This document shows, in pieces, positions 1 through 64,000 of a DNA stretch of 64,000 nt. Below the pieces are notes generated by a model that was not told where the DNA came from, did no database searches, and was given only the letters and a program-made list of their open reading frames with translations. Every line of letters starts with the position of its first letter. The stretch's first letter is position 1. The position numbers and the translations under genes are program-made. The stretch lies in the NCBI RefSeq assembly GCF_004349065.1, contig NZ_SMKZ01000001.1:1-64000 (forward strand), in the 5' to 3' direction. The stretch comes from Jiangella asiatica. Lineage in GTDB: Bacteria > Actinomycetota > Actinomycetes > Jiangellales > Jiangellaceae.

Positions 1-206
1 CGCCACGGGGTCTCCATCGAATGGGCAGGGGTCCGTTGGAGACGGTCAAAGCCGACCGCCGAACCAGCTACCCACTGCCGGGTAGACGCGTCGGAGCACA
101 AGTGGTGCTCCGGGGCTCCACACATCCTAAGTGTCCGGACCTCCGGAAATCTTCCCGGGAGGGCCAACTGCATCAAAATCAAACGCCCAAGGCCCTACCG
201 TCCGGG
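1..206. other. Intergenic left edge, no gene seen
   Basis: I see no convincing coding sequence here. Two hairpins are present: GTCTCCA (10-16) pairs with TGGAGAC (37-43), and GGAGCAC (93-99) pairs with GTGCTCC (105-111) across a 5-nt loop, extended by one C-G pair. Neither is followed by a T-run. They lie downstream of the minus-strand nucleoside hydrolase and could end its transcript. Confidence 0.5.
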
Positions 207-1199
207 CTACCACGTGGAGCCGCCACCGGTCGCCAGGATGCCGAGGAAGTCGGCCAGGAACCCCTCGCGGTTCACGTCGGTGACGACGACGGAGTCCGGC
301 GCCTGGCCCGCTGACCAGGCCACCGGGCCGCCGTCTGCCGTCCGCATCAGGTGCGCCCTGACCGAGAAGCCGTCGGAGGTGACGTTCATCGGGCCGGTGC
401 GGCTGGCGGCGATCCAGGCCGGTTCCACCAGGAGTGCCGCGGCCAGCCCGTCGTGCGCGGGTGACACGCGGCGGCCCCAGGCGTACTGGTAGAAGTCCGC
501 GTACGATTCCAGCACCGCGCCGGCGAACTCGCCCCACCTTGTCCCGGACCCGTGCAGCCGGGCCAGCGCCGCCTCGTCGACGATGGTGGTCGTCGTGACG
601 TTCACTCCCACGCTGACCAGCCGGTTCCTGGGCGCGTGCACCACCCGGCGGGCCGCCTCGGGGTCGTTCTGGACGTTGGCGTCGACCAGCTGGACCGCAC
701 CCAGCGGCGGGAACGGACCGGAACCGCCCATCATCACGACCGAGCGGAACGACGTCAGCAGCTCCGGCTCGATCTCCAGTGCCTGCCCGACGTTGGTGAG
801 CGGGCCGACCGCCAGCAGGTCGTAGTACCCGGGCCGCTCGCGGGCGAGGTCGACGAGGAACCGTGCGGCGCCGTGGTCGACGAGGTTGCGTGGCGGTTCC
901 TTGTCGGCGATGACGTCGCCGAGCCCGTCGGCGCCGTGCACGTGCGAGGCGATGCGGGCCGTGCCGGCGATCGGGCCGGGGGCACCGACCGCGACCGGGA
1001 CGCCGGGCAGCCCGGCCAGCTCCAGGACGTACCCGACGTTGCGCACCACGGCCTCGAGCGGCGCGTTGCCGTAGACGGTCGTGACGGCGGCGAGGTCGGC
1101 GTCGGGCCGCCCGGCCAGGTAGAGCAGGGCGAGCGCGTCGTCGATGCCGCAGTCGGTGTCGAGGACGATGTGGCGGTTCCGATCGCTGGCCACGGTCAT
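207..1199 (-). CDS. Inosine/uridine-preferring nucleoside hydrolase
   Basis: Hydrolyses the N-glycosidic bond of ribonucleosides to free base and ribose in the cytoplasm. The 330-aa length fits the IU-NH family. The calcium and ribose-binding aspartate cluster is near the N-terminus (DTDCGIDDA, residues 14-22; most relatives have Pro where this has Cys). An NVQNDPEAA segment matches the family N..DPEAA element, and a later HDGLAAA matches the C-terminal HDPLAVA metal ligand motif. The start codon is ATG at 1199, only 34 bp from the divergent aminotransferase start, so the two promoters overlap. Exact base preference cannot be read from sequence. It fits the salvage genes at 37-45 kb functionally but is not linked to them. 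Confidence 0.9.
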   Translation of the reverse strand: MTVASDRNRHIVLDTDCGIDDALALLYLAGRPDADLAAVTTVYGNAPLEAVVRNVGYVLELAGLPGVPVAVGAPGPIAGTARIASHVHGADGLGDVIADKEPPRNLVDHGAARFLVDLARERPGYYDLLAVGPLTNVGQALEIEPELLTSFRSVVMMGGSGPFPPLGAVQLVDANVQNDPEAARRVVHAPRNRLVSVGVNVTTTTIVDEAALARLHGSGTRWGEFAGAVLESYADFYQYAWGRRVSPAHDGLAAALLVEPAWIAASRTGPMNVTSDGFSVRAHLMRTADGGPVAWSAGQAPDSVVVTDVNREGFLADFLGILATGGGSTW

Positions 1200-1221
1200 G
1201 CGCCCACATTCTGCCGTGGGC

Positions 1222-1227
1222 TACCGT
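1222..1227 (+). promoter_or_regulatory. -10 hexamer of a leaderless promoter
   Basis: TACCGT ends 6 nt before the ATG at 1234, so the transcript would begin at the start codon. No Shine-Dalgarno sequence precedes this ATG, and no good -35 is visible. Confidence 0.6.
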
Positions 1228-1233
1228 GGCCGG

Positions 1234-2412
1234 ATGCCCCTGCGTCAGCCGGCCCTGGTCGAGCGGATGCGCCCGTTCACCTCCACGATCTTCGCCGAGA
1301 TCACGGCGCTGGCCACCCGCACCGGCGCCATCAACCTCGGCCAGGGCTTCCCGGACACCGACGGGCCGCGGCTCATCCTGGATGCCGCGGCCGCGGCGAT
1401 CCACTCAGGCCGGAACCAGTACCCGCCCGGCCCGGGCGTCCCGGCGCTGCGCGAGGCGGTGGCCCAGCACCAGAAGCGGTTCTACGGCATGGACGTCGAC
1501 CCCGAGAGCGAGGTCCTGGTGACGGCCGGCGCCACCGAGGGCATCGCGGCCACCATCATGGCGCTGTGCGAGCCCGGCGACGAGGTCGTCACGTTCGACC
1601 CCGTCTACGACTCCTACGCCGCGTCCGTCGCACTGGCCGGCGCCGTCCGCCGTACCGTGACGCTGCGCTGGCCCGACTTCGCCGTCGACGAGATCGAGCT
1701 GCGGGCCGCGTTCGGGCCGCGCACCCGGGTCGTGCTCCTCAACAGCCCGCACAACCCGACCGGCACGGTGTTCGGCCGCGCCACACTGGAGCTCATCGCA
1801 GAGCTGGCGCGTGAGCACGGCGCCGTCGTCGTCACCGACGAGGTGTACGAGCACCAGGTCTACGACGACGCCGTCCACGTCCCGATGGCCACGCTCCCGG
1901 GCATGAGTGAGCAGACGGTCACCATCTCCTCGGCCGGCAAGACGTTCTCCGTCACCGGCTGGAAGGTCGGATGGCTGCACGGCCCGGCCGAGCTGGTGGC
2001 CGCGGCCCGGGCGGTGAAGCAGTTCCTCACGTTCGTCAACGCCGGGCCGTTGCAGCCCGCGGTCGCGACGGCGCTGGGCCTGGGCGACGACTTCTACCGC
2101 TCGCTCGCCACCGGCCTGCGGGCCAAGCGAGACCTGCTCTGCGACGGGCTGCGCGCGGCCGGGTTCGAGGTGTCGGTGCCGCGCGGGACCTACTTCGTCG
2201 TCGCCGATGCCGCACCGCTCGGCTTCGACGACGGCGTCGAGCTCTGCCAGCGGCTGCCCGAGCTGGCCGGGGTGGCCGCGGTCCCGGTTTCGGTGTTCTA
2301 CGACGATCCGGACGCGGCCCGGTCGCTGGTCCGGTTCGCCTTCTGCAAGCGCGACGACGTCCTGCGCGAAGCCGTCGATCGCCTGGGCCGTCTCGGCCGC
2401 GTCAGTCGCTGA
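1234..2412 (+). CDS. Class I/II PLP-dependent aminotransferase (DapC-like)
   Basis: A fold-type I aminotransferase of 392 aa. The PLP Schiff-base lysine is K236 in SSAGKTFSVTGWK; SPHNPTG (171-177) and the TDEVYE aspartate (D202) bind the cofactor ring. The N-terminal stretch GAINLGQGFPDTDGP and NQYPPGPG are typical of the actinobacterial group annotated as N-succinyldiaminopimelate aminotransferase or kynurenine-type aminotransferase; the substrate cannot be settled from sequence. The ATG at 1234 is chosen over upstream in-frame codons because a TACCGT box sits 6 nt before it. The 3' end overlaps the convergent TetR gene by 11 bp. Confidence 0.88.
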   Translation: MPLRQPALVERMRPFTSTIFAEITALATRTGAINLGQGFPDTDGPRLILDAAAAAIHSGRNQYPPGPGVPALREAVAQHQKRFYGMDVDPESEVLVTAGATEGIAATIMALCEPGDEVVTFDPVYDSYAASVALAGAVRRTVTLRWPDFAVDEIELRAAFGPRTRVVLLNSPHNPTGTVFGRATLELIAELAREHGAVVVTDEVYEHQVYDDAVHVPMATLPGMSEQTVTISSAGKTFSVTGWKVGWLHGPAELVAAARAVKQFLTFVNAGPLQPAVATALGLGDDFYRSLATGLRAKRDLLCDGLRAAGFEVSVPRGTYFVVADAAPLGFDDGVELCQRLPELAGVAAVPVSVFYDDPDAARSLVRFAFCKRDDVLREAVDRLGRLGRVSR

Positions 2413-2911
2413 GGGTGAACTCGAGGGCCCGGCGCACTGTGTCGGCCGGCGTGCCGGCCGACACCTCCAGCAGCGCCGCTCGCCAGGCCGCGGCCAGCAC
2501 GACGGCGGCCGGCCCGGCGTCACGGGGAAGCGTGGTGTCCAGGGCGATGCGGACCGGGTCGGGCCGGTCGGCCGGCGCGGTCTCGCCGAGCAACCGGCAG
2601 GTGCCGAACCGGACCGCGGCGTCGAAGGCCACCAGGATGGCTGCGCGGGCAGCCGCCCGTCCGGTGCCGCCGACGGCCGCGGCCGCGCCTTCGATGCGGT
2701 CGGTGATGCGCTTCTCCAGGTCGTCGCGGACGACGGTGTAGAGCCCGAGTTTCGACCCGAAGTGGTGGTAGAGCGAGCCGGTGGTGACGCCGGCCTTCGA
2801 GGCGAGCTCGGTGACGGTGGCCGCTTCGTACCCCGCCTGCTCGAAATGGTGGAGGGCGGCCTCGATGAGCCGGGCCTTCACCGAGCCCGGAACCGGAACC
2901 CACTCTGGCAC
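2402..2911 (-). CDS. TetR-family transcriptional regulator
   Basis: A short TetR repressor of 169 aa. The HTH lies at about residues 12-58, with the family signature TVTELASKAGVTTGSLYHHFGSK split over helices 2 and 3; the C-terminal ligand domain is compact. It starts with GTG at 2911 and is divergent from a VOC-family gene at 2964. The 52-bp spacer holds one perfect and one imperfect inverted repeat of the same half-site (CGTAAC), as expected for autorepression together with control of the VOC gene. Its 3' end overlaps the aminotransferase. The ligand is unknown. Confidence 0.9.
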   Translation of the reverse strand: MPEWVPVPGSVKARLIEAALHHFEQAGYEAATVTELASKAGVTTGSLYHHFGSKLGLYTVVRDDLEKRITDRIEGAAAAVGGTGRAAARAAILVAFDAAVRFGTCRLLGETAPADRPDPVRIALDTTLPRDAGPAAVVLAAAWRAALLEVSAGTPADTVRRALEFTLSD

Positions 2912-2919
2912 TCGAACAG

Positions 2920-2957
2920 CGTAACACGTTGACGGTTTGCCGTAACGTCGTTACGGT
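2920..2957 (+). promoter_or_regulatory. TetR operators overlapping the VOC gene promoter
   Basis: CCGTAACGTCGTTACGG (2940-2956) is a perfect 7-bp inverted repeat with a 3-nt spacer. A weaker copy, CGTAAC..GTTGACG, lies at 2920-2934. A -35 TTGACG (2929-2934) is followed after exactly 17 bp by a -10 TACGGT (2952-2957) placed 6 nt before the ATG at 2964. The operators therefore cover both promoter boxes. Confidence 0.75.
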
Positions 2958-2963
2958 TTCGGC

Positions 2964-3317
2964 ATGAAGCTCACGTACATCTACGTGTCCGTGCCCGAAC
3001 TCGCCCCCGCGCTGGCCTTCTACCGCGACGAGCTCGGGCTGGACGAGGCCTGGCGCGAGGGCGAGTCCACCGTCGCGTTCGGCCTGCCCGGCTCGCCGGT
3101 CCAGCTCATGCTCGACGTGCCGCCGGATGGCGGCGAACGGTGGAACTCCGGCCCGTTCTACGAGGTCGACGACGTCGAGACGTTCATGAAGGAACACGCC
3201 GGCTTCCGCTGGGTGGGTGACCCGATCGACCTGCCCGGCGGCCGCTCGGTGTCGTTCGCCGACCCGGCCGGCAACGTCATCCACGTCTTCGACCAGAGCG
3301 CCGCCGATACCGAGTGA
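2964..3317 (+). CDS. VOC (glyoxalase/bleomycin-resistance fold) protein
   Basis: A single-module vicinal-oxygen-chelate protein of 117 aa. It begins MKLTYIYVSVPELAPALAFY, the usual first beta-alpha unit, and ends with FADPAGNVIHVFDQ, the family's closing strand with a metal-ligand-type residue region. Members are dioxygenases, isomerases, glutathione or thiol transferases, or drug-binding proteins; nothing here selects among these. It is divergent from a TetR regulator whose operator covers its promoter, so it is probably induced by the TetR ligand, and its substrate may be that ligand. It is predicted leaderless. Confidence 0.85.
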   Translation: MKLTYIYVSVPELAPALAFYRDELGLDEAWREGESTVAFGLPGSPVQLMLDVPPDGGERWNSGPFYEVDDVETFMKEHAGFRWVGDPIDLPGGRSVSFADPAGNVIHVFDQSAADTE

Positions 3318-3321
3318 CCGC

Positions 3322-3861
3322 TCAGCGGGTGGACTTCCGCAGCCGCCCCCACGGCTTGTAGACCGACAGCAGGAACGCCACCACCAGCAGGGTCGGCGAG
3401 ACGATCGGCGGGAACACCAGGTCGCTCGTCTGGATCGTCGCCGCCTCGCCCGCGGCCAGCCGCCGGCCCTGCTCCGCGGCCTCCTGCACGCCCGGCCGCA
3501 GCGCCACCAGTACCAGCGTCGACAGCAGCACGTTCAGCAGCAGCTTCACCGCCACCCACCAGTAGCGCACCAGGCCGTACTTGCTGCCCAGCCCGAGCAC
3601 CATCCCGCTGGCCAGGCAGAGCATCCCGGCCGCCGTCATCGGCCACACCGCGAACATCTCCAGCGCCTGGTAGCTCAGTGCCACCGTCTGGTCGGAGTCG
3701 CTGGCCAGCGCCGTGAAGACGAAGACGGCCATGACGACGTCGATCCCGACCCAGGCACCCGCCGCCAGGATGTGGACGACGAGAACGGCCTTGCGCAGCC
3801 GTCCACCCAGCCGCCGCGGCCGCCGCACGGTCGCGGCTGGGGTCGTAACTGTGGTCGCCAT
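3322..3861 (-). CDS. Four-helix integral membrane protein (DUF2269-like)
   Basis: A 179-aa membrane protein with about four hydrophobic helices: after residue 25 (VLVVHILAAGAWVGIDVVMA), around the FAVWPMTAAGMLCLASGM segment, the VAVKLLLNVLLSTLVLVAL segment, and the C-terminal SPTLLVVAFLLSVY. The HILAAGAWVG pattern near the first helix resembles DUF2269-type proteins. The ATG at 3861 is preferred because GGAGCGG precedes it at good spacing; an in-frame ATG at 3882 is an alternative. It ends 4 bp from the convergent VOC gene. The function is unknown. Confidence 0.8.
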   Translation of the reverse strand: MATTVTTPAATVRRPRRLGGRLRKAVLVVHILAAGAWVGIDVVMAVFVFTALASDSDQTVALSYQALEMFAVWPMTAAGMLCLASGMVLGLGSKYGLVRYWWVAVKLLLNVLLSTLVLVALRPGVQEAAEQGRRLAAGEAATIQTSDLVFPPIVSPTLLVVAFLLSVYKPWGRLRKSTR

Positions 3862-3989
3862 GGTTCCGCTCCTTCCGCTCATCGACGACGGAGTCCGGCC
3901 CGCCCTTCGTGGACGAGCGGCCCATCGCCAGGACCACCAGCAGGATCACGCCCCGCCGCGGTCGCGGTCGTCGGGTGCGGAACGTATTC

Positions 3990-4015
3990 GCGCCTACGCA
4001 TCGGTGCGTAGGCGC
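3990..4015. repeat. Perfect 11-bp hairpin with TCGG loop
   Basis: GCGCCTACGCA (3990-4000) pairs perfectly with TGCGTAGGCGC (4005-4015) across a 4-nt loop. It lies about 130 bp upstream of the minus-strand membrane protein start, with no T-run, so an operator is as likely as a terminator. Confidence 0.6.
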
Positions 4016-4071
4016 CGGGTGTGAGGCTGGCCGCCATCGGCTAGGCGATCGGCCGACCACGCGGCGCTGTT

Positions 4072-4118
4072 CCCGTGATCACCAACAGGTGATGTGCCGG
4101 TTCGTTGATGATCATGGG
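4072..4118. repeat. Family B dispersed palindrome, copy 1
   Basis: CCCGTGATCACCAAC (4072-4086) is inverted as GTTGATGATCATGGG (4104-4118), with two mismatches. The same outer sequence begins the perfect palindrome after guaA at 14385-14439, so this is a repeated element and not a local accident. Confidence 0.6.
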
Positions 4119-4195
4119 GCGAAGGCGGCGGCGCCTCCGCGACGGTGTCGGTGAGCCGCTCCCGCGTCCGTGCGGTGACGATCACGGCCGACTGA

Positions 4196-5785
<1,590 letters not shown>

Positions 5786-5796
5786 CCCGCTCACCC

Positions 5797-5820
5797 GGTC
5801 CGGCACGCGCGTGCCGGACC
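5797..5820. terminator. 24-bp perfect palindrome after guaB
   Basis: GGTCCGGCACGC is followed directly by its reverse complement. It sits 11 bp after the guaB stop and 17 bp before the guaB3 -10 box. There is no T-run, as is usual for actinobacterial terminators. It would separate guaB from guaB3 transcription. Confidence 0.6.
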
Positions 5821-5836
5821 TGGCCGGGCGCTCCGA

Positions 5837-5842
5837 TAGCCT
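5837..5842 (+). promoter_or_regulatory. -10 hexamer of the leaderless guaB3 promoter
   Basis: TAGCCT ends 6 nt before the GTG at 5849. This decides the start: it gives an N-terminus MVEIEIGRG, which matches known GuaB3 proteins. Confidence 0.6.
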
Positions 5843-5848
5843 GTGCGG

Positions 5849-6958
5849 GTGGTGGAGATCGAGATCGGCCGAGGCAAGCGCGGCCGCCAAGCCTATGCCT
5901 TCGACGACGTGGCCATCGTGCCCTCGCGTCGCACCCGCGACCCCGAGGAGGTCTCGACGCACTGGCAGATCGACGCCTATCGGTTCGAGATCCCACTCGT
6001 GGCCGCGCCCATGGACTCCGTCATGTCGCCGGCCACCGCCATCGCCCTCGGGCAGACCGGTGGGCTCGGCGTGCTCGACCTCGAAGGGCTGTGGACCCGG
6101 TACGAGGACCCCGAGCCGCTGCTGGAGGAGATCGCCGGGCTCGAGGAGGGCAAGGCGCTCAACCGCCTGCAGGAGATCTACGCCGCGCCAGTGCGTGAGG
6201 ACCTCATCGCCGACCGGCTGCGCGAGATCCGCGACGCCGGCGTGACGGTGGCCGGCGCGCTGTCCCCGCCCCGGGTGAAGCGCTACCACCAGGCCGTCCT
6301 CGATGCCGGGGTTGACATCATGGTCATCCGCGGCACCACGGTCTCCGCCGAGCACGTCTCCGGCCGGGCCGAGCCGCTGAACCTCAAGCAGTTCATCTAC
6401 GAGCTCGACGTGCCGGTCATCGTCGGCGGCTGCGCCACGTACCAGGCGGCGTTGCACCTCATGCGCACCGGCGCGGCCGGCGTCCTGGTCGGCTTCGGCG
6501 GCGGGTCGTCGCACACCACCCGCTCGGTGCTCGGCCTCACCGTCCCGATGGCGACCGCGGTGGCCGACGTCGCCGCTGCCCGGCGCGACTACCTCGACGA
6601 GTCCGGCGGCCGGTACGTGCACGTCATCGCCGACGGCTCCATCGGCCGGTCCGGCGACATCGCCAAGGCCATCGCCTGTGGTGCCGACGCCGTCATGGTC
6701 GGCTCGCCGCTGGCCCGCGCCGCGGAGGCACCCGGACGCGGCTGGCACTGGGGCTCGGAGGCCCACCACGCCGACCTGCCGCGCGGCGAGCGGGTCCAGG
6801 TCGGCACCATCGGCCCGCTGGCGGAGATCCTCGGCGGCCCTTCGTACCGCGCCGACGGCTCGATGAACCTCATCGGCGCGCTGCGCCGGGCCATGGCCAC
6901 CACCGGCTACACCGAGGTCAAGGAGTTCCAGCGGGTCGAGGTCACCGTCCTGCGATAG
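5849..6958 (+). CDS. guaB3: GuaB3-family IMP dehydrogenase-related protein
   Basis: A 369-aa TIM-barrel protein of the actinobacterial/cyanobacterial GuaB3 branch, without CBS domains. The start RGKRGRQAYAFDDVAIVPSR is typical, as is the late segment RRDYLDESGGRYVHVIADGS. At the position of the IMP dehydrogenase catalytic cysteine the loop reads GGGSSHTTR, so His222 replaces Cys; this appears to be a feature of the GuaB3 family and not damage. Its role in guanine nucleotide metabolism is less settled than that of GuaB. It follows guaB after a hairpin and has its own leaderless promoter. The GTG at 5849 is chosen over the one at 5843 for the promoter spacing. Confidence 0.9.
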   Translation: MVEIEIGRGKRGRQAYAFDDVAIVPSRRTRDPEEVSTHWQIDAYRFEIPLVAAPMDSVMSPATAIALGQTGGLGVLDLEGLWTRYEDPEPLLEEIAGLEEGKALNRLQEIYAAPVREDLIADRLREIRDAGVTVAGALSPPRVKRYHQAVLDAGVDIMVIRGTTVSAEHVSGRAEPLNLKQFIYELDVPVIVGGCATYQAALHLMRTGAAGVLVGFGGGSSHTTRSVLGLTVPMATAVADVAAARRDYLDESGGRYVHVIADGSIGRSGDIAKAIACGADAVMVGSPLARAAEAPGRGWHWGSEAHHADLPRGERVQVGTIGPLAEILGGPSYRADGSMNLIGALRRAMATTGYTEVKEFQRVEVTVLR

Positions 6959-7004
6959 GCATTCCTCGCGTCCTCGCTCGCGAGCGCTCTATCGGGTGAG
7001 GCCG

Positions 7005-7010
7005 TAGGCT
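7005..7010 (+). promoter_or_regulatory. -10 hexamer of a leaderless promoter
   Basis: TAGGCT ends 7 nt before the ATG at 7018. No Shine-Dalgarno sequence precedes that ATG. Confidence 0.6.
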
Positions 7011-7017
7011 GGTCCCG

Positions 7018-8586
7018 ATGAGCAGCACCGTCAGCGTCGACGCCGTTGTCGACCGTCACCTCCTCGACCAGCTGGTCGACGGCGTGGTCGCCCGGCCGCG
7101 GGCCGATCGGGTAGCCACGGTGGCGCCGTTCACCGGGCGCCCCATCGCCCAGGTTCCGGTCTCCACCGTCGAGGACGTCGCGACGGCGGCCGCCGCGGCG
7201 CGCGACGCCGCGCGCGGCTGGGCGACCCGGCCGGTGGTCGAGCGGGCCCGCATCATCGGCCGCATCCACGACCTCGTCCTCGGTCGGCGGGCCGCGATCT
7301 CCGACCTCGTCCAGGCCGAAGCCGGCAAGGCCCGCCGTGACGCCTTCGAGGAGGTCGCCGACGTCGCGCTGGCCGCACGGTACGTGGCCGCGCGCGGACC
7401 GCGGGTGTTGCGCGAGCGCCGCCGGCTGGGGCTGGTCCCCGGTCTCACCCGGGCGGTCGAGGGTTACCGGCCCAAGGGGGTCGTCGGCGTCATCTCGCCG
7501 TGGAACTACCCGCTGACCCTGGCTATCTCCGACTGCCTGCCCGCGTTCGTCGCCGGCAACGCCGTGCTGCACAAGCCGGACCAGCAGGCCATGCTGACGG
7601 CTCTGCTGGCCAGGTCCATCGCCATCGAGGCGGGCGTGCCGGAGGCGCTGTGGCAGATCGTGTCCGGCGACGGCCCGCTCATCGGCGGTGCCGTGCTCGA
7701 GCACGCCGACTACGTCTCGTTCACCGGCTCCACCGCAACGGGGCGGATCGTGGCGGCCCGGCTGGGCGAGCGACTGGTCGGAGCGTCCCTGGAGCTCGGC
7801 GGCAAGAACCCGATGCTCGTGCTCGACGACGCCGACCTCGACCGCGCCGCGGAGTGCGCCGCCCGGGCCTGCTTCTCCAACGCCGGGCAGCTGTGCATGT
7901 CCATGGAGCGGCTCTACGTCGCCGCGCCGGTGCGCGACGCCTTCCTCGAGCGCTTCCTCGACCGCGTCGACTCCATGCGGGTCGGCGCGGCGTTCGACTA
8001 CTCCCGCGACCTGGGTTCCCTGATGTCGCAGGCCCAGCTCGACAAGGTCACCGCGCACGTCGAGGACGCCGCGGCCAAGGGCGCGCGGGTCCTGACCGGC
8101 GGCCGTGCGCGGCCCGACCTCGGCCCGTGGTTCCACGAGCCGACCGTGCTCGACGGCGTCCGCCCCGGCATGCTGGCCGCCGACGTCGAGACGTTCGGCC
8201 CCGTCGTCGCCGTACACACCGTCGGCAGCGACGACGAGGCGATCGACCAGGCCAACAACACCCCGTTCGGGCTGAATGCCAGCGTGTGGACGTCCGACCC
8301 GCGCCGCGGCGTCGCGGTCGCCCGCCGCCTGCGCTCGGGCACCGTCAACGTCAACGAGGGCTACGCGGCCGCGTGGGGCAGCCATGACCTCCCGATCGGC
8401 GGCATGGGAGCCTCCGGCCTGGGCCGCCGGCACGGTCGCGAGGGCATCTTGCGCTACACCGACACGCAGGCCATCGCCGTGCAGCGCGCGCACGGCATCA
8501 CGCCGCTGCCGGGCATGGACTACGACGCGTTCGCCGAGCTGATGACGCGCTCCCTGCGGACCATGCGCCGCCTCGGCCGCCGCTGA
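7018..8586 (+). CDS. Aldehyde dehydrogenase, succinate-semialdehyde dehydrogenase type
   Basis: Oxidises an aldehyde, most likely succinate semialdehyde, to the acid with NAD(P). It is 522 aa, of the GabD2-like actinobacterial group. Visible elements are GVVGVISPWNYPLTLAI for the cofactor fold, FTGSTATGR, the general base in LELGGKNP (Glu259), and the nucleophile in FSNAGQLCMS (Cys293). The C-terminal INEGY-like segment (VNVNEGYAAAWGSHDLPIGG) is also typical. It lies after guaB3 with its own leaderless promoter and no obvious pathway partner beside it; the sdh operon at 24.8 kb would take its product. Substrate assignment is by family only. Confidence 0.88.
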   Translation: MSSTVSVDAVVDRHLLDQLVDGVVARPRADRVATVAPFTGRPIAQVPVSTVEDVATAAAAARDAARGWATRPVVERARIIGRIHDLVLGRRAAISDLVQAEAGKARRDAFEEVADVALAARYVAARGPRVLRERRRLGLVPGLTRAVEGYRPKGVVGVISPWNYPLTLAISDCLPAFVAGNAVLHKPDQQAMLTALLARSIAIEAGVPEALWQIVSGDGPLIGGAVLEHADYVSFTGSTATGRIVAARLGERLVGASLELGGKNPMLVLDDADLDRAAECAARACFSNAGQLCMSMERLYVAAPVRDAFLERFLDRVDSMRVGAAFDYSRDLGSLMSQAQLDKVTAHVEDAAAKGARVLTGGRARPDLGPWFHEPTVLDGVRPGMLAADVETFGPVVAVHTVGSDDEAIDQANNTPFGLNASVWTSDPRRGVAVARRLRSGTVNVNEGYAAAWGSHDLPIGGMGASGLGRRHGREGILRYTDTQAIAVQRAHGITPLPGMDYDAFAELMTRSLRTMRRLGRR

Positions 8587-8589
8587 CGC

Positions 8590-8833
8590 TCATGCGCCAC
8601 GCAGGTCGCGGACTCGGCATCGCGTCCCGGGTGCTCCCGCGAGCTTCCGGTCCACGATGGGGAGGTCGGCATCCAGCGTCTCAGCGAGGGCCTGACCGGG
8701 CGGCGATGGCCCGGACGGCGTCGCCGGCCTCGTCGGGCAACAGGACGGACGCCTCGCGCTCGAGCGACCGCTGGGCGTAGGCCCGCAGGGACTGTCCCGC
8801 CCATTCCGCTCAGACCTTGAGCGTCGTGACCGT
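8590..8833 (-). pseudogene. Decayed toxin-antitoxin pair (FitA/VapB-like antitoxin, PIN toxin)
   Basis: Three fragments read in order on the minus strand. At 8833-8813 is TVTTLKV, like an antitoxin N-terminus, ended by an in-frame TGA. Immediately after, in the same frame, 8809-8681 encodes AEWAGQSLRAYAQRSLERE...AARSGPR and a stop, matching the C-terminal half of FitA-type antitoxins. Overlapping in the next frame, 8688-8590 encodes LAETLDADLPIVDRKLAGAP...RVRDLRGA and a stop, matching the last strand-helix of PIN-domain (VapC) toxins. So about 15 antitoxin residues and most of the toxin are deleted. The first fragment abuts the family A repeat at 8837. The family reading is from motif memory and needs a profile search. 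Confidence 0.55.
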
Positions 8834-8836
8834 TCG

Positions 8837-8922
8837 AATGATCACGTTCAGCACGAGATCTCGTGTCACACCATGCTCGCAAGCATGGTGATGCTCAGGT
8901 GATCCTGCTAAACGTGATCATT
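8837..8922. repeat. Family A dispersed palindromic element, full copy 1 (86 bp)
   Basis: The outer arms AATGATCACGTTCAGCA (8837-8853) and TGCTAAACGTGATCATT (8906-8922) are inverted, with one mismatch. Inside are the palindrome CACGAGATCTCGTG (8852-8865) and a hairpin CACCATGCT/AGCATGGTG with a CGCA loop (8869-8890). The copy at 15569-15652 is nearly identical in reverse orientation. Confidence 0.85.
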
Positions 8923-8931
8923 TCGGGCTGG

Positions 8932-10704
8932 TCAGCGGGCGTCCGCCGGCTGCGCGGGGGTGCCGTGCCAGGACTCCCACAGAGCGGCGTAGGCGCCGCC
9001 CTCGGCGACCAGCTCGTCGTGGGAGCCGAGTTCGGCGATGCGGCCGTCCTCGACGACAGCGACCCGATCGGCGTCGTGGGCCGTGTGCAGTCGGTGGGCG
9101 ATCGCGATGACCGTCCGGCCGTGCAGGACCGCCGACAGCGATCGTTCCAAGTGCCGTGCCGCCCGCGGGTCGAGCAGCGACGTCGCCTCGTCGAGCACCA
9201 GCGTGTGGGGGTCGGCGAGCACGATGCGGGCCAGCGCGATCTGCTGTGCGAACGCCGGCCCGACCGGGTGCCCGCCGGAGCCGACGACGGTGGCGAGGCC
9301 CTCGGGCAGCGCGTCGGCGAGCTCGATGGCGTCGACGGCGGCCAGCGCGTGGCGCAGCTCGTCGTCGGAGGCGTTCGGGGCGGCCAGCGCCAGGTTGTCG
9401 CGCAGCGTGCCCACGAACACGTGGTGCTCCTGGGTGACCAGCACGACCTCGCGGCGCAGCTGGTCGACCTCGAGGTCGACCAGCGGGACGCCGCCGACGT
9501 CGACTCGGCCGGTGCGCGGCGGGTGGATGCCGGCGAGCAGCCGTCCGAGCGTGGACTTGCCGGCACCGGACGGCCCGACCATGGCCAGCCGTTCGCCGTG
9601 TGCCAGGTCGAGCGACACCCCGTGCAGCACGTCCTGGCCCTTGACGTAGGCGTAGCGGACATCGTCGGCCCGGATGTCCTCGCCGTCGGGCTCGGCGCCG
9701 GTGGGGTAGCGGTCGGGCTGCACGTTGCCGATGCCGACCACCCGGGCGAACGACGACAGGCCCACCTGCAGCTCGTCGAGCCAGGAGACCAGCCGGTCGA
9801 CCGGGTCGACGATCTGCACCATGTAGAGGACCACTGCCGTGACCTGGCCCACCGTGGCGTGCCCGGCCGAGGCCAGCCAGGCGCCCCAGGCCAGCGTGGC
9901 CACCACCGGCAGCGCGTAGGCCATCTCGGCGGTGGGGAACCAGACGCTGCGCAGGAACAGGGTGCGTCGCTCGGCCGCGAACGTCTCGCGGAGGTCGTCG
10001 TCGATGCGGGTGACCCGGACCCCGGCCAGGCCCAGCGCCTCGACGGTGCGGGCGCCGTCGACGGTCTCGGTGACGGTGCCGTTCAAGGTGGCGTACGACG
10101 CCCGTTCCCACAGGTAGCCGGCGCGGGCGCGGTTGAGGTACCAGCGGGTGCCAGCGATGAGCAGCGGTGCGCCGACGATGGCGCCGGCGGCCACCAGCGG
10201 CCCGGTGATGGCCGCGGCGGTGAGCGTCAGCACGGTGGTGACCACCGCGACGAGGATCTCCGGCACCGCGAATCGGACCGTGCGCGACAGCGCGTCGATG
10301 TCGCCGGTGGTGCGTGCGACGAGGTCGCCGGTGCCGGCCCGCTCGACGGTGGACAGCGGCAGGTGCAGCACCCGCGCGATGAATGACTCGCGCAGCTCGG
10401 CGAAGACCCGCTCGCCGAGCACCAGCGAGCGCTTGGTGGCGACCCGGGTCAGCAGCGCCTGGACGATGATGAACCCGGCCAGAGCGGCGGCCAACACGTC
10501 GATGCGCGTCGTGGTGGTGCCCTCGATGACGCCGTCGATCATCCGGCCGAGCAGGAACGGGCCGGCCAGGCCGGCGGCGGCCGCCAGCACGTGCACGCTC
10601 AGCGCGATGGAGAGCGCGCCGCGGTGCCGGCGGAACAGCAGGCGGGCCTCCTGCCTGACCTGGGCGGGCGACGAGACCGGCAGAGCGGTCGACGCGGTGC
10701 TCAC
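8932..10704 (-). CDS. ABC exporter subunit with intact Walker motifs, degenerate signature
   Basis: A half-transporter of 590 aa: an N-terminal six-helix exporter domain (about residues 25-320), then a nucleotide-binding domain. Walker A is GPSGAGKST (377-385), Walker B TLVLDEATS (501-509), and the H-loop histidine is H537 (IAHRL). The ABC signature, normally LSGGQ, is replaced by PVGPAFAQQ (480-488). It should pair with the upstream subunit, whose defects are the mirror image, leaving one composite ATP site. The two genes overlap by 4 bp (ATGA), which indicates translational coupling. The substrate is unknown; exporters of this type move lipids, peptides or drugs. A family A repeat lies 9 bp after the stop. 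Confidence 0.9.
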   Translation of the reverse strand: MSTASTALPVSSPAQVRQEARLLFRRHRGALSIALSVHVLAAAAGLAGPFLLGRMIDGVIEGTTTTRIDVLAAALAGFIIVQALLTRVATKRSLVLGERVFAELRESFIARVLHLPLSTVERAGTGDLVARTTGDIDALSRTVRFAVPEILVAVVTTVLTLTAAAITGPLVAAGAIVGAPLLIAGTRWYLNRARAGYLWERASYATLNGTVTETVDGARTVEALGLAGVRVTRIDDDLRETFAAERRTLFLRSVWFPTAEMAYALPVVATLAWGAWLASAGHATVGQVTAVVLYMVQIVDPVDRLVSWLDELQVGLSSFARVVGIGNVQPDRYPTGAEPDGEDIRADDVRYAYVKGQDVLHGVSLDLAHGERLAMVGPSGAGKSTLGRLLAGIHPPRTGRVDVGGVPLVDLEVDQLRREVVLVTQEHHVFVGTLRDNLALAAPNASDDELRHALAAVDAIELADALPEGLATVVGSGGHPVGPAFAQQIALARIVLADPHTLVLDEATSLLDPRAARHLERSLSAVLHGRTVIAIAHRLHTAHDADRVAVVEDGRIAELGSHDELVAEGGAYAALWESWHGTPAQPADAR

Positions 10705-12452
10705 TCCGGGTCCTCCTCTCGGGTGACGGTGCGGCGGTAGGCGGGGGTGGTGCTCATGAGCTCGTCATGGGTGCCCACGGCGGCCGGTCGGCCGTCGTCG
10801 AACCAGACGACGGTCTCGGCGGTGGCCAGCATCAGCGGGCTGGCCGTGACGACGACGGTGGTGCGTCCGGCGCGGGCGTCGCGCAGCCGCTGGGCGATGG
10901 CGGCCTCGGTGTGCGCGTCGACCGCGCTGGTGGGCTCGACCAGCACGAGGATCTCGGGGTCGTTGACCAGCACCCGGGCGAGCGCGACCCGCTGGCGCTG
11001 CCCGCCGGACAGCGAGCGGCCACGCTCCTCGACCATGGAGTCCAAGCCTTCGCGCAGCGTCTCGAGGACGTCGCCGGCGGATGCGGTTCCCATGGCGGCG
11101 GCCAGGGCGGCGTCGTCGTGCCGGCCGTACGGGTCGAGCCCGCCGCGCAGCGTGCCGGTGAACAGCGTGGGCTCCGGGTCGCTGACGACGATGCGTCGGC
11201 GGACCTCGGCGACGGGGACCTCGTCGAGTGGCACGCCGCCGAAGCGGACCCGGGCCTCGGGTACCAGCCGCCCGAGGCGGTCGGCCAACGCGGCGGTGAA
11301 CGTCGGGTCGTCCGACACCAGCATGGTGAGCGAACCGGGCTCGACCCGAAGCCCGGTGACGTCGTCGACCAGGGCGCCGGCAGGCGGGACCGCCGAGGGA
11401 ACGTCCTGGCCCGCCGGAACAGCGACCGGCTTGCGGGGTGCGTGGTCGACGACCTCACGCTCGACGGCGAGCACCGCCAGGACCCGCCGGGCGGCCACCA
11501 CCGCGCGGGTGGCGGCGAACGCCATCTCGCCGGCGGTGCGTACCGGCATGAGCAGGAAGAACGCGTAGCCGTACAGCGCCACGAGTGCGCCGGGCTCGAT
11601 CGAGCCGTCGAGCACCAGCCGGGCGCCGACCCAGGTGAGCAGCACCAGGAAGATGCCCGGCAGCAGGACGAGCACCGCGTCGAGCAGCGCCTGGGTGCTG
11701 GCGAGCTTGACGCCCGCGCCGCGGACGGTCTCGGAGCGCTCGGCGTAGCGGCGGGTGAACACCCGCTCGCCGCCGATGCCGCGTAGCACCCGCAGCCCGG
11801 CCACGGTGTCCGCACCCAGCGCGGTGAGGTCGCCGAGCGCCTCACGCTGGCGGCGCTGGCGCTGCTGCAGCGGCCGGATGATCGGGCCCATCGCCACCAC
11901 CAGCAGCGGCACCCCGATGAGCACCATCAACCCGAGCGGGACCGACGTGGTCAACACGATGCCCGACACGACGGCGTAGGAGACGATGGCGCCGGCGAAG
12001 CGCGGCGTGACTTCCATGGCGTGCCCGATGTGCATCGAGTCGCTGGACACGGTGGCCACGACCTCACCGGTCGGCATGGCCTTCGGCACGGCCGGCCCGG
12101 TCCGCGCGGTGTGCCGGGAGACCACCTGGATGACCCGGAACGCGGCGTACAGCCAGTTGGCGACCGAGGCGCGGTGCCGCGCCACCCCGAACAGCGCCTG
12201 GGCCAGCCCCAGGACACCGACCAGCGCGGCCCAGCGGGCGGTCGAGGAGGTGTCGTCGTCGACGATGCCGTCGATGCCGTGGCCGATGGCCCACGGCATC
12301 AGCGCCTGCGAGAGCATCCAGGTGATGCCGAAGAAGGCGCCGATGGCGAGCGTGCGCCACTGCGCCCGCGCCAGCCAGGTCAGGAACCTGGTGCGGGAGC
12401 GAGTGTCGGGGACGCCGGGGTCGGCGAAAGGGAGAGCGCGCACGACATCCAA
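10701..12452 (-). CDS. ABC exporter subunit lacking Walker A, with intact LSGGQ
   Basis: The first gene of the exporter pair, 583 aa, with an exporter-type membrane domain (about residues 30-320) and a degenerate nucleotide-binding domain. Where Walker A should be, the sequence reads [11 protein letters not shown] (375-385), with no glycine loop or lysine. Walker B is LVLVEPTSA, with Val in place of the magnesium Asp (505), and the H-loop site is VTASPL with no histidine. The signature LSGGQRQ (481-487) is perfect. It therefore cannot bind ATP in its own P-loop but can complete the partner's site. It starts at ATG 12452. A 352-bp spacer separates it from divergent guaA. Confidence 0.9.
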
Positions 12453-12539
12453 CAGTACGAACGGTCACCGACAGGGTGCATCTGGTTTTCCGGTGGGTGG
12501 AATCGTTCCCACTCGTCCGGGATCACCCGCGTGGAGACG

Positions 12540-12692
12540 CTTCGCCAGCAGCCGCTCGGACGTCGTCGCGGGATCGCCGGCCTGGTCCGTCGCACGCACG
12601 TCGACGTCGTACCGTCCGGGCCGCAGCCGCACCGGCTCGGTGTACGGCGCGACGCGCCGTCCGGCAGGGGTCGCCGAGCTGGACGGTGCACC
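12540..12692 (-). pseudogene. Remnant of an Ig/FN3-like or chitobiase-C-like domain
   Basis: One minus-strand frame encodes a stretch ending [20 protein letters not shown] followed by [10 protein letters not shown]. The pattern Y(T)xPV.L..G.Y.V.VRATD.AG is the C-terminal half of small beta-sandwich domains found at the ends of secreted hydrolases. There is no start codon, signal peptide or N-terminal domain, and the frame decays on both sides. I read it as a gene fossil; chance coding in GC-rich DNA is the alternative. Confidence 0.4.
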
Positions 12693-12791
12693 GCGCCGCG
12701 CATCCTGGCGTCGACCGGCGAACTTACAGCCTGCCCCGCTATTGCGCGGTCGGACCCTAACGTACCCGCGACGACCTGCCAAGGTCTGCAC

Positions 12792-12797
12792 TACGCT
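12792..12797 (+). promoter_or_regulatory. -10 hexamer of the leaderless guaA promoter
   Basis: TACGCT ends 7 nt before the GTG at 12805, which begins the GuaA N-terminus [18 protein letters not shown]. Confidence 0.6.
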
Positions 12798-12804
12798 CGG
12801 GCAG

Positions 12805-14379
<1,575 letters not shown>

Positions 14380-14387
14380 CCCGTCCC

Positions 14388-14439
14388 ATGATCATCAACG
14401 GTTGGCGACGTCATGATGTACCCAACCGTTGATGATCAT
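14388..14439. repeat. Family B dispersed palindrome, copy 2
   Basis: ATGATCATCAACGGTTGG (14388-14405) is perfectly inverted at 14422-14439 across a 16-nt loop, 9 bp after the guaA stop. The outer bases match the repeat at 4072-4118. It may also end guaA transcription, though no T-run follows. Confidence 0.7.
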
Positions 14440-14524
14440 CGGAGATGTCCGGTTGCGTCGCGGCGTTGGGCCGTGCGTCACGCCGTATTCGAATCGGTGT
14501 GGTCGACGTGACACGGTGCGCTCC

Positions 14525-14530
14525 TAGCCT
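14525..14530 (+). promoter_or_regulatory. -10 hexamer of a leaderless promoter
   Basis: TAGCCT ends 6 nt before the ATG at 14537. Confidence 0.6.
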
Positions 14531-14536
14531 GACCAC

Positions 14537-15568
14537 ATGTCGGACACCGTCGGCCGCTCGCGCCCGCTGGTCATCGCGCACCGCGGCGCGAGCGGGTACC
14601 GGCCGGAGCACACCCTCGTCGCCTACCAGCTCGCCGCCGACCTCGGCGCCGACTTCATCGAGCCCGACCTCGTGCTCACGGCCGACGGTGTCCTCGTCGC
14701 CCGGCACGACCTGGAGCTGTCGGCGTCCACGGACGTCGCCGAGCGGCCGGAGTTCGCCGAGCGCCGTCGCACCGGCATCGTCGACGGGCGCGAGCTGACC
14801 GGCTGGTTCGTCGAGGACTTCACCCTCGCCGAGATCAGGACGCTGTTCGCCCGTGAACGCATCCCGGCGCTGCGGCCGGCCAACCAGACCTACGACCGTC
14901 TGCCGATCCCCACGTTCGACGAGATCGTCCACCTCGCCGTCGACGCCGGCCGGCGTCGAGGCCGCCCGGTCGGGCTGTACCCGGAGCTCAAGCACCCCAC
15001 TCACCTTGCCGAGCGCGGCCTCACGATCGAGGACGCCTTCCTGGACGCCGTGCGCGGGTTCCGGCTCGAGCGCGCCGGCGTGCCCGTCCAGGTCCAGTGC
15101 CGCGAGCCCGCCGCCCTGCGCCGCCTCGCCGCCCGCACGTCGATGCCACTGGTGCAGAAGGTCGACATCACCGGCCGCCCGTACGACTGGGAGCGGGCCG
15201 GCGACGGCCGCCGTTACGCCGACCTGCTGACCCCGACCGGGCTGCGGGAGGTGTCCGCATATGCGACGGCGCTGGGCGTGCACAAGTCGCTGGTGGTGCC
15301 GCGCGACCCCGAGGGCCGGCTCGGCCCGCCCGGACGCCTGGTGGCCGACGCGCACGCGCTCGGCATGGCCGTGCACGCGTGGACCTTCCGCGACGAGAAC
15401 TCGTTCCTGCCGGCCGACCGCCGCCGCGGCCCGGAGGCGGCCGCGCACGGCGACGCCCTCGGTGAGCTGAGCGTCTTCCTCGCGGCCGGGGTGGACGGCG
15501 TGCTCGCCGACCACCCCGACACCGCCGTCGCCGCCCGTGCGGACTTCCCGTCGGCCTACGCCACGTAG
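14537..15568 (+). CDS. Glycerophosphodiester phosphodiesterase
   Basis: Hydrolyses glycerophosphodiesters to glycerol 3-phosphate and an alcohol. It is 343 aa. The catalytic start VIAHRGASGYRPEHTL contains the HRG and E..H elements, followed by DFIEPDLVLTADGVLVARHD, which supplies the metal-binding Glu and Asp and the second catalytic His. The barrel closes with DGVLADHPDTA. There is no signal peptide, so it is probably cytoplasmic; it is related to GlpQ-like enzymes with an insertion around residues 70-125. It is predicted leaderless. The stop TAG at 15566-15568 directly abuts a family A repeat, so that element lies in its 3' untranslated region. Confidence 0.9.
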   Translation: MSDTVGRSRPLVIAHRGASGYRPEHTLVAYQLAADLGADFIEPDLVLTADGVLVARHDLELSASTDVAERPEFAERRRTGIVDGRELTGWFVEDFTLAEIRTLFARERIPALRPANQTYDRLPIPTFDEIVHLAVDAGRRRGRPVGLYPELKHPTHLAERGLTIEDAFLDAVRGFRLERAGVPVQVQCREPAALRRLAARTSMPLVQKVDITGRPYDWERAGDGRRYADLLTPTGLREVSAYATALGVHKSLVVPRDPEGRLGPPGRLVADAHALGMAVHAWTFRDENSFLPADRRRGPEAAAHGDALGELSVFLAAGVDGVLADHPDTAVAARADFPSAYAT

Positions 15569-15652
15569 ATGATCACGTTCAGCAGGATCACCCGAGCCTC
15601 ACCATGATTGCGAGCATGGTGTGACACGAGATCACGTGCTGAACGTGATCAT
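15569..15652. repeat. Family A dispersed palindromic element, full copy 2 (inverted)
   Basis: Read on the minus strand this matches 8837-8922 with only about five differences, including the inner CACCATGCT hairpin and the outer ATGATCACGTTCAGCA arms (15569-15584 and 15637-15652). It begins at the first base after the phosphodiesterase stop codon. Confidence 0.85.
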
Positions 15653-15720
15653 TCCGGAGGCCCGCCCACGGATCCAGGACAGTGGTGGGTCAAGGCGTGA
15701 CGGCGGGACCGCGGGGGACG

Positions 15721-15930
15721 TCAGGACTCTTCGGGGTCGCGCTCGCGGCGCAGCTTGCTGAGCGAGGCCAGCAGCCCGGCCAGGCCGATCGAGACCAGGA
15801 GAACCGGCATGGCGACCTCCAGGCCGGACAGGCCGAGCACGTCGTAGTGCACGAACGGCCACATGGCGCTCACTCCCAGGAAGAGAAGTCCGAAGACGAG
15901 GGACACGACGTCGGTCTCGTGGCGTTTCAT
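15721..15930 (-). CDS. Small two-helix membrane protein
   Basis: A 69-aa protein with two predicted transmembrane helices: VVSLVFGLLFLGVSAMW (about 8-24) and VAMPVLLVSIGLAGLLASL (about 39-57), then a charged tail. Its ATG overlaps the stop of the PspC/toastrack gene (ATGA at 15927-15930), so the two are translated together and it probably acts with that protein at the membrane. I do not recognise a family; many PspC operons carry such small membrane partners. Confidence 0.75.
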   Translation of the reverse strand: MKRHETDVVSLVFGLLFLGVSAMWPFVHYDVLGLSGLEVAMPVLLVSIGLAGLLASLSKLRRERDPEES

Positions 15931-17297
15931 CGCGTCACCTCCAGGTCACCGAAGCCCAGCTCCAGATCCAGCACGATCTCCCCGCCGCCAGGACCGTCGG
16001 GCCCTTCGTCGACGAGCTCGCGGATCTCCTGGCCCAGGCCGTCGCGGTTCTCACCGAACATGGTCAGGTCGCCGGCGCCCATGGAGGCGTTCACGGTGAC
16101 ATCGGCGTCGCGTGGAACGGTGATGGTCAGGTCGCCGGCTCCCTGCTCGACGCCGAGCCGTACCGGCGCGCTGGTGTCGGTCAGGGTGAGGTCGGACAGG
16201 TCGTAGTGGATCGTGCCGGCAGCGTGGGACTGGCTCTCGGTGGGCACCTCGGCGACGGTCGAGTAGGTGAAGGTCGCGTCGCCCACGTTGCCGTAGTCCC
16301 ACTGCGACGCCCAGGCTGCCGGGACCAGCGCCAGGGCCAGCAGGATGCCCAGCGCGATGAGTCCGCGGGACCGGCCGTACCAGGCTCCGACCAACAGGCC
16401 CACCGCCACGATGCCCAGCGGCACCGCCACGTACATGGCTGCGGGGTACTCGGCCCAGTAGACGTCGTTGACGGCCAGCACGCCGACGGCGACGAGCGCC
16501 GCGAAGACGGTGATCGGTCCGAGCGCCGAGCGCTGCTTCCTGCGCGCGGGCGGTGCTTGCTCCGGTTCGGGCTCCACCGGCGCGGCCGGTCCCCAGTCCG
16601 GGCCCTCCGGCCAGCCGGTGGTCGGCACGGTGCCGGGCGGCGTGAGATCGGCGGGACCGGTGCCGGCGGCGGAGTCCGTGCCGGTGCCGGCGGACGCGTC
16701 CGCGTGCACCTGGATGCCGGCGGCCCCAGCGGCTCCGGCGCTGGAGTGGCCGGCGACGCCGGTGACCGGGACGGTGCCGGGCGGGGCGTACTGCGCCTCG
16801 CCGGGGGCGTCGACCCAGGCCTGCGGCGGGTCGCCGGAAGCGGACGCGGCGCGGTCGCCGTCGTCGTCGCGTCGGCGCAGCAGCACGAACAGCCCGGCGC
16901 CGGCCAGGAAGAGCAGCACGCCGCCGTCCCACGAACCGGCGATGATGCCGATGCCGGCCGTCAGGCCGACGATCGCGAGCAGCAGGGCCAGCGGCGTGGT
17001 GCCCGGGTTGCGGCGCTCGCCGCGCCCGAGCGCCTGGTCGAGGATCGAGCCGTCGTCGCCCTCGGCCGGCACCAGCAGCCAGGCGACGGCGTAGAGGAGC
17101 ACGCCGACGCCGCCGAAGATGGCCAGCACCACGGTGGCCACCCGCAGCACGACGGGGTCGATGCCCAGGCGGCGGCCGAGGCCACCGAGCACACCGGCGA
17201 CCACACGGTCGGACCGGCTGCGGCGCAGGGACCGGAACTCCTCGGAGACGCTCGGAGGCGTCTGCGACGAGGGCGGGACGGGTGGCACGTTGCTCAT
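15927..17297 (-). CDS. PspC-domain membrane protein with C-terminal toastrack (LiaF-like) domain
   Basis: A 456-aa envelope-stress protein. The N-terminal PspC domain (about 18-75; RVVAGVLGGLGRRLGIDPVV) with one helix is followed by further helices (about 85-125), a long low-complexity Ala/Gly/Pro linker (about 130-230), a second block of four helices (about 240-330), and a C-terminal beta domain with repeated GAGDLTI, GAGDLTM and GFGDLEV turns, typical of toastrack/LiaF C-terminal domains. The start ATG at 17297 is 123 bp from the divergent PspC histidine kinase, and both start sites carry the same ATCGATG.CATGAG sequence. It is probably a membrane partner or target of that kinase system. 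Confidence 0.85.
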   Translation of the reverse strand: MSNVPPVPPSSQTPPSVSEEFRSLRRSRSDRVVAGVLGGLGRRLGIDPVVLRVATVVLAIFGGVGVLLYAVAWLLVPAEGDDGSILDQALGRGERRNPGTTPLALLLAIVGLTAGIGIIAGSWDGGVLLFLAGAGLFVLLRRRDDDGDRAASASGDPPQAWVDAPGEAQYAPPGTVPVTGVAGHSSAGAAGAAGIQVHADASAGTGTDSAAGTGPADLTPPGTVPTTGWPEGPDWGPAAPVEPEPEQAPPARRKQRSALGPITVFAALVAVGVLAVNDVYWAEYPAAMYVAVPLGIVAVGLLVGAWYGRSRGLIALGILLALALVPAAWASQWDYGNVGDATFTYSTVAEVPTESQSHAAGTIHYDLSDLTLTDTSAPVRLGVEQGAGDLTITVPRDADVTVNASMGAGDLTMFGENRDGLGQEIRELVDEGPDGPGGGEIVLDLELGFGDLEVTR

Positions 17298-17420
17298 GAC
17301 ATCGATGATGCCGAGGCGACGCCCCGCCGGCCATCGGGGATGACCCCGAACAACCCCCTGGTCCGATCTCCGGGTCGTCCCGCATGGCGGCGCGCGCGTG
17401 CGCGTGTGAGTATCGATGAC

Positions 17421-18818
17421 ATGAGTACCGCGCCGACGCCTCCGGCTGCCCAACCGGCCGCCGGCGCTTCGGCGCGCCCGGGAACCGGTGGGGCGACGGG
17501 TCGCGCGGGCGCGGGCGGGTCGTCGGCACGCGCCACGGCCGCCCTCGATCCCGGCGCGCCGCCGCGATTCGTGCGGCGCTCCGACGGCCGCATGGTCGCC
17601 GGCGTCGCGGTCGCGCTCGCCGCCCAGTTCAAGGTGCAGCCGCTGGCGGTGCGGGTCGCGTTCAGCCTGCTGAGTGCAGTCTCCGGGTTCGGGGTCGTGC
17701 TCTACCTCGCATTGTGGATTTTCACCCCGCTCGACGAGGCCGTCGCCCGCGAGGCCGACGAGGACGCGCCGGCCGGCATCGCGGCCGCCACCCGGACCGG
17801 CAAGCGCCGCCGCCGCACGCTCGCGCAGCGCACCGGCGATCTCGGCCAGCTGGCCGCCCTGGTGGTGCTCGGCGCCGGGGTGTGGCTCCTGGTGCAGCAG
17901 ACCCCGCTCGGCGTGAGTCCGGGGGTCTTCCTCCCGCTGGTGCTGGCCGCGGCCGGGTTGACGCTGGTGTGGCGGGCCGCGGACGAGCAAGAGCGGCAGC
18001 GCTTCTCCGCCTTGTCGCCGAACGTGCCGTGGCTGGCCGCGCTCACCGGCAAGGGCGGCTGGATCGCCGTCATGCGCGTCGTCGCCGGCGCGGGTGTCGT
18101 CGTGGCCGGCGTGGTGGTGTTCCTGGTCGGTCAGGGCCAGTTCGACGCCACCATGGACGCACTCGGCGGCGTCCTGGTCATCCTCATCGGCGTCGGCCTG
18201 ATCCTCGGACCGTGGCTGTGGAAGCTCTGGCGCAATCTCGAGACCGAGCGGCGCGCCCGCATCGTCTCGCAGGAACGCGCCGACATGGCCTCCCACCTGC
18301 ACGACTCCGTCCTGCAGACGCTGGCACTGATCCAGAAGCAGGCGCACGACCAGCGCGCCGTCGTCCGGCTCGCCCGCAGCCAGGAGCGCGACCTGCGCGC
18401 GTGGCTGTACAGTGACCTCGTCGACGACGGCTCGTCGCTGGCCGCCGCGCTCACCAAGATGGCCGCCGAGGTCGAGGACGCGTTCGGCACGCCGGTCGAG
18501 GTGGTCACCGTCGGCGACGCCGAGATCGACGCCGCAGCCCGCGCCATCCTCAAAGCCGCTCGCGAGGCCACCGTCAACGCCGCCAAGCACTCCGGCGCGG
18601 ACAAGATCGACATCTTCGTGGAGGTCTCCGACGACGGCGTCGAGGTCTTCGTGCGCGACCGCGGCGCCGGTTTCGACCCGGACTCCGTCCCCGACGACCG
18701 GCTCGGTGTGCGACGCTCGGTCATCGGGCGTATGGAACGGCACGGCGGCGAGGCGACCATCCGATCCGCGCCCGGCGAGGGCACCGAGGTCCGACTGTCG
18801 ACGAGGAGAAGCACGTGA
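17421..18818 (+). CDS. PspC-domain sensor histidine kinase
   Basis: A 465-aa membrane kinase. After a low-complexity N-terminus, a PspC domain (about 45-105; RMVAGVAVALAAQFKVQPLAVR) is followed by four or more helices (about 145-265). The phosphoacceptor region is SHLHDSVLQTLALIQ (likely H294), of the NarL-partner HisKA_3-like type, and the ATPase domain has EATVNAAKHSGA (N box) and RGAGFDPD (G1 box). It is cotranscribed with a LuxR-type response regulator (4-bp overlap) and divergent from a PspC/toastrack protein, so the three likely sense cell-envelope stress. A GTG at 17406 is an alternative start. Confidence 0.9.
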   Translation: MSTAPTPPAAQPAAGASARPGTGGATGRAGAGGSSARATAALDPGAPPRFVRRSDGRMVAGVAVALAAQFKVQPLAVRVAFSLLSAVSGFGVVLYLALWIFTPLDEAVAREADEDAPAGIAAATRTGKRRRRTLAQRTGDLGQLAALVVLGAGVWLLVQQTPLGVSPGVFLPLVLAAAGLTLVWRAADEQERQRFSALSPNVPWLAALTGKGGWIAVMRVVAGAGVVVAGVVVFLVGQGQFDATMDALGGVLVILIGVGLILGPWLWKLWRNLETERRARIVSQERADMASHLHDSVLQTLALIQKQAHDQRAVVRLARSQERDLRAWLYSDLVDDGSSLAAALTKMAAEVEDAFGTPVEVVTVGDAEIDAAARAILKAAREATVNAAKHSGADKIDIFVEVSDDGVEVFVRDRGAGFDPDSVPDDRLGVRRSVIGRMERHGGEATIRSAPGEGTEVRLSTRRST

Positions 18819-19498
18819 GCGAGACCAGGCCAGACGAGGGCAGGCCGGCCGACGCCGGCCCGGTGACGGTCGTCCTCGTCGACGACCACGCGATGTTCCG
18901 CACCGGTGTCCGGGCGGAGTTGGCCCAGGCCTCGTCCGTCGACGTCGTCGGCGAGGCCGCCGACACCGCCGAGGCGGTGCGGGTCATCCTCGAGACGAAG
19001 CCCGAGGTGGTGCTGCTGGACGTGCACCTGCCTGGCGGCGGTGGCGGCGAGGTCATCCGGCAGGTGCACCCCAAGGCCGCGTCGGTGCGGTTCTTGGCGC
19101 TGTCGGTCTCCGACGCCGCCGAGGACGTCATCGGCACCATCCGCGCCGGCGCCCGCGGCTACGTCACCAAGTCCATCACCGGCGACGACCTCGTCGCGGC
19201 GGTGGGACGGGTGGCCGACGGCGACGCGGTCTTCTCGCCGCGGCTGGCCGGGTTCGTGCTCGACGCGTTCGCCGGCACCGAGGCGCCGTCCGTCGACGAC
19301 GACCTCGACCGCCTCACCCAGCGCGAGCGCGAGGTGCTGCGGCTGATCGCGCGCGGCTACGCGTACAAGGAGATCGCCAAGGAGCTGTTCATCTCGGTCA
19401 AGACGGTCGAGACGCACGTGTCCGCGGTGCTGCGCAAGCTCCAGCTCTCCAACCGCTACGAGCTCACCCGCTGGGCCACCGATCGCCGCCTCGTCTGA
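18815..19498 (+). CDS. NarL/LuxR-type response regulator
   Basis: A 227-aa response regulator. The receiver has the acidic pair in VVLVDDHAMFR (D23, D24), phosphoacceptor Asp69 in VVLLDVHLP, and the conserved Lys in GYVTKSI. The DNA-binding domain (about 165-225) contains LTQREREVLRLIARGYAYKE and a KTVETHVS recognition helix. Its GTG start overlaps the kinase stop by 4 bp, fixing the partnership. Likely targets are the kinase operon itself and the divergent toastrack gene. A decayed family A repeat follows 13 bp after the stop. Confidence 0.92.
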   Translation: MSETRPDEGRPADAGPVTVVLVDDHAMFRTGVRAELAQASSVDVVGEAADTAEAVRVILETKPEVVLLDVHLPGGGGGEVIRQVHPKAASVRFLALSVSDAAEDVIGTIRAGARGYVTKSITGDDLVAAVGRVADGDAVFSPRLAGFVLDAFAGTEAPSVDDDLDRLTQREREVLRLIARGYAYKEIAKELFISVKTVETHVSAVLRKLQLSNRYELTRWATDRRLV

Positions 19499-19511
19499 CC
19501 ACCCAGGCTGA

Positions 19512-19581
19512 AATGATCACGTTCACCACGAAATCTCGTGTCCCACCAGCCTTGCAAACCTCGTGAGGGTCGGGCAGGGCC
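19512..19581. repeat. Family A dispersed palindromic element, decayed copy 3
   Basis: The left arm and first palindrome remain: AATGATCACGTTCACCACG and what follows to 19548 differ from 8837-8873 at about three positions. Beyond that the match fades (CTTGCAA, GTGAGGGTCGGG), and the right outer arm is missing. Confidence 0.7.
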
Positions 19582-19675
19582 TGGTGATGACACGGAGACG
19601 TGACGCTCCCGCGGCGCGGATATACGACGTGACGTAGTAGGGTGTGGGCCGGCCTCGGACACGGGAAAGGTGATC

Positions 19676-20032
19676 ATGGAGCTGGTCTACGACCTCGTGC
19701 TGGTCCTGCACTTCTTCGGACTGGCCAGCCTGATCGGTGGCCTGATGGTGCAGCTGAGCGCCCGGGGTGGGCGAGTGGTGAACCTGGCCATGATGCATGG
19801 CGTGATGACGCAGGTCGTCACCGGCGTGGCCATGGTCGGCCTGGCCGAGGGCGTGTCGTCGCTCGACAAGGACGTCGACAACGCGAAGATCGGCGTGAAA
19901 CTCGCCGTAGCGCTCGTGATCACAGTGCTGTGCTGGATGAATCGGAAGCGTCCCGGCATTTCCGGCGGCATGTTCTTCACGCTGTTCGGACTCTCCGCCG
20001 CGAACGTCTTCGTCGCCGTCCTCTGGAGCTGA
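19676..20032 (+). CDS. Small integral membrane protein
   Basis: A 118-aa membrane protein with about four helices: VLVLHFFGLASLIGGLMV, the VMTQVVTGVAMVGLA segment, VKLAVALVITVLCW and the C-terminal FFTLFGLSAANVFVAVLW. The ATG at 19676 has GGGAAAGG at 5 nt and is preferred to the GTG at 19670. The conserved look (LHFFGLASLIGG, K...LAV near the third helix) suggests a real family of unknown function common in actinobacteria. A TAGGGT box lies about 40 nt upstream. Confidence 0.75.
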   Translation: MELVYDLVLVLHFFGLASLIGGLMVQLSARGGRVVNLAMMHGVMTQVVTGVAMVGLAEGVSSLDKDVDNAKIGVKLAVALVITVLCWMNRKRPGISGGMFFTLFGLSAANVFVAVLWS

Positions 20033-20160
20033 CCACCCCCGGTCTCCAGGTCCGCTCCGACCTGCCGACCGCGGTCGGTTAGGGTGGGCACGCGGCCGCG
20101 CCTGCTCACGCGCCGAACGGCGTGGGGTGTGGCCGCCGCGGTACGGAGCGGGAGGTCCAG

Positions 20161-20583
20161 GTGACGTTCAGCAGGCGTCTGATCAGCGCTATCGCGATCC
20201 TGGGCGTGTCCGGCGCCCTGCTCGCCGGCCTCGCGCGCTCGGCGTCGGCCGCCGAGCACGACGGCGGCTGCGAGGGCCTGGAGCTGTGCTTCTACTTCAA
20301 CTCCGGCGCCGGCGGCGCCGACCACGACTTTCGGTACAAGGTGCCCGACCTCGGTCAGTACACGTTTGTTGCTCCCGGTCAGGGCTCCGGTCTCAGCGTC
20401 AAGAACAATGCCGCCTCAGTCGACAACCGCGACGGCTACTTCACCGCGCGCATCTACTTCAATTCCGGTTATGCTGGCCCGGCTGACGACGTGTCGCCGC
20501 TGACGTGGCGAAATCTCGGCGATACGTACAACGACAATGCATCGTTCAACTGGTGCCACAAGAAGCCCCTGATGTGCGGCTGA
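20161..20583 (+). CDS. Secreted peptidase inhibitor family I36-like protein
   Basis: A 140-aa exported protein. A Sec signal peptide (MTFSRRLISAIAILGVSGAL..., cleavage near ARSASA-AE, residue 30) is followed by a small domain with GLELCFYFNSGAGG and later YTFVAPGQGSGLSVKNNAAS, the pattern of beta-gamma-crystallin-like I36 inhibitors such as SMPI. Four cysteines are placed to form two disulfides. The GTG at 20161 has GGGAGG at 7 nt and gives a proper signal peptide. Its target protease, if any, is unknown. Confidence 0.75.
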   Translation: MTFSRRLISAIAILGVSGALLAGLARSASAAEHDGGCEGLELCFYFNSGAGGADHDFRYKVPDLGQYTFVAPGQGSGLSVKNNAASVDNRDGYFTARIYFNSGYAGPADDVSPLTWRNLGDTYNDNASFNWCHKKPLMCG

Positions 20584-20608
20584 CGGGTGGCATCCGAGAG
20601 GCCACCGC

Positions 20609-21529
20609 ATGACCGCCCGAACCACCGTCCTCATCGTCCTGCCGCTGGCACTGGCCGTCGCCGGCTGCGGGGGCGCACGCAGTGACGATGTCGCCGTCGT
20701 CGCCGACTCCGTCACCGCGGCCAGAAGCGCCGGCCAGGTCGCGGACCGCCAGCCCGCCGAGCTGGTGCTGCCGCTGGACGAGTACGCGTTCTCCGAGGCC
20801 GAGGACGAGGTGCTCGCCGCGGCTGCCGAGGCGGCCGTGCGTGACTGCTTCGAGGCGCGGGGGTTCGACGCGGCCGATGCCGACCCGTTGCCGTTCGGCT
20901 CCGCCGGAGGAGCCGCCGCGGACGCCGTCGACGCTGCCGACGCCGCCGACAAGCACGAGCGCCGATACGCCGTCGCCGACCCCGAGGTGGCCGCCCGCCA
21001 CGGCTACCACCCGCCCGACACCACCGACGTACGCCAGGAGTTCTACGAGTCGCACACCGAGGCCGAGCTCACGGCGCTGGTCGGCACCCAGGACGGTGCC
21101 GACGACGGCTGCCTGCACGAGGCCGACGAGGTGACGGCGGTCGGCAACGAAGCCACCTTGCGCGAGGGCGAGCTGTTGGTGTCCGAGGTCCAGGCCGACG
21201 CCTGGCACGGCGCGATGGCAGACCCCCGGGTCCAGGACGCGTTCGCGGCCTGGTCGGCGTGCATGGCCGCCGCCGGCTACCGGTACGACGCACCCATGGA
21301 GGCCAACGACGACCCGGCCTGGTGGAGCACCGACGTCGCCGGCGCCGACGAGATCGCCACCGCCGTGGCCGATGTCGCCTGCAAGGATTCCACCGGGCTG
21401 ATCGCGGTCTGGTCCGCGGTCGAGGCCGAGTATCAGTCCGAGCTGATCGCGCAGAACCAGGACGGGTTCGACGCCTACCGCGCGCTGCTCGACGACCAGG
21501 TCGCACACGCCCGCGCCGCGGCGCGCTGA
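20609..21529 (+). CDS. Secreted lipoprotein, unknown function
   Basis: A 306-aa protein with a lipoprotein signal: LPLALAVAGC, acylated Cys20. The mature part is very acidic and Ala/Asp-rich, with an Ala-Asp run near residue 105. Scattered cysteines (in VRDCFEARGF, DDGCLHEAD, WSACMAAAGY and VACKDSTG) recall the extracytoplasmic helical proteins common in actinobacteria where C..AAGY motifs pair. It lies 25 bp after the I36-like gene and is probably cotranscribed. I recognise no named family. Confidence 0.7.
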   Translation: MTARTTVLIVLPLALAVAGCGGARSDDVAVVADSVTAARSAGQVADRQPAELVLPLDEYAFSEAEDEVLAAAAEAAVRDCFEARGFDAADADPLPFGSAGGAAADAVDAADAADKHERRYAVADPEVAARHGYHPPDTTDVRQEFYESHTEAELTALVGTQDGADDGCLHEADEVTAVGNEATLREGELLVSEVQADAWHGAMADPRVQDAFAAWSACMAAAGYRYDAPMEANDDPAWWSTDVAGADEIATAVADVACKDSTGLIAVWSAVEAEYQSELIAQNQDGFDAYRALLDDQVAHARAAAR

Positions 21530-21542
21530 GCCGGCCGCCGGC

Positions 21543-22232
21543 TCACCGCCGCGACCTGCGTACCCAGGGCAACGTGATCAGTGCCCACACGCCGGCGAGG
21601 AGCACCGTCTCGACGACGACGTACCAGGGCCACGGGCCGAACAGATCCAGGACGGACGCCGAGTCCGGTTTGGCGTTGAGGAAGCCGTAGTTGGTGTCGG
21701 CTGCGGCGTTGAACGCGAACACCGTCACCGCCCACAGCGCCGTCGCCGCGACGGCCACCCGGTACGAGCCCCAGTCCGGGGTGAGGCCGAGACCCCAGGT
21801 CAGGAAGACCGCCGTCACGACCGTCAGGCCGTGCATCGACCAGTAGAGGATGAAGCCCGGCTCCGGGAAGTCCGCGGCCAGGTCGGGCGTGAGGATCGGC
21901 TGGACGCTGAGCGTGAGACCCCAGTAGTAGGTCAGCGCGACCGACCAGCGGTGATGGGTGACCAGTGCGTGGACGGACGCGAGCCAGGCCAGGTCGCACA
22001 GCTGGATGGGCAGGGACAGATCCAGCGCGAAGCGGCCGGGCAGGTTGAAGTAGATCTGAAGCGGCAGCGTGAGCGCCAGGAAGCCGGCGGCGAAGGCCCG
22101 GCTGAGCCGCTCCGCCCCGGGCGTGCCGCGCAGGGTCCTCCCCCGGACCACCAGCCAGGCCGCGAGCGCGACGAGAGCCGCCAGCACCACCTGGTGGGAG
22201 GTGCCGTACGACGAGAACCTCGCGATCCGCAT
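21543..22232 (-). CDS. TIGR02206-family (YwaF-like) integral membrane protein
   Basis: A 229-aa protein with six or seven helices. The segments LPIQLCDLAWLASVHALVTH, YYWGLTLSVQPILTPDL and YWSMHGLTVVTAVFLTWG match the TIGR02206/YwaF membrane family, whose role is unknown. The ATG at 22232 has GGGAG at 6 nt. It is convergent with the lipoprotein gene (14 bp between stops) and divergent from the helicase gene. Confidence 0.82.
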   Translation of the reverse strand: MRIARFSSYGTSHQVVLAALVALAAWLVVRGRTLRGTPGAERLSRAFAAGFLALTLPLQIYFNLPGRFALDLSLPIQLCDLAWLASVHALVTHHRWSVALTYYWGLTLSVQPILTPDLAADFPEPGFILYWSMHGLTVVTAVFLTWGLGLTPDWGSYRVAVAATALWAVTVFAFNAAADTNYGFLNAKPDSASVLDLFGPWPWYVVVETVLLAGVWALITLPWVRRSRR

Positions 22233-22419
22233 CACCGCTCCCGACAGGGACCTTTCCCGCTTCGCCCGGCCGGCATGCCCCGGGTGACGACCGCATCGCC
22301 GGGCCCCGGGCGGAACGGCGGCGTTCGTATGCGTGTTCGGACGGACTCTGTCGGCGGACGGGCATAGGCTGGGTGCGCCAGCGCCGAACGACCAGGAAGG
22401 CGAGTGTGACAGGCCGGCA

Positions 22420-24732
22420 ATGAGCGCCCTCTTCGACCACCTCACCCTGACGACGGCCGACGCGCCGGAGAAGCCGGTCAAACGGCGGTCTCGGGATCCC
22501 GAGGCGCTCCTCGACGGGCTCAACGGTCCGCAGCGCGAGGCTGTCACGCATGCCGGCGCGCCGCTGCTCATCGTCGCCGGCGCGGGGTCGGGCAAGACGC
22601 GCGTGCTCACCCGGCGCATCGCCTATCTGTTGGGGGAGCGCAACGCCCACCCCGGCTCCATCCTGGCCATCACGTTCACCAACAAGGCCGCCGGTGAGAT
22701 GAAGGAGCGCGTCACCGATCTCGTCGGCAAGCGCGCGGCCATCATGTGGGTCTCCACGTTCCACTCCGCCTGCGTGCGCATCCTCCGGCGCGAGGCCAAG
22801 CACTTCGGCTACACGTCGTCGTTCTCCATCTACGACCAAGCCGACTCGCAGCGGCTCATGACGCTGGTCTGCCGCGAGCTCGACCTCGACCCTCGCCGGT
22901 ACCCGCCGCGCCAGTTCACCTACGAGGTCAGCAGCTTCAAGAACGAGCTGATCGACTACGAGACCGCGCTGGCCAAGGCCGACAGCCACCACCAGCGCAT
23001 GGTCGCCGAGGCGTACGAGCTGTACCAGCGCCGGCTCACCGAGGCCAACGCGTTCGACTTCGACGACCTCATCATGACGACGGTGCACCTGCTGCAAGCG
23101 TTTCCCGAGGTCGCCGAGAACTATCGGCGCCGGTTCCGCCACGTCCTCGTCGACGAGTACCAGGACACCAACCACGCTCAGTACGTGCTGGTGCGCGAGC
23201 TGGTCGGCACCGGTGTCCAGGCCGACGGCGACGCGCCCGCCGTCCCGCCGGCCGAACTGTGCGTCGTCGGCGACGCCGACCAGTCCATCTACGCCTTCCG
23301 CGGCGCCACCATCCGCAACATCCTGCAGTTCGAGTCCGACTTCCCCGACACCCGGGTCATCCTGCTGGAGCAGAACTACCGCTCCACGCAGACCATCCTG
23401 TCCGCTGCCAACTCCGTCATCGCCCGCAACTCCGGCCGCAAGCCGAAGCGGTTGTGGAGCGAGAGCGGCGACGGCGCCAAGATCGTCGGGTACGTGGCTG
23501 ACGACGAGCACGCCGAGGCACAGTTCGTCGCCGACGAGATCGACCGGCTCGGCGACGAGGGCCTGGCCAAGGCCGGCGACATCGCGGTGTTCTACCGCAC
23601 CAACGCGCAGTCCCGGGTGCTGGAGGAGATCTTCGTCCGGGTCGGCCTGCCGTACCGGGTCGTCGGCGGCACCCGGTTCTACGAGCGGCGCGAGATCCGC
23701 GACGCGCTGGCATACCTGCGCTTCCTGGCCAACCCCGAGGACACCGTGTCGCTGCGGCGCATCCTCAACGTCCCCAAGCGCGGCATCGGCGACCGCGCCG
23801 AGGCCATGGTCGAGGCGTTGGCGCAGCGCGACGGCACCACGTTCTGGCAGGCGCTGCGCCACGCCGCCGACGCGCCCGGCATCGCCACCCGGTCGGTGCG
23901 CGCCATCGAGGGCTTCCTCGAGCTCACCGACGAGCTGCGGGCCCTGGCCGACGACGGCGTCGGCCCGGCCGCCGTGCTGGAGGCGACCCTCGACCGCACC
24001 GGGTACTCGGTGGAGCTGTCCGAGTCCGACGACCCCCAGGACGAGACCCGCCTGGACAACCTGCGCGAGCTGGTCGCCGTCGCCGGCGAGTACGAGGCGA
24101 GTGAGGACTCCGACGGCTCGCTGACCGGGTTCCTCGAGCAGGTCAGCCTGGTCGCCGACGCCGACGAGATCCCCGAGGGCGACGACCACGAGGGCGTCGT
24201 CACGCTGATGACGCTGCACACGGCGAAGGGCCTGGAGTTCCCGGTGGTGTTCCTGACCGGGATGGAGGACGGCGTCTTCCCGCACCAGCGCTCGCTGGGC
24301 GGCAACGCGCAGGAGCTGGAGGAGGAACGCCGGCTGGCCTACGTCGGCATCACCCGGGCGCGCGAGCGGCTCTACCTGTCCCGGGCCCTGCTGCGCAGCG
24401 CGTGGGGGTCACCGGCGCACAACCCCGCGTCCCGGTTCCTCGCAGAGGTCCCGGACGAGCTGATCGACTGGCGGCGCACCGAGGCCGACCAGGTGAAATG
24501 GACCACGCCCCCGCCGCTGCGCCGGCAACCGGTCAGTGGTCGCGGCGGTGGCGGCCGCACCCGGCCGATCCCGGTGCTGTCCGCCGGCGACCGGGTGACC
24601 CACGATGCGTTCGGCCTGGGCACCGTTGTCGCAACCTCCGGCTCCGGCGAGCACGCCCAGGCCACGGTCGACTTCGGCGAGACCGGCTTGAAGACCCTGC
24701 TCCTGCGCTACGCCCCGGTCGAGAAGCTCTGA
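22420..24732 (+). CDS. pcrA: ATP-dependent DNA helicase, UvrD/PcrA
   Basis: A superfamily 1A 3'-5' helicase of 770 aa for nucleotide-excision and mismatch-type repair and for clearing recombination intermediates. Motifs in order: Q-motif LNGPQREAV, Walker A VAGAGSGKT, motif Ia AITFTNKAAGEM, motif II VDEYQDTN, motif III VGDADQSIYAFRGA, motif IV LEQNYRST, motif V TLHTAKGLEFPVVF, motif VI EERRLAYVGITRA. The C-terminal tail (about 715-770; GDRVTHDAFGLGTVV) is the Tudor-like RNA polymerase-binding fold of PcrA. The ATG at 22420 has only a distant AGGAAGG; a TAGGCT box lies about 50 nt upstream. It is convergent with sdhB. Confidence 0.95.
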   Translation: MSALFDHLTLTTADAPEKPVKRRSRDPEALLDGLNGPQREAVTHAGAPLLIVAGAGSGKTRVLTRRIAYLLGERNAHPGSILAITFTNKAAGEMKERVTDLVGKRAAIMWVSTFHSACVRILRREAKHFGYTSSFSIYDQADSQRLMTLVCRELDLDPRRYPPRQFTYEVSSFKNELIDYETALAKADSHHQRMVAEAYELYQRRLTEANAFDFDDLIMTTVHLLQAFPEVAENYRRRFRHVLVDEYQDTNHAQYVLVRELVGTGVQADGDAPAVPPAELCVVGDADQSIYAFRGATIRNILQFESDFPDTRVILLEQNYRSTQTILSAANSVIARNSGRKPKRLWSESGDGAKIVGYVADDEHAEAQFVADEIDRLGDEGLAKAGDIAVFYRTNAQSRVLEEIFVRVGLPYRVVGGTRFYERREIRDALAYLRFLANPEDTVSLRRILNVPKRGIGDRAEAMVEALAQRDGTTFWQALRHAADAPGIATRSVRAIEGFLELTDELRALADDGVGPAAVLEATLDRTGYSVELSESDDPQDETRLDNLRELVAVAGEYEASEDSDGSLTGFLEQVSLVADADEIPEGDDHEGVVTLMTLHTAKGLEFPVVFLTGMEDGVFPHQRSLGGNAQELEEERRLAYVGITRARERLYLSRALLRSAWGSPAHNPASRFLAEVPDELIDWRRTEADQVKWTTPPPLRRQPVSGRGGGGRTRPIPVLSAGDRVTHDAFGLGTVVATSGSGEHAQATVDFGETGLKTLLLRYAPVEKL

Positions 24733-24765
24733 GCCGCGTCGAGGGATCGTGGTCGGGGCGAGAGA

Positions 24766-25518
24766 TCAGACGCGGCGGAAGAGGAGGGCGCGCTTGACCT
24801 CCTGGATCGCCTTGGTGACTTCGATCCCTCGTGGACACGCATCTGTGCAGTTGAACGTGGTGCGGCAGCGCCACACGCCGTCGCGGTCGTTGAGGATCTC
24901 CAGCCGCTGCTCGGCGCCCTCGTCGCGGGAGTCGAAGATGAACCGGTGCGCTCCGACGATTGCCTGTGGACCGAAATACTGCCCATCTGTCCAGTAGATC
25001 GGACAGGAGGAGGTGCAGGCCGCGCACATGATGCACTTGGTGGTGTCGTCGTAGCGGGCGCGCTCCTCCGGCGACTGGCGGCGCTCGCGGGTCGGCTCGT
25101 TCCCGCTGGTGATGAGGAACGGCATGATCGACTTGTAGGCCTCGAAGAACGGGTCCATGTCGACCACGAGGTCCTTCAGCACCGTCATGCCCTTGATCGG
25201 CTCGACGGTGATGGGCTTGTCCAGCGGCAGGTCCTTGAGCAGCGTCTTGCAGGCCAGCCGGTTACGGCCGTTGATGCGCATCGCGTCGGAGCCGCAGATG
25301 CCGTGCGCGCAGGAGCGGCGGAACGTCAGCGAGCCGTCGATCTCCCACTTGATCTTGTGCAGGGCGTCCAGCACGCGATCGGTGCCGTGCATGGTGACCG
25401 TGTGGTCCTCCCAGCGCGGCTCGGTGTCCGACTCCGGGTTGAAGCGGCGCAGCCGCACGGTGACCTGGAACGACGGCACGACGCTGGAGGCGGCCGGCGC
25501 TTCGGCAACAGCAGTCAT
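24766..25518 (-). CDS. sdhB: Succinate dehydrogenase iron-sulfur subunit
   Basis: Carries electrons from FAD to quinone in complex II. It is 250 aa and holds all three cluster motifs: the [2Fe-2S] ligands in SCAHGICGSDAM with a later NRLAC, the [4Fe-4S] set CIMCAACTSSCP, and the [3Fe-4S] set in CRTTFNCTDACPRGI. Its ATG overlaps the sdhA stop by one base (TGATG), so it is translationally coupled. It ends the sdhCDAB operon and is convergent with pcrA; CCGCGTC/GACGCGG arms flank the 33-bp gap but form only a weak terminator candidate. Confidence 0.96.
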   Translation of the reverse strand: MTAVAEAPAASSVVPSFQVTVRLRRFNPESDTEPRWEDHTVTMHGTDRVLDALHKIKWEIDGSLTFRRSCAHGICGSDAMRINGRNRLACKTLLKDLPLDKPITVEPIKGMTVLKDLVVDMDPFFEAYKSIMPFLITSGNEPTRERRQSPEERARYDDTTKCIMCAACTSSCPIYWTDGQYFGPQAIVGAHRFIFDSRDEGAEQRLEILNDRDGVWRCRTTFNCTDACPRGIEVTKAIQEVKRALLFRRV

Positions 25519-27257
25519 CAGAACGTGCGCTCCATCGGCTGGTATCGGGTGACGACGACGGGTTTGAAGTCCAGCCGCACGCCCTCGCCGGTGCGGTACG
25601 CCATGGTGTGGCGCATGTAGTTGACGTCGTCACGGTTCTGGTAGTCCTCGCGGAAGTGGCCGCCGCGCGACTCCTTGCGCTCCATGGCGCCGACGACGAT
25701 GACCTCCGCGAGGTCGAGCAGGAAGCCGAGCTCCACCGCCTCGAGCAGGTCGGTGTTGAATCGCCGGCCCTTGTCCTGGACGGCGATGTTCTGGTACCGA
25801 GCCTTCAGCGCTTGGATGTCGGACAGCGCCTGCTTCAGGGTCGCCTCGGACCGGAACACCTGGGCATTCGCGTCCATGGTCTCCTGCAGCTCGCGCCGGA
25901 TCACGGCGACCCGCTCGCCGTCGGAACGGTCGCGGATGCCCTCCAGCTGCGCGACCGTCTCGTCGGCCGGCGACGACGGCAGCTCCACCCAGGGTGCCCG
26001 GGACGCGAACGCGGCCGCGGCCAGGCCGGCCCGCCGGCCGAACACGTTGATGTCCAGCAGCGAGTTGGTGCCCAGTCGGTTGGCGCCGTGGACGCTGACA
26101 CAGGCGACCTCGCCGGCCGCGTACAGCCCGGGCAGCACCTGCGAGTTGTCGGCCAGCACCTCCGCGTCCACCGTCGTCGGCATGCCGCCCATCGCGTAGT
26201 GCGCGGTCGGGAAGACCGGGACCGGCTCGGTGTACGGCTCGACGCCGAGGTAGGTGCGGGCGAACTCGGTGATGTCGGGGAGCTTGGCGTCGATATGCGC
26301 CGGCTCCAGGTGGGTGAGGTCGAGCAGCACGTAGTCCTTGTCGGGGCCGCAGCCGCGGCCCTCGCGCACCTCGTTGGCCATCGCCCGGGCGACGACGTCG
26401 CGGGGCGCCAGGTCCTTCAGCGTCGGGGCGTAGCGCTCCATGAACCGCTCGCCCTCGCTGTTGCGCAGGATCGCGCCCTCGCCGCGGGCCGCCTCCGACA
26501 GCAGGATGCCGAGGCCCGCCAGGCCCGTCGGGTGGAACTGGAAGAACTCCATGTCCTCCAACGGCAGCCCACGCCGGAACGCGATTGCCATGCCGTCGCC
26601 GGTCAGCGTGTGCGCGTTGGAGGTGGTCTTGTAGACCTTGCCGGCACCACCGGTGGCGAACACGACCGCCTTGGCTTGGAAGACGTGGATCTCGCCGGTG
26701 GCCAGCTCGTACGCCACGACGCCGGCGGTGCGCCGGACGCCGTCGACCTCGGTGAACAGCAGGTCGAGCACGTAGAACTCGTTGTAGAACTCCACCCCGT
26801 GCTTGATGCACTGCTGGTAGAGCGTCTGCAGGATCATGTGGCCGGTGCGGTCAGCGGCGTAGCAGGACCGGCGGACGGCGGCCTCGCCGTGCTTGCGGGT
26901 GTGCCCGCCGAACCGGCGCTGGTCGATGAGTCCGTCGGGCGTGCGGTTGAACGGCAGCCCCATCTTCTCCAGGTCCAGGACGGCGTCGATGGCCTCCTTC
27001 GCCATCACCTCCGCGGCGTCCTGGTCGACCAGGAAGTCACCGCCCTTGACGGTGTCGAAGGTGTGCCACTCCCAGTTGTCCTCCTCGACGTTGGCCAGCG
27101 CGGCGCACATGCCGCCCTGTGCCGCGCCGGTGTGGGAGCGGGTCGGGTAGAGCTTGGTCAGCACGGCGGTGCGTACCCGCTGGCCGGATTCGAGGGCCGC
27201 GCGCATCCCTGCCCCGCCGGCGCCCACGATCACCACGTCGTACTTGTGGGTCTGCAT
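25518..27257 (-). CDS. sdhA: Succinate dehydrogenase flavoprotein subunit
   Basis: Oxidises succinate to fumarate. It is 579 aa. The FAD-binding start is YDVVIVGAGGAGMRAA; the histidine for covalent flavin attachment is in TRSHTGAAQGGM; the substrate region includes HPTGL and the HGANRLGTNSLLD helix with its catalytic Arg environment; the C-terminal domain is present to the usual end. The ATG at 27257 is chosen over the one seven codons earlier because AAAGG precedes it and the protein then starts MQTHKYDVVIVG like its homologues. It is part of the sdhCDAB operon, membrane-bound through SdhC and SdhD. Confidence 0.97.
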   Translation of the reverse strand: MQTHKYDVVIVGAGGAGMRAALESGQRVRTAVLTKLYPTRSHTGAAQGGMCAALANVEEDNWEWHTFDTVKGGDFLVDQDAAEVMAKEAIDAVLDLEKMGLPFNRTPDGLIDQRRFGGHTRKHGEAAVRRSCYAADRTGHMILQTLYQQCIKHGVEFYNEFYVLDLLFTEVDGVRRTAGVVAYELATGEIHVFQAKAVVFATGGAGKVYKTTSNAHTLTGDGMAIAFRRGLPLEDMEFFQFHPTGLAGLGILLSEAARGEGAILRNSEGERFMERYAPTLKDLAPRDVVARAMANEVREGRGCGPDKDYVLLDLTHLEPAHIDAKLPDITEFARTYLGVEPYTEPVPVFPTAHYAMGGMPTTVDAEVLADNSQVLPGLYAAGEVACVSVHGANRLGTNSLLDINVFGRRAGLAAAAFASRAPWVELPSSPADETVAQLEGIRDRSDGERVAVIRRELQETMDANAQVFRSEATLKQALSDIQALKARYQNIAVQDKGRRFNTDLLEAVELGFLLDLAEVIVVGAMERKESRGGHFREDYQNRDDVNYMRHTMAYRTGEGVRLDFKPVVVTRYQPMERTF

Positions 27258-27280
27258 GAAAGTGCCTTTCCGAAACACCG

Positions 27281-27733
27281 CTAGGGGGCCTGGCAGAACG
27301 ACGGCAGCAGGTCAGCGGCCGCGTCCGGCGGGCAGGGGTCGAACGTGAAGATGACGAGCGTGCCGAGGACGACGGTGATGGTGGTCGCCGTGTAGAGGCC
27401 GACCTTGAGCCACATGCGCAGCTGGTCGCGCTCGGCGTAGTCGTTGATGACCGTGCGCAGCCCGTTGGTGCCGTGGATCATCGCCAGCCACAGCATCATC
27501 AGGTCCCAGACCTGCCACAACGGGTCGGCCCACTTGCCGGCCACGAACGCGAAGTCGAGCGCGTTGATGCCGTCACCGGTCATGAGGTTCACGAACAGAT
27601 GCGTGAAGACCAGGATGAGCAGCAGCATGCCCGAGGCGCGCATGAACAGCCAGGAGTACAGCTCGGTGTTGGTGCGGCCGCGCAGCCGGCGGGGCGACCG
27701 CGGCGCGGGGATGTTGGGAGCGACCGTCGTCAT
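27281..27733 (-). CDS. sdhD: Succinate dehydrogenase membrane anchor subunit
   Basis: One of two heme- and quinone-binding anchors of complex II. It is 150 aa with three helices: SGMLLLILVFTHLFVNLM, the LMMLWLAMIHGTNGLRTVI segment and LYTATTITVVLGTLVIFTF. The MIHGTNGLR motif in helix 2 holds the conserved heme-ligand-type histidine. It is separated by 3 bp from sdhC upstream and by 23 bp from sdhA downstream. Confidence 0.93.
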   Translation of the reverse strand: MTTVAPNIPAPRSPRRLRGRTNTELYSWLFMRASGMLLLILVFTHLFVNLMTGDGINALDFAFVAGKWADPLWQVWDLMMLWLAMIHGTNGLRTVINDYAERDQLRMWLKVGLYTATTITVVLGTLVIFTFDPCPPDAAADLLPSFCQAP

Positions 27734-27736
27734 CGC

Positions 27737-28114
27737 TCAGCCTCCGAACACGTGCGAGAGATGACGGATGACGAACGGCACCATCAGCACCACCCAGAGC
27801 ACGCCGACGGCGACGAACATGTGCCGTTGGTAGCGCGGGCCCTTGGACCAGAAGTCGACGAGCACGATGCGCAGGCCGTTGAACGCGTGGAACACCACCG
27901 CGCCGACCAGGCCGACCTCCATGAGCCCGACGATCGGGTTCTTGTAGGTGGCGATGACCTCGTTGTACGCCTCCGGCGACACCCGCACCAGGGCGGTGTC
28001 GAGGATGTGCGCGAAGAGGAAGAAGAAGATGCCCACTCCGGTGACCCGGTGGGCCACCCATGACCACATGCCTTCGCGGCCGCGGTAGAGCGTGCCTGCT
28101 GGTGCCTTGGGCAC
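27737..28114 (-). CDS. sdhC: Succinate dehydrogenase cytochrome b556 subunit
   Basis: The first gene of the operon, 125 aa, with three helices. SWVAHRVTGVGIFFFLFAHI carries the SdhC signature (HRxTG) and the heme-ligand-type His of the FAHI segment; VVFHAFNGLRIV is the second conserved His region. It starts with GTG at 28114, with GGAAGG at about 8 nt. The promoter must lie in the 292-bp spacer shared with the divergent sigma-factor gene. Confidence 0.94.
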   Translation of the reverse strand: MPKAPAGTLYRGREGMWSWVAHRVTGVGIFFFLFAHILDTALVRVSPEAYNEVIATYKNPIVGLMEVGLVGAVVFHAFNGLRIVLVDFWSKGPRYQRHMFVAVGVLWVVLMVPFVIRHLSHVFGG

Positions 28115-28406
28115 GGACTGATGCCTTCCGATGTGACGGCGGGAGCCGGCGCATCCTGGCTCCGGCCGACGCCAATCGTAGCTTCGCCGATGGCTCCGCT
28201 TCCGTGGCCAATCTCACGTCTGGCCTGCTCAGAGGCCTGTTCTAGCAGTGAGATCTCTCACTGAGGGTGGCCTAACTCGCCGGAGATCCTACGCCGCGGG
28301 CACGTCCAGTCGCCGTCGCGCCGGCCGATGCGTGCAATGCTCGTGTCATCGGATTCGTCCTGGTTCGTAGAGGATGGATCGGTGGCCCGGCGACAGGGGA
28401 AGCAGG
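28115..28406. other. Divergent spacer between sdhC and the sigma-factor gene
   Basis: It holds promoters for both directions. The only striking structure is the inverted repeat at 28246-28263. No small gene is seen. Confidence 0.5.
28246..28263. promoter_or_regulatory. Inverted repeat, candidate operator
   Basis: CAGTGAGATCTCTCACTG: 8-bp arms around a 2-nt spacer, about 130 bp upstream of sdhC and 145 bp upstream of the sigma-factor gene. The regulator is unknown. Confidence 0.5.
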
Positions 28407-28997
28407 GTGCTCACGGCGAGCGACACGGCGGCGCTACAGCAACTCGCCCGTGACGAGCTGCCGGGCTTGTACGGCCTCGCCCGGCACCTCGCCGGGCCCA
28501 ACGAAGCCGAGGACCTCGTTCAGGAGGCCCTGCTGAGGGCTTGTGAGTCGTTCGGGTCGCTGCGTGAGCACAGAGCCGGCGCCCGATGGCTGCGGGTCAT
28601 TCTCACCAACGTGTGGCGTGACCGGGTCCGCAAGGAGACCCGGACGGCCCGTGAGGTCCCGGTCGACGACGTCGAGGCGTTCTCGCTCTACCGCGTGCTT
28701 GTCGACGAGGACCCGTACCCGTACTCGGACACGCTGCACCTGGACTTCCTGGGCGCGTTCACCGACGGCGATGTGGACACGGTGCTCCTGCGACTCCCGC
28801 CTCGCTATCGCGCGCCGCTGGTCCTGCGCTACGTCGAGGGCTTCGCCACCCGTCAGATCGCCCAGCTGCTCGAGCTTCCGCTCGGGACCGTCCTGTCCCA
28901 GCTGCATCGGGGCAGAAAGCTCTTCGAGCGCGCCATGTGGGACTACGCCGACGAGTGCGGCTTCGTGGCCCGTCGCGACGCGGCTCGGTCGGTGTGA
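28407..28997 (+). CDS. ECF-family RNA polymerase sigma factor
   Basis: A two-domain sigma-70 protein of 196 aa. Region 2 spans ELPGLYGLARHLAGPNEAED, LVQEALLRACESF and ARWLRVILTNVWRDRVRKE; region 4 spans LLRLPPRYRAPLVLRYVEG, FATRQIAQLLELPLGTVLSQ and LHRGRKLFERAMWDYA. The linker is longer than usual. The GTG at 28407 is preferred because AGGGGAA precedes it at about 5 nt; the ATG at 28374 is an alternative. The next gene encodes a zinc anti-sigma factor, so this sigma is held inactive until a signal, plausibly redox, releases it. The likely regulon includes its own operon with the methyltransferases. Confidence 0.9.
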   Translation: MLTASDTAALQQLARDELPGLYGLARHLAGPNEAEDLVQEALLRACESFGSLREHRAGARWLRVILTNVWRDRVRKETRTAREVPVDDVEAFSLYRVLVDEDPYPYSDTLHLDFLGAFTDGDVDTVLLRLPPRYRAPLVLRYVEGFATRQIAQLLELPLGTVLSQLHRGRKLFERAMWDYADECGFVARRDAARSV

Positions 28998-29011
28998 GGA
29001 GAGGAATGGGC

Positions 29012-29260
29012 ATGGTGGATCGCATGATCAGCTGCGTCGAGGCGGTCCGGCATCTCTGGGAGTTCCTCGACCAGGGACTGCCCGACGATGCCAATCAAGC
29101 CGTCGAGGAGCACTTGGCCCGGTGCGTGCGCTGCTGCGGTGAGCTGGAGTTCGCCAGGAAGCTGCGCGGGGTGCTCCGGACGGCGACCGCGGGCCAGCTT
29201 CCCGACGATGTCCGGGGCCGTCTGGCGGGGTTCATCGACGATCTCGACCATGCGGAGTGA
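29012..29260 (+). CDS. Zinc-binding anti-sigma factor (ZAS type)
   Basis: An 82-aa soluble protein. An early ISCVEAVRHLWEFLD helix is followed by EEHLARCVRCCGEL, the HxxxCxxC half of the zinc-binding anti-sigma domain, with the earlier Cys as likely fourth ligand. Oxidation of such cysteines releases the sigma factor in known relatives (RsrA). There is no membrane helix, so sensing would be cytoplasmic. The AGGAGAGG upstream fits the ATG at 29012 (7 nt) better than the one at 29006. Its stop overlaps a GTG (29257) in frame with the following methyltransferase, so coupling is possible. Confidence 0.85.
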   Translation: MVDRMISCVEAVRHLWEFLDQGLPDDANQAVEEHLARCVRCCGELEFARKLRGVLRTATAGQLPDDVRGRLAGFIDDLDHAE

Positions 29261-29274
29261 ACGGGAGCATCGAC

Positions 29275-30078
29275 ATGAGCGGCGACCTGATGTTCCAGGA
29301 CGAGATCCGCACCAAGGTCCGTCTCGCCTACCGTGCGATACCCCAGGGGGCCGGGCGGCCCGTGGCAGAGCGGTTCTACTCCGAAGCGGAGCTGTCGTCG
29401 GTTCCCGAATGCGCGGTCGACTGGGCGCTCGGTGTCGGCAACCCCGTCCGGCATGCCGGGATCTCGCCCGGGGACGTGGTACTCGACATCGGCTGCGGAG
29501 GAGGCATCGATTCGATCCTCGCCGCTGGTCGTGTCGGTCCGGGCGGCCGCGTGATCGGGCTGGACATGCTTCCGGAGATGTGCGCGCGAGCCCGCGACGC
29601 GGCAGGAGAGGCGGGCGTGGTAGCCCGGTGCGAGTTCATGGTGGGTCTGATGGAGGACATCCCGCTACCGGACGCGTCCGTGGATGTGGTCGTCTCGAAT
29701 GGGGTCATCAATCTCTCGCCGCGCAAGAGCCGCGCACTCTCGGAGATCGCCCGCGTGCTGACGCCGGGCGGGAGGTTCTGCGTCGCCGACCTGACCGTCG
29801 AGGACGATCTGCCGGCCGAGGTGCTCACCAGTGACGCGGCCTGGGCCGGATGTGTCTCGGGCGCCCTGTCCGAGCGGGTGTTCCGCCGGAAGCTCGATCA
29901 CGCCGGGCTGGCCGGAGTCGAGATCAGCGAGCGCGTCGCGTTCGGCATCGAGGACGTCGGGTTGTATCCGCTGTTCACTCCCGACGTGCTGGACCTGATG
30001 AGCAGAGCGATACCCGAAGACCGGCGTGGCGGCGTGGCTGTCGGGGTCATCGTCCACGCCGTCGCGGCCGAGCTCTGA
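29275..30078 (+). CDS. ArsM-fold SAM methyltransferase lacking two arsenic-site cysteines (copy 1)
   Basis: A class I SAM-dependent methyltransferase of 267 aa. SAM motif I is VVLDIGCGGGIDS (68-80), then VIGLDMLPEM and the post-motif SNGVINLSPRK. The overall layout is that of arsenite methyltransferase ArsM. The two ArsM cysteines expected in LGCGNP and SNCVINL are Val (LGVGNP, about residue 54) and Gly (143), while the third survives (AGCVSGAL, Cys193). Arsenic methylation is therefore unlikely and the true acceptor unknown. GGGAG fits the ATG at 29275; a coupled GTG at 29257 is an alternative. It is encoded after the anti-sigma factor and before a membrane protein and a second methyltransferase. 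Confidence 0.82.
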   Translation: MSGDLMFQDEIRTKVRLAYRAIPQGAGRPVAERFYSEAELSSVPECAVDWALGVGNPVRHAGISPGDVVLDIGCGGGIDSILAAGRVGPGGRVIGLDMLPEMCARARDAAGEAGVVARCEFMVGLMEDIPLPDASVDVVVSNGVINLSPRKSRALSEIARVLTPGGRFCVADLTVEDDLPAEVLTSDAAWAGCVSGALSERVFRRKLDHAGLAGVEISERVAFGIEDVGLYPLFTPDVLDLMSRAIPEDRRGGVAVGVIVHAVAAEL

Positions 30079-30162
30079 GGTCGCGACGGGACCAGCTGCA
30101 ATGCCCCTGAAGCGATAAGCGTCCTGGTGTGCAGAAGGAACAAGTCGGACGGGGAGGTCGTC

Positions 30163-30666
30163 ATGGCGACTGGATCGGTACAGACAGGAACCGAGCCGAA
30201 CCTGCGGGTGGGGTCGGGTCTGATGGCATTGGCCGGAGTGGGGTTCATCGGGTACGGGGTGATCTTCTTCATCTTGAACTTCTCCGATGACTTCCTGGAA
30301 CTCGGGATCACCACCGAACAGGTCCCGGTGACCCGGGACGAGATCAAGCAGTTCAGTCCGGAGTTGTTTGAGTACGTCTCCCACCTGCACATCGCGATCG
30401 CGGGCTTCCTGATCGCGCTGGGCGTGGCACTGGCCGCTCTGGCCTGGCTGGGCGTGCAGAACGGCCAGCGCTGGGCGTGGTGGACGGCCGTCGTGACGGC
30501 AGTGCTCGCGGTAGGCGTCGCACTTCCCGCGCACTACCCGAACGACTTCGACACGATCGAGCATCTGGGGCCCATCTACCTCGCGGTGGCGATTTTCGTG
30601 GTCGGTGCGCTCCTGACCCTGCGGGTCGCGGTGCCGCGCCCCGGCGTGCACCGACCGGGAGAGTGA
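30163..30666 (+). CDS. Four-helix membrane protein between two methyltransferases
   Basis: A 167-aa membrane protein with four helices: LMALAGVGFIGYGVIFFILN, the IAGFLIALGVALAALAWLGV segment, RWAWWTAVVTAVLAVGVALP and YLAVAIFVVGALLTLRVAV. Histidines sit at helix edges (SHLHIA, PAHYP, EHLGP), which could ligate metal or heme or simply line a pore. GGGGAGG at 5 nt supports the ATG at 30163. It lies in one direction with the flanking ArsM-like genes, 8 bp before the second. I do not recognise the family; a role in moving or docking the methylated product is a guess. Confidence 0.78.
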   Translation: MATGSVQTGTEPNLRVGSGLMALAGVGFIGYGVIFFILNFSDDFLELGITTEQVPVTRDEIKQFSPELFEYVSHLHIAIAGFLIALGVALAALAWLGVQNGQRWAWWTAVVTAVLAVGVALPAHYPNDFDTIEHLGPIYLAVAIFVVGALLTLRVAVPRPGVHRPGE

Positions 30667-30673
30667 GACCGAG

Positions 30674-31465
30674 ATGAGCACCGGTACTCCCGTCGAGCCG
30701 GCGGCATTGCGGGCCTCGGTGCGCGTGAAATACGCCGAGGTGGCGGCCCACCCGGACGGTGAGTTCCATTTCCGCACGGGCCGGTCGCTGGCCAGGCTCC
30801 TCGACTACGACGGGGACCTCGTCGCGGCGCTGCCCGACCGGGCGGTCGAGTCGTTCGCCGGTGTGGCCAACCCGTTCTCGCTTCGTCCGCTCTGCCAGGG
30901 TGACCGGGTGGTCGACGTCGGGTCGGGTGCCGGCTTCGACTCGATCGTCGCCGCCCACCTGGTCGGGGACGACGGCGAGGTGGTGGGCGTGGACATGACG
31001 CCGGACATGCTGGCCAAGTCGCGGGAGACAGTGCGGCTGATGGGCCTCGATCATCATGTCGAGTTCCGCGAGGGCCTCGCCGAATCTCTCCCAGTCGACG
31101 ACGGCTGGGCCGATGTCGTGATCTCCAACGGCGTGCTCAACCTCGTCGCGGACAAGGACCGTGCCCTTGCCGAGATCTACCGGGTTCTGTCCCCCGAGGG
31201 ACGGCTGCAGTTCGCCGACATCGCGGTCGGGGCGCTGGTGCCCGCCGCGGCGGTCTGCAACATCGACCTCTGGACCGACTGCATCGCGGGCGGACTGTCC
31301 TGCGACGAATGGCGACTGCGGCTGACGGCAGCCGGATTCGCCGGAGTCCGGATCGGGCCGCCCGTCGACATCTACAGCGGAACTCCGGGACAGGCGAACG
31401 CCCGCCGGTACCAGGTCTTCGGTTACCCGTTCAGCGCTCGCAGACCTCGTCGGGCGGCTGGCTGA
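30674..31465 (+). CDS. ArsM-fold SAM methyltransferase lacking two arsenic-site cysteines (copy 2)
   Basis: A 263-aa class I methyltransferase. The SAM site is VVDVGSGAGFDS (79-90) with EVVGVDMTPDML, then VISNGVLNLVADKDRALAEI. Like its neighbour it keeps only one of three ArsM arsenic ligands: GVANP replaces the GCGNP-type cysteine, SNGV (Gly153) replaces SNCV, and Cys203 in DCIAGGL remains. An extra Cys-rich pair (C195, C210) brackets it. Copy 1 and copy 2 differ too much for a recent duplication, yet share the same losses. It is the last gene of the sigma-factor cluster and ends 22 bp before the convergent glycosyltransferase. Confidence 0.82.
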   Translation: MSTGTPVEPAALRASVRVKYAEVAAHPDGEFHFRTGRSLARLLDYDGDLVAALPDRAVESFAGVANPFSLRPLCQGDRVVDVGSGAGFDSIVAAHLVGDDGEVVGVDMTPDMLAKSRETVRLMGLDHHVEFREGLAESLPVDDGWADVVISNGVLNLVADKDRALAEIYRVLSPEGRLQFADIAVGALVPAAAVCNIDLWTDCIAGGLSCDEWRLRLTAAGFAGVRIGPPVDIYSGTPGQANARRYQVFGYPFSARRPRRAAG

Positions 31466-31487
31466 ACACGCTGCTGCGGCTCGACCG

Positions 31488-32618
31488 CTACGCCGCGGGC
31501 GCCTTCTGGGCCTGGCGGACGATCGCCGTCCCGTAGTGTTCGAGCAGCTGCCCGCAGACGGCGTCCCAGGACCGGCCGTAGACGGACTCGCGGGCGGCCG
31601 CGGCCATCCGGACCCGCCGGACGGGGTCCGCCGCGATCCGGCCCACCGCGGCTCGCAGCTGGTCGGCGTCGCCGGTGTCGACGAGGTAGCCGGACCAGCC
31701 GTGGTGGACCAGGTCCAGCGGGCCACCGCGGTCCGGTGCGACGACCGGGACCCCCGACGCCAGCGCTTCTTGGACGGCCTGACAGAACGTCTCGGCCGGC
31801 CCGGTGTGTACGAACACGTCAAGGCTCGCGTACGCGCGCGAGAGCGCCTCGCCGGTGCGGAAGCCCAGGAATGCCGCGTCCGGCAGCGCGTCGCGCAGGG
31901 CGTCCTCGCTGGGCCCGCCGCCCACGATCGCCAGCTTGACGCCAGGCAGGTCGCGCAGGGCGGTCAGCGACGCGACGTGCTTCTCCGGTGCCAGTCGCCC
32001 GACGTAGCCGACGATGATTTCGCCGTCGGGTGCCAACTCGCGACGCAGCTCGTCGTCGCGGTGCGCGGGATGGAAGCGGACCAGGTCGACGCCGCGTCCC
32101 CATCGCACCAGCCGCGGGAAGCCGTGCGTGGCGAGCTGGTTCAGCGTCGCCGACGACGGTGCCAGGGTGAGGTCCGCCTGCTCGTGGATGCGCCGCAGCC
32201 AGGCCCAGATGGCGTCGTCGCCGATGGTGCGCCACAGCCGGTAGCCGCGGGCGAAGCCGGCCAGGTCGGTCTGGAAGACCGCCACGGTCGGCAGCCCCAG
32301 CCGGGCCGCTGCGCTCATGCCCGCCTTGCCCAGCCAGACCGGCGAGGCCAGGTGGACGACGTCGGGCTCGAAGTCGCGCAGGAGGCGGCCGACCCGGCGG
32401 CGGGTCGACAGCCCGACGATGCTGTCGTCGTTGCCGGGCAGGGTGAACGACGGCACCCGCGCCACCGGCTGCCCGGCGTACTCGGTGACGCCCTCGCCCG
32501 GTGCCACCACGAGGGCGGCGTGGCCGTGCCGGGTGAGGTGCTCGACGACCCGGCACACCGAGTTCGTGACGCCGTTGATCTGGGGAAGGAACGACTCTGC
32601 GACGATCGCTACCCGCAT
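31488..32618 (-). CDS. GT4-family glycosyltransferase, MgtA-like alpha-mannosyltransferase
   Basis: A retaining GT-B glycosyltransferase of 376 aa. The N-terminus VAIVAESFLPQINGVTNSV is diagnostic of the GDP-mannose-dependent MgtA/PimB-like group; the C-terminal donor half has VGYVGRLAPEKHV, IVGGGPSEDAL and the E-x7-E-type motif ETFCQAVQEALASG. It would act at the inner face of the membrane on a lipid acceptor such as a glucuronosyl- or inositol-lipid in cell-envelope glycolipid synthesis. It starts at ATG 32618. The acceptor cannot be deduced. Confidence 0.87.
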   Translation of the reverse strand: MRVAIVAESFLPQINGVTNSVCRVVEHLTRHGHAALVVAPGEGVTEYAGQPVARVPSFTLPGNDDSIVGLSTRRRVGRLLRDFEPDVVHLASPVWLGKAGMSAAARLGLPTVAVFQTDLAGFARGYRLWRTIGDDAIWAWLRRIHEQADLTLAPSSATLNQLATHGFPRLVRWGRGVDLVRFHPAHRDDELRRELAPDGEIIVGYVGRLAPEKHVASLTALRDLPGVKLAIVGGGPSEDALRDALPDAAFLGFRTGEALSRAYASLDVFVHTGPAETFCQAVQEALASGVPVVAPDRGGPLDLVHHGWSGYLVDTGDADQLRAAVGRIAADPVRRVRMAAAARESVYGRSWDAVCGQLLEHYGTAIVRQAQKAPAA

Positions 32619-32825
32619 GCCTCCACGGTGGGGGTGACCGGTGGCGCGACGGCGAGACCGGCATGAATGGCGGGTGACACTCTGACGACCGATGGTCGCT
32701 TCCCGACGACGACCGCGATCGTTTCCCGGTACAACGATCTCACTATCAGAGACGCACGGTGACTCAGCGTGACGGAAGACCTCAAGATCGATGAGACGGC
32801 GGGTGGCGTCGAAGGGAAGTAGCGC

Positions 32826-33401
32826 GTGACGACCGAGATCGGGACTCCTGCCCGCGTGCTGCTCGTCGGAAAGCGGGTCCGCGTTCTCGACGAGCTGGGC
32901 CGAGCATTGCGCGAGGCCGGCATGGTCGTCCGTGAGGAGACCGACGCCGAACGGGTCCGGTACGGCATCGACGGCGCCAGCATCGACATCCTGGCCCTGG
33001 GCCGCGCCGTCACCGGCCCCAAGCGCGACCGGATGATCGACGCGCTCAAGGCGCAGAACCCGACGCTGCGGGTGGTCGACGGCCTCGCGCCGATCCCGTC
33101 ACTGCTGGTGGCGCAGATCCGCGAGGTGGTCACGGCCCCCAACCGCGACATCCGGATCATCGGCGCGGCCGCCTACGAGTCCGGTGACAACAGCATCGTC
33201 CTGGTGCTGCGCCGACCGGCGAACGTCGACGTCAGGCTGCACCGCCTGGACCCGCTGTACCGGGTGCACCTCACCGACGTCTACACCGGACCCCTGGACC
33301 GCGGCCGGCAGCGGCTACCGCTGGGCCGACGGGTCGGCCGCGGCGAGCGGTTCCTCGTCGTCGAGGCCGACGGGGAGACGACGGTGCACCAGCTCGGCTG
33401 A
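32826..33401 (+). CDS. Uncharacterised protein with receiver-like N-terminal fold
   Basis: A 191-aa soluble protein I do not recognise. Residues 9-95 alternate strand and helix like a receiver or Rossmann module ([60 protein letters not shown]), but without the acidic pair and phosphorylatable Asp. Residues 100-190 look all-beta ([34 protein letters not shown]). The GTG at 32826 has AAGGGAA at about 7 nt. It stands alone between the glycosyltransferase (divergent) and the mutase. Confidence 0.65.
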
Positions 33402-33422
33402 GCCGGGCCGCCGCCCACTCGG

Positions 33423-33444
33423 TGTGCACAACATCACGTGCACA
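33423..33444. promoter_or_regulatory. Inverted repeat upstream of the mutase gene
   Basis: TGTGCAC (33423-33429) and GTGCACA (33438-33444) are inverted around 8 nt, and a further GTGTGCA follows at 33450. They lie about 85 bp before the mutase start and could be an operator. Confidence 0.4.
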
Positions 33445-33526
33445 GGACGTGTGCAGAAAGTCACCACCCGACAGCGGGCCATCGTCACTACCGTGGGCTC
33501 ATCGCGCCGGTGACGAGGAGGTGGCC

Positions 33527-35104
33527 ATGAGCACGACGGAGTCCGGCCTGCCCATCCGGCCGGTCTACGGGCCGCCGGACCTGGCCGAGTGGCCCGCGGC
33601 GGAGCGGCTCGGCGAACCGGGCGGCTACCCGTACACCCGCGGCGTCTACCCGACCATGTACACCGGCCGGCCGTGGACCATGCGCCAGTACGCCGGCTTC
33701 GGCACGGCGGCGGAGTCGAACGCGCGCTACCACCAGCTGGTGGAGGCGGGCACCGGCGGCCTCTCGGTGGCGTTCGACCTGCCGACGCAGATGGGCTACG
33801 ACTCCGACTCGCCGGTTGCCGCCGGTGAGGTCGGCAAGGTCGGCGTCGCCATCGACTCGATCGAGGACATGCGGGTGCTGTTCGACGGCATCCCCCTCGG
33901 CGAGGTGTCGACGTCCATGACCATCAACGCGCCGGCCGCCTTGCTCCTGCTGCTGTACCAGCTGATCGGGGTCGAACAGGGAGTGCCCGGGCACCAGCTC
34001 ACCGGGACGGTCCAGAACGACGTGCTCAAGGAGTACATCGCCCGCGGCACCTACATCTACCCGCCGGCCGCGTCGCTGCGGCTGACCAGCGACATCTTCG
34101 CGTACTGCCACCGCGAGATCCCGCGCTGGAACACGATCTCCATCTCCGGGTACCACATGGCCGAGGCCGGGGCGACGCCCGTGCAGGAGGTCGCGTTCAC
34201 GCTGGCCAACGCCCGCGAGTACGTCCGGACGGCGCTGTCGGCCGGGCTCGACGTGAACGAGTTCGGACCGCGGCTGTCGTTCTTCTTCGTCTCGCGGACC
34301 ACGCTGCTGGAGGAGGTGGCGAAGTTCCGCGCCGCGCGGCGCATCTGGGCGCGGGTGATGCGCGAGGAGTTCGGCGCCACCAACCCGAAGGCGCAGATGC
34401 TGCGCTTCCACACCCAGACGGCGGGCGTGCAGCTCACCGCGCAGCAGCCGGAGGTGAACCTGGTCCGGGTCGCGGTGCAGGCGCTGGCGGCGGTGCTCGG
34501 CGGCACTCAATCGCTGCACACCAACTCCTACGACGAGGCCATCGCGCTGCCGACGGAGAAGGCGGCCCGGCTGGCGCTGCGCACCCAGCAGGTGCTCGCG
34601 TACGAGACGGACGTGACCCGCACGGTCGACCCGTTCGCGGGGTCGTACGCGGTGGAGTCGCTCACCGACGAGCTCGAGGCGGCCGCCGTCGGCCTGATGA
34701 CCCGGGTCGAAGACCTCGGTGGCGCCGTCGCCGCCATCGAGCGCGGCTTCCAGAAGGACGAGATCGAGCAGTCCGCGTACGACGTCGCCAAGCAGATCGA
34801 CGGCGGCGCGCGCACCGTCGTCGGCGTCAACCGCTACGTCACCAACAACGAGGAGCCGTACGAGCCGCTGCGGGTCGACCCCGCCATCGAGGCCGCGCAG
34901 GCGGACCGGCTGGCCCGGCTGCGCGCGGAGCGTGACGCCGACGCCGTCGACCGCGCCCTCGACGAGCTGCGCACCGCCGCGACCGGCAGCGACAACGTGC
35001 TGGACCCGATGCGCACGGCGCTGGCCGCGCGGGCCACCGTCGGCGAGGTCTGCGACGCCCTGCGCGAGGTATGGGGGACGTACACACCGGCCACCGGGGT
35101 CTGA
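33527..35104 (+). CDS. Acyl-CoA mutase large subunit (methylmalonyl-CoA mutase type) without B12 domain
   Basis: A 525-aa TIM-barrel subunit of the B12-dependent acyl-CoA mutases. Substrate-pocket residues are Tyr55 (MRQYAGF) and Arg173 (KEYIARG), the pair found in methylmalonyl-CoA mutase; isobutyryl-CoA mutase has Phe and Gln there. Other landmarks are [28 protein letters not shown] and [14 protein letters not shown]. The protein stops after the barrel and linker, so the cobalamin-binding domain must come from a separate small subunit, which is not encoded nearby. No MeaB chaperone gene is near either. GAGGAGG precedes the ATG at 33527. Confidence 0.9.
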
Positions 35105-35201
35105 CGGTTCCAGGCTCCGGGCAGCGGGGCGCTTACCATGTGCGCCGGGGCTGGCTCCGTCACCGTGGACGCGGAGCGGCCCACGACCCATGGAGGGACC
35201 G

Positions 35202-35876
35202 ATGAGCCGACGAGCCGCGACGCTCGCCGTGTTGGTGGCCGCCGCGCTGGCAGGCTGCTCCGAGCCGGGCGACGAGCCCGAGGGGTTGGGCGGGACCACC
35301 GGGACCGGAACCTCGTCGGCCGAGCCCGACCCCACCGAGCCCGGGTCGACCGGGACCTCCGGCAACGAGGACTCGCCGGAGCCTGAGCCGAGTCCCGGCT
35401 TCACGCAGCCGTACCTGCCCGAGGGCGAGGAGAGCGTCATCGAGCTGGCCACCGAGCTGCCGATCGACGTCCCCGACGACGCTACGGAGGAGGAGACGGC
35501 GGTGCTGACCGCCGTCGGCCGGTTCATGGCGAGCTGGGACGCCATCCTCTTCGGCGCTGACCCGGAGACCGCCCGGCTGGCCGAGACCGCCACCGACCCG
35601 CAGTTCTCGCGCCTGGTGCAATATGCGACCGAGTCGACGATGGATCAGCGGGTGACGGTGGGCGAGCCCACGGTCGTCGAGCTGATGGACATCCAGGTCG
35701 ACGACACGACCGCCGAGGTCGATGTCTGCATCACCATGACCAACTGGGTCGAGTACGTGGGCGGCGAGGCCGAGCCGCTGGACGCGGTGGAGCGGCAGGT
35801 GCTGACCGTGAAGGACGTCGAGGGCCGCTGGCTGGTGTCCGACGCCAATCCGAAGGGCGCCACCGGCTGCTCGTGA
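35202..35876 (+). CDS. Secreted lipoprotein with NTF2-like or Mce-associated-type C-terminus
   Basis: A 224-aa lipoprotein (LAVLVAAALAGC, acylated Cys near residue 19). A Gly/Thr/Ser/Pro/Glu-rich spacer of about 60 residues crosses the wall. The folded part (about 85-224) has TAVGRFMASWDAILFGADPE and ends in strands VERQVLTVKDVEGRWLVSDA, an arrangement like NTF2-fold accessory lipoproteins. GGAGGG lies at 4-5 nt. It is followed by another secreted protein gene, in the same direction after 88 bp. The function is unknown. Confidence 0.75.
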   Translation: MSRRAATLAVLVAAALAGCSEPGDEPEGLGGTTGTGTSSAEPDPTEPGSTGTSGNEDSPEPEPSPGFTQPYLPEGEESVIELATELPIDVPDDATEEETAVLTAVGRFMASWDAILFGADPETARLAETATDPQFSRLVQYATESTMDQRVTVGEPTVVELMDIQVDDTTAEVDVCITMTNWVEYVGGEAEPLDAVERQVLTVKDVEGRWLVSDANPKGATGCS

Positions 35877-35964
35877 GGCCCGGCTCCAGCGCGGTGACTG
35901 GTACATTGACGCCTGGTATGGTACGGGCAACCTTGGCCGCGAACTCGATGGAGTAGCGAGAGAT

Positions 35965-37056
35965 ATGTCCAAGCTGGTGCGAACCGGACTCATGGCTGGC
36001 GCCATGGCGATGATCCTGGCGGTGGGCACGACCGCTCCTGCGTACGCCCGCGGTGGCGACGGCGGTGAAGAGACGGGCGGCGGCTACGAGGTCGAGGTCA
36101 GCGTCGTCTTCTCCGGCGACGCCGCTCCGGACGGCGGCGGTGGCTACACCATCTCGATGCCCGCCACGTGTTGGTGGGAGCAGATGTCGTACGACGGATG
36201 GCCCGAAAAGAATGTGCCTGCTGTCGATGGCACCAGCGCCGAGGCCATGCTCAAGTGGTACGACGCATACGTCGCGTCGCTCGGTTCGTCCAGCACCGGT
36301 GCCGGTTGGTACTACAGTCTGCCACCCCGAGAGTGGTTCCAGCAGCAGGCGGCGCTGGAAGACGCCGGCACTGACGTCACCTTCTACACGCCGCAGTGCC
36401 AGGGCGATGACGACTGGCCTCTGCTGGTGGAGCTCGGGTACACCGACGTGTACGACGGTGGCGACTTCCTCGGACAGATCCCGATCGTCCTCAACGCGTG
36501 GGAGGTCAACGTCAGCCCGCCTGAGCCGGTGGTCGACCCGGAGGACCTCGCCATCGAGGCTCGCGAGGTCATGGAGATCGCGGCGCCCGAGGTCGACCGC
36601 AACCCGAAGATGGCCGACGGCTCCGCGGCGACGTTCGTCAACCTGCCCACCTGGTTCTGGGTGACCGACCCGCAGTCGGTCGGCGGCGAGGACGGCGAGC
36701 TCAGTGTGCGCGCCGAGGTCGTCGGGTCTCCCGTGTGGGCGGAGGTCACCGCGAAGACCGGCGGCCTGTCGATCGCCTCGCCCGCCGGCTCCCGGGAGTG
36801 CGACCCCACACTCGCGATCCAGCCGTGGCAGGCCGGACTCGAGAACGCCTCCGGCTGCACCGTCGAGTTCTCGCGGGCTTCCGTCGCCTACCCCGGCGGC
36901 TACCCGGTGACCGCGTCGACGTTCTGGAACGCCACCTGGGAGGGTGTCAACCAGGGCGGCGCCGAGGTGGGTGGCGACCTCGACCCGCTCGAGCAGAGCG
37001 TCACGGTGAACGTGCCGGTCGCCGAGGTCCAGAGCGTCGTCGAGGGCGACGGCTGA
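35965..37056 (+). CDS. Secreted protein of unknown function
   Basis: A 363-aa exported protein with a Sec signal (LMAGAMAMILAVGTTAPAYA, cleavage about residue 28) and no C-terminal anchor. A Gly-rich start is followed by YTISMPATCWWEQM, FYTPQCQGDDDW, PTWFWVTDPQSV and SRECDPT: aromatic-rich segments with cysteines likely to form disulfides. Similar tandem arrangements of a lipoprotein and a WWE/PTWFW protein are common in actinobacteria without known function. The preceding lipoprotein gene ends 88 bp upstream. Confidence 0.72.
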   Translation: MSKLVRTGLMAGAMAMILAVGTTAPAYARGGDGGEETGGGYEVEVSVVFSGDAAPDGGGGYTISMPATCWWEQMSYDGWPEKNVPAVDGTSAEAMLKWYDAYVASLGSSSTGAGWYYSLPPREWFQQQAALEDAGTDVTFYTPQCQGDDDWPLLVELGYTDVYDGGDFLGQIPIVLNAWEVNVSPPEPVVDPEDLAIEAREVMEIAAPEVDRNPKMADGSAATFVNLPTWFWVTDPQSVGGEDGELSVRAEVVGSPVWAEVTAKTGGLSIASPAGSRECDPTLAIQPWQAGLENASGCTVEFSRASVAYPGGYPVTASTFWNATWEGVNQGGAEVGGDLDPLEQSVTVNVPVAEVQSVVEGDG

Positions 37057-37250
37057 ACCTGACGAAATGCCCGGCCTGCCGGCGGTCGAAACCTGCCCAG
37101 GTGCAGGGCGGTGGAAAACGGCAGGTCGGCAGTTCACTCTCGTTCTGGTAACGACGCCGTTCGGTGCTCGCCGGAGTCCGGGGTTGCGGATAGCATCCAC
37201 GCGTTCGGGCTCAGCAGGTTGGGCCGGGGGTGATCGAAGGGAGCATGCCC

Positions 37251-38285
37251 GTGCGTCGGGTCATGAAACTCGCCGCGGGGTTCGCTGCCGCGGCTGTGAT
37301 GCTCGCGGGATGCGCGAGCGACGACGACGGCGACGCTGGGACGTCGGAGACCGGCGGTAGCGAGGACGCCAGCGTCGGCCTGGCCTTCGACGTCGGCGGC
37401 CGAGGCGACCTGTCGTTCAACGACTCCGCCGCCGCCGGCATCGAGCGCGCGGCGGACGAGCTCGGCATCACGTTCCAGGAGCTGTCGCCCAACGAGGACG
37501 GCTCCAACCGCGCCGACCTCCTGCGCCAGCTCGCCGACGAGGGCCACAACCCCGTCATCGGCATCGGCTACGCGTTCGGCGCCGACATGGACACCGTTGC
37601 CGCGGAGTACCCGGACGTCCAGTTCGTCCGCATCGACGGCGGGCCGAGCGAACTGGAGAACGTCGCGGTGATGACGTTCGCCGACGAGCAGGGCTCGTTC
37701 CTCATGGGCGTCGCCGCGGCGCTGAAGTCCGAGTCGGGCATGATCGGCCTCATCGGCGGCAACGAGGGCGCGGTCATCAACGCCTTCGCCGCCGGCTTCA
37801 AGCAGGGCGTGGCCGCCGTCGACCCCGCCATCCAGGTGCAGGACCAGCGGCTGGCGCCGGGCGAGGACGCGCGCGGCTTCGACGACGCCGCCGGTGCCCG
37901 GGTCGCCGCGGAGGCGATGTACCAGTCCGGAATCGACGTCATCTACACCCCGGCGGGTCAGTCGAACATCGGCACCTTCCAGGCGGCCGCCGCGGCCGAC
38001 GCGTGGGCCATCGGCACCGACTCCGACCAGTGGGAGACCGCCGGCGACCCGGAGCTGCAGGCTCACATCCTGTCGTCCATGCTCAAGCGGGTCGACAACG
38101 CGGTGTTCGAGAGCGTCAGCACCTTCCTGGAGGAGGGCGCGCTGGAGTCCACCGCCTACGACCTGTCAACCGACGGTGTCGGTTACGCCACCAGCGGTGG
38201 CTTCATCGACGACATCACCGATCAGCTGGACGACTACAAGCAGCAGATCATCGACGGCGAGATCGAGGTCAGCCGGACCGAGTGA
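37251..38285 (+). CDS. BMP-family nucleoside-binding lipoprotein
   Basis: The substrate-binding component of a nucleoside ABC importer, 344 aa, attached to the membrane by Cys20 (AAAVMLAGC). The fold is the PnrA/Med type: VGLAFDVGGRGDLSFNDSAA is the conserved first strand and ligand loop, and IGTDSDQW contains the late ligand Asp. The GTG at 37251 is preferred because AAGGGAG sits 7 nt before it; an ATG at 37245 is too close. The ATPase and two permease genes follow in order, and a cytidine deaminase completes the operon, so the ligand is probably purine and pyrimidine nucleosides. Confidence 0.9.
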   Translation: MRRVMKLAAGFAAAAVMLAGCASDDDGDAGTSETGGSEDASVGLAFDVGGRGDLSFNDSAAAGIERAADELGITFQELSPNEDGSNRADLLRQLADEGHNPVIGIGYAFGADMDTVAAEYPDVQFVRIDGGPSELENVAVMTFADEQGSFLMGVAAALKSESGMIGLIGGNEGAVINAFAAGFKQGVAAVDPAIQVQDQRLAPGEDARGFDDAAGARVAAEAMYQSGIDVIYTPAGQSNIGTFQAAAAADAWAIGTDSDQWETAGDPELQAHILSSMLKRVDNAVFESVSTFLEEGALESTAYDLSTDGVGYATSGGFIDDITDQLDDYKQQIIDGEIEVSRTE

Positions 38286-38366
38286 CGCAGCCGTGACCAC
38301 GTCGCCGGGAGCCCGCGGCACCTCGTGCCCGGGCGGCCCGGCGACGTGTGTGTCGGAGGGAGCACC

Positions 38367-39893
38367 GTGACCGCGGAACCCGTCGTCGAGCTCGACGGCA
38401 TCACCAAGCGCTTCCCGGGGGTCGTCGCCAACCACGACGTCGACCTCACCGTGCTGCGCGGCGAGGTCCACGCCATCGTGGGCGAGAACGGCGCCGGCAA
38501 GTCCACCCTGATGAAGACCCTGTACGGCATGCACCGGCCGGACGAGGGGACCATCCGGGTCGACGGCTCGCCGGTCGACTTCCACAGCCCCAACGACGCC
38601 ATCGCCGCCGGCATCGGCATGGTGCACCAGCACTTCATGCTCGCCGACAACCTGACGGTTCTGGAGAACATCGTGCTGGGCGCCGAGCCGCGCGCCGGCG
38701 GCCGGCTCGACTACGCGACCGCCCGCGAGCGCATCCGGGAGCTCTCGCAGCGCTATGGCCTGGGCTTGCACCCGAACCGGCTGGTGGCGGAGCTGTCCGT
38801 CGCCGACCGGCAACGGGTCGAGATCGCCAAGGTGCTGTTCCGGGGCGCCCGAGTGATCATTCTCGACGAGCCGACGGCCGTGCTCGTGCCCCAGGAGGTC
38901 GACGCGCTCTTCACCAACCTCGCCGGGCTGCGGGGCGAAGGCCTGGCCGTGGTGTTCATCAGCCACAAGCTCGACGAGGTGCTCAAGGTCGCCGACACCA
39001 TCACCGTCATCCGCCGCGGCACGACGGTGGCGACGGTCGAGCCGTCGGCCACAACACCGCGGCAGCTGGCCGAGCTGATGGTCGGCAGCGAGCTGCCGAC
39101 GCCGGAGACCCGGGAGTCCACCGTCACCGACGTGGTGCAGCTGCGGGTCGACGGGCTCACCGTCACCAGCGACGAGGGCTTCGAGCTGCTCTCCGACGTC
39201 AGCTTCTCGGTTCGCCGCGGCGAGATCGTCGGGTTCGCCGGTGTCGAGGGCAACGGGCAGAGCGAGCTGGTCGAGGCGATCATGGGACTGCGCAAGCCCA
39301 GCGCCGGGCGGGTCGTGCTCGGCGGCGAGGACATGACCGAGTGGACGGCGCAGCGCCGCCGCCGCGCCGGCATCGGGTTCGTCCCGGAGGACCGGCACCG
39401 GCAGGCTCTGCTGCTCGAAGCGCCGCTGTGGGAGAACCGCATGCTCGGGCACCAGGACCAGGCGCCGCTCGGCGGCCGGTTCTGGATCAACCCGGCCGCG
39501 GCCCGCACGGACACCCAACGGGTCATGGACGAGTACGACGTGCGGGCGCCGGGTCCGGAGACGCTGGCCGGCGCGTTGTCCGGCGGCAACCAGCAGAAGC
39601 TGGTCATCGGCCGGGAGATGAGCGCCGAGCTGGCGATGCTGGTGGCGGCGCACCCCACGCGAGGCGTCGACGTCGGAGCCCAGGCGGGTATCTGGGACCG
39701 CATCCGTGACGCCCGCGCGGCGGGTTTGGCCACGGTGCTCATCTCAGCCGATCTCGAGGAGCTGCTGGGGTTGTCCGACACCCTCTACGTCATCCTGCGC
39801 GGCAGGCTCGTCGCGAAGCTCGATCCGGCGGAGGTGACGCCGGAGACCCTCGGGTCATACATGACCGGCGCAGCGCTGGAGGAGTCGGCATGA
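38367..39893 (+). CDS. Nucleoside ABC importer, tandem ATPase
   Basis: Energises nucleoside uptake. The 508-aa protein has two fused ABC domains. The first has Walker A GENGAGKST, signature LSVADRQ and Walker B VIILDEPTA. The second has a P-loop degraded to GVEGNGQSE, an intact signature LSGGNQQ, and a Walker B reading MLVAAHPTRGVD, the normal asymmetry in this sugar/nucleoside importer class. GGAGGG precedes the GTG at 38367. Its stop overlaps the next permease start (ATGA). Confidence 0.93.
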   Translation: MTAEPVVELDGITKRFPGVVANHDVDLTVLRGEVHAIVGENGAGKSTLMKTLYGMHRPDEGTIRVDGSPVDFHSPNDAIAAGIGMVHQHFMLADNLTVLENIVLGAEPRAGGRLDYATARERIRELSQRYGLGLHPNRLVAELSVADRQRVEIAKVLFRGARVIILDEPTAVLVPQEVDALFTNLAGLRGEGLAVVFISHKLDEVLKVADTITVIRRGTTVATVEPSATTPRQLAELMVGSELPTPETRESTVTDVVQLRVDGLTVTSDEGFELLSDVSFSVRRGEIVGFAGVEGNGQSELVEAIMGLRKPSAGRVVLGGEDMTEWTAQRRRRAGIGFVPEDRHRQALLLEAPLWENRMLGHQDQAPLGGRFWINPAAARTDTQRVMDEYDVRAPGPETLAGALSGGNQQKLVIGREMSAELAMLVAAHPTRGVDVGAQAGIWDRIRDARAAGLATVLISADLEELLGLSDTLYVILRGRLVAKLDPAEVTPETLGSYMTGAALEESA

Positions 39894-41026
39894 CGCGGGT
39901 CGTCGCATGGGCGCGCGGGTTCGCGCCGACGGTGGTGGCGCTGGGCGTCGCCCTGCTCGTGACCGCGCTGTTCATCCTGATCATCGGTGAGAACCCGCTC
40001 GCGGCGCTGCGGGCACTGTTCGACTTCGGCGAGTCGCCGACGGCCCAGGCCAACTCGCTGGGCGTGTGGATCAACCGGGCGGCGCCGCTGTTCCTGTCCG
40101 GGCTCGCGGTCAGCGTCGGCTTCCGGATGGGCCTGTTCAACATCGGTGTGGAGGGGCAGTATCGCATCGCGACCGTCATCGCGGCCGGCGTGGGCGCGGC
40201 CATCGTGGCGCCGGCTCCGCTGCACGTCCTGGTGATCATCCTGGTGGCGATGCTGGCCGGTGCGGCGTACGCGGCGATCCCGGCCGTGCTCAAGGTGACC
40301 CGCGGCGTCAGCGAGGTCATCTCGACGATCATGCTGAACTCGATCGCCATCGGCATCGCCGCCTACCTGATCCGCCGACCGTTCGCCGACCCGGATCTCG
40401 GTGAGGGCGAGAACACCACCACGCGGGACCTGCCGGAGTCCGGGCGCATTCCCGGCATCAACGACCTCTTCGGCCTGCTGGGCCTGGAGGAGCCGCGCCG
40501 GCCGGTCTACGGCTTCGTCTTCATCGCCATCCTGGTCGGCATCGTCATGGCGGTGGTCCTGTCGCGGACCCGGTTCGGCTTCGAGCTGCGCACCAGCGGC
40601 CTGAACCCGTCGGCGGCCACCGCCAACGGCGTCTCCGCCAGCTCCATGACCATCAAGGCGATGGTGCTGTCCGGCGCGCTGGCCGGCCTGGTCGGCCTGC
40701 CCGAGCTGCTGGGCGAGTCGTTCCGGTTCTCCGGCGAGTCCTTCGTGGCCGGCTACGGCTTCACCGGCATCGCCGTCGCGCTGCTGGGCCGCAACCGGCC
40801 GCTGGGCATTGCCGGCGCCGCGCTGCTGTTCTCGTTCCTCGACCGCGCCGGGCCACGGCTGCAGTCCGAGGGCATCCCACCGGCCGCCGTCGTGATCATG
40901 CAGGGCATCATCGTCCTCTGTGTCGTCATCGTCGACGAGATCGGCCGGCGCCGGCTGCTGCGGGCCGAGGAGCGCCGAGCCCGAGTCGAAGATCCGCAGA
41001 CGGTGACCGAGGAGGTGGCGTCGTGA
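39890..41026 (+). CDS. Nucleoside ABC importer permease 1
   Basis: A 378-aa BPD_transp_2-type permease with eight to ten helices. Characteristic are NRAAPLFLSGLAVSVGFRMG and LFNIGVEGQ near the N-terminal third, and the cytoplasmic coupling segment RTSGLNPSAATANGVS. It overlaps the ATPase gene and the second permease gene by 4 bp each, so the three are translated as a unit. It corresponds to YufP/NupB-type subunits. Confidence 0.92.
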   Translation: MTRVVAWARGFAPTVVALGVALLVTALFILIIGENPLAALRALFDFGESPTAQANSLGVWINRAAPLFLSGLAVSVGFRMGLFNIGVEGQYRIATVIAAGVGAAIVAPAPLHVLVIILVAMLAGAAYAAIPAVLKVTRGVSEVISTIMLNSIAIGIAAYLIRRPFADPDLGEGENTTTRDLPESGRIPGINDLFGLLGLEEPRRPVYGFVFIAILVGIVMAVVLSRTRFGFELRTSGLNPSAATANGVSASSMTIKAMVLSGALAGLVGLPELLGESFRFSGESFVAGYGFTGIAVALLGRNRPLGIAGAALLFSFLDRAGPRLQSEGIPPAAVVIMQGIIVLCVVIVDEIGRRRLLRAEERRARVEDPQTVTEEVAS

Positions 41027-42294
41027 CGGGCCTCACCCAGATGATCATGCGACGCCCGGACAGCGAGCCGTCGGGCTCGCGGTGGCGCACCGTGCTGCTG
41101 GTGGCGGCGCTGGGCTTCGTGGCGCTGTCCCTGGTCCGGGTCATCACCGACCAGGACGTCCTGACCAGCAGCGGTACTGCGCGGGCGATGCTGGTCCTGG
41201 CGCTGCCGATCGCCATGGCCGGTCTCGGCGGTCTGGTGGCCGAGCGCGCCGGCGTCATCAACATCGGGCTCGAGGGCATGATGATCCTCGGCACCTGGGG
41301 CGCCGGCTTCGGCGGCTGGCACGCGGGACCCTGGGGCGCCTTCGCAGGCGCCGTCATCGGCGGTGCGCTGGGAGGTCTGTTGCACGCCGTAGCCACCGTC
41401 ACCTTCGGCGTCGACCACATCGTCAGCGGTGTCGCCATCAACCTGGTGGCGGCCGGCCTGGTGCGGTTCCTCTCCGAAGGCGTGTACGTCGGCAACGAGT
41501 CCGGCGGCGGCCCGACGCAGTCGCCGCAGATGAGCTCCGGGCCGGCGACGTTCGACGTCCCCATCCTGTCCTCCGGGCCGGACCTGCTCGGCCGGCTGGA
41601 AGACACCGGCATCCCGGTCATCGCCGACGCCGCCGGCGTCCTGCACGGCCTGACCAGCGACCTGACGGTCTTCGCCGTCATCGGCGTGCTGCTGCTGCCG
41701 CTTGCCTGGTTCGTCCTGTGGCGCACGGCGCTGGGGCTGCGCTGGAGGTCCGCCGGCGAGAACCCCCTCGCCGCCGAGACCCTGGGCGTCGACGTCTACC
41801 GGATCAAGTACCTGGCCGTCATCGTCAGCGGAGCCCTCGCCGGACTCGGCGGGCTGTTCCTGGTGCTGTTCACCGGCGGCTACCGCGAAGGCCAGACAGG
41901 TGGTCGCGGATACATCGGCCTGGCCGCGATGATCTTCGGGAACTGGCGGCCGGGCGGCCTCGCCACCGGTGCCGGGCTGTTCGGCTACTCCGACGCGGTG
42001 CGACTGCGGGCGTCGTCGTCACTGGCGGTGCTGGCGTTGGTGCTGCTCGTCGGCATCATCCTCGCGGCCATCGGGCTGCGCGACATCCTGCGCGGGCGCT
42101 ACGTCCTCGGCGGGGTGTTGCTCGTGCTCGCCGGGCTCGCGGTGGTGGTGTGGGCGGTCGCGGACTCGCTGCCCACCGAGTTCACCGCGATGACCCCGTA
42201 CATCGTGACCCTCGCGGTGCTCGCCAGCGCCACGCAGCGGTTGAGACCACCGGCGGCGGACGGGCTGAGATACCGGCGCGGCGAGGCACGGTGA
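41023..42294 (+). CDS. Nucleoside ABC importer permease 2
   Basis: A 423-aa permease of the same family as the preceding one, with GLVAERAGVINIGLEGMMI and the coupling region RSAGENPLAAETLGVDVYR. It has extra C-terminal helices (about 320-400) beyond the core. It overlaps permease 1 and the cytidine deaminase gene by 4 bp, tying uptake to deamination. It corresponds to YufQ/NupC-type subunits. Confidence 0.92.
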   Translation: MTGLTQMIMRRPDSEPSGSRWRTVLLVAALGFVALSLVRVITDQDVLTSSGTARAMLVLALPIAMAGLGGLVAERAGVINIGLEGMMILGTWGAGFGGWHAGPWGAFAGAVIGGALGGLLHAVATVTFGVDHIVSGVAINLVAAGLVRFLSEGVYVGNESGGGPTQSPQMSSGPATFDVPILSSGPDLLGRLEDTGIPVIADAAGVLHGLTSDLTVFAVIGVLLLPLAWFVLWRTALGLRWRSAGENPLAAETLGVDVYRIKYLAVIVSGALAGLGGLFLVLFTGGYREGQTGGRGYIGLAAMIFGNWRPGGLATGAGLFGYSDAVRLRASSSLAVLALVLLVGIILAAIGLRDILRGRYVLGGVLLVLAGLAVVVWAVADSLPTEFTAMTPYIVTLAVLASATQRLRPPAADGLRYRRGEAR

Positions 42295-42686
42295 CCACCG
42301 AGATCGACTGGGACGCACTGCGGGCGGCTGCCGCGGAGATGGCCGGCCGCGCCTACGCGCCGTACTCGTCGTTCGCCGTCGGCGCCGCGGCCCTGGTCGA
42401 CGACGGCCGGGTGGTCACCGGCTGCAACGTCGAGAACGCCGCCTACGGCGTGACCCTGTGCGCCGAGTGCGGATTGGTGTCGTCGCTGATCGCCGGCGGT
42501 GGCGGCCGGCTGGTGGCGTTCACCTGCGTCGGCGGTCCAGAGCGGCGGCTGACCACGCCGTGCGGCCGGTGCCGCCAGCTGCTGTGGGAGCACGGCGGCC
42601 CCGACCTGCTGGTAGAGACGCCCGAGGGCGTCCTGACCATGGACCGGATGCTGCCGCAGGCTTTCGGCCCCGACCAGCTACCGTGA
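42291..42686 (+). CDS. cdd: Cytidine deaminase
   Basis: Deaminates cytidine and deoxycytidine to uridine and deoxyuridine. It is the small tetrameric type, 131 aa. The substrate loop is APYSSFAVGAA; catalytic Glu59 and zinc ligand Cys57 lie in TLCAEC, and the other two zinc ligands are Cys91 and Cys94 in TPCGRCRQL. The residue after Glu is Cys60, as is usual in actinobacteria, where other bacteria often have Arg. The GTG start overlaps the permease stop (GTGA), so it is the fifth gene of the uptake operon. Confidence 0.95.
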   Translation: MTTEIDWDALRAAAAEMAGRAYAPYSSFAVGAAALVDDGRVVTGCNVENAAYGVTLCAECGLVSSLIAGGGGRLVAFTCVGGPERRLTTPCGRCRQLLWEHGGPDLLVETPEGVLTMDRMLPQAFGPDQLP

Positions 42687-42705
42687 CCTGGTGATCATCT
42701 CCACC

Positions 42706-42711
42706 TAGAGT
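42706..42711 (+). promoter_or_regulatory. -10 hexamer of a leaderless promoter
   Basis: TAGAGT ends 6 nt before the ATG at 42718, 19 bp after the deaminase stop. Confidence 0.6.
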
Positions 42712-42717
42712 GGGGCG

Positions 42718-43674
42718 ATGCACCTCGACACCGCGCGTGAGATCAAGGCCGAGCTGCGCCGCCGGACGTACGTCATCCACGATGCGTTGCGACCGCCGCG
42801 GCAGGCCGCCGGCGGCGTCGCCACCGGCATCTGCCTGCTCGGCGCCGGCACCTACGGCGTCGCCGTGCGCACGTTCGGCCAGTCCGAGCTGGCGGCCGGT
42901 GTCGTCGAGGCCAGCCGCGAGCTGGCCGGCGACGAGTGCGACGTCCGCGACGTCGGCGTCGTGCACGCCCAGCAGTGGAGCCCCGGCGAGCTGCAGGGAC
43001 GGCACCGGCCGCTGCGGCCCGGACTGTCGGTGTCGCATCTGGACGTGACCGCGGGGACCATCGGCGCGTTCGTGGCGCCGGCCGACGGCGACGGGTCGGC
43101 GGTGTCGGTGCTGTCCAACAACCACGTGCTGGCCGACTCCGACCGGGGCAACCCCGGCGACGTCATCCTCCAGCCCGGAACCGCGGACGGTGGCGCCGAC
43201 CCCGCCGACCGCATCGGCGAGCTGGACGCCGTCGTGGCCCTCGACCTCACCGGCGCCAACCTCGTCGACGCCGCGACCGCCCGCCTCGACGACGGCGTCG
43301 AGGTGGAGTCCGCGCACCCCGCCGGGGCGCTGACCGGTTGGGTCACCGTCGTCGACGACCTCGAAGTCGAGAAGGCCGGCCGGACCACCGGACTGTCCAG
43401 CGGCCGGGTCACCGCGATCGAGCTCGACGGCATCAGCGTGCAGTACCCGTCCGGCGTCGTCGACTTCGACGACCAGATCGAGGTCACCGGCGCCGGCTCG
43501 TCCGGGTTCTCCGCCGGCGGCGACAGCGGCTCGCTGGTGTACCGTCCCGACACCCTGGAGGCCGTGGGACTGCTTTTCGCCGGCAGTGAGTACGGCGGCG
43601 ACAACGGCCAGGGCCTGACCTACTGCAACCCCATCGGCGCAGTCCTGGAAGCCCTCGCCGTCCGCCTCCTCTGA
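42718..43674 (+). CDS. Trypsin-fold (S1-like) protein without signal peptide
   Basis: A 318-aa protein whose C-terminal two thirds look like a chymotrypsin-fold peptidase: the catalytic His in SVLSNNHVLADS and Ser in AGGDSGSLVY. A central Asp such as that in ARLDDGVEVE is a candidate third residue. This SNNHVLA...GDSGS style occurs in cytosolic trypsin-like proteins related to plant NAL1. Residues 1-100 form a separate helical and beta region (REIKAELRRRTYVIHDALRP, GTYGVAVRTFGQ). No signal peptide or membrane helix is present, so it should act in the cytoplasm. It interrupts a nucleoside salvage cluster without obvious metabolic link, and a perfect palindrome follows its stop. Confidence 0.72.
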   Translation: MHLDTAREIKAELRRRTYVIHDALRPPRQAAGGVATGICLLGAGTYGVAVRTFGQSELAAGVVEASRELAGDECDVRDVGVVHAQQWSPGELQGRHRPLRPGLSVSHLDVTAGTIGAFVAPADGDGSAVSVLSNNHVLADSDRGNPGDVILQPGTADGGADPADRIGELDAVVALDLTGANLVDAATARLDDGVEVESAHPAGALTGWVTVVDDLEVEKAGRTTGLSSGRVTAIELDGISVQYPSGVVDFDDQIEVTGAGSSGFSAGGDSGSLVYRPDTLEAVGLLFAGSEYGGDNGQGLTYCNPIGAVLEALAVRLL

Positions 43675-43683
43675 GAGGTCTGC

Positions 43684-43729
43684 GAATGATCACGTTCAGC
43701 ACGAGATCTCGTGCTGAACGTGATCATTC
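43684..43729. repeat. Family A element collapsed to a 46-bp perfect palindrome
   Basis: Every base from 43684 to 43729 is part of one palindrome centred at 43706/43707. Each half begins GAATGATCACGTTCAGCACG, the family A left arm. It equals the two arms of the 86-bp element with the central hairpin removed. It lies 9 bp after the protease-like gene and touches a broken gene on its other side. Confidence 0.9.
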
Positions 43730-43730
43730 C

Positions 43731-43853
43731 GGGCCGGGCGGGCGAGGTCGCGAGCGCGCTGGGCTGGTCCCACGCGGCCGCGGTCGCGGGATCGCGCCGG
43801 GACGTGACCAGGGTGTCGGCCGCGTCGAGGTAGGCCTGCCGGGTCCGGCTCGT
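43731..43853 (-). pseudogene. Truncated MDMPI_N/TIGR03086-like gene, start codon lost
   Basis: On the minus strand 43853-43731 encodes (T)SRTRQAYLDAADTLVTS, then AAAWDQPSAL. The pattern AYLDAAD.LV....AWD.PSAL is the first helix pair of mycothiol-dependent maleylpyruvate isomerase-like (DinB-fold) proteins. A TACGCT box (43866-43861) lies exactly 7 nt before an ACG codon at 43853, where the window's leaderless genes have ATG or GTG, so the start appears to have mutated. The reading stops at the family A palindrome (43729), and nothing of the remaining protein is found beyond. The family call is tentative. Confidence 0.5.
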
Positions 43854-43896
43854 GCCCGCCAGCGTACGTGGCGCCCATCGGTGCGATGATCCCAGC

Positions 43897-45210
43897 ATGT
43901 CCGCACCAGCGAACCCCAACCCGCCGGAGCCGTTCGACGCCGTCGACGTCATCCGGGCCAAGCGTGACCGGGACGAGCTGTCCGACGGTCAGATCGACTG
44001 GGTGGTCGACGCCTACACCCGAGGCGTCGTGGCCGACGAGCAGATGTCCGCGCTGGCCATGGCGATCCTGCTGAACGGCATGTCGCGGCGTGAGATCGCC
44101 CGGTGGACCGACGCCATGATCCGCACCGGCCGCCGGATGGACTGGTCCGGCGTCGGCCGGCCCACCACCGACAAGCACTCCACCGGCGGCGTCGGCGACA
44201 AGATCACCCTGCCGCTCGCGCCGACGGTGGCGGCCTGCGGCGCCGCGGTGCCGCAGCTGTCCGGGCGCGGGCTCGGGCACACCGGCGGCACGCTGGACAA
44301 GCTGGAGTCCATCCCGGGCTGGCGCGCGTCGCTGTCGGCCGACCAGATGCTCGGCGTGCTGCGCGACACCGGCGCCGTCGTCTGTGCCGCCGGCGACGAT
44401 CTCGCACCGGCGGACAAGAAGCTCTACGCGCTGCGCGACGTCACCGGCACCGTCGAGGCGATCCCGCTGATCGCTTCGTCGATCATGAGCAAGAAGATCG
44501 CCGAGGGCACGGGTGCGCTCGTCCTCGACGTCAAGGTGGGCTCCGGGGCGTTCATGAAGGACGTCGAGTCCGCACGCGAGCTGGCCGAGACGATGGTGGC
44601 GCTCGGCACCGGCGCCGGGGTGCGCACGGTGGCGCTGCTGACCAACATGGAGACCCCGCTCGGCCTCACCGCCGGCAACGCGCTGGAGGTGCGCGAGTCG
44701 GTGGAGGTGCTGTCCGGCGGCGGCCCGGCGGACGTCGTCGAGCTCACCGTCCGGCTGGCGCGCGAGATGCTCGCCGCGGCCGGTGTCGACGGCGCCGACC
44801 CGGCCGACGCGCTGAAGGACGGCTCGGCGATGGACGTGTGGCGGCGCATGATCAGCGCTCAGGGCGGCGACCCGGACGCGTCCCTACCGGCCGCGCGCGA
44901 AACCCACACGGTCCTCGCGCCCGCCGACGGCGTGCTGACCTCGCTCGACGCGTACCGCGTCGGCGTCGCGGCCTGGAGGCTCGGTGCGGGGCGGACGCGC
45001 AAGGACGAGCCCGTGCAGGCCGCCGCCGGGGTCGAGCTGCACGCCAAGCCCGGCGCCGCGGTGCGAGCCGGCGAGCCGCTGCTCACGCTGCACACTGACG
45101 AGCCGGCCCGGTTCGAGCGTGCCTTCGAGGCTCTGTCCGGCGCGTTCGTCGTCGCGCCGGAGGGCTCGCGGCCGGATCTTCCGCCGCTGGTGATCGACCG
45201 CATCGGCTGA
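43897..45210 (+). CDS. deoA: Thymidine phosphorylase
   Basis: Reversibly phosphorolyses thymidine and deoxyuridine to base and deoxyribose 1-phosphate. It is 437 aa. The phosphate-binding loop is DKHSTGGVGDK, with SGRGLGHTGGTLDKLESIPG and the SSIMSKKIAEG substrate segment; the C-terminal PYNP domain is present (ELHAKPGAAVRAGEPLL). The ATG at 43897 lacks a Shine-Dalgarno sequence and follows a GATGAT-like box by 6 nt. Together with cytidine deaminase it degrades imported pyrimidine nucleosides. The protease-like gene and a repeat now separate the two. Confidence 0.94.
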   Translation: MSAPANPNPPEPFDAVDVIRAKRDRDELSDGQIDWVVDAYTRGVVADEQMSALAMAILLNGMSRREIARWTDAMIRTGRRMDWSGVGRPTTDKHSTGGVGDKITLPLAPTVAACGAAVPQLSGRGLGHTGGTLDKLESIPGWRASLSADQMLGVLRDTGAVVCAAGDDLAPADKKLYALRDVTGTVEAIPLIASSIMSKKIAEGTGALVLDVKVGSGAFMKDVESARELAETMVALGTGAGVRTVALLTNMETPLGLTAGNALEVRESVEVLSGGGPADVVELTVRLAREMLAAAGVDGADPADALKDGSAMDVWRRMISAQGGDPDASLPAARETHTVLAPADGVLTSLDAYRVGVAAWRLGAGRTRKDEPVQAAAGVELHAKPGAAVRAGEPLLTLHTDEPARFERAFEALSGAFVVAPEGSRPDLPPLVIDRIG

Positions 45211-45215
45211 CGTCG

Positions 45216-45221
45216 TACGCT
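45216..45221 (+). promoter_or_regulatory. -10 hexamer of a leaderless promoter
   Basis: TACGCT ends 7 nt before the ATG at 45229, inside the 18-bp gap after deoA. Confidence 0.6.
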
Positions 45222-45228
45222 CACGCCC

Positions 45229-45582
45229 ATGGTGAGACGCATCGACGCGCCGGCCCGCATACCGGTGCCGGGCGGCAAGCTGATCGAGGAGTTCGTCGGC
45301 CGGGTGGCCACCGGCACGCCGGGCGTCTCGGTGGCGCGGATGACCGCGCCACCGGGGTGGGACGAGCCCGCCCAGACGCCGGACTTCGACGAGATCACGC
45401 TGGTACTGACCGGCAGTGTCGTCGTCGAGGACGACGACGGCCGCACCGAGGTCCGCGCGGGTGAGGCGGTGCTGACGCCGGCCGGCCGCCGGGTTCGGTA
45501 CCTCGCCGGCCCGCGGGGCGCGGAGTACGTCGCCGTGTGCGTGCCGGCGTTCGGTCCGGACTTGGTGCATCGCGAGGACTGA
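45229..45582 (+). CDS. Cupin-domain protein
   Basis: A single-domain cupin of 117 aa. FDEITLVLTGSVVVEDDDG is the first cupin motif with degenerate metal ligands (no HxH), and GEAVLTPAGRRVRY matches the strand leading to motif 2. Such small cupins bind ligands, or act as ethanolamine/nucleoside-catabolism accessory proteins, without a conserved reaction. It lies 18 bp after deoA but has its own leaderless promoter. The following MocR gene is in the same direction after 40 bp. Confidence 0.8.
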   Translation: MVRRIDAPARIPVPGGKLIEEFVGRVATGTPGVSVARMTAPPGWDEPAQTPDFDEITLVLTGSVVVEDDDGRTEVRAGEAVLTPAGRRVRYLAGPRGAEYVAVCVPAFGPDLVHRED

Positions 45583-45600
45583 ACCACCGGCCGGCGGCTG

Positions 45601-45614
45601 CTGTACCAGTACAG
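45601..45614 (+). promoter_or_regulatory. Operator-like palindrome before the MocR gene
   Basis: CTGTACCAGTACAG: 6-bp arms, 2-nt spacer, ending 8 nt before the ATG at 45623. Placed so close to the start, it suggests autoregulation. Confidence 0.6.
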
Positions 45615-45622
45615 TTGGCGGC

Positions 45623-46954
45623 ATGGCTGCCGATCCCGCCATCGCCGGCCGCACGTCGCGCGACATCGCCGACAGCGTCGAGAGCGCGATCGAGCGCGGC
45701 GAGCTGGCGCCGGCGCAGCCGCTGCCGTCCGTGCGGGGCCTCGCCGCGCGGCTCGGGGTGAGCCCGTCGACGGTGTCGGCGGCATACCGCGACCTGCGGC
45801 TGCGGGGCATCGTCACGAGTGAGGCCGGCCGGGCCACTCGCGTCGGCGTGCGGCGCGCGCCGCAGGCTCGCCACTACGGCTCGGTGCCCGTCGGCGTGCG
45901 CGACCTCAGCGACGGCAATCCGGCCCCGGACCTGCTGCCCGACGTCGGCGTCGCGCTGGCCGCGATGCGCGTGCCCCGGTTCCGCTACGGCGCCCCGACC
46001 GTGCTGCCGGAGCTGGCCGCCGTCGCCGACGAACAGTTCGGCGACCTGCCGGCGGCACTGCGGTCGTCGGCGGGACCGGTGGTCGTCGTCGGCGGCGCGA
46101 TGGACGGAGTCGAGCGGGTCCTGGGCAGCCGTGCCCGGCCGAATGACCGCGTCGCCGTCGAGGACCCCGGCTATCCGGGGGTGCTCGAGCTGGTCCGCGC
46201 GATGGGCATGGTGCCGGTCGGGGTCGCCGTCGACGAGGCCGGGCCGGTGCCTGCTTCGCTCGCGGCGGCGTTGGAGAGCAAGGTGGCCGCGTTCGTCGTC
46301 ACCCCGCGCGCGCAGAACCCGACCGGTGCCGCCGTCGACGCCGTCCGCGCGCGCGAGCTGCGCCGCGTACTCGACCGTCACCCGGACGTCCTGTTGGTCG
46401 AGGACGACCACGCCTCGATCGCCGCCGGCGCGCCATACGTGTCGCTGTCCCCCGGCCGAAACGCGTGGGCGGTCGTCCGCACCACGAGCAAGATCCTCGG
46501 GCCGGACCTGCGGGTCGGGTTCCTGCTGGCGGACGCACGCACCTCCCGGCGGGTCGCCGAGCGGCAGCTCGTGGGTGCCGGCTGGGTCAGCCACGTGCTG
46601 CAGCGGCTGGTCGTCGAGCTGTGGAACGACGACGGGGTCCGCGCGGCAGTCCGGTCGGCGGCCCAGACGTACCGGCAACGGCGCGAGGCCCTGCTCGCGG
46701 CCCTGGCCGAGCGGGGCATCGCCGGGCACGGGCGGTCCGGGCTCAATGTCTGTATCCCGGTGGCGCACGAGGTCGCCGTCGTCCAGCGGCTACAGGAGCG
46801 CGGCTGGGCCGTCCGGGCGGGCGAGCCGCACCGAATACACAGCGAGCCGTTCATCCGGATCACCGCCTCGACCCTGACCGCCGACGAGGCCGGCCGCCTG
46901 GCCGCCGACCTGGGCGCCGTGCTCGCGCCGTCGCGGCTGACGCAGCTGGCCTGA
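45623..46954 (+). CDS. MocR-type GntR/aminotransferase regulator
   Basis: A 443-aa fusion of an N-terminal GntR winged helix (about 10-75; SVRGLAARLGVSPSTVSAAY) and a fold-type I aminotransferase domain. The PLP lysine is in VRTTSKILGPDLRVG; RAQNPTGAA and VEDDHAS give the cofactor ring contacts. Such proteins sense PLP or an amino compound and rarely catalyse. A CTGTAC/GTACAG palindrome before its start suggests autoregulation. No pyridoxal synthesis or transporter gene is adjacent; the convergent neighbour is a PaiB-like flavoprotein. Confidence 0.9.
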   Translation: MAADPAIAGRTSRDIADSVESAIERGELAPAQPLPSVRGLAARLGVSPSTVSAAYRDLRLRGIVTSEAGRATRVGVRRAPQARHYGSVPVGVRDLSDGNPAPDLLPDVGVALAAMRVPRFRYGAPTVLPELAAVADEQFGDLPAALRSSAGPVVVVGGAMDGVERVLGSRARPNDRVAVEDPGYPGVLELVRAMGMVPVGVAVDEAGPVPASLAAALESKVAAFVVTPRAQNPTGAAVDAVRARELRRVLDRHPDVLLVEDDHASIAAGAPYVSLSPGRNAWAVVRTTSKILGPDLRVGFLLADARTSRRVAERQLVGAGWVSHVLQRLVVELWNDDGVRAAVRSAAQTYRQRREALLAALAERGIAGHGRSGLNVCIPVAHEVAVVQRLQERGWAVRAGEPHRIHSEPFIRITASTLTADEAGRLAADLGAVLAPSRLTQLA

Positions 46955-47081
46955 GCGGCGGTCTGGCGGGCTCTGGTTTCGGGAGGGCGCCGCGGTCGTC
47001 GCCGCAGGTCGGTGCTCTGTCATCGGTGGCTTCGCACTTGCCGCATCTACGCACCGGTGGCCGCGCGAGCTCGCGGGCGTG

Positions 47082-47774
47082 TCAGGCGGAGAGATCGAGC
47101 ATGTCGGCCATCAGGGCCGCCAGCTCGCGGTCGCGACCGTGGCGGCTCCGCGCGAACGACGCGTGCACCCGCCGCTGGGTCTCGGCCGGCTTGTTCTGGC
47201 TGAGCTTGAACGTGCTGCGGACCTCGGTGACGGTGATCTCGAAGGCGACGATCGCGGCCAGCAGCTTGCCGATGTACTGCACCGACGGGGTTCGGTCCCA
47301 GTCCGTGCCGGCATAGGCCTCGGTGGCGTCGACGCTGGCCTGGATGATCGCCCATGCCTCGTCGCGGTCGTCGACCAGCCGGACCGTCCCGGTGACGTGC
47401 ACCGCGGCGTAGTTCCAAGTCGGGACGCTCGGGGACGAGCCGTACACCGTCGGCGAGACGTAGCCGTCGGGCCCGAGGAAGACCGCGAGCACGGGCTGGC
47501 CGGGGCGCAGCGCCTTCCACTGCGGGTTGATCCGGGCCAGGTGGCCGATGATCATCGTGCCGGGCAGCGGCTCGTCGTCCGCGGGCGGGCCACCCGGTCC
47601 CGGCCGGCGCAGCATCGGGACGTGCGTGGCCACCGGCGCGATGCCGCCGGCCGGGCCGTCATCGCTCCCGGCCCCGCCGGCACCGGCGCTCACGATCAGG
47701 CCGAACGGGTTCTCGCGGATCAGCCGTGCCTCGCGGGCCGGGTCGTCCGTGCGGAAATGCCGCGGCGTGTGCAT
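47082..47774 (-). CDS. PaiB-like FMN-binding protein
   Basis: A 230-aa split-barrel flavin-binding protein of the PaiB family. It starts MHTPRHFRTDD, then LIRENPFGLIVS, ATHVPMLRR, GHLARINPQWK, LGPDGYVSPTVY and VPTWNYAAVHVTGTV, all in family order. PaiB was described as a negative regulator of sporulation and degradative enzymes, but the biochemical activity is unclear. An insertion rich in Gly, Ala and Asp (about 31-45) is unusual. GGAGGG precedes the ATG at 47774. It is divergent from the amidohydrolase gene (105 bp) and convergent with the MocR gene, which may regulate it. Confidence 0.9.
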   Translation of the reverse strand: MHTPRHFRTDDPAREARLIRENPFGLIVSAGAGGAGSDDGPAGGIAPVATHVPMLRRPGPGGPPADDEPLPGTMIIGHLARINPQWKALRPGQPVLAVFLGPDGYVSPTVYGSSPSVPTWNYAAVHVTGTVRLVDDRDEAWAIIQASVDATEAYAGTDWDRTPSVQYIGKLLAAIVAFEITVTEVRSTFKLSQNKPAETQRRVHASFARSRHGRDRELAALMADMLDLSA

Positions 47775-47879
47775 CCGCCCTCCTTCGCGAAACTGTGCTA
47801 GTACGGCAAGAGTGACCGTAACGCAACAGTCGGCGAACTGCCAGACTCGTCCCCGGTTCGGACGATCCATGGAGGCGCG

Positions 47880-49496
47880 GTGGAGCTCGACGTGCTGGTG
47901 ACCGGATGCCGGGCGCGGACGATGGACCCCGCACGCCCGGTGGCCTCGCGGATCGGGGTGTGGCAAGGGCGCATCGTCGGTCTGGACGAGGAGGTCGATG
48001 GGCTGCGGTCCCGCGAGGCGGCCGACCTCGGGGGCGCGACCGTCCTGCCCGGCTTCGTCGACGCGCACACGCACCTGAACTGGACCGGCCTGGCCTCGGC
48101 GATGCCGGACCTGTCGGGGATGCGTACCCGCGACGACGTGCTCGGCGCGATCCGTCGGGCCGCCGAGTCCACTCCCGACGGCCGCTGGGTCGAGCTGGCC
48201 GGCTACGACCAGCGTCCCCTCGGTGCCCACCTGACCAGGGACGACCTCGAGCTCGTCGCGCCCGGCCGGAAGGTGTACTTGACCCACGCCTCCGGTCACG
48301 CCTGCCTGGTGTCCAACGCCGTCCTCGACACCGTGCCGGACGCGGAGTTCGCCGCGGCCGGCGAGGGCGTCCTGCGCGACGCCACCGGCCGGCCGACGGG
48401 CGTGCTCGCCGAGGGCGCCGTCGCGATCGGCCGGTCGCGGCGGATGCCGTACAGCATCGACGAGCTGGTCGACGCCATCGAGACGGCCGGCCGGCAGTGT
48501 CTCGCCCAGGGTGTCACCAGCTGTGCCGACGCCGGCATCGTCGTCGAGCTGGCCGGCTTCTCGCCGGTGGAGCTCGCGGCGTACCAGACCGCGCGGGAGC
48601 GAGGCCGGCTGCCGGTGCGGGTGCAGACGATGATCCCGGCCTCGCTGCTGCGTTCGGTCGATGCCGACCCGAGCGACAGCATCGCCCGGGCGGTCGACCT
48701 CGGCCTGCGCACCGGCCTCGGCGACGACGTCCTGTCCATCGGCGCGCTGAAGCTGTGGCTCGACGGCGGCATGATGGCGCGCACCGCCGCGCTCACCGAG
48801 CCGTACGGGGGCGACGACGGCGGCACCGGCCAGCTCGCCTTCGACGACGCGGAGCTGGCTGCACTGGTCCTCGACGGGCACCGCGCCGGCTGGCAGCTGG
48901 CCCTCCACGCCATCGGCGACGCCGCGGTGGACCAGGCCGTCGAGGTGGTGACGGCGGCGCAGGCGGCGCACCCGCGGCCGGACGCGCGGCACCGGGTGGA
49001 GCACTGCGGCCTGGTCCGCCCCGAGCAGTTGCCGCGGCTGGCCGCCGCCGGGCTGACCGCGGTCGTCCAGCCGACGTTCCTGCACGCCTACGGCGACGAC
49101 TACTCCGCGATCATGGGCGAGAAGCGCAGCGGCTGGATGTATCGCGGCCGGTCGTTCCTCGACCACGGCATCACGCTGGCCGGCAGCTCAGACCGCCCGG
49201 TCGCCGACGGCGCGCCGCTGCGGGCCATCCAGTTCATGGTGGAGCGCACCAGCTCCGGCGGCGCACCAGTCGGGCCGGACGAGGCCATCACCGTCGCCGA
49301 GGCCGTCGCGGCCTACACCACCGGCAGCGCCTACGCGTGCCGCGTCGACGACGTCGCCGGCCGCCTGGGCGCCGGCCGGCTCGCCGACCTCGTCGTGCTC
49401 GGCGCCGATCCGCTCGAGGTCGACCCGGCCGAGATCGCCGACGTCCCCGTGGTCGCGACGGTGCTGGGCGGTGAGGTGGTCCACGGCTCGCTCTGA
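47880..49496 (+). CDS. Amidohydrolase of the YtcJ type
   Basis: A 538-aa metal-dependent hydrolase. The metal site is FVDAHTHLNW (HxH), with further ligands in WQLALHAIGDAAVDQ and RVEHCGL, and SSDRPVADGAPL holds the Asp. C-terminal strands rebuild the small beta domain (ADLVVLGADPLEV). YtcJ proteins hydrolyse amides or formamides of unknown identity. There is no signal peptide. The start is GTG at 47880 with GGAGGCGCG upstream, in divergent arrangement with the paiB-like gene. Confidence 0.88.
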   Translation: MELDVLVTGCRARTMDPARPVASRIGVWQGRIVGLDEEVDGLRSREAADLGGATVLPGFVDAHTHLNWTGLASAMPDLSGMRTRDDVLGAIRRAAESTPDGRWVELAGYDQRPLGAHLTRDDLELVAPGRKVYLTHASGHACLVSNAVLDTVPDAEFAAAGEGVLRDATGRPTGVLAEGAVAIGRSRRMPYSIDELVDAIETAGRQCLAQGVTSCADAGIVVELAGFSPVELAAYQTARERGRLPVRVQTMIPASLLRSVDADPSDSIARAVDLGLRTGLGDDVLSIGALKLWLDGGMMARTAALTEPYGGDDGGTGQLAFDDAELAALVLDGHRAGWQLALHAIGDAAVDQAVEVVTAAQAAHPRPDARHRVEHCGLVRPEQLPRLAAAGLTAVVQPTFLHAYGDDYSAIMGEKRSGWMYRGRSFLDHGITLAGSSDRPVADGAPLRAIQFMVERTSSGGAPVGPDEAITVAEAVAAYTTGSAYACRVDDVAGRLGAGRLADLVVLGADPLEVDPAEIADVPVVATVLGGEVVHGSL

Positions 49497-49627
49497 GCGA
49501 GGCGTGGTCGGGGCCGGGGTACCCCGGCAGGACCCCTACGGGAGTCCCCCTACGCCCAGCGACGTACGCGGTTCCTCCGCTGCTGGGCCGATGTGCCGGG
49601 GCGCTGGGCTTGAGACCGTGGACCACA

Positions 49628-49782
49628 TGGTGTTCAGGACGCTGGAAGCGGGCTATCTCCTCGGCCTGTCGCTGCCTGAGCCGGAGCCGGAAGCCGCCGG
49701 CAGTACCCCGTCGGGCGACGCCGCCGGCGGCGAGCCGGCCGCGAGCGGTCCGCGGCACGGTCACGACCACGCCGGCGAGTAG
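49628..49782 (+). CDS. Putative 51-aa small protein
   Basis: A short frame beginning MVFRTLEAGYLLGLSLPEPE and ending GPRHGHDHAGE, with a Ser/Gly/Ala/Pro-rich middle. A GTG at 49619 is an alternative start. No clear Shine-Dalgarno sequence is present. The tidy split into a hydrophobic N-terminus and a polar, His-containing tail, and the terminator-like hairpin just after it, favour a real gene, but chance is possible. I recognise no family. The sequence upstream (49497-49627) has GGGGTACCCC and other small palindromes. Confidence 0.35.
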
Positions 49783-49826
49783 CCGGCGGCCGGGCGCGAT
49801 CGGCAGGGGAGTTCCGGGCAACACGA

Positions 49827-49862
49827 AGCGCGCCGGGCTCGACGATGCGAGCCCGGCGCGCT
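49827..49862. terminator. Bidirectional terminator hairpin
   Basis: AGCGCGCCGGGCTCG (49827-49841) pairs perfectly with 49848-49862 across a 6-nt loop, between the small frame and the convergent DoxX gene (stop at 49875). Confidence 0.7.
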
Positions 49863-49874
49863 GCGGCGGGGGAT

Positions 49875-50396
49875 TCAGGCGGTCGGGTGAGCCGTCATCC
49901 GGGCGCCGAGGGCCTTGGCGGCCACCACCATGGCGGCCGCGGCCAGGACGACGTCCTTGAGGACGTACTGCGCCTCCAGGGTGGGCGTACCGCCGGCGAA
50001 CAGGTCACCGGCGAACAGCACGACCGGCGACATGATGCCGACCAGCGCGCCGCCCAGCACCACCAGCCCGGCGCGCAGGAACACGCCGGTGATGAGCGTG
50101 AGTCCGATGAAGCACTCGACGACGGCGGTGACCACCACCGCGGCCTGGCCGCTGACCAGGCCGAGCGTGAGCGTGTCGATGGTCCGCTCGACCATCGCCT
50201 CCGCCGGGCTGGCACCGGGGAAGAACTTGAGCACGCCGAAGCCGAGGAAGATCGCGCCGAGGCTGACCTGGAGGACGTGGATGCTGTGCCGCGACAGCCA
50301 GCGCGTGGCCGCGGCGATCGGGTCCGTGCGGGTCTCGGCGGGACGCCGGACCGTTGTCGGCTGAGTCCGCTGAGGACCGGAGCTGGTGGCCTGCAT
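49875..50396 (-). CDS. DoxX-like four-helix membrane protein
   Basis: A 173-aa membrane protein. After a 30-residue polar N-terminus, the helices are VLQVSLGAIFLGFGVLKFFP, VVVTAVVECFIGLTLITGVF, GLVVLGGALVGIMSPVVLFA and the C-terminal VLAAAAMVVAAK segment. FGVLKFFPGASPAE is the family feature (a K/R-F-P turn after helix 1). DoxX proteins have been tied to oxidative or thiol stress at the membrane. It starts at ATG 50396 with AAGGAT upstream; the 499 bp beyond hold no gene. Confidence 0.8.
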   Translation of the reverse strand: MQATSSGPQRTQPTTVRRPAETRTDPIAAATRWLSRHSIHVLQVSLGAIFLGFGVLKFFPGASPAEAMVERTIDTLTLGLVSGQAAVVVTAVVECFIGLTLITGVFLRAGLVVLGGALVGIMSPVVLFAGDLFAGGTPTLEAQYVLKDVVLAAAAMVVAAKALGARMTAHPTA

Positions 50397-50895
50397 GATC
50401 TACCATCCTTCGTGAGGAGCGCGTACACCGATGTCCGGGATTGGACCGGTCTGCTTCTCGGGCCGTCGGAGTTGCCGCTCCGGCGGCCCGCCCCGATCTC
50501 GTCGATCGGTGCCCTCACGGTAGGTAGATGGTTGCCGCCCGGTCGTCCGTCCGGTGGCGTATTCCGGTCGTACGGTGGTCGGCGTACGAGCGGCACGGCC
50601 GGCCTCCGGGTGTCTCAGGGATGGTCGGGGTCGGCGATCGCGCCGCCGGCGCGCTGACTGCTCACCGACTGGGCGGCAACGACGACGGCGACGATGTCAC
50701 CGGTCGGCGGAGGCCCTGAATTCGTGCGCGCGGTTCGGCAATCATCCGTTCGGACACTTCTCGCGGGAATACGGAGGAATTCCATCCGTGTGATTGCCGA
50801 AGCGTGATGCGGCGCCTCGCCGGCACGCGGGCTCGAGAAGTCCGACAATTCGGACTAAATGCCTTTCGTCGGCGGTGGCGGAAGAATGCTCCGGT
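50397..50895. other. 499-bp non-coding region, less GC-rich towards its right end
   Basis: I see no gene. The left part presumably holds the DoxX promoter. From about 50730 the sequence becomes visibly richer in A and T than its surroundings and contains the 68-bp inverted repeat structure at 50734-50801. It could host a small RNA. Confidence 0.45.
50734..50801. repeat. 11-bp inverted repeat with 46-nt interior
   Basis: TTCGGCAATCA (50734-50744) is perfectly inverted as TGATTGCCGAA (50791-50801). The interior includes ATCCG near each end and GGAATACGGAGGAATTCC in the middle. No coding potential is visible. Confidence 0.6.
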
Positions 50896-51078
50896 TCAGT
50901 CGTCCCAGCCGATTCGCGCGGCATCGGGAACGACCGCCGTGGCCCGGCCCTCCCCTGCGGCCGGGCCCAGCGGGACGATGCGCCGGCCCTCGCGCCGAAT
51001 GGGCCGCGCCTCCCAGGTGTGGGCGGCGGCGTTCCAGGTCAGCACGTACTCGGTGTCCCGGCGCAGCATGATCGTCAT
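50896..51078 (-). CDS. Small hypothetical protein
   Basis: About 60 aa: MTIMLRRDTEYVLTWNAAAH, then a beta-rich stretch ending ATAVVPDAARIGWDD. The alternation suggests a four-strand sheet (VLTWNAAAHTWEARPI, RRIVPLG). GGAGAGGG lies immediately before the ATG at 51078 and 10 nt before another at 51069; one more ATG at 51090 is in frame, so the start is uncertain. It is divergent from the HTH-TPR regulator at 51274 and may be controlled by it. I know no family. Confidence 0.6.
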   Translation of the reverse strand: MTIMLRRDTEYVLTWNAAAHTWEARPIRREGRRIVPLGPAAGEGRATAVVPDAARIGWDD

Positions 51079-51273
51079 CCCTCTCCGCATGAGGTTCTTC
51101 GGCGGGTTGCCGGGTCGGGGTGGTCAGCCGGCAACCCGCCTCAAGTCACGGCATCCATGATCGGTGTCGAATCGGGAGAAAGGCACCGGCCATGACTCGT
51201 ATGCCAATCATTTCGCCTCATTTGCGTGATCAGTAGGGCATTGGCGTGGGATCATTGGGGGAGGCGAGAGGGG

Positions 51274-52725
51274 ATGGTTCGGGAAACTCCGGATCTCCTG
51301 ACAGCTATCCGCCGAGAATGCCATTATGTACGTCCCCGCTTACGTGGAGACATCGTGCGCGAAGCGAATGAGCACCTGCGTCAGGTCCGCGAGAGTTCGC
51401 CGTCCCCTGACGTTCCGGGGGCCCCGATGTCTCGCCAGGAACTCGCCGATCTGGTCAATGCCCACCTCCACGGCAAGACCGGGCGGGTCTACGAGCTGGA
51501 CGACAACTACATCGGCAAGCTCGAGCGAGGCGTCATCCGCTGGCCGCAGGCCGAGTACCGGGAGGCTCTGCGGGTCGTTCTCCGCGTCGGCTCCGATCGA
51601 GACCTGGGCTTCGTCAACACCCGCCGGCTCAGTGTCGTCCGCCCGGCCGGAAGCGGCGTCGCCGACGTCGTTCGCCCGGACGCCATCGTCCAGCCAGGCA
51701 GTGACGACGTGAAGCGCCAGGAGTTCCTACGCGCGGCGTTCGTGGGCGTCGGCGCGCTGGCCTCGCCGTCCATGCTGCTCGACCTGCTGGCACCGCTGCG
51801 CCCGAGCGACGCGCCCAAACGCGTCGGCCGCGACGAGATCGAGCAGGTGCGCGGTGCCGCGGACCTGCTGATCAGCTGGGGCCACAGCCATGGCGGCGTC
51901 GGGGTCCGCGAGGCCGCCAACGCCCAACTGCGGTGGTTCGCCCAGCTGCTCAACGCGCAGTGCTCCGAACCGGTCCGCGTCGAGTTGCACGAAGCGGTGG
52001 GCCTGCTCGGCCACGCCACCGCACACATGGCCTTCGACGCCTGCGCGTACGACGACGCCCGGCAGATCTTCAAGTTCTCGCTGGCGTGCTCGGAGGAGAT
52101 CGGCAGCTGGCACCTGCGAGCCAAGGTGCTGTCGTCGATGGCGCGGCAGGAGATCTGGCGCGGCCAGGCCGACCTTGGTCTCACCTACGCCGAGCTGGCT
52201 CTCGTCCGTGCCGACCGGCTCACCGCCACCGAACAGGCCATGCTCCACACCGCGCGGGCTCGCGCGCTGGCGAAGCTGGGCCGCGATCAGGAGGCACTAC
52301 GCGCGGTCGGCCAGGCCGATGACGCCTTCGTCCACTCCGACCCGGCGGGCGACCCTGCGTGGATGGCGTACTACGACGCCGCCCAACATGCCGGCGACAC
52401 CGGTCACGCCCTGTTCGACCTGTCCGTCCAGGGCCGTCGCACCGATGCGGCCGGCCGGCTCAAGGCGGCCATCGAGGGCCACACCGCCGGCTATGTGCGC
52501 TCGCGAGCCATGTCTCAGACGAAGCTCGCGTCACTCACCATGGCCGAGGGCGACCCGTCCGAGGCCGCCCAGATCGGCCTGGCCGCGGTCGCCGACGCCG
52601 GCCGGCTGCACTCTCGCCGGGCCGCGATGGACCTCGCCGAGCTGCACGACTTCGCCGGCCGTCACGCCCGTCGCCCCGAGGTGGCCGAGCTGCGACACCG
52701 GCTCGGCACCGTTCTGGCGTCGTGA
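51274..52725 (+). CDS. HTH regulator with TPR-like C-terminal domain
   Basis: A 483-aa regulator of the Streptomyces-type class with an N-terminal XRE-like HTH (about 45-110; MSRQELADLVNAHLHGK, DDNYIGKLERGVIRWP) and a long helical TPR-like region (about 190-480; repeats such as QADLGLTYAELALVRADRLT and EGDPSEAAQIGLAAVADAGR). Between them lies a short hydrophobic segment (FVGVGALASPSMLLDLL). GGGGGAGG at about 9 nt supports the ATG at 51274. The next gene, a kinase-fold phosphotransferase, overlaps by 4 bp. Signal and targets are unknown; a peptide or small-molecule ligand in the TPR groove is plausible. Confidence 0.85.
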   Translation: MVRETPDLLTAIRRECHYVRPRLRGDIVREANEHLRQVRESSPSPDVPGAPMSRQELADLVNAHLHGKTGRVYELDDNYIGKLERGVIRWPQAEYREALRVVLRVGSDRDLGFVNTRRLSVVRPAGSGVADVVRPDAIVQPGSDDVKRQEFLRAAFVGVGALASPSMLLDLLAPLRPSDAPKRVGRDEIEQVRGAADLLISWGHSHGGVGVREAANAQLRWFAQLLNAQCSEPVRVELHEAVGLLGHATAHMAFDACAYDDARQIFKFSLACSEEIGSWHLRAKVLSSMARQEIWRGQADLGLTYAELALVRADRLTATEQAMLHTARARALAKLGRDQEALRAVGQADDAFVHSDPAGDPAWMAYYDAAQHAGDTGHALFDLSVQGRRTDAAGRLKAAIEGHTAGYVRSRAMSQTKLASLTMAEGDPSEAAQIGLAAVADAGRLHSRRAAMDLAELHDFAGRHARRPEVAELRHRLGTVLAS

Positions 52726-53606
52726 CGGCTGACGATCCCGAACGCGCTCTGCACCACGCCTGCCGGATCGCCGAGCTGGACGACGCCGGAGCCCGGCTGC
52801 TCAGTTCGGCCGAGAACTCCGTCTACCGGCTGCCCGGTGGCGTGGTCGCCCGGATCGGCCGGGCCGGTCAGGCCGGGTCGGCCGCCAACGAGGTCCGGGT
52901 CGCGCGCTGGCTGGAACGCACCGGCCTGCCCGCCGTGCGTGCCCTGCCCGGCGTGACCCAGCCGGTCGACGTCGACGGCGTCCCTGTCACGTTCTGGGCG
53001 GAGCTGCCCCCGCATCACGACGCGGAGAACCCCCAGGTGGCAGAGGTGCTGCGGCGGCTGCACACGCTGGACCCGCCGGCGGACTTCCGGCTGCCGCCGC
53101 TGGCGCCGTTCGTCCGGGTGCGCGACCGGATCATGGTGGCACCGACGGTCTCGCCGGCGGACCGTGCGTGGTTGCTGTCGTACCTGAACGACCTCGAGCG
53201 CCGGCATGCCGAGCTCCCGGACGGACGTGCCCGCACGGTCGTGCACGGCGACGCCTGGGTCGGCAACGTCGCCGTCGACGGGCACGGCACCGCGTGGATC
53301 GTCGACCTGGAGCGATTCTCCGTAGGGCCGCCGGAGTGGGACCTGGTGTCGACCGCCGTCCGCATGACGTCGTTCGGCACCCTCGACGCGGCCGGCTACC
53401 GGCGGTTCTGCGACGTCTATGGGTACGACGTCACCGGCTGGGCCGGGTTCGAGACGCTGCGCGACATCCGCGAGCTGCGCGCGTGCTCGTACATGCTGCA
53501 GCACGCCGGGAGCGGCGCGGCGGCCCGGGCCGAGGCCGAGCGACGGGTCGCCTGCCTGCGTGGCCTGGCCGGCGCCCGGCCCTGGAGCTGGCGCCGCATC
53601 CTCTGA
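52722..53606 (+). CDS. APH-family phosphotransferase
   Basis: A 294-aa aminoglycoside phosphotransferase-like kinase fold. The catalytic loop is VVHGDAWVGNVAVD (HGDxxxxN), and the metal-binding DFG-equivalent is WIVDLERFSVGPPEWDL. The N-terminal ATP lobe has a RLPGGVVARIGR strand pair in place of a classic glycine loop. The GTG start overlaps the regulator stop (GTGA), so the pair is coupled. This fold also includes fructosamine, homoserine and choline kinases, so resistance should not be assumed. Confidence 0.85.
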   Translation: MTADDPERALHHACRIAELDDAGARLLSSAENSVYRLPGGVVARIGRAGQAGSAANEVRVARWLERTGLPAVRALPGVTQPVDVDGVPVTFWAELPPHHDAENPQVAEVLRRLHTLDPPADFRLPPLAPFVRVRDRIMVAPTVSPADRAWLLSYLNDLERRHAELPDGRARTVVHGDAWVGNVAVDGHGTAWIVDLERFSVGPPEWDLVSTAVRMTSFGTLDAAGYRRFCDVYGYDVTGWAGFETLRDIRELRACSYMLQHAGSGAAARAEAERRVACLRGLAGARPWSWRRIL

Positions 53607-53643
53607 GGCGATCGACGCCCGTGCGCCCGGGCCGCTCAGGGCG

Positions 53644-54327
53644 TCAGAGGAGCCGGTTGAGCAGGCCGAGGTCGAAGGCCTCGGCGGCCGACAGCACCCG
53701 GCCGGTGCCTAGGTCGGCACGGACGTCGTCGGGCACGCCACCGGTGACGCCGGCCACGAGCTCACACAGGTGGGCGACCTGGTGCTCGTGCTGGTCGGCC
53801 TGGACGCTCAGCTGGTCCGCCGTGCCCTCCGCCTCCAGGCGCGGGAGCGACAGAACGATCAGCGCGCCGCGATGCGCGCCACGTTCCTGAGCGGCGCACA
53901 GCACTGCGACGGCCGGCCCGTGCAGTGTCCCGTGCACCACGGCGTGAACCGGCGCCGCGAGGAACCCGACGGTGTCGGCGAGGGAGAGCGATGCGTCGAG
54001 CTCACTGTCGCGGCACGACAGATGCAGCTCGACCGGGCGCGGGTCGTGCCGCCCGAGCAGCAGGAGCTGGGCCGCGGCGCGGTTGGCCAGCGCGGCGTCC
54101 AACCGGCCGCCGAGGTGCACGATCCGCTGGGCCAGCAACCGGTCGGCGACGTCACTGCGGCCAGGTGTCACGTCCAGCTCCTCCCACACCGGGAGGATGG
54201 GCTCCGACCCTGGACCTGGTGGCCCGGACGGCCGCCCCGGCGACCCTGGTGGGCCGGGGCGCTGCGGCGGCGGGACCTCCGGCGGCACGTTCGGCGGCCA
54301 GGAGGCGGCGGGGTGAGTGCGGATCAT
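53644..54327 (-). CDS. ClpP-like protein with lost catalytic residues
   Basis: A 227-aa protein with a Pro/Gly-rich N-terminus (about 9-45) and a ClpP/crotonase-type core: QRIVHLGGRLDAALANRAAA, DSELDASLSLADTV, VHAVVHGTLHGPAVAVLCAA and AHRGALIVLSLPR. Aligned with ClpP, the nucleophile of GQAASMG falls on Gly137 and the His of MIHQP on Ser160, so both catalytic residues are absent. The C-terminal ADLGTGRVLSAAEAFDLGLL matches the ClpP RD...SA.EA..YGL region. It may be a regulatory or scaffold partner of true ClpP rings. GGGAGGAG at 5 nt supports the ATG at 54327. Confidence 0.8.
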   Translation of the reverse strand: MIRTHPAASWPPNVPPEVPPPQRPGPPGSPGRPSGPPGPGSEPILPVWEELDVTPGRSDVADRLLAQRIVHLGGRLDAALANRAAAQLLLLGRHDPRPVELHLSCRDSELDASLSLADTVGFLAAPVHAVVHGTLHGPAVAVLCAAQERGAHRGALIVLSLPRLEAEGTADQLSVQADQHEHQVAHLCELVAGVTGGVPDDVRADLGTGRVLSAAEAFDLGLLNRLL

Positions 54328-54390
54328 GAGAGCTCCTCCCGTGGGTGGTTCTCCTCCCAGCATGCCCCCGCGACCGACCGCTCAGGGTGC

Positions 54391-54436
54391 TCAACAGGGC
54401 GTTGCTGCCGCTGGAGGGGCGGCAACGCCCTGTTGA
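54391..54436. terminator. Terminator hairpin after the BNR-protein gene
   Basis: TCAACAGGGCGTTGC (54391-54405) pairs perfectly with 54422-54436, 7 bp beyond the minus-strand stop at 54444. The 16-nt loop can extend the stem through GCCGC/GCGGC. Confidence 0.7.
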
Positions 54437-54443
54437 TCACGGG

Positions 54444-56300
54444 TCAGGATTCGTCGCTGAAGGTCCCTCCGAAGATGTCGGAGTTGCCGAAGGTGGGCGG
54501 GCACTGGGTGTTCGGGCCCGGCCGCAGCGCGTCGGAGTGCGCGTTCGGCAGCTCCGCGGCCCCCGCCCGGTCCGCCGGCCGGTCACCGACTATCGGCTCC
54601 GTCCCGCCGGCCAGGACATCCTCGACGAAGGCCTGCCGGTAGGCGTTGATGGCCGGGCAGACCGCGCCGTCGCGCATGTCGTTCCATACCAGCGAGCCGT
54701 AGTCGCGGGTCGCCACGGCGTAGTTGTAGTCGCCGAGGAACTCCGAGGTCAGCGCGTTCGCCGACGACGCCCGCCCGTCGCCAACGGCGCCGCGCAGCAG
54801 CGTCGTCCACATCCCGGTCGCGCCGGTGGCCGGGTCGACCTCGGCGTGCCGCACGACGCCGAGCACCCGCCGCGGCGACGTGGTGTCGGTGCGCCAGGGG
54901 TCCAGCCAGGCGTTGTAGACCAGCCACGCGTCCGTGCCGTCCGGCGAGATGGCGATGGCTGGGAAGTTGGCTCGGTCGGTGCCGTCGTTCGCGTTGATGG
55001 GGGCGGAGTAGCTGTCTCCGCCGTTCGTGCTGCTGACGATGAAGACGCGTTCCTGGTTCACGCCCGCGCGGTTGTCGGACCAGGTGATGAGAATCTGGTC
55101 GGTCGCGTCGGCACCGGAGGGCGCGCCGTTGGCGATGTCGATGCTCGGGAACGAGTTGGTCCGCGCACCGGCGATGCCGTCGATGGTGAACCTGCCCTGG
55201 GCCGGGTCGAACTGGCCGATGCCGGCGATCGGCCGCACGATCGCGCGCGGACGCTCGAAGTTCGCGCCGCCGTCGAACGAGCGGGCCTGGAGGAACACGC
55301 CTTCGCGAGTGCGGATGTCGGTCCCGATCCAGACGACGTAGATCACGCCGGTGCTGTCGGTGCGAATTGCGCAGCCCTGCCGGCCGCCGGTCTGCGGGTT
55401 GTTCGTGGCCGGGGTCAGCTGACGGGTGCTCCAGGTGTCGCCACCGTCGGTGGACCGGGCGAACAACACCGGTTCCGATCCGGCGGCCCCTCGGAAGCCG
55501 ACGTTGCATACGTAGACATTGCCGAAGTGCGGGCTCGACTCGGCGTTGTCGGCCCAGATCTGCTCCTTGTCGCTGAACAGCGCAGAGTTCTGCCGGGTGA
55601 CGACGACGGGGTCCATCCAGGCGTCGTTGTCACCGGCGATCGCGCCGGCGACGTCGTCGGTGCGCGAGACGGCGATGGCGGCCGCGCCGCGGAAGCCCGG
55701 GTCGCCGGGGAACGGCGTGGCGATGTTCGTGTAGTAGAGCCGCTGGCCGTTGTCCCATGAGAAGTCGCCGTTGGCGTCGGGGACCGGGCCGAACACCAGC
55801 TCCGGGTCACCGTTGGAGACCATGCCGGTCTCGTCGTAGTGCGGAAGCGTGCCGATAGGGCCGTCCGGGTCGGGGACGCAGCCGGCGTCGGTGGCGGGCG
55901 GCTGGCCGGGCGCGGGGTCGGGCTGCCCCAGGCAGCTCGGCGACACCCGGGCGGAGAAGCCGGTGTACGTGGGCTGGACCCAGGTGCGGCCGGCGTCGGT
56001 GGAGAACTGCACGCCGGACAGGCCCACCCCGGGGGTGAACGGGCAGGTCCGGTCGTCGCCGGCGGTGCAGGCCTCCATGTCGATGTTGTCGTTGGCCCCG
56101 GCGGCCAGGATGTTCGGCTGTACGGGGTTCACGGCGAGACCGGGCTCGTTCTGCTTGTTCTGCGAGAACAGCAGGTCGTTGCTTCCCACGGTGACCTCGG
56201 TGGATCCACCGGGTGTCAGCGGGGCCGCTGCGGCAATCCCTGCGACGAGAACGGTGCTGAGTGCTGCGGTCGTGACCGCGGTAGATCGCCTGATGCGCAT
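54444..56300 (-). CDS. Secreted BNR-repeat (sialidase-like beta-propeller) protein
   Basis: A 618-aa exported protein. The signal peptide runs through [16 protein letters not shown] (cleavage about residue 28). The body is a beta-propeller with Asp-box repeats: [28 protein letters not shown] and [10 protein letters not shown], each in a strand-turn-strand setting. Such folds include exo-sialidases and many non-catalytic glycan-binding proteins; the arginine triad of true sialidases is not evident, so activity is uncertain. Several Cys pairs suggest disulfides. AGGAGA at 4-5 nt supports the ATG at 56300. The 294 bp upstream (56301-56594) contain no gene. Confidence 0.8.
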
Positions 56301-56594
56301 GACATCTCCTGAACGTGGCGGAAAGGTCTGCGCGGCACGCCGCATCAGGTGACCAAGCCCCCCGAGGCGCCCGGTGCCCGGACGCGGTGGTCGCAGGCAG
56401 CAGCCTCCACCGGAGGTGATCGGCTGGCAAGAGTGGTCGGAACCGGTCGACGCGCGGTCTCCGGCGCCAGTCGGCTGGCGCGGGACGGGTCGTAACCCGC
56501 CCGCTGCGTTGATCTTGGAGTTTCCGCGAAATCGATCGGGCGAAACGGGCGCCGATTCCGCTGTTAGTCCACGATCAACGGGACGAGAGTGCGC

Positions 56595-57317
56595 TCAGCC
56601 GGGCGTCGCCGGGAAGACCCAGAACTCCCAGATCGAGAAGCCCCACTGGGTGGCGCGCAGCCGGCCGTGCATCCGCACGAACCGGAACTCGCCGGCGCCG
56701 TCGACCTCGTGCGCGTCCGGCGCCGCCGTCGCCTTCCCGCGGACCTCGCGCGCCACCGTCCAGGCGGCACCGTCGGGAGACACCAGCAGGTCGTAGTCGC
56801 GGGCGTACGCGCCCTGCCAGTGCAACTCCACCCGGCCGGTCGCGATCGGCCGGGCCAGCTCGACCTGGATCCACTCGTCGTCGGTGTAGGCCGCCGCCCA
56901 CCGGCTGGACATCGACCCGTCGGCGGCGAACCGGGCGGCATAGTCGTCGGAGAACTGGCTGGACGCGGTGGCGCCGACGACGAACGACGCCGGCGTGGTG
57001 CTCGTCACCAGCGGCGATCGCTCGAACGCGCCGACGTTGCCGGCGGCGTCGATGCCGACGACCCGGTAGTGCCAGGTCTCGGGGTCCGGGCCGAGACCTG
57101 CGTGGACGTACCGGCTGACCGGAGCCTCGACCACCAGCTCGGCCTCGCGGGCGGTGAAGCCCGGGCGTGGTGAGCCGTACACCATGTAGTGGTCGAGGAC
57201 GCGGCCGCCGGCCGGCGGCGTCCAGTCCAGGACGACCGCCTGGCGTGCCGGTCCCTCCTGCGGTGTCGCGGACAGCGCGACGACGGGCCCGAGCGGCGTT
57301 CGGTAGTCGATCGTCAT
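56595..57317 (-). CDS. FN3 plus F5/8 type C (discoidin) domain protein, no signal peptide
   Basis: A 240-aa protein with two beta domains. Residues 10-105 form a fibronectin type III-like fold (AVVLDWTPPAGGRVLDHYMV, TWHYRVVGIDAAGNVG). Residues 110-238 form a discoidin/CBM32-like domain (GSMSSRWAAAYTDDEWIQVE, RVELHWQGAYARDYDLLVS, EFRFVRMHGRLRATQWGFSI). It has no signal peptide although these modules are normally extracellular. The ATG overlaps the stop of the Tat-exported phosphatase (ATGA), so the two are made together; co-export with it is a possible explanation. Confidence 0.8.
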   Translation of the reverse strand: MTIDYRTPLGPVVALSATPQEGPARQAVVLDWTPPAGGRVLDHYMVYGSPRPGFTAREAELVVEAPVSRYVHAGLGPDPETWHYRVVGIDAAGNVGAFERSPLVTSTTPASFVVGATASSQFSDDYAARFAADGSMSSRWAAAYTDDEWIQVELARPIATGRVELHWQGAYARDYDLLVSPDGAAWTVAREVRGKATAAPDAHEVDGAGEFRFVRMHGRLRATQWGFSIWEFWVFPATPG

Positions 57318-58921
57318 GCCGGCACCGCGCCCGGACGGCCGTCCTCGATGACGTAGGTGGCGCGGGTCGAGACCGGCGCACCCGGGGTGAGCACCTGCGG
57401 CAGCACCTGGAACCGCGTCGTCCACCGCTGGGCGTCCAGCCGGCACGACACGTAGCCGCGCTGGATGTTGTAGAACTTCACGTGCGGATTGACCAGCAGT
57501 CCGGCCCGGCCGAGGTTGTCGATGTCGGTGCCGTTGCCGCCGGAGCTGATCGACGTGCCCACCAGCTCCGAGGCGATGGTGGCCGAGCTCGGGTCGGCGT
57601 AGTCGGCCTTGATGTCGGCCACCAGGTGGCGGTGCCAGTCGCCGGTCAGCACGACGGGGTTGCGCACGCCGCGCTCGGCGATGCCACCGAAGACGCGGTC
57701 CCTCGACGCGACGTAGCCGTCCCAGCTGTCCATGCCGAAGCCTTCCCAGCCGTCCTGCGGCAGGTTCGGGTCGGACTCCGAGCCGTGGTCGAACTGGGCG
57801 ACCCGGATCTGCTGGGCCAGCACGTTCCACCGCGAGCTCGACGCGGACAGCCCGTCGAGCAGCCAGCGCTCCTGCTCGTCGCCGGTCAGAGTGCGCGACG
57901 GGTCGAACCGATCGTCAGTCTCGGCGTCGGCCATTGGCGAGCGGTACTGCCGGGTGTCGAGCAGGTTGAACTCGGCCAGGTGGCCGAAGGTGAAGCGACG
58001 GTACAGCCGCATGTCCGGGCCGGTCGGCAGTGCTGTGCTGCGGATCGGCAGGTGCTCGTAGTAGGCGCGGAACGCCGAGGCGCGCCGTTCCAGGAACTCC
58101 TCCCGGGTGGGGGTGAGCGTGTTGCCCTCGGGTACGTCATCGGCCCAGCCGTTCTCGACCTCGTGGTCGTCGAGCGTCACCAGCCACGGGAACGCCGCGT
58201 GCGCCGCCTGAAGGTCCGGGTCGCTCTTGTACAGCGCGTACTGGGTGCGGTAGCGCTTCAGGCTGACGGTCTCGGTGGCGAAGTGGTCCGGGACCGGTGT
58301 GTTGCGGTTCCCGCCCGTTGCCGGGATGCCGTACTCGTAGATGTAGTCGCCGAGGTGGACGACCAGGTCGAGGTCCTCGTCGGCCAGGTGCCGGTACGCG
58401 GTGTAGAAGCCGTCCGGCCAGGCCTGGCACGACGCGAACGCGAACGCCAGGCTGGACACCCGAGCGTCCGGAGCCGGCGCGGTCCGGGTCCGGCCGACGG
58501 GGCTCTCCGCGCGGCCGGCGGCGAACCGGTAGAAGTAGGACCGCCCCGGCTCCAGGCCGTTCACCTCCGCGTGCACCGAGTGCGCCAGCTCAGGGGTCGC
58601 TTCAACGCTGCCGCGGCGGACCACCCGGCGGAACCGCTCGTCGGTGGCGACCTCCCAGCGCACCCGGACCGGCCGCGGCGGCATCCCGCCGTGACCGTCC
58701 TCGGCCAACGGGTCGGGCGCCAGCCTGGTCCACAGCACGACGCTGCCGGGTAGCGGATCGCCCGAGGCCACGCCGAGGCTGAACGGGTCGGCCTGGAACG
58801 ACGGCGCCGAGTGCGCCCGCTCCGAGGAGATCGCGCCGGTGCCCAGCATGATCGACGCGGCGCTGACGCCGCCGAGCTGGAGCAACCGGCGCCGGTCGAG
58901 CCGGATGCCGTCTGCGGTCAC
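57314..58921 (-). CDS. phoD: PhoD-family alkaline phosphatase/phosphodiesterase, Tat-exported
   Basis: A 535-aa extracellular phosphatase. The Tat signal is DRRRLLQLGGVSAASIML (twin Arg near residue 10). An N-terminal FN3-like domain (about 40-140; FSLGVASGDPLPGSVVLWTR) is the PhoD_N module. The calcium/iron catalytic domain has LAFAFASCQ, VHLGDYIYEYG, VTLDDHEVENGWAD and VLTGDWHRHLV. It would release phosphate from phosphoesters or teichoic-type polymers. The GTG at 58921 is preceded by GGAGGAG at about 5 nt. The coupled next gene encodes a discoidin-domain protein. Pho regulation is possible, but I see no clear PHO box. Confidence 0.9.
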   Translation of the reverse strand: MTADGIRLDRRRLLQLGGVSAASIMLGTGAISSERAHSAPSFQADPFSLGVASGDPLPGSVVLWTRLAPDPLAEDGHGGMPPRPVRVRWEVATDERFRRVVRRGSVEATPELAHSVHAEVNGLEPGRSYFYRFAAGRAESPVGRTRTAPAPDARVSSLAFAFASCQAWPDGFYTAYRHLADEDLDLVVHLGDYIYEYGIPATGGNRNTPVPDHFATETVSLKRYRTQYALYKSDPDLQAAHAAFPWLVTLDDHEVENGWADDVPEGNTLTPTREEFLERRASAFRAYYEHLPIRSTALPTGPDMRLYRRFTFGHLAEFNLLDTRQYRSPMADAETDDRFDPSRTLTGDEQERWLLDGLSASSSRWNVLAQQIRVAQFDHGSESDPNLPQDGWEGFGMDSWDGYVASRDRVFGGIAERGVRNPVVLTGDWHRHLVADIKADYADPSSATIASELVGTSISSGGNGTDIDNLGRAGLLVNPHVKFYNIQRGYVSCRLDAQRWTTRFQVLPQVLTPGAPVSTRATYVIEDGRPGAVPA

Positions 58922-59040
58922 TGGTCTCCTCCATCTCGCCCCGGGAAAGGTGCGGGGTGTGACGGACGCTGTCAGCTCAGCGTTGACCGGCGGTCGCGGC
59001 GACTCGAACCAAAAGTGAACAGTTGCGGCAATGTGCGGAG

Positions 59041-60237
59041 TCAACCAGCGCAGACGAGGGCGGTGGCCTGGCGGGCGATCTCCAGCTCCTCGTTGGTCGG
59101 CACCACCATCACCGTGACGTCTGCCTCGTCGGGGGAGATGACGTGCGACCTGCTGGTGGCGAAGGAGTTGCGCACGTGGTCGACCTCGACGCCGAGCCGA
59201 CGCATGCCGGCCAGCGAGTGGGAGCGCACCCACGTGTCGTTCTCGCCGACGCCCGCGGTGAAGACGATCGCGTGCGCATGGCCCAGCACCGCGAGGTAGG
59301 CGCCGACATAGTGGCGGATGCGATGGCAGTACACCTCGCGGGCCAGCCGGGCGGTCTCGTCGCCCTCACGTGCGCGGCGGTGCACCTCGCGCATGTCGTT
59401 CGCGCCGGCCAGGCCCAGCATGCCGCTGCGGCGGTTGAGCAGCTCGTCCAGGTCCGCGACGGAGAAGCCGGCCTCGCGGTGCAGGTAGGTGAGGACGCCG
59501 GGATCGATGTCGCCGGCGCGGGTGCCCATGACCAGCCCTTCCAGCGGCGTCAGCCCCATGGAGGTGTCGACCGACCGGCCGCCGCGCACCGCCGTCACCG
59601 ACGCGCCGTTGCCCAGGTGCAGCACGATGAGGTTGGCGTCCTCCGGGTCGAGCTCCAGCAGCCGGGCGGCCTCGCGGCTGACGTACGAGACCGACGTGCC
59701 GTGGAAGCCGTAGCGGCGCACGTGGTACCGCGCCGCCAGCTCACGGTCGAGCGCGTACGTGGACGCGGCCGGCGGCAGCGTGTGGTGGAACGCGGTGTCG
59801 AAGACAGCCACGTGCGGCACGTCCGGCAGCGCCTGCCGGGCCAGCCGCAGCGCCGTCAGCCCGGGCGGGTTGTGCAGCGGCGCGAGCGGCGCCAGCTCCG
59901 CGATCGCGCGCTCGACGTCGTCGTCCACGGTGACCGGTTCGGTGAATCGGTCGCCGCCGTGCACGATCCGGTGGCCGACGGCGACGAGGCCGCGCTCGGT
60001 CAGCCGCTCGCCCGCGGCCTGGAACGCCGTGACGATGTCGTCCAGCGCCGCGGCGTGGTCGGCGAGGTCGGCGTCGCGCTCGTCGACCTGGTCGCCGATC
60101 TCATGCTTGACCCGGCTCGACGGCTCGCCGATGCGCTCGGCGATCCCTTTCGCGAGCAGGGTCGTCTCCCCGGCGTCGATGAGCTGGTACTTGATCGACG
60201 ACGAGCCGCAGTTCAGCACGAGGACGGTCGCGGTCAT
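59041..60237 (-). CDS. ackA: Acetate kinase
   Basis: Interconverts acetyl phosphate plus ADP with acetate plus ATP. It is 398 aa. Conserved segments in order: VLVLNCGSSSIKYQLID, VGHRIVHGGDRF, VAVFDTAFHHTLPP, RRYGFHGTSVSYV, LHLGNGASVTAV, MGLTPLEGLVMGTR and FTAGVGEND. It is complete and colinear with the family. pta lies 1.1 kb upstream on the same strand, but a gene on the other strand is lodged between them. Confidence 0.96.
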   Translation of the reverse strand: MTATVLVLNCGSSSIKYQLIDAGETTLLAKGIAERIGEPSSRVKHEIGDQVDERDADLADHAAALDDIVTAFQAAGERLTERGLVAVGHRIVHGGDRFTEPVTVDDDVERAIAELAPLAPLHNPPGLTALRLARQALPDVPHVAVFDTAFHHTLPPAASTYALDRELAARYHVRRYGFHGTSVSYVSREAARLLELDPEDANLIVLHLGNGASVTAVRGGRSVDTSMGLTPLEGLVMGTRAGDIDPGVLTYLHREAGFSVADLDELLNRRSGMLGLAGANDMREVHRRAREGDETARLAREVYCHRIRHYVGAYLAVLGHAHAIVFTAGVGENDTWVRSHSLAGMRRLGVEVDHVRNSFATSRSHVISPDEADVTVMVVPTNEELEIARQATALVCAG

Positions 60238-60269
60238 CTGTGTCGTCCGTTCCTGTCGGAGGGGGCCGT

Positions 60270-60275
60270 TAGTCT
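60270..60275 (+). promoter_or_regulatory. -10 hexamer of a leaderless promoter
   Basis: TAGTCT ends 6 nt before the ATG at 60282, within the 44-bp divergent spacer with ackA. Confidence 0.6.
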
Positions 60276-60281
60276 GCCGCC

Positions 60282-61244
60282 ATGCCGAGCAACCGCCTTC
60301 AGGTCGGAATGTGCTTCGACCGGACGTTCCCGCCGAGTTTCGTCACCGAGATCGCCCGCTCGCTCGACCATGGCGGTGCCGGGCAGCTGTGGGTCATCGA
60401 GGACTGCTTCTTCACCAGCGGCCCGAGCCTGGCTGCCGCCGCGCTGAGCGTCACCGAACGGCTCACCGTCGGCATCGGCATCCTGCCAGCGGTGGTGCGC
60501 ACCGCGGCCGTCACGGCCATGGAGATCGCCACCCTGTACGGGCTCGGTCCGGGTCGGGTGCTGCCCGGCATCGGGCACGGCGTGCAGCCGTGGATGGGCC
60601 AGATGGGCGTCCGGCCGGCGTCGCCGGTCACCGCGCTCGAGGAGGTCATGGTCGCGGTCACCCGGCTGCTGGCCGGTGAGGAGGTCACCTCGCACGGCCA
60701 CTACGTCCAGCTCGACGCCGTCCAGCTCGACCAGCCGCCGGCCGACCCGCCGCCCCTGCTGGCCGGCGTGCGCGGGCCGCGGTCGCTGGCCATGGCCGGC
60801 CGCGCCGCGGGTGGCCTGGTGCTGGCCGAGCCCGCCGGCGCCTCCTACGTGCGCTGGTCGCTGGAGCAGGCCGGTCGCAGCGCTGACGACTTCCACGTCG
60901 CCGTCTTCGGAGTCGTCTGCGTGGCCAAGGAGCGCAGCGAGGCCTACCGCACCATGGCGCCGTGGCTGGGCCGCCAGCTCGACCACCCGACGCCCAGCCT
61001 GACCACGCTCCCGTTCTACGACGACCTCGCCGCCCGCTACGCCAGCAAGGGCATCGACGGCTTGGCCACCGTGCCGCCGGAGTGGTGGATCGAGATGGCC
61101 CCGGTCGGCACCATGGACGACGCCGCCGCGCACCTGCGGTCGCTGGAGGACGCCGGCGTACGCAGCGTGGGCCTGTACCCCATCCCCGACGTCGACGCCG
61201 CCCGAGCCCAGGTCGCCGACGTCCTGGAGCTGGCAGCGCGCTAG
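60282..61244 (+). CDS. LLM-class flavin-dependent oxidoreductase
   Basis: A 320-aa luciferase-like TIM-barrel protein, probably F420- or FMN-dependent. Typical segments are TEIARSLDHGGAGQLWVIED, LTVGIGILPAVVRTAAVTAM, LGPGRVLPGIGHGVQPWMGQ and PPLLAGVRGPRSLAMAGRAA. The substrate is unknown. It is oriented against ackA and pta and sits exactly between them, with a leaderless promoter on one side and a large hairpin on the other, which suggests insertion into an ancestral pta-ackA operon. Confidence 0.87.
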   Translation: MPSNRLQVGMCFDRTFPPSFVTEIARSLDHGGAGQLWVIEDCFFTSGPSLAAAALSVTERLTVGIGILPAVVRTAAVTAMEIATLYGLGPGRVLPGIGHGVQPWMGQMGVRPASPVTALEEVMVAVTRLLAGEEVTSHGHYVQLDAVQLDQPPADPPPLLAGVRGPRSLAMAGRAAGGLVLAEPAGASYVRWSLEQAGRSADDFHVAVFGVVCVAKERSEAYRTMAPWLGRQLDHPTPSLTTLPFYDDLAARYASKGIDGLATVPPEWWIEMAPVGTMDDAAAHLRSLEDAGVRSVGLYPIPDVDAARAQVADVLELAAR

Positions 61245-61249
61245 TCCGG

Positions 61250-61342
61250 CCGGTGGGTGGGAGGATGCCGTCAGGGGTAGGCGCGGGCGTCCGAGCGAGG
61301 AACGAGCGAGGCGGGCGGAGACGGCATCCTCCCACCCACCGG
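61250..61342. terminator. 23-bp perfect inverted repeat between convergent genes
   Basis: The 23-base arm at 61250-61272 (starting CCGGTGGGTGGGAGGATG) is perfectly inverted at 61320-61342 around 47 nt that contain GAGCGAGGAACGAGCGAGG. It begins 6 bp after the oxidoreductase stop and ends 12 bp before the pta stop. It is likely a bidirectional terminator, or a further mobile palindrome. Confidence 0.7.
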
Positions 61343-61354
61343 AGGCTGTCGTGC

Positions 61355-63421
61355 TCACGAGGCCTCCGCCGACTGGGCCTGGATCGCCGTGATCGCGATC
61401 GTGTTGACGATGTCGCGCACCAGCGCGCCCCGCGACAGGTCGTTGACCGGTCGGCGCAGACCTTGCAGCACCGGCCCGATCGCCACCGCGCCGGCGCTGC
61501 GCTGCACGGCCTTGTAGGTGTTGTTGCCGGTGTTGAGGTCCGGGAACACGAACACCGTCGCCCGGCCGGCCACCTCGCTGCCCGGCAGCTTGGCCCGCGC
61601 AACACTGGCATCGACGGCGGCGTCGTACTGTATGGGGCCCTCGACCTCCAGGTCCGGACCGCGCTCGCGCACCAGCGCGGTCGCCGCCCGCACCTTGTCG
61701 ACGTCAGACCCGGAGCCCGACGACCCGGTGGAGTACGACAGCATCGCGATGCGTGGGCCGACCCCGAACTGTGCGGCGGTGGCGGCCGACGAGATCGCGA
61801 TGTCGGCCAGTTCCTCAGCGGTCGGGTCCGGGTTGACCGCGCAGTCGCCGTACACCAGCACCCGGTCGCGCAGGCACATGAAGAAGACGCTGGACACGAT
61901 GGATACCCCGGGCAGCGTCTTGACCACCTCGAACGCCGGCCGGATGGTGTGCGCGGTGGTGTGCGCCGCGCCTGACACCATGCCGTCGGCCAGATCCAGC
62001 AGCACCATCATCGTGCCGAAGTACGACACGTCGGCCACCTGGTCCCAGGCGGCCTCCTGGGTGACACCGCGGTGCGCGCGCAGCCGGGCGTACTCGTGCG
62101 CGAACCGGCCGCGCAGCTCGCTCTCGCGCGGGTCGACGACGTCGGCGGCGCTGATTTCCACCCCGAGCCTGTCGGCGGCGGCGCGGACGTCGTCGGGCCG
62201 CCCGAGCAGGGTCAGGTCGGCGATGCCGCGGCGCAGCACGGTGTCGGCGGCGCGGAGCACCCGCTCCTCCTCGCCCTCGGGTAGCACGATGCGCTTGCGT
62301 TGTGCACGCGCCCGGTCGACCAGGTCGTGCTCGAACATCAGCGGCGTGACGACGCTGCTGCGGGTGACGTCGAGGCGGTCCAGCAGGTGGCCGGCGTCGA
62401 CGTACTCGTCGAACAGCGCCAGCGCGGTCTGCACCTTCCGGGTGGCGCCGTGGGTGAGCCGGCCGCGGACCGCCGCGAGCTTTGTCGCCGTCGCCAACGT
62501 GTCGCCGGGCACGGTCGTGATCGGGAGCTCGAGGTCCAGGCCGTCCATGAGCTGGAGGATCTGCGCGGGCAGCTCGAAGCCGCCGTTGAGGACGATGCCG
62601 GCCAGCGTCGGGAGCGTCTTCGACGCGTGCGCGAGGAGCACGCCGAGCAGAACGTCGCTGCGGTCGGCCGGGGTGATGACGACGGCGTCGTCGGCGAGCC
62701 GGTCCAGCACGTTCGGCAGTGTCATGCCGGCCACCACCAGACCGCTCACCTCGCGGCCGAGCCGCTCCGGCGCGCCGCGGAACAGCGTGCCGCCGCCGGC
62801 CTGGACGAGGTCGCCCATGGTCGGCGCGGACAGCAACGGCTCCTCCGGCAGCGCGTACGCCGGGCCGTACGGCTCCAGCGCCGCGCGGGCGTCGTCGACC
62901 GACTCCGGTGGCACCCGGTTGGCCACCACCGCGGCGAGCGTGCCGTAGTTGGCGGTCAGCTCTGCGGTGGCCATCTCGGCGACGGCGGCGAGGTCGACCG
63001 GGCTGCGGTCATGGCCGTTGAGCACCAGGACCACCGGCGCGCCGAGGTTCGCCGCCACCCGCGCGTTGAACGAGAACTCCGTCGGGCTGTCGACGTCGGT
63101 GTAGTCGCTGCCGACGACGACCACGGCCTCGCACTGCGCGGCGACGGCACGGTAGCGGCTGAGGATGGTGCTCATCGCGGCGTCGGGGTCGGCGTGCACG
63201 TCCTCGTAGGTGACGCCCGCGCAGACCTCGTAGGGCAGGTCGACGCCGTCGTGCTCCACCAGGAGTTCCAGGACGTAGTCGGGCTGCTGGCCGGATCGGA
63301 CCACCGGCCGGAACACCCCGACCTCGCCGATGCGACGGGTCAGCGCCTCCAGCGTGCCCAGGGCCACGGTGGACTTCCCTGTCTCACCGGTGACCGAGGC
63401 CACGTAGACGCTGCGAACCAC
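61355..63421 (-). CDS. pta: Phosphate acetyltransferase (long form)
   Basis: Converts acetyl-CoA and phosphate to acetyl phosphate and CoA. It is the long form, 688 aa. The N-terminal P-loop-like domain begins SVYVASVTGETGKSTVALG (BioD-like, often regulatory); a DRTGG domain lies around residues 215-325; and the C-terminal PTA/PTB domain (about 370-685) has IVLPEGEEERVLRAAD, YGDCAVNPDPTAEELADIAI and SYSTGSSGSGSDVDKV. The GTG at 63421 is preceded by a TAGCCT box at 6 nt, so it is leaderless. It works with ackA for acetate overflow or uptake. Confidence 0.96.
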   Translation of the reverse strand: MVRSVYVASVTGETGKSTVALGTLEALTRRIGEVGVFRPVVRSGQQPDYVLELLVEHDGVDLPYEVCAGVTYEDVHADPDAAMSTILSRYRAVAAQCEAVVVVGSDYTDVDSPTEFSFNARVAANLGAPVVLVLNGHDRSPVDLAAVAEMATAELTANYGTLAAVVANRVPPESVDDARAALEPYGPAYALPEEPLLSAPTMGDLVQAGGGTLFRGAPERLGREVSGLVVAGMTLPNVLDRLADDAVVITPADRSDVLLGVLLAHASKTLPTLAGIVLNGGFELPAQILQLMDGLDLELPITTVPGDTLATATKLAAVRGRLTHGATRKVQTALALFDEYVDAGHLLDRLDVTRSSVVTPLMFEHDLVDRARAQRKRIVLPEGEEERVLRAADTVLRRGIADLTLLGRPDDVRAAADRLGVEISAADVVDPRESELRGRFAHEYARLRAHRGVTQEAAWDQVADVSYFGTMMVLLDLADGMVSGAAHTTAHTIRPAFEVVKTLPGVSIVSSVFFMCLRDRVLVYGDCAVNPDPTAEELADIAISSAATAAQFGVGPRIAMLSYSTGSSGSGSDVDKVRAATALVRERGPDLEVEGPIQYDAAVDASVARAKLPGSEVAGRATVFVFPDLNTGNNTYKAVQRSAGAVAIGPVLQGLRRPVNDLSRGALVRDIVNTIAITAIQAQSAEAS

Positions 63422-63427
63422 GCCGTG

Positions 63428-63433
63428 AGGCTA
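63428..63433 (-). promoter_or_regulatory. -10 hexamer of the leaderless pta promoter
   Basis: TAGCCT on the minus strand ends 6 nt before the pta GTG (63421). Confidence 0.6.
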
Positions 63434-63472
63434 TCTCGGCGGGCGCGGCGATCGGTGATCCTGTGCGGCGAG

Positions 63473-63970
63473 TCACGCGGGTGCTCCACCTCGTCGCGGC
63501 GGTGCCTCGTCCTGGTCGTTTTCCTCGGCCGGGGAGCGGGTGAAGATCGAGAATGTTCCGTCGGCCTCCAGGACCATGAGGTCGACCTCGGCGAGGTCTC
63601 GCACGCCGTGTTCGCGGGCCGCGGCCAGCACGTCGTCCATCGGCAGCCGCTCGTAGCGCAGGACCTTGTCGTCGACGCTCCCGTCCCGGATCAGGATGGT
63701 CGGCTCACCCTCCAGCACCGGACGGATCCGGCGGAACCGCCAGCTCACCCAGGAGAGCAGGATCGACAGCAGCGTGAACGTGGCGACCGCGAGCGCCCCG
63801 CCGGTGAGCGACAGGTCCTCCTGCAGGACGGTCTGGCTGATGAGGTCGCCGAGCGTCACCAGCAGGATCAGCTCGAAGGCCGACAGCTGCGTGACCTGCC
63901 GTTTGCCGGACACCCGGAGCACGAACCAGAGGATCGCGAAAACGATGGCGGCGCGCACGATGACGTCCAT
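63473..63970 (-). CDS. DUF421 (YetF-like) membrane protein
   Basis: A 165-aa protein with three N-terminal helices (VRAAIVFAILWFVLRVSG, AFELILLVTLGDLI, LAVATFTLLSILLSWV) and a cytoplasmic DUF421 domain (about 85-150; LEGEPTILIRDGSVDDKVLR, MDDVLAAAREHGVRDLAEVD, LMVLEADGTFSIF). GKRQVTQLSAFELILLVTLG is the family signature. The function is unknown; YetF proteins have been linked to envelope stress and germination. It starts at ATG 63970, overlapping the stop of an upstream frame. Confidence 0.88.
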   Translation of the reverse strand: MDVIVRAAIVFAILWFVLRVSGKRQVTQLSAFELILLVTLGDLISQTVLQEDLSLTGGALAVATFTLLSILLSWVSWRFRRIRPVLEGEPTILIRDGSVDDKVLRYERLPMDDVLAAAREHGVRDLAEVDLMVLEADGTFSIFTRSPAEENDQDEAPPRRGGAPA

Positions 63971-64000
63971 CAGGGCAGCACCGTCATCCGGAACGTGGCA
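63970..64000 (-). CDS. 3' end of an upstream gene cut by the window edge
   Basis: The minus strand reads ATFRMTVLP and a TGA that overlaps the DUF421 ATG (TGATG). Nothing more of the gene is inside the window, so the product cannot be named. The coupling is the only support. Confidence 0.4.
   Translation of the reverse strand, partial: ATFRMTVLP

Follow-up and report, generated by a model that had tools for sequence, protein, structure and literature searches.

In the window, by which we mean the whole stretch of 64,000 nucleotides from Jiangella asiatica, five genes follow one another on the forward strand, all of them present and at about the coordinates that a first-pass annotation had given. 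They encode an ECF sigma factor (28407..28997), an RsrA-like zinc anti-sigma factor (ZAS, 29006..29260), a methyltransferase with the ArsM fold and one conserved cysteine (MT1, 29275..30078, 267 aa), a membrane protein (30163..30666) and a second one-cysteine methyltransferase of the same fold (MT2, 30674..31465, 263 aa). The codon of the lone cysteine is located at 29851..29853 in MT1 (Cys193) and at 31280..31282 in MT2 (Cys203). A promoter word, GCAAT-N17-CGTC, occurs on the same strand at 28334..28359, upstream of the sigma, ZAS and MT1 genes, and recurs at 30098..30123, upstream of the genes for the membrane protein and MT2. There are two possible starts of the sigma gene, ATG 28374 and GTG 28407, and the latter, also the choice of the first-pass annotation, is preferred because it leaves space for a leader behind the first promoter.

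The proposed identity of the first two products, an ECF sigma factor and a cytoplasmic zinc anti-sigma factor, is borne out by domain matches, namely Sigma70_r2 (E 1.1e-11) and Sigma70_r4_2 (E 5.4e-15) in the former and zf-HC2 (E 2.6e-7) in the latter, which has about 83 aa and reads as soluble. A sigma factor with a ZAS partner is recognised by an ECF sigma gene and, next to it downstream, a small gene for an HxxxCxxC zinc-binding anti-sigma factor, as seen here; the candidate zinc ligands C, H, C and C (codons 29033, 29111, 29123 and 29132) are invariant in all 6 aligned sequences. Mycobacterial SigH is the nearest solved relative of the sigma factor, and RsrA is the only solved relative of ZAS (E 7.6e-6); in these structures and in the zinc-ligand pattern the pair is like SigR/RsrA of Streptomyces and SigH of Mycobacterium. 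However, it falls under the SigR/RsrA orthologue cut-offs (97.2 vs 251.55 for sigma with TIGR02947, 44.7 vs 62.5 for ZAS with TIGR03988), whereas an orthodox SigR/RsrA-type pair elsewhere in the same genome (C57) reaches 355.5 and 92.5 bits with these two models. It differs also in that the apparent targets of its sigma factor are only two local units.

The sigma factor probably reads promoters of the form GCAAT-N17-CGTC. Across 26 stretches carrying the module there are 40 copies of this word, against 1.65 in shuffles, and other spacers (12-16, 18-23) give 0-5 copies. With upstream stretches that begin at the profile match rather than at a verified start codon, the word is found upstream of 14/25 sigma genes, its exact form missing from the other 11, and upstream of 7/11 membrane protein, 7/14 MT2, 4/8 OsmC and 1/4 DsrE genes, while it precedes none of 25 MT1 and none of 26 ZAS genes. 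The promoter consensus of SigR is GGAAT-N18-GTT, to which the geometry of the cluster promoter is close, the two resembling each other without an exact match. In the window genome, scanned for exact copies only and with genes called by a GC-bias script, there are 25 copies, and the two in the cluster are the only ones that are intergenic and precede a gene. Another 22 are within called genes, three of these (L225, L229 and L230) being also at most 250 bases from the next gene, and one (L218) lies outside called genes with no called gene downstream. Most genomic copies are probably background, since a backward control pattern also gives 7, and a wider regulon in this genome was rejected, as no exact copy outside the cluster is both intergenic and gene-preceding. 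Separate promoters had been named as an argument against a shared system, but the internal promoter points the other way: it repeats the promoter of the sigma gene, so that the same word stands both upstream of 28407 and inside the cluster.

A dedicated sigma-controlled system, as the first-pass annotation had supposed, is supported by this internal copy together with the linkage of homologues. The ZAS and sigma genes are directly upstream of MT1 on the same strand in 25 of the 26 MT1 loci, and the contig of the 26th begins within MT1; on a Chloroflexota contig sigma, anti-sigma, MT1 and MT2 appear in the same order. What is more, MT1 and MT2 occur together in 13 of 396 surveyed genomes against an expectation of 1.9 (p 3.7e-10), so the homologues are linked and not scattered. 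In these linkage, neighbour and co-occurrence counts L195 and L200, duplicates of L033 and L040, were dropped, though both were kept in the hairpin folds below; L071 duplicates L027, and L062 was excluded from the tree. It might be argued that the five genes came together by chance, since within the genus only 2 of 12 genomes have MT2 and the flanks join in the other 10. Against this stand the conserved order, the 13 shared genomes and the common promoter, and chance clustering, which we regard as extremely improbable, was rejected on these linkage, co-occurrence and promoter counts. One genome with the empty site (G003) has an sdhC 99% and a glycosyltransferase 92% identical, and the cluster may have been gained once and then lost in places, gained twice, or exchanged. 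A self-contained regulon of sigma factor, ZAS and promoter is strongly supported as far as sequence can tell.

For the membrane protein, whose gene is often divergent from sigma among homologues, there is no match in Pfam and a single weak one in NCBIfam, to EccD (19.8 bits vs cut-off 94.95). It had been described with histidines at helix edges; three of them, H74, H124 and H134 (P0004), are indeed kept in 10/10 homologues, one of these being split in two pieces, whereas the helix count comes from a single-sequence model of low confidence (mean pLDDT 62), too weak for structure search.

Both methyltransferases match Methyltransf_31 (E 4.8e-30 for MT1, 1.5e-27 for MT2), and their solved structures of closest likeness are ArsM (MT2 model vs 4fr0, Z 26.0), followed, in the list for the MT2 model, by AtmM, MitM and geranyl diphosphate methyltransferases (Z 21-22). 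The ArsM-like character claimed earlier therefore stands for the fold but not for the arsenic site. In fact, one of the three arsenic cysteines is kept: the retained cysteine aligns with the third, and the first two are lacking in MT1 and MT2 in all cases where the pattern could be located, against 37/40 other ArsM-like loci that have them. The two enzymes also remain under the NF008823 cut-off of 263, with 213.6 and 189.4 bits.

The lone position is invariant as Cys or UGA in MT1 and MT2 homologues. An in-frame UGA, which escaped the first-pass annotation, takes the place of the cysteine codon in 18/26 MT1 and 49/70 MT2 homologues, and being UGA-coded the position is probably selenocysteine in most relatives. 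Six loci (L037 and L193 of MT1; L026, L027, L028 and L062 of MT2) were left unassigned in this count, of which L026-L028 and L037 are Cys by eye. A hairpin word is found behind the UGA in 18/18 UGA-bearing MT1 genes, with words picked after the folds had been inspected and shuffles preserving single bases only. SelB over the cut-off is absent from 6 of 34 UGA-bearing genomes, five of these six (G080, G170, G378, G237, G253) having part-length or weak SelB matches and G124 a match at the EF-Tu level only; the window genome likewise has none over the cut-off. Methyltransferase selenoproteins of the UxxG type are already catalogued, as "arsenite methyltransferase" and as AhpD, DUF2284 and UXPK fusions (NF008823, NF041537, NF041536, NF047649). 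These models include the best NCBIfam matches of MT2 and MT1, and the homologues share the UxxG position, but the window forms have Cys there instead of UGA and no fused domain.

With regard to neighbouring genes, OsmC is near 15/82 MT loci vs 1/40 other ArsM-like loci, and DsrE near 12/82 vs 0/40, the neighbour profiles having been built from the same MT loci, which biases the comparison in their favour. At least one of OsmC, DsrE, ArsR-rhodanese and metallo-lactamase/rhodanese is near 32 of 70 MT2 loci, and at the other 38, many on short contigs, none of the four is in reach. Enrichment over controls is not significant for ArsR-rhodanese (p 0.10) and metallo-lactamase/rhodanese (p 0.094), and no sulfur gene adjoins the cluster in the window itself.

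Our preferred reading, to which we give a probability of roughly 0.45, is a self-contained redox regulon, under a second switch of the SigR/RsrA type, in which MT1 and MT2 methylate reactive sulfur or selenium species. By analogy with SigR/RsrA, ZAS would hold the sigma factor at rest, and a thiol-reactive signal (an oxidant, electrophile, sulfide or persulfide) would oxidise its zinc-bound cysteines and set the sigma factor free. The free factor would then act on the two promoters, one for its own operon of sigma, ZAS and MT1 and the other for the membrane protein and MT2. With SAM as methyl donor, the lone Cys, or probably Sec in most relatives, may attack a small soft substrate as a nucleophile or bind it as a ligand; this substrate is most likely hydrosulfide, persulfide, methanethiol or selenide, and methyl capping would give a less toxic, volatile product. 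A more specific proposal is put forward tentatively, as one that we think rather improbable in full: a transferable stress regulon of both Actinomycetota and Chloroflexota, not described before, whose dedicated SigR/RsrA-like switch would drive a Cys/Sec methyltransferase pair acting on reactive selenium or sulfane-sulfur. In it Sec would be the catalytic ligand, and the membrane partner, with its histidines, would handle substrate or product.

The same regulon could also serve other substrates. A metalloid, organometal or heavy metal (methylarsenical, antimony, tellurium or mercury), bound by the lone Cys/Sec as a soft metal ligand, is unlikely in our estimate, in spite of the fold, the ArsM structures and the aligned third cysteine. 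In its available text, a review lists the Sec forms as arsenite methyltransferase and ties many such selenoproteins to metal/metalloid resistance, giving no tested role for the former (PMC13188914). Besides the low NF008823 scores, the surroundings of the MT loci speak against such a substrate: the ACR3 arsenic permease (0/82 vs 10/40 other ArsM-like loci), a second permease (0/82 vs 8/40) and a thioredoxin-like partner (0/82 vs 16/40) are all absent nearby. With the arsenic cysteines missing and the arsenic permease family absent, the plain arsenic form of the metalloid signal suggested earlier finds no support. Slightly less probable still is an organic substrate, whether a low-molecular-weight thiol, a protein cysteine, a quinone or a secondary metabolite. 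Proteins of this fold form a broad family, as the matches to AtmM, MitM and geranyl diphosphate methyltransferases indicate, and thiol metabolism is usually under the guard of SigR-like switches, yet ordinary O-, N- or C-methylation offers no easy explanation for an invariant Cys whose codon is UGA in most relatives.

As for known systems, a precedent for the sulfur or selenium reading is given by MddM1 and MddM2 of Actinomycetota, which, according to the available text of their report, S-methylate H2S and methanethiol; H2S, methanethiol and H2O2 induce them (PMC12904073). They are like MT1 and MT2 as class I SAM methyltransferases under stress induction, which is predicted for the latter two, but, compared by length and description, they are about 50 residues shorter (210 and 204 aa vs 267 and 263). 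An ECF factor adjoins a true ArsM at L080, L100 and L102, a similar pairing of genes; there, however, ArsM has its cysteines (as read in L080 and L100), no ZAS turned up, and the sigma factor does not fit the profile of the module. A literature search that covered few subscription papers found nothing that links methyltransferases of this kind with a sigma/ZAS pair. Taken together, the switch and the two enzymes with their UGA-bearing relatives suggest a stress-response pathway that has yet to be described. Should the sulfur or selenium reading hold, the thiol stress response of actinobacteria would gain a methylation branch, and one-Cys proteins labelled arsenite methyltransferase may have another function. 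The sigma switch with its readable promoter makes the role testable, since the inducer of the promoter would name the stress, and the Cys forms of the window can be produced in ordinary E. coli, by which selenocysteine is avoided.

Gene calls and domain searches find in the window all five genes that the first-pass annotation had read as a possible sigma-controlled stress system answering a metalloid or redox signal (28407-31465, forward strand): an ECF sigma factor, a zinc anti-sigma factor (ZAS), the methyltransferase MT1 (29275..30078), a membrane protein (30163..30666) and the methyltransferase MT2 (30674..31465). The cluster is flanked by sdhC on one side and a glycosyltransferase gene on the other. 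Of 12 genomes of the genus, two (G000 and G006) carry MT2, and in the other 10 sdhC adjoins the glycosyltransferase gene, with a gap of about 180-200 bases in the genomes measured.

Both enzymes are set apart from other ArsM-like proteins in 396 Actinomycetota genomes, MT1 being found in 22 of them at 279 bits or more (next score 224) and MT2 in 34 at 245 bits or more (next 204), and they occur together in 13 genomes against 1.9 expected (p 3.7e-10). A quick tree of 103 rows gives MT1 as a single group (SH-aLRT 100) and MT2 as a separate one (SH-aLRT 98); locus L078, placed beforehand in the outgroup, groups within MT2. ZAS and sigma lie directly upstream of MT1, in the same direction, in 25 of 26 MT1 loci, the exception (L037) beginning at base 1 of its contig, and within 6 kb of MT1 there are MT2 (14/26 loci), the membrane protein (9/26), OsmC (8/26) and DsrE (4/26). 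The same order of sigma, ZAS, MT1 and MT2, with OsmC divergent, is seen on the Chloroflexota contig L041. Profiles of the module sigma and ZAS gave no match above threshold in any of 40 other ArsM-like loci, at least 3 of which (L080, L100, L102) have a different ECF factor adjoining the ArsM-like gene. No ZAS accompanies it in these three, and the arsenic cysteines are present in the two ArsM-like genes read, those of L080 and L100. In Phytoactinopolyspora-type contigs (L026 6139-8619, L027 5987-8400, L028 5179-7586), a related sigma/ZAS pair apparently drives a single MT2-like gene and an OsmC gene, MT1 being absent from these stretches; a kinase-like (APH) gene adjoins the set in L026 and L028.

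ECF regulons under ZAS control are of a known kind. The closest solved structures are mycobacterial SigH for the sigma factor and RsrA for the ZAS, whose four candidate zinc ligands are all invariant in 6 of 6 aligned sequences, and family membership suggests redox control. Since an orthodox SigH/RsrA pair is encoded on another contig of the genome, the cluster pair looks like a second, specialised one.

A promoter, GCAAT-N17-CGTC, stands before sigma (28334-28359) and before the membrane protein and MT2 (30098-30123). Its longer form, GCAATG-N16-CGTCCTGGT, occurs within the window at those two sites only, with zero copies in 100 shuffles of the window, and in the whole genome they are the only exact copies of GCAAT-N17-CGTC lying outside genes and before a gene. 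Over 26 module stretches there are 40 copies with a spacer of 17, against 0-5 with spacers of 12-16 and 18-23, and 1.65 in single-base shuffles. The motif precedes sigma (14/25), membrane-protein pieces (7/11), MT2 (7/14), OsmC (4/8) and DsrE (1/4), and is ahead of MT1 in 0/25 and of ZAS in 0/26, which fits a single sigma-ZAS-MT1 transcript. Variants precede sigma, MT2 and OsmC in L041 (GGAAT-N17-CGTC) and sigma in L026-L028 (GGAAC-N16-CGTC). Divergent promoters are arranged back to back in 8 loci, their GCAAT boxes exactly 14 bases apart (L172 7017, L176 6593, L178 1741, L179 7357, L180 1114, L182 631, L183 7411, L208 1127). ATTGC-N14-GCAAT has 10 copies, and every other gap of 5-29 combined has 1; this is stricter than two promoters require, and perhaps a second regulator is involved.

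The MT2 model (mean pLDDT 93.6) has as its top match ArsM with SAM (4fr0, Z 26.0), the top non-ArsM match being at Z 21.9. In an alignment to ArsM chains, V64 and G153 of MT2 occupy the places of the first and second arsenic cysteines and C203 that of the third; the roles of these cysteines are established for ArsM. The first two positions are both Cys in 37 of 40 other ArsM-like loci, and V, T or I (first) and G (second) in MT1/MT2 loci wherever the pattern was located. Judged from sequence, ArsM-type arsenite methylation by MT1/MT2 is unlikely, because these cysteines are missing, scores fall below cut-off and the ACR3 gene is near 0 of 82 MT loci, where 10 of the 40 other ArsM-like loci have it nearby. 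With modest confidence, the leading reading is that MT1 and MT2 methylate reactive sulfur or selenium, on the grounds of the thiol-type switch and of a precedent in Actinomycetota, the sulfide and methanethiol methyltransferases MddM1/MddM2 (PMC12904073); the main rival is that their Cys or Sec serves as a metal ligand. Neighbours of 70 MT2 loci, in families whose examples were named by Pfam, include OsmC (12), DsrE (12), ArsR-rhodanese (10) and metallo-lactamase/rhodanese (7), at least one being near 32, as counted with profiles derived from the same loci. Compared with 40 controls, enrichment is seen for OsmC (p 0.02) and DsrE (p 0.0085) and not for ArsR-rhodanese (p 0.10) or metallo-lactamase (p 0.094); none of the four is beside the window cluster.

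The third cysteine position is an in-frame TGA in 18 of 26 MT1 genes (6 Cys, 2 not called) and 49 of 70 MT2 genes (17 Cys, 4 not called). The TGA probably encodes selenocysteine, since it aligns with the Cys of other forms and is followed by hairpin words and a lower folding z. A hairpin word lies 3' of the TGA in 18/18 UGA MT1 genes against 0/6 Cys ones, and one of two such words in 32/49 UGA MT2 genes; folding z of the next 33 bases averages -1.42 after TGA (n=67) versus 0.41 after Cys codons (n=27), with a p of 2.6e-8 that is generous because the sequences are related. Of the 34 genomes with a UGA copy, 28 have SelB over cut-off, as do 5 of the 9 that lack such a copy. Among genus members in which the cluster is absent the count is 0 of 5, and the window genome has none over cut-off either, which fits its Cys forms. 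These are interspersed with UGA forms in the tree, and at least 7 Cys/UGA changes are required over the whole of it. In L032, L036, L040, L061, L201, L206 and L210, UGA MT2-like genes lie near metallo-lactamase/rhodanese and MFS genes, and near an ArsR-rhodanese fusion in most; the same enzyme apparently comes under a different regulator there.

Known here are the ZAS-controlled ECF regulons and the UxxG selenoproteins; apparently new are the joining of a sigma/ZAS pair to these methyltransferases, the promoter that goes with it and the pairing of MT1 with MT2, none of which was found in the literature searched, its coverage being incomplete. Selenoprotein catalogues already include the UxxG 'arsenite methyltransferase' and its fusions (PMC13188914, PMC9312934, PMC2398784).

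The membrane protein has zero Pfam matches, and its sole profile match, EccD, is weak and far below cut-off. Three His are kept in ten homologues, one of them in two pieces, and the protein may act as a partner in redox chemistry or in the handling of a substrate. In L188 (1521-1970), an in-frame stop divides the homologue.
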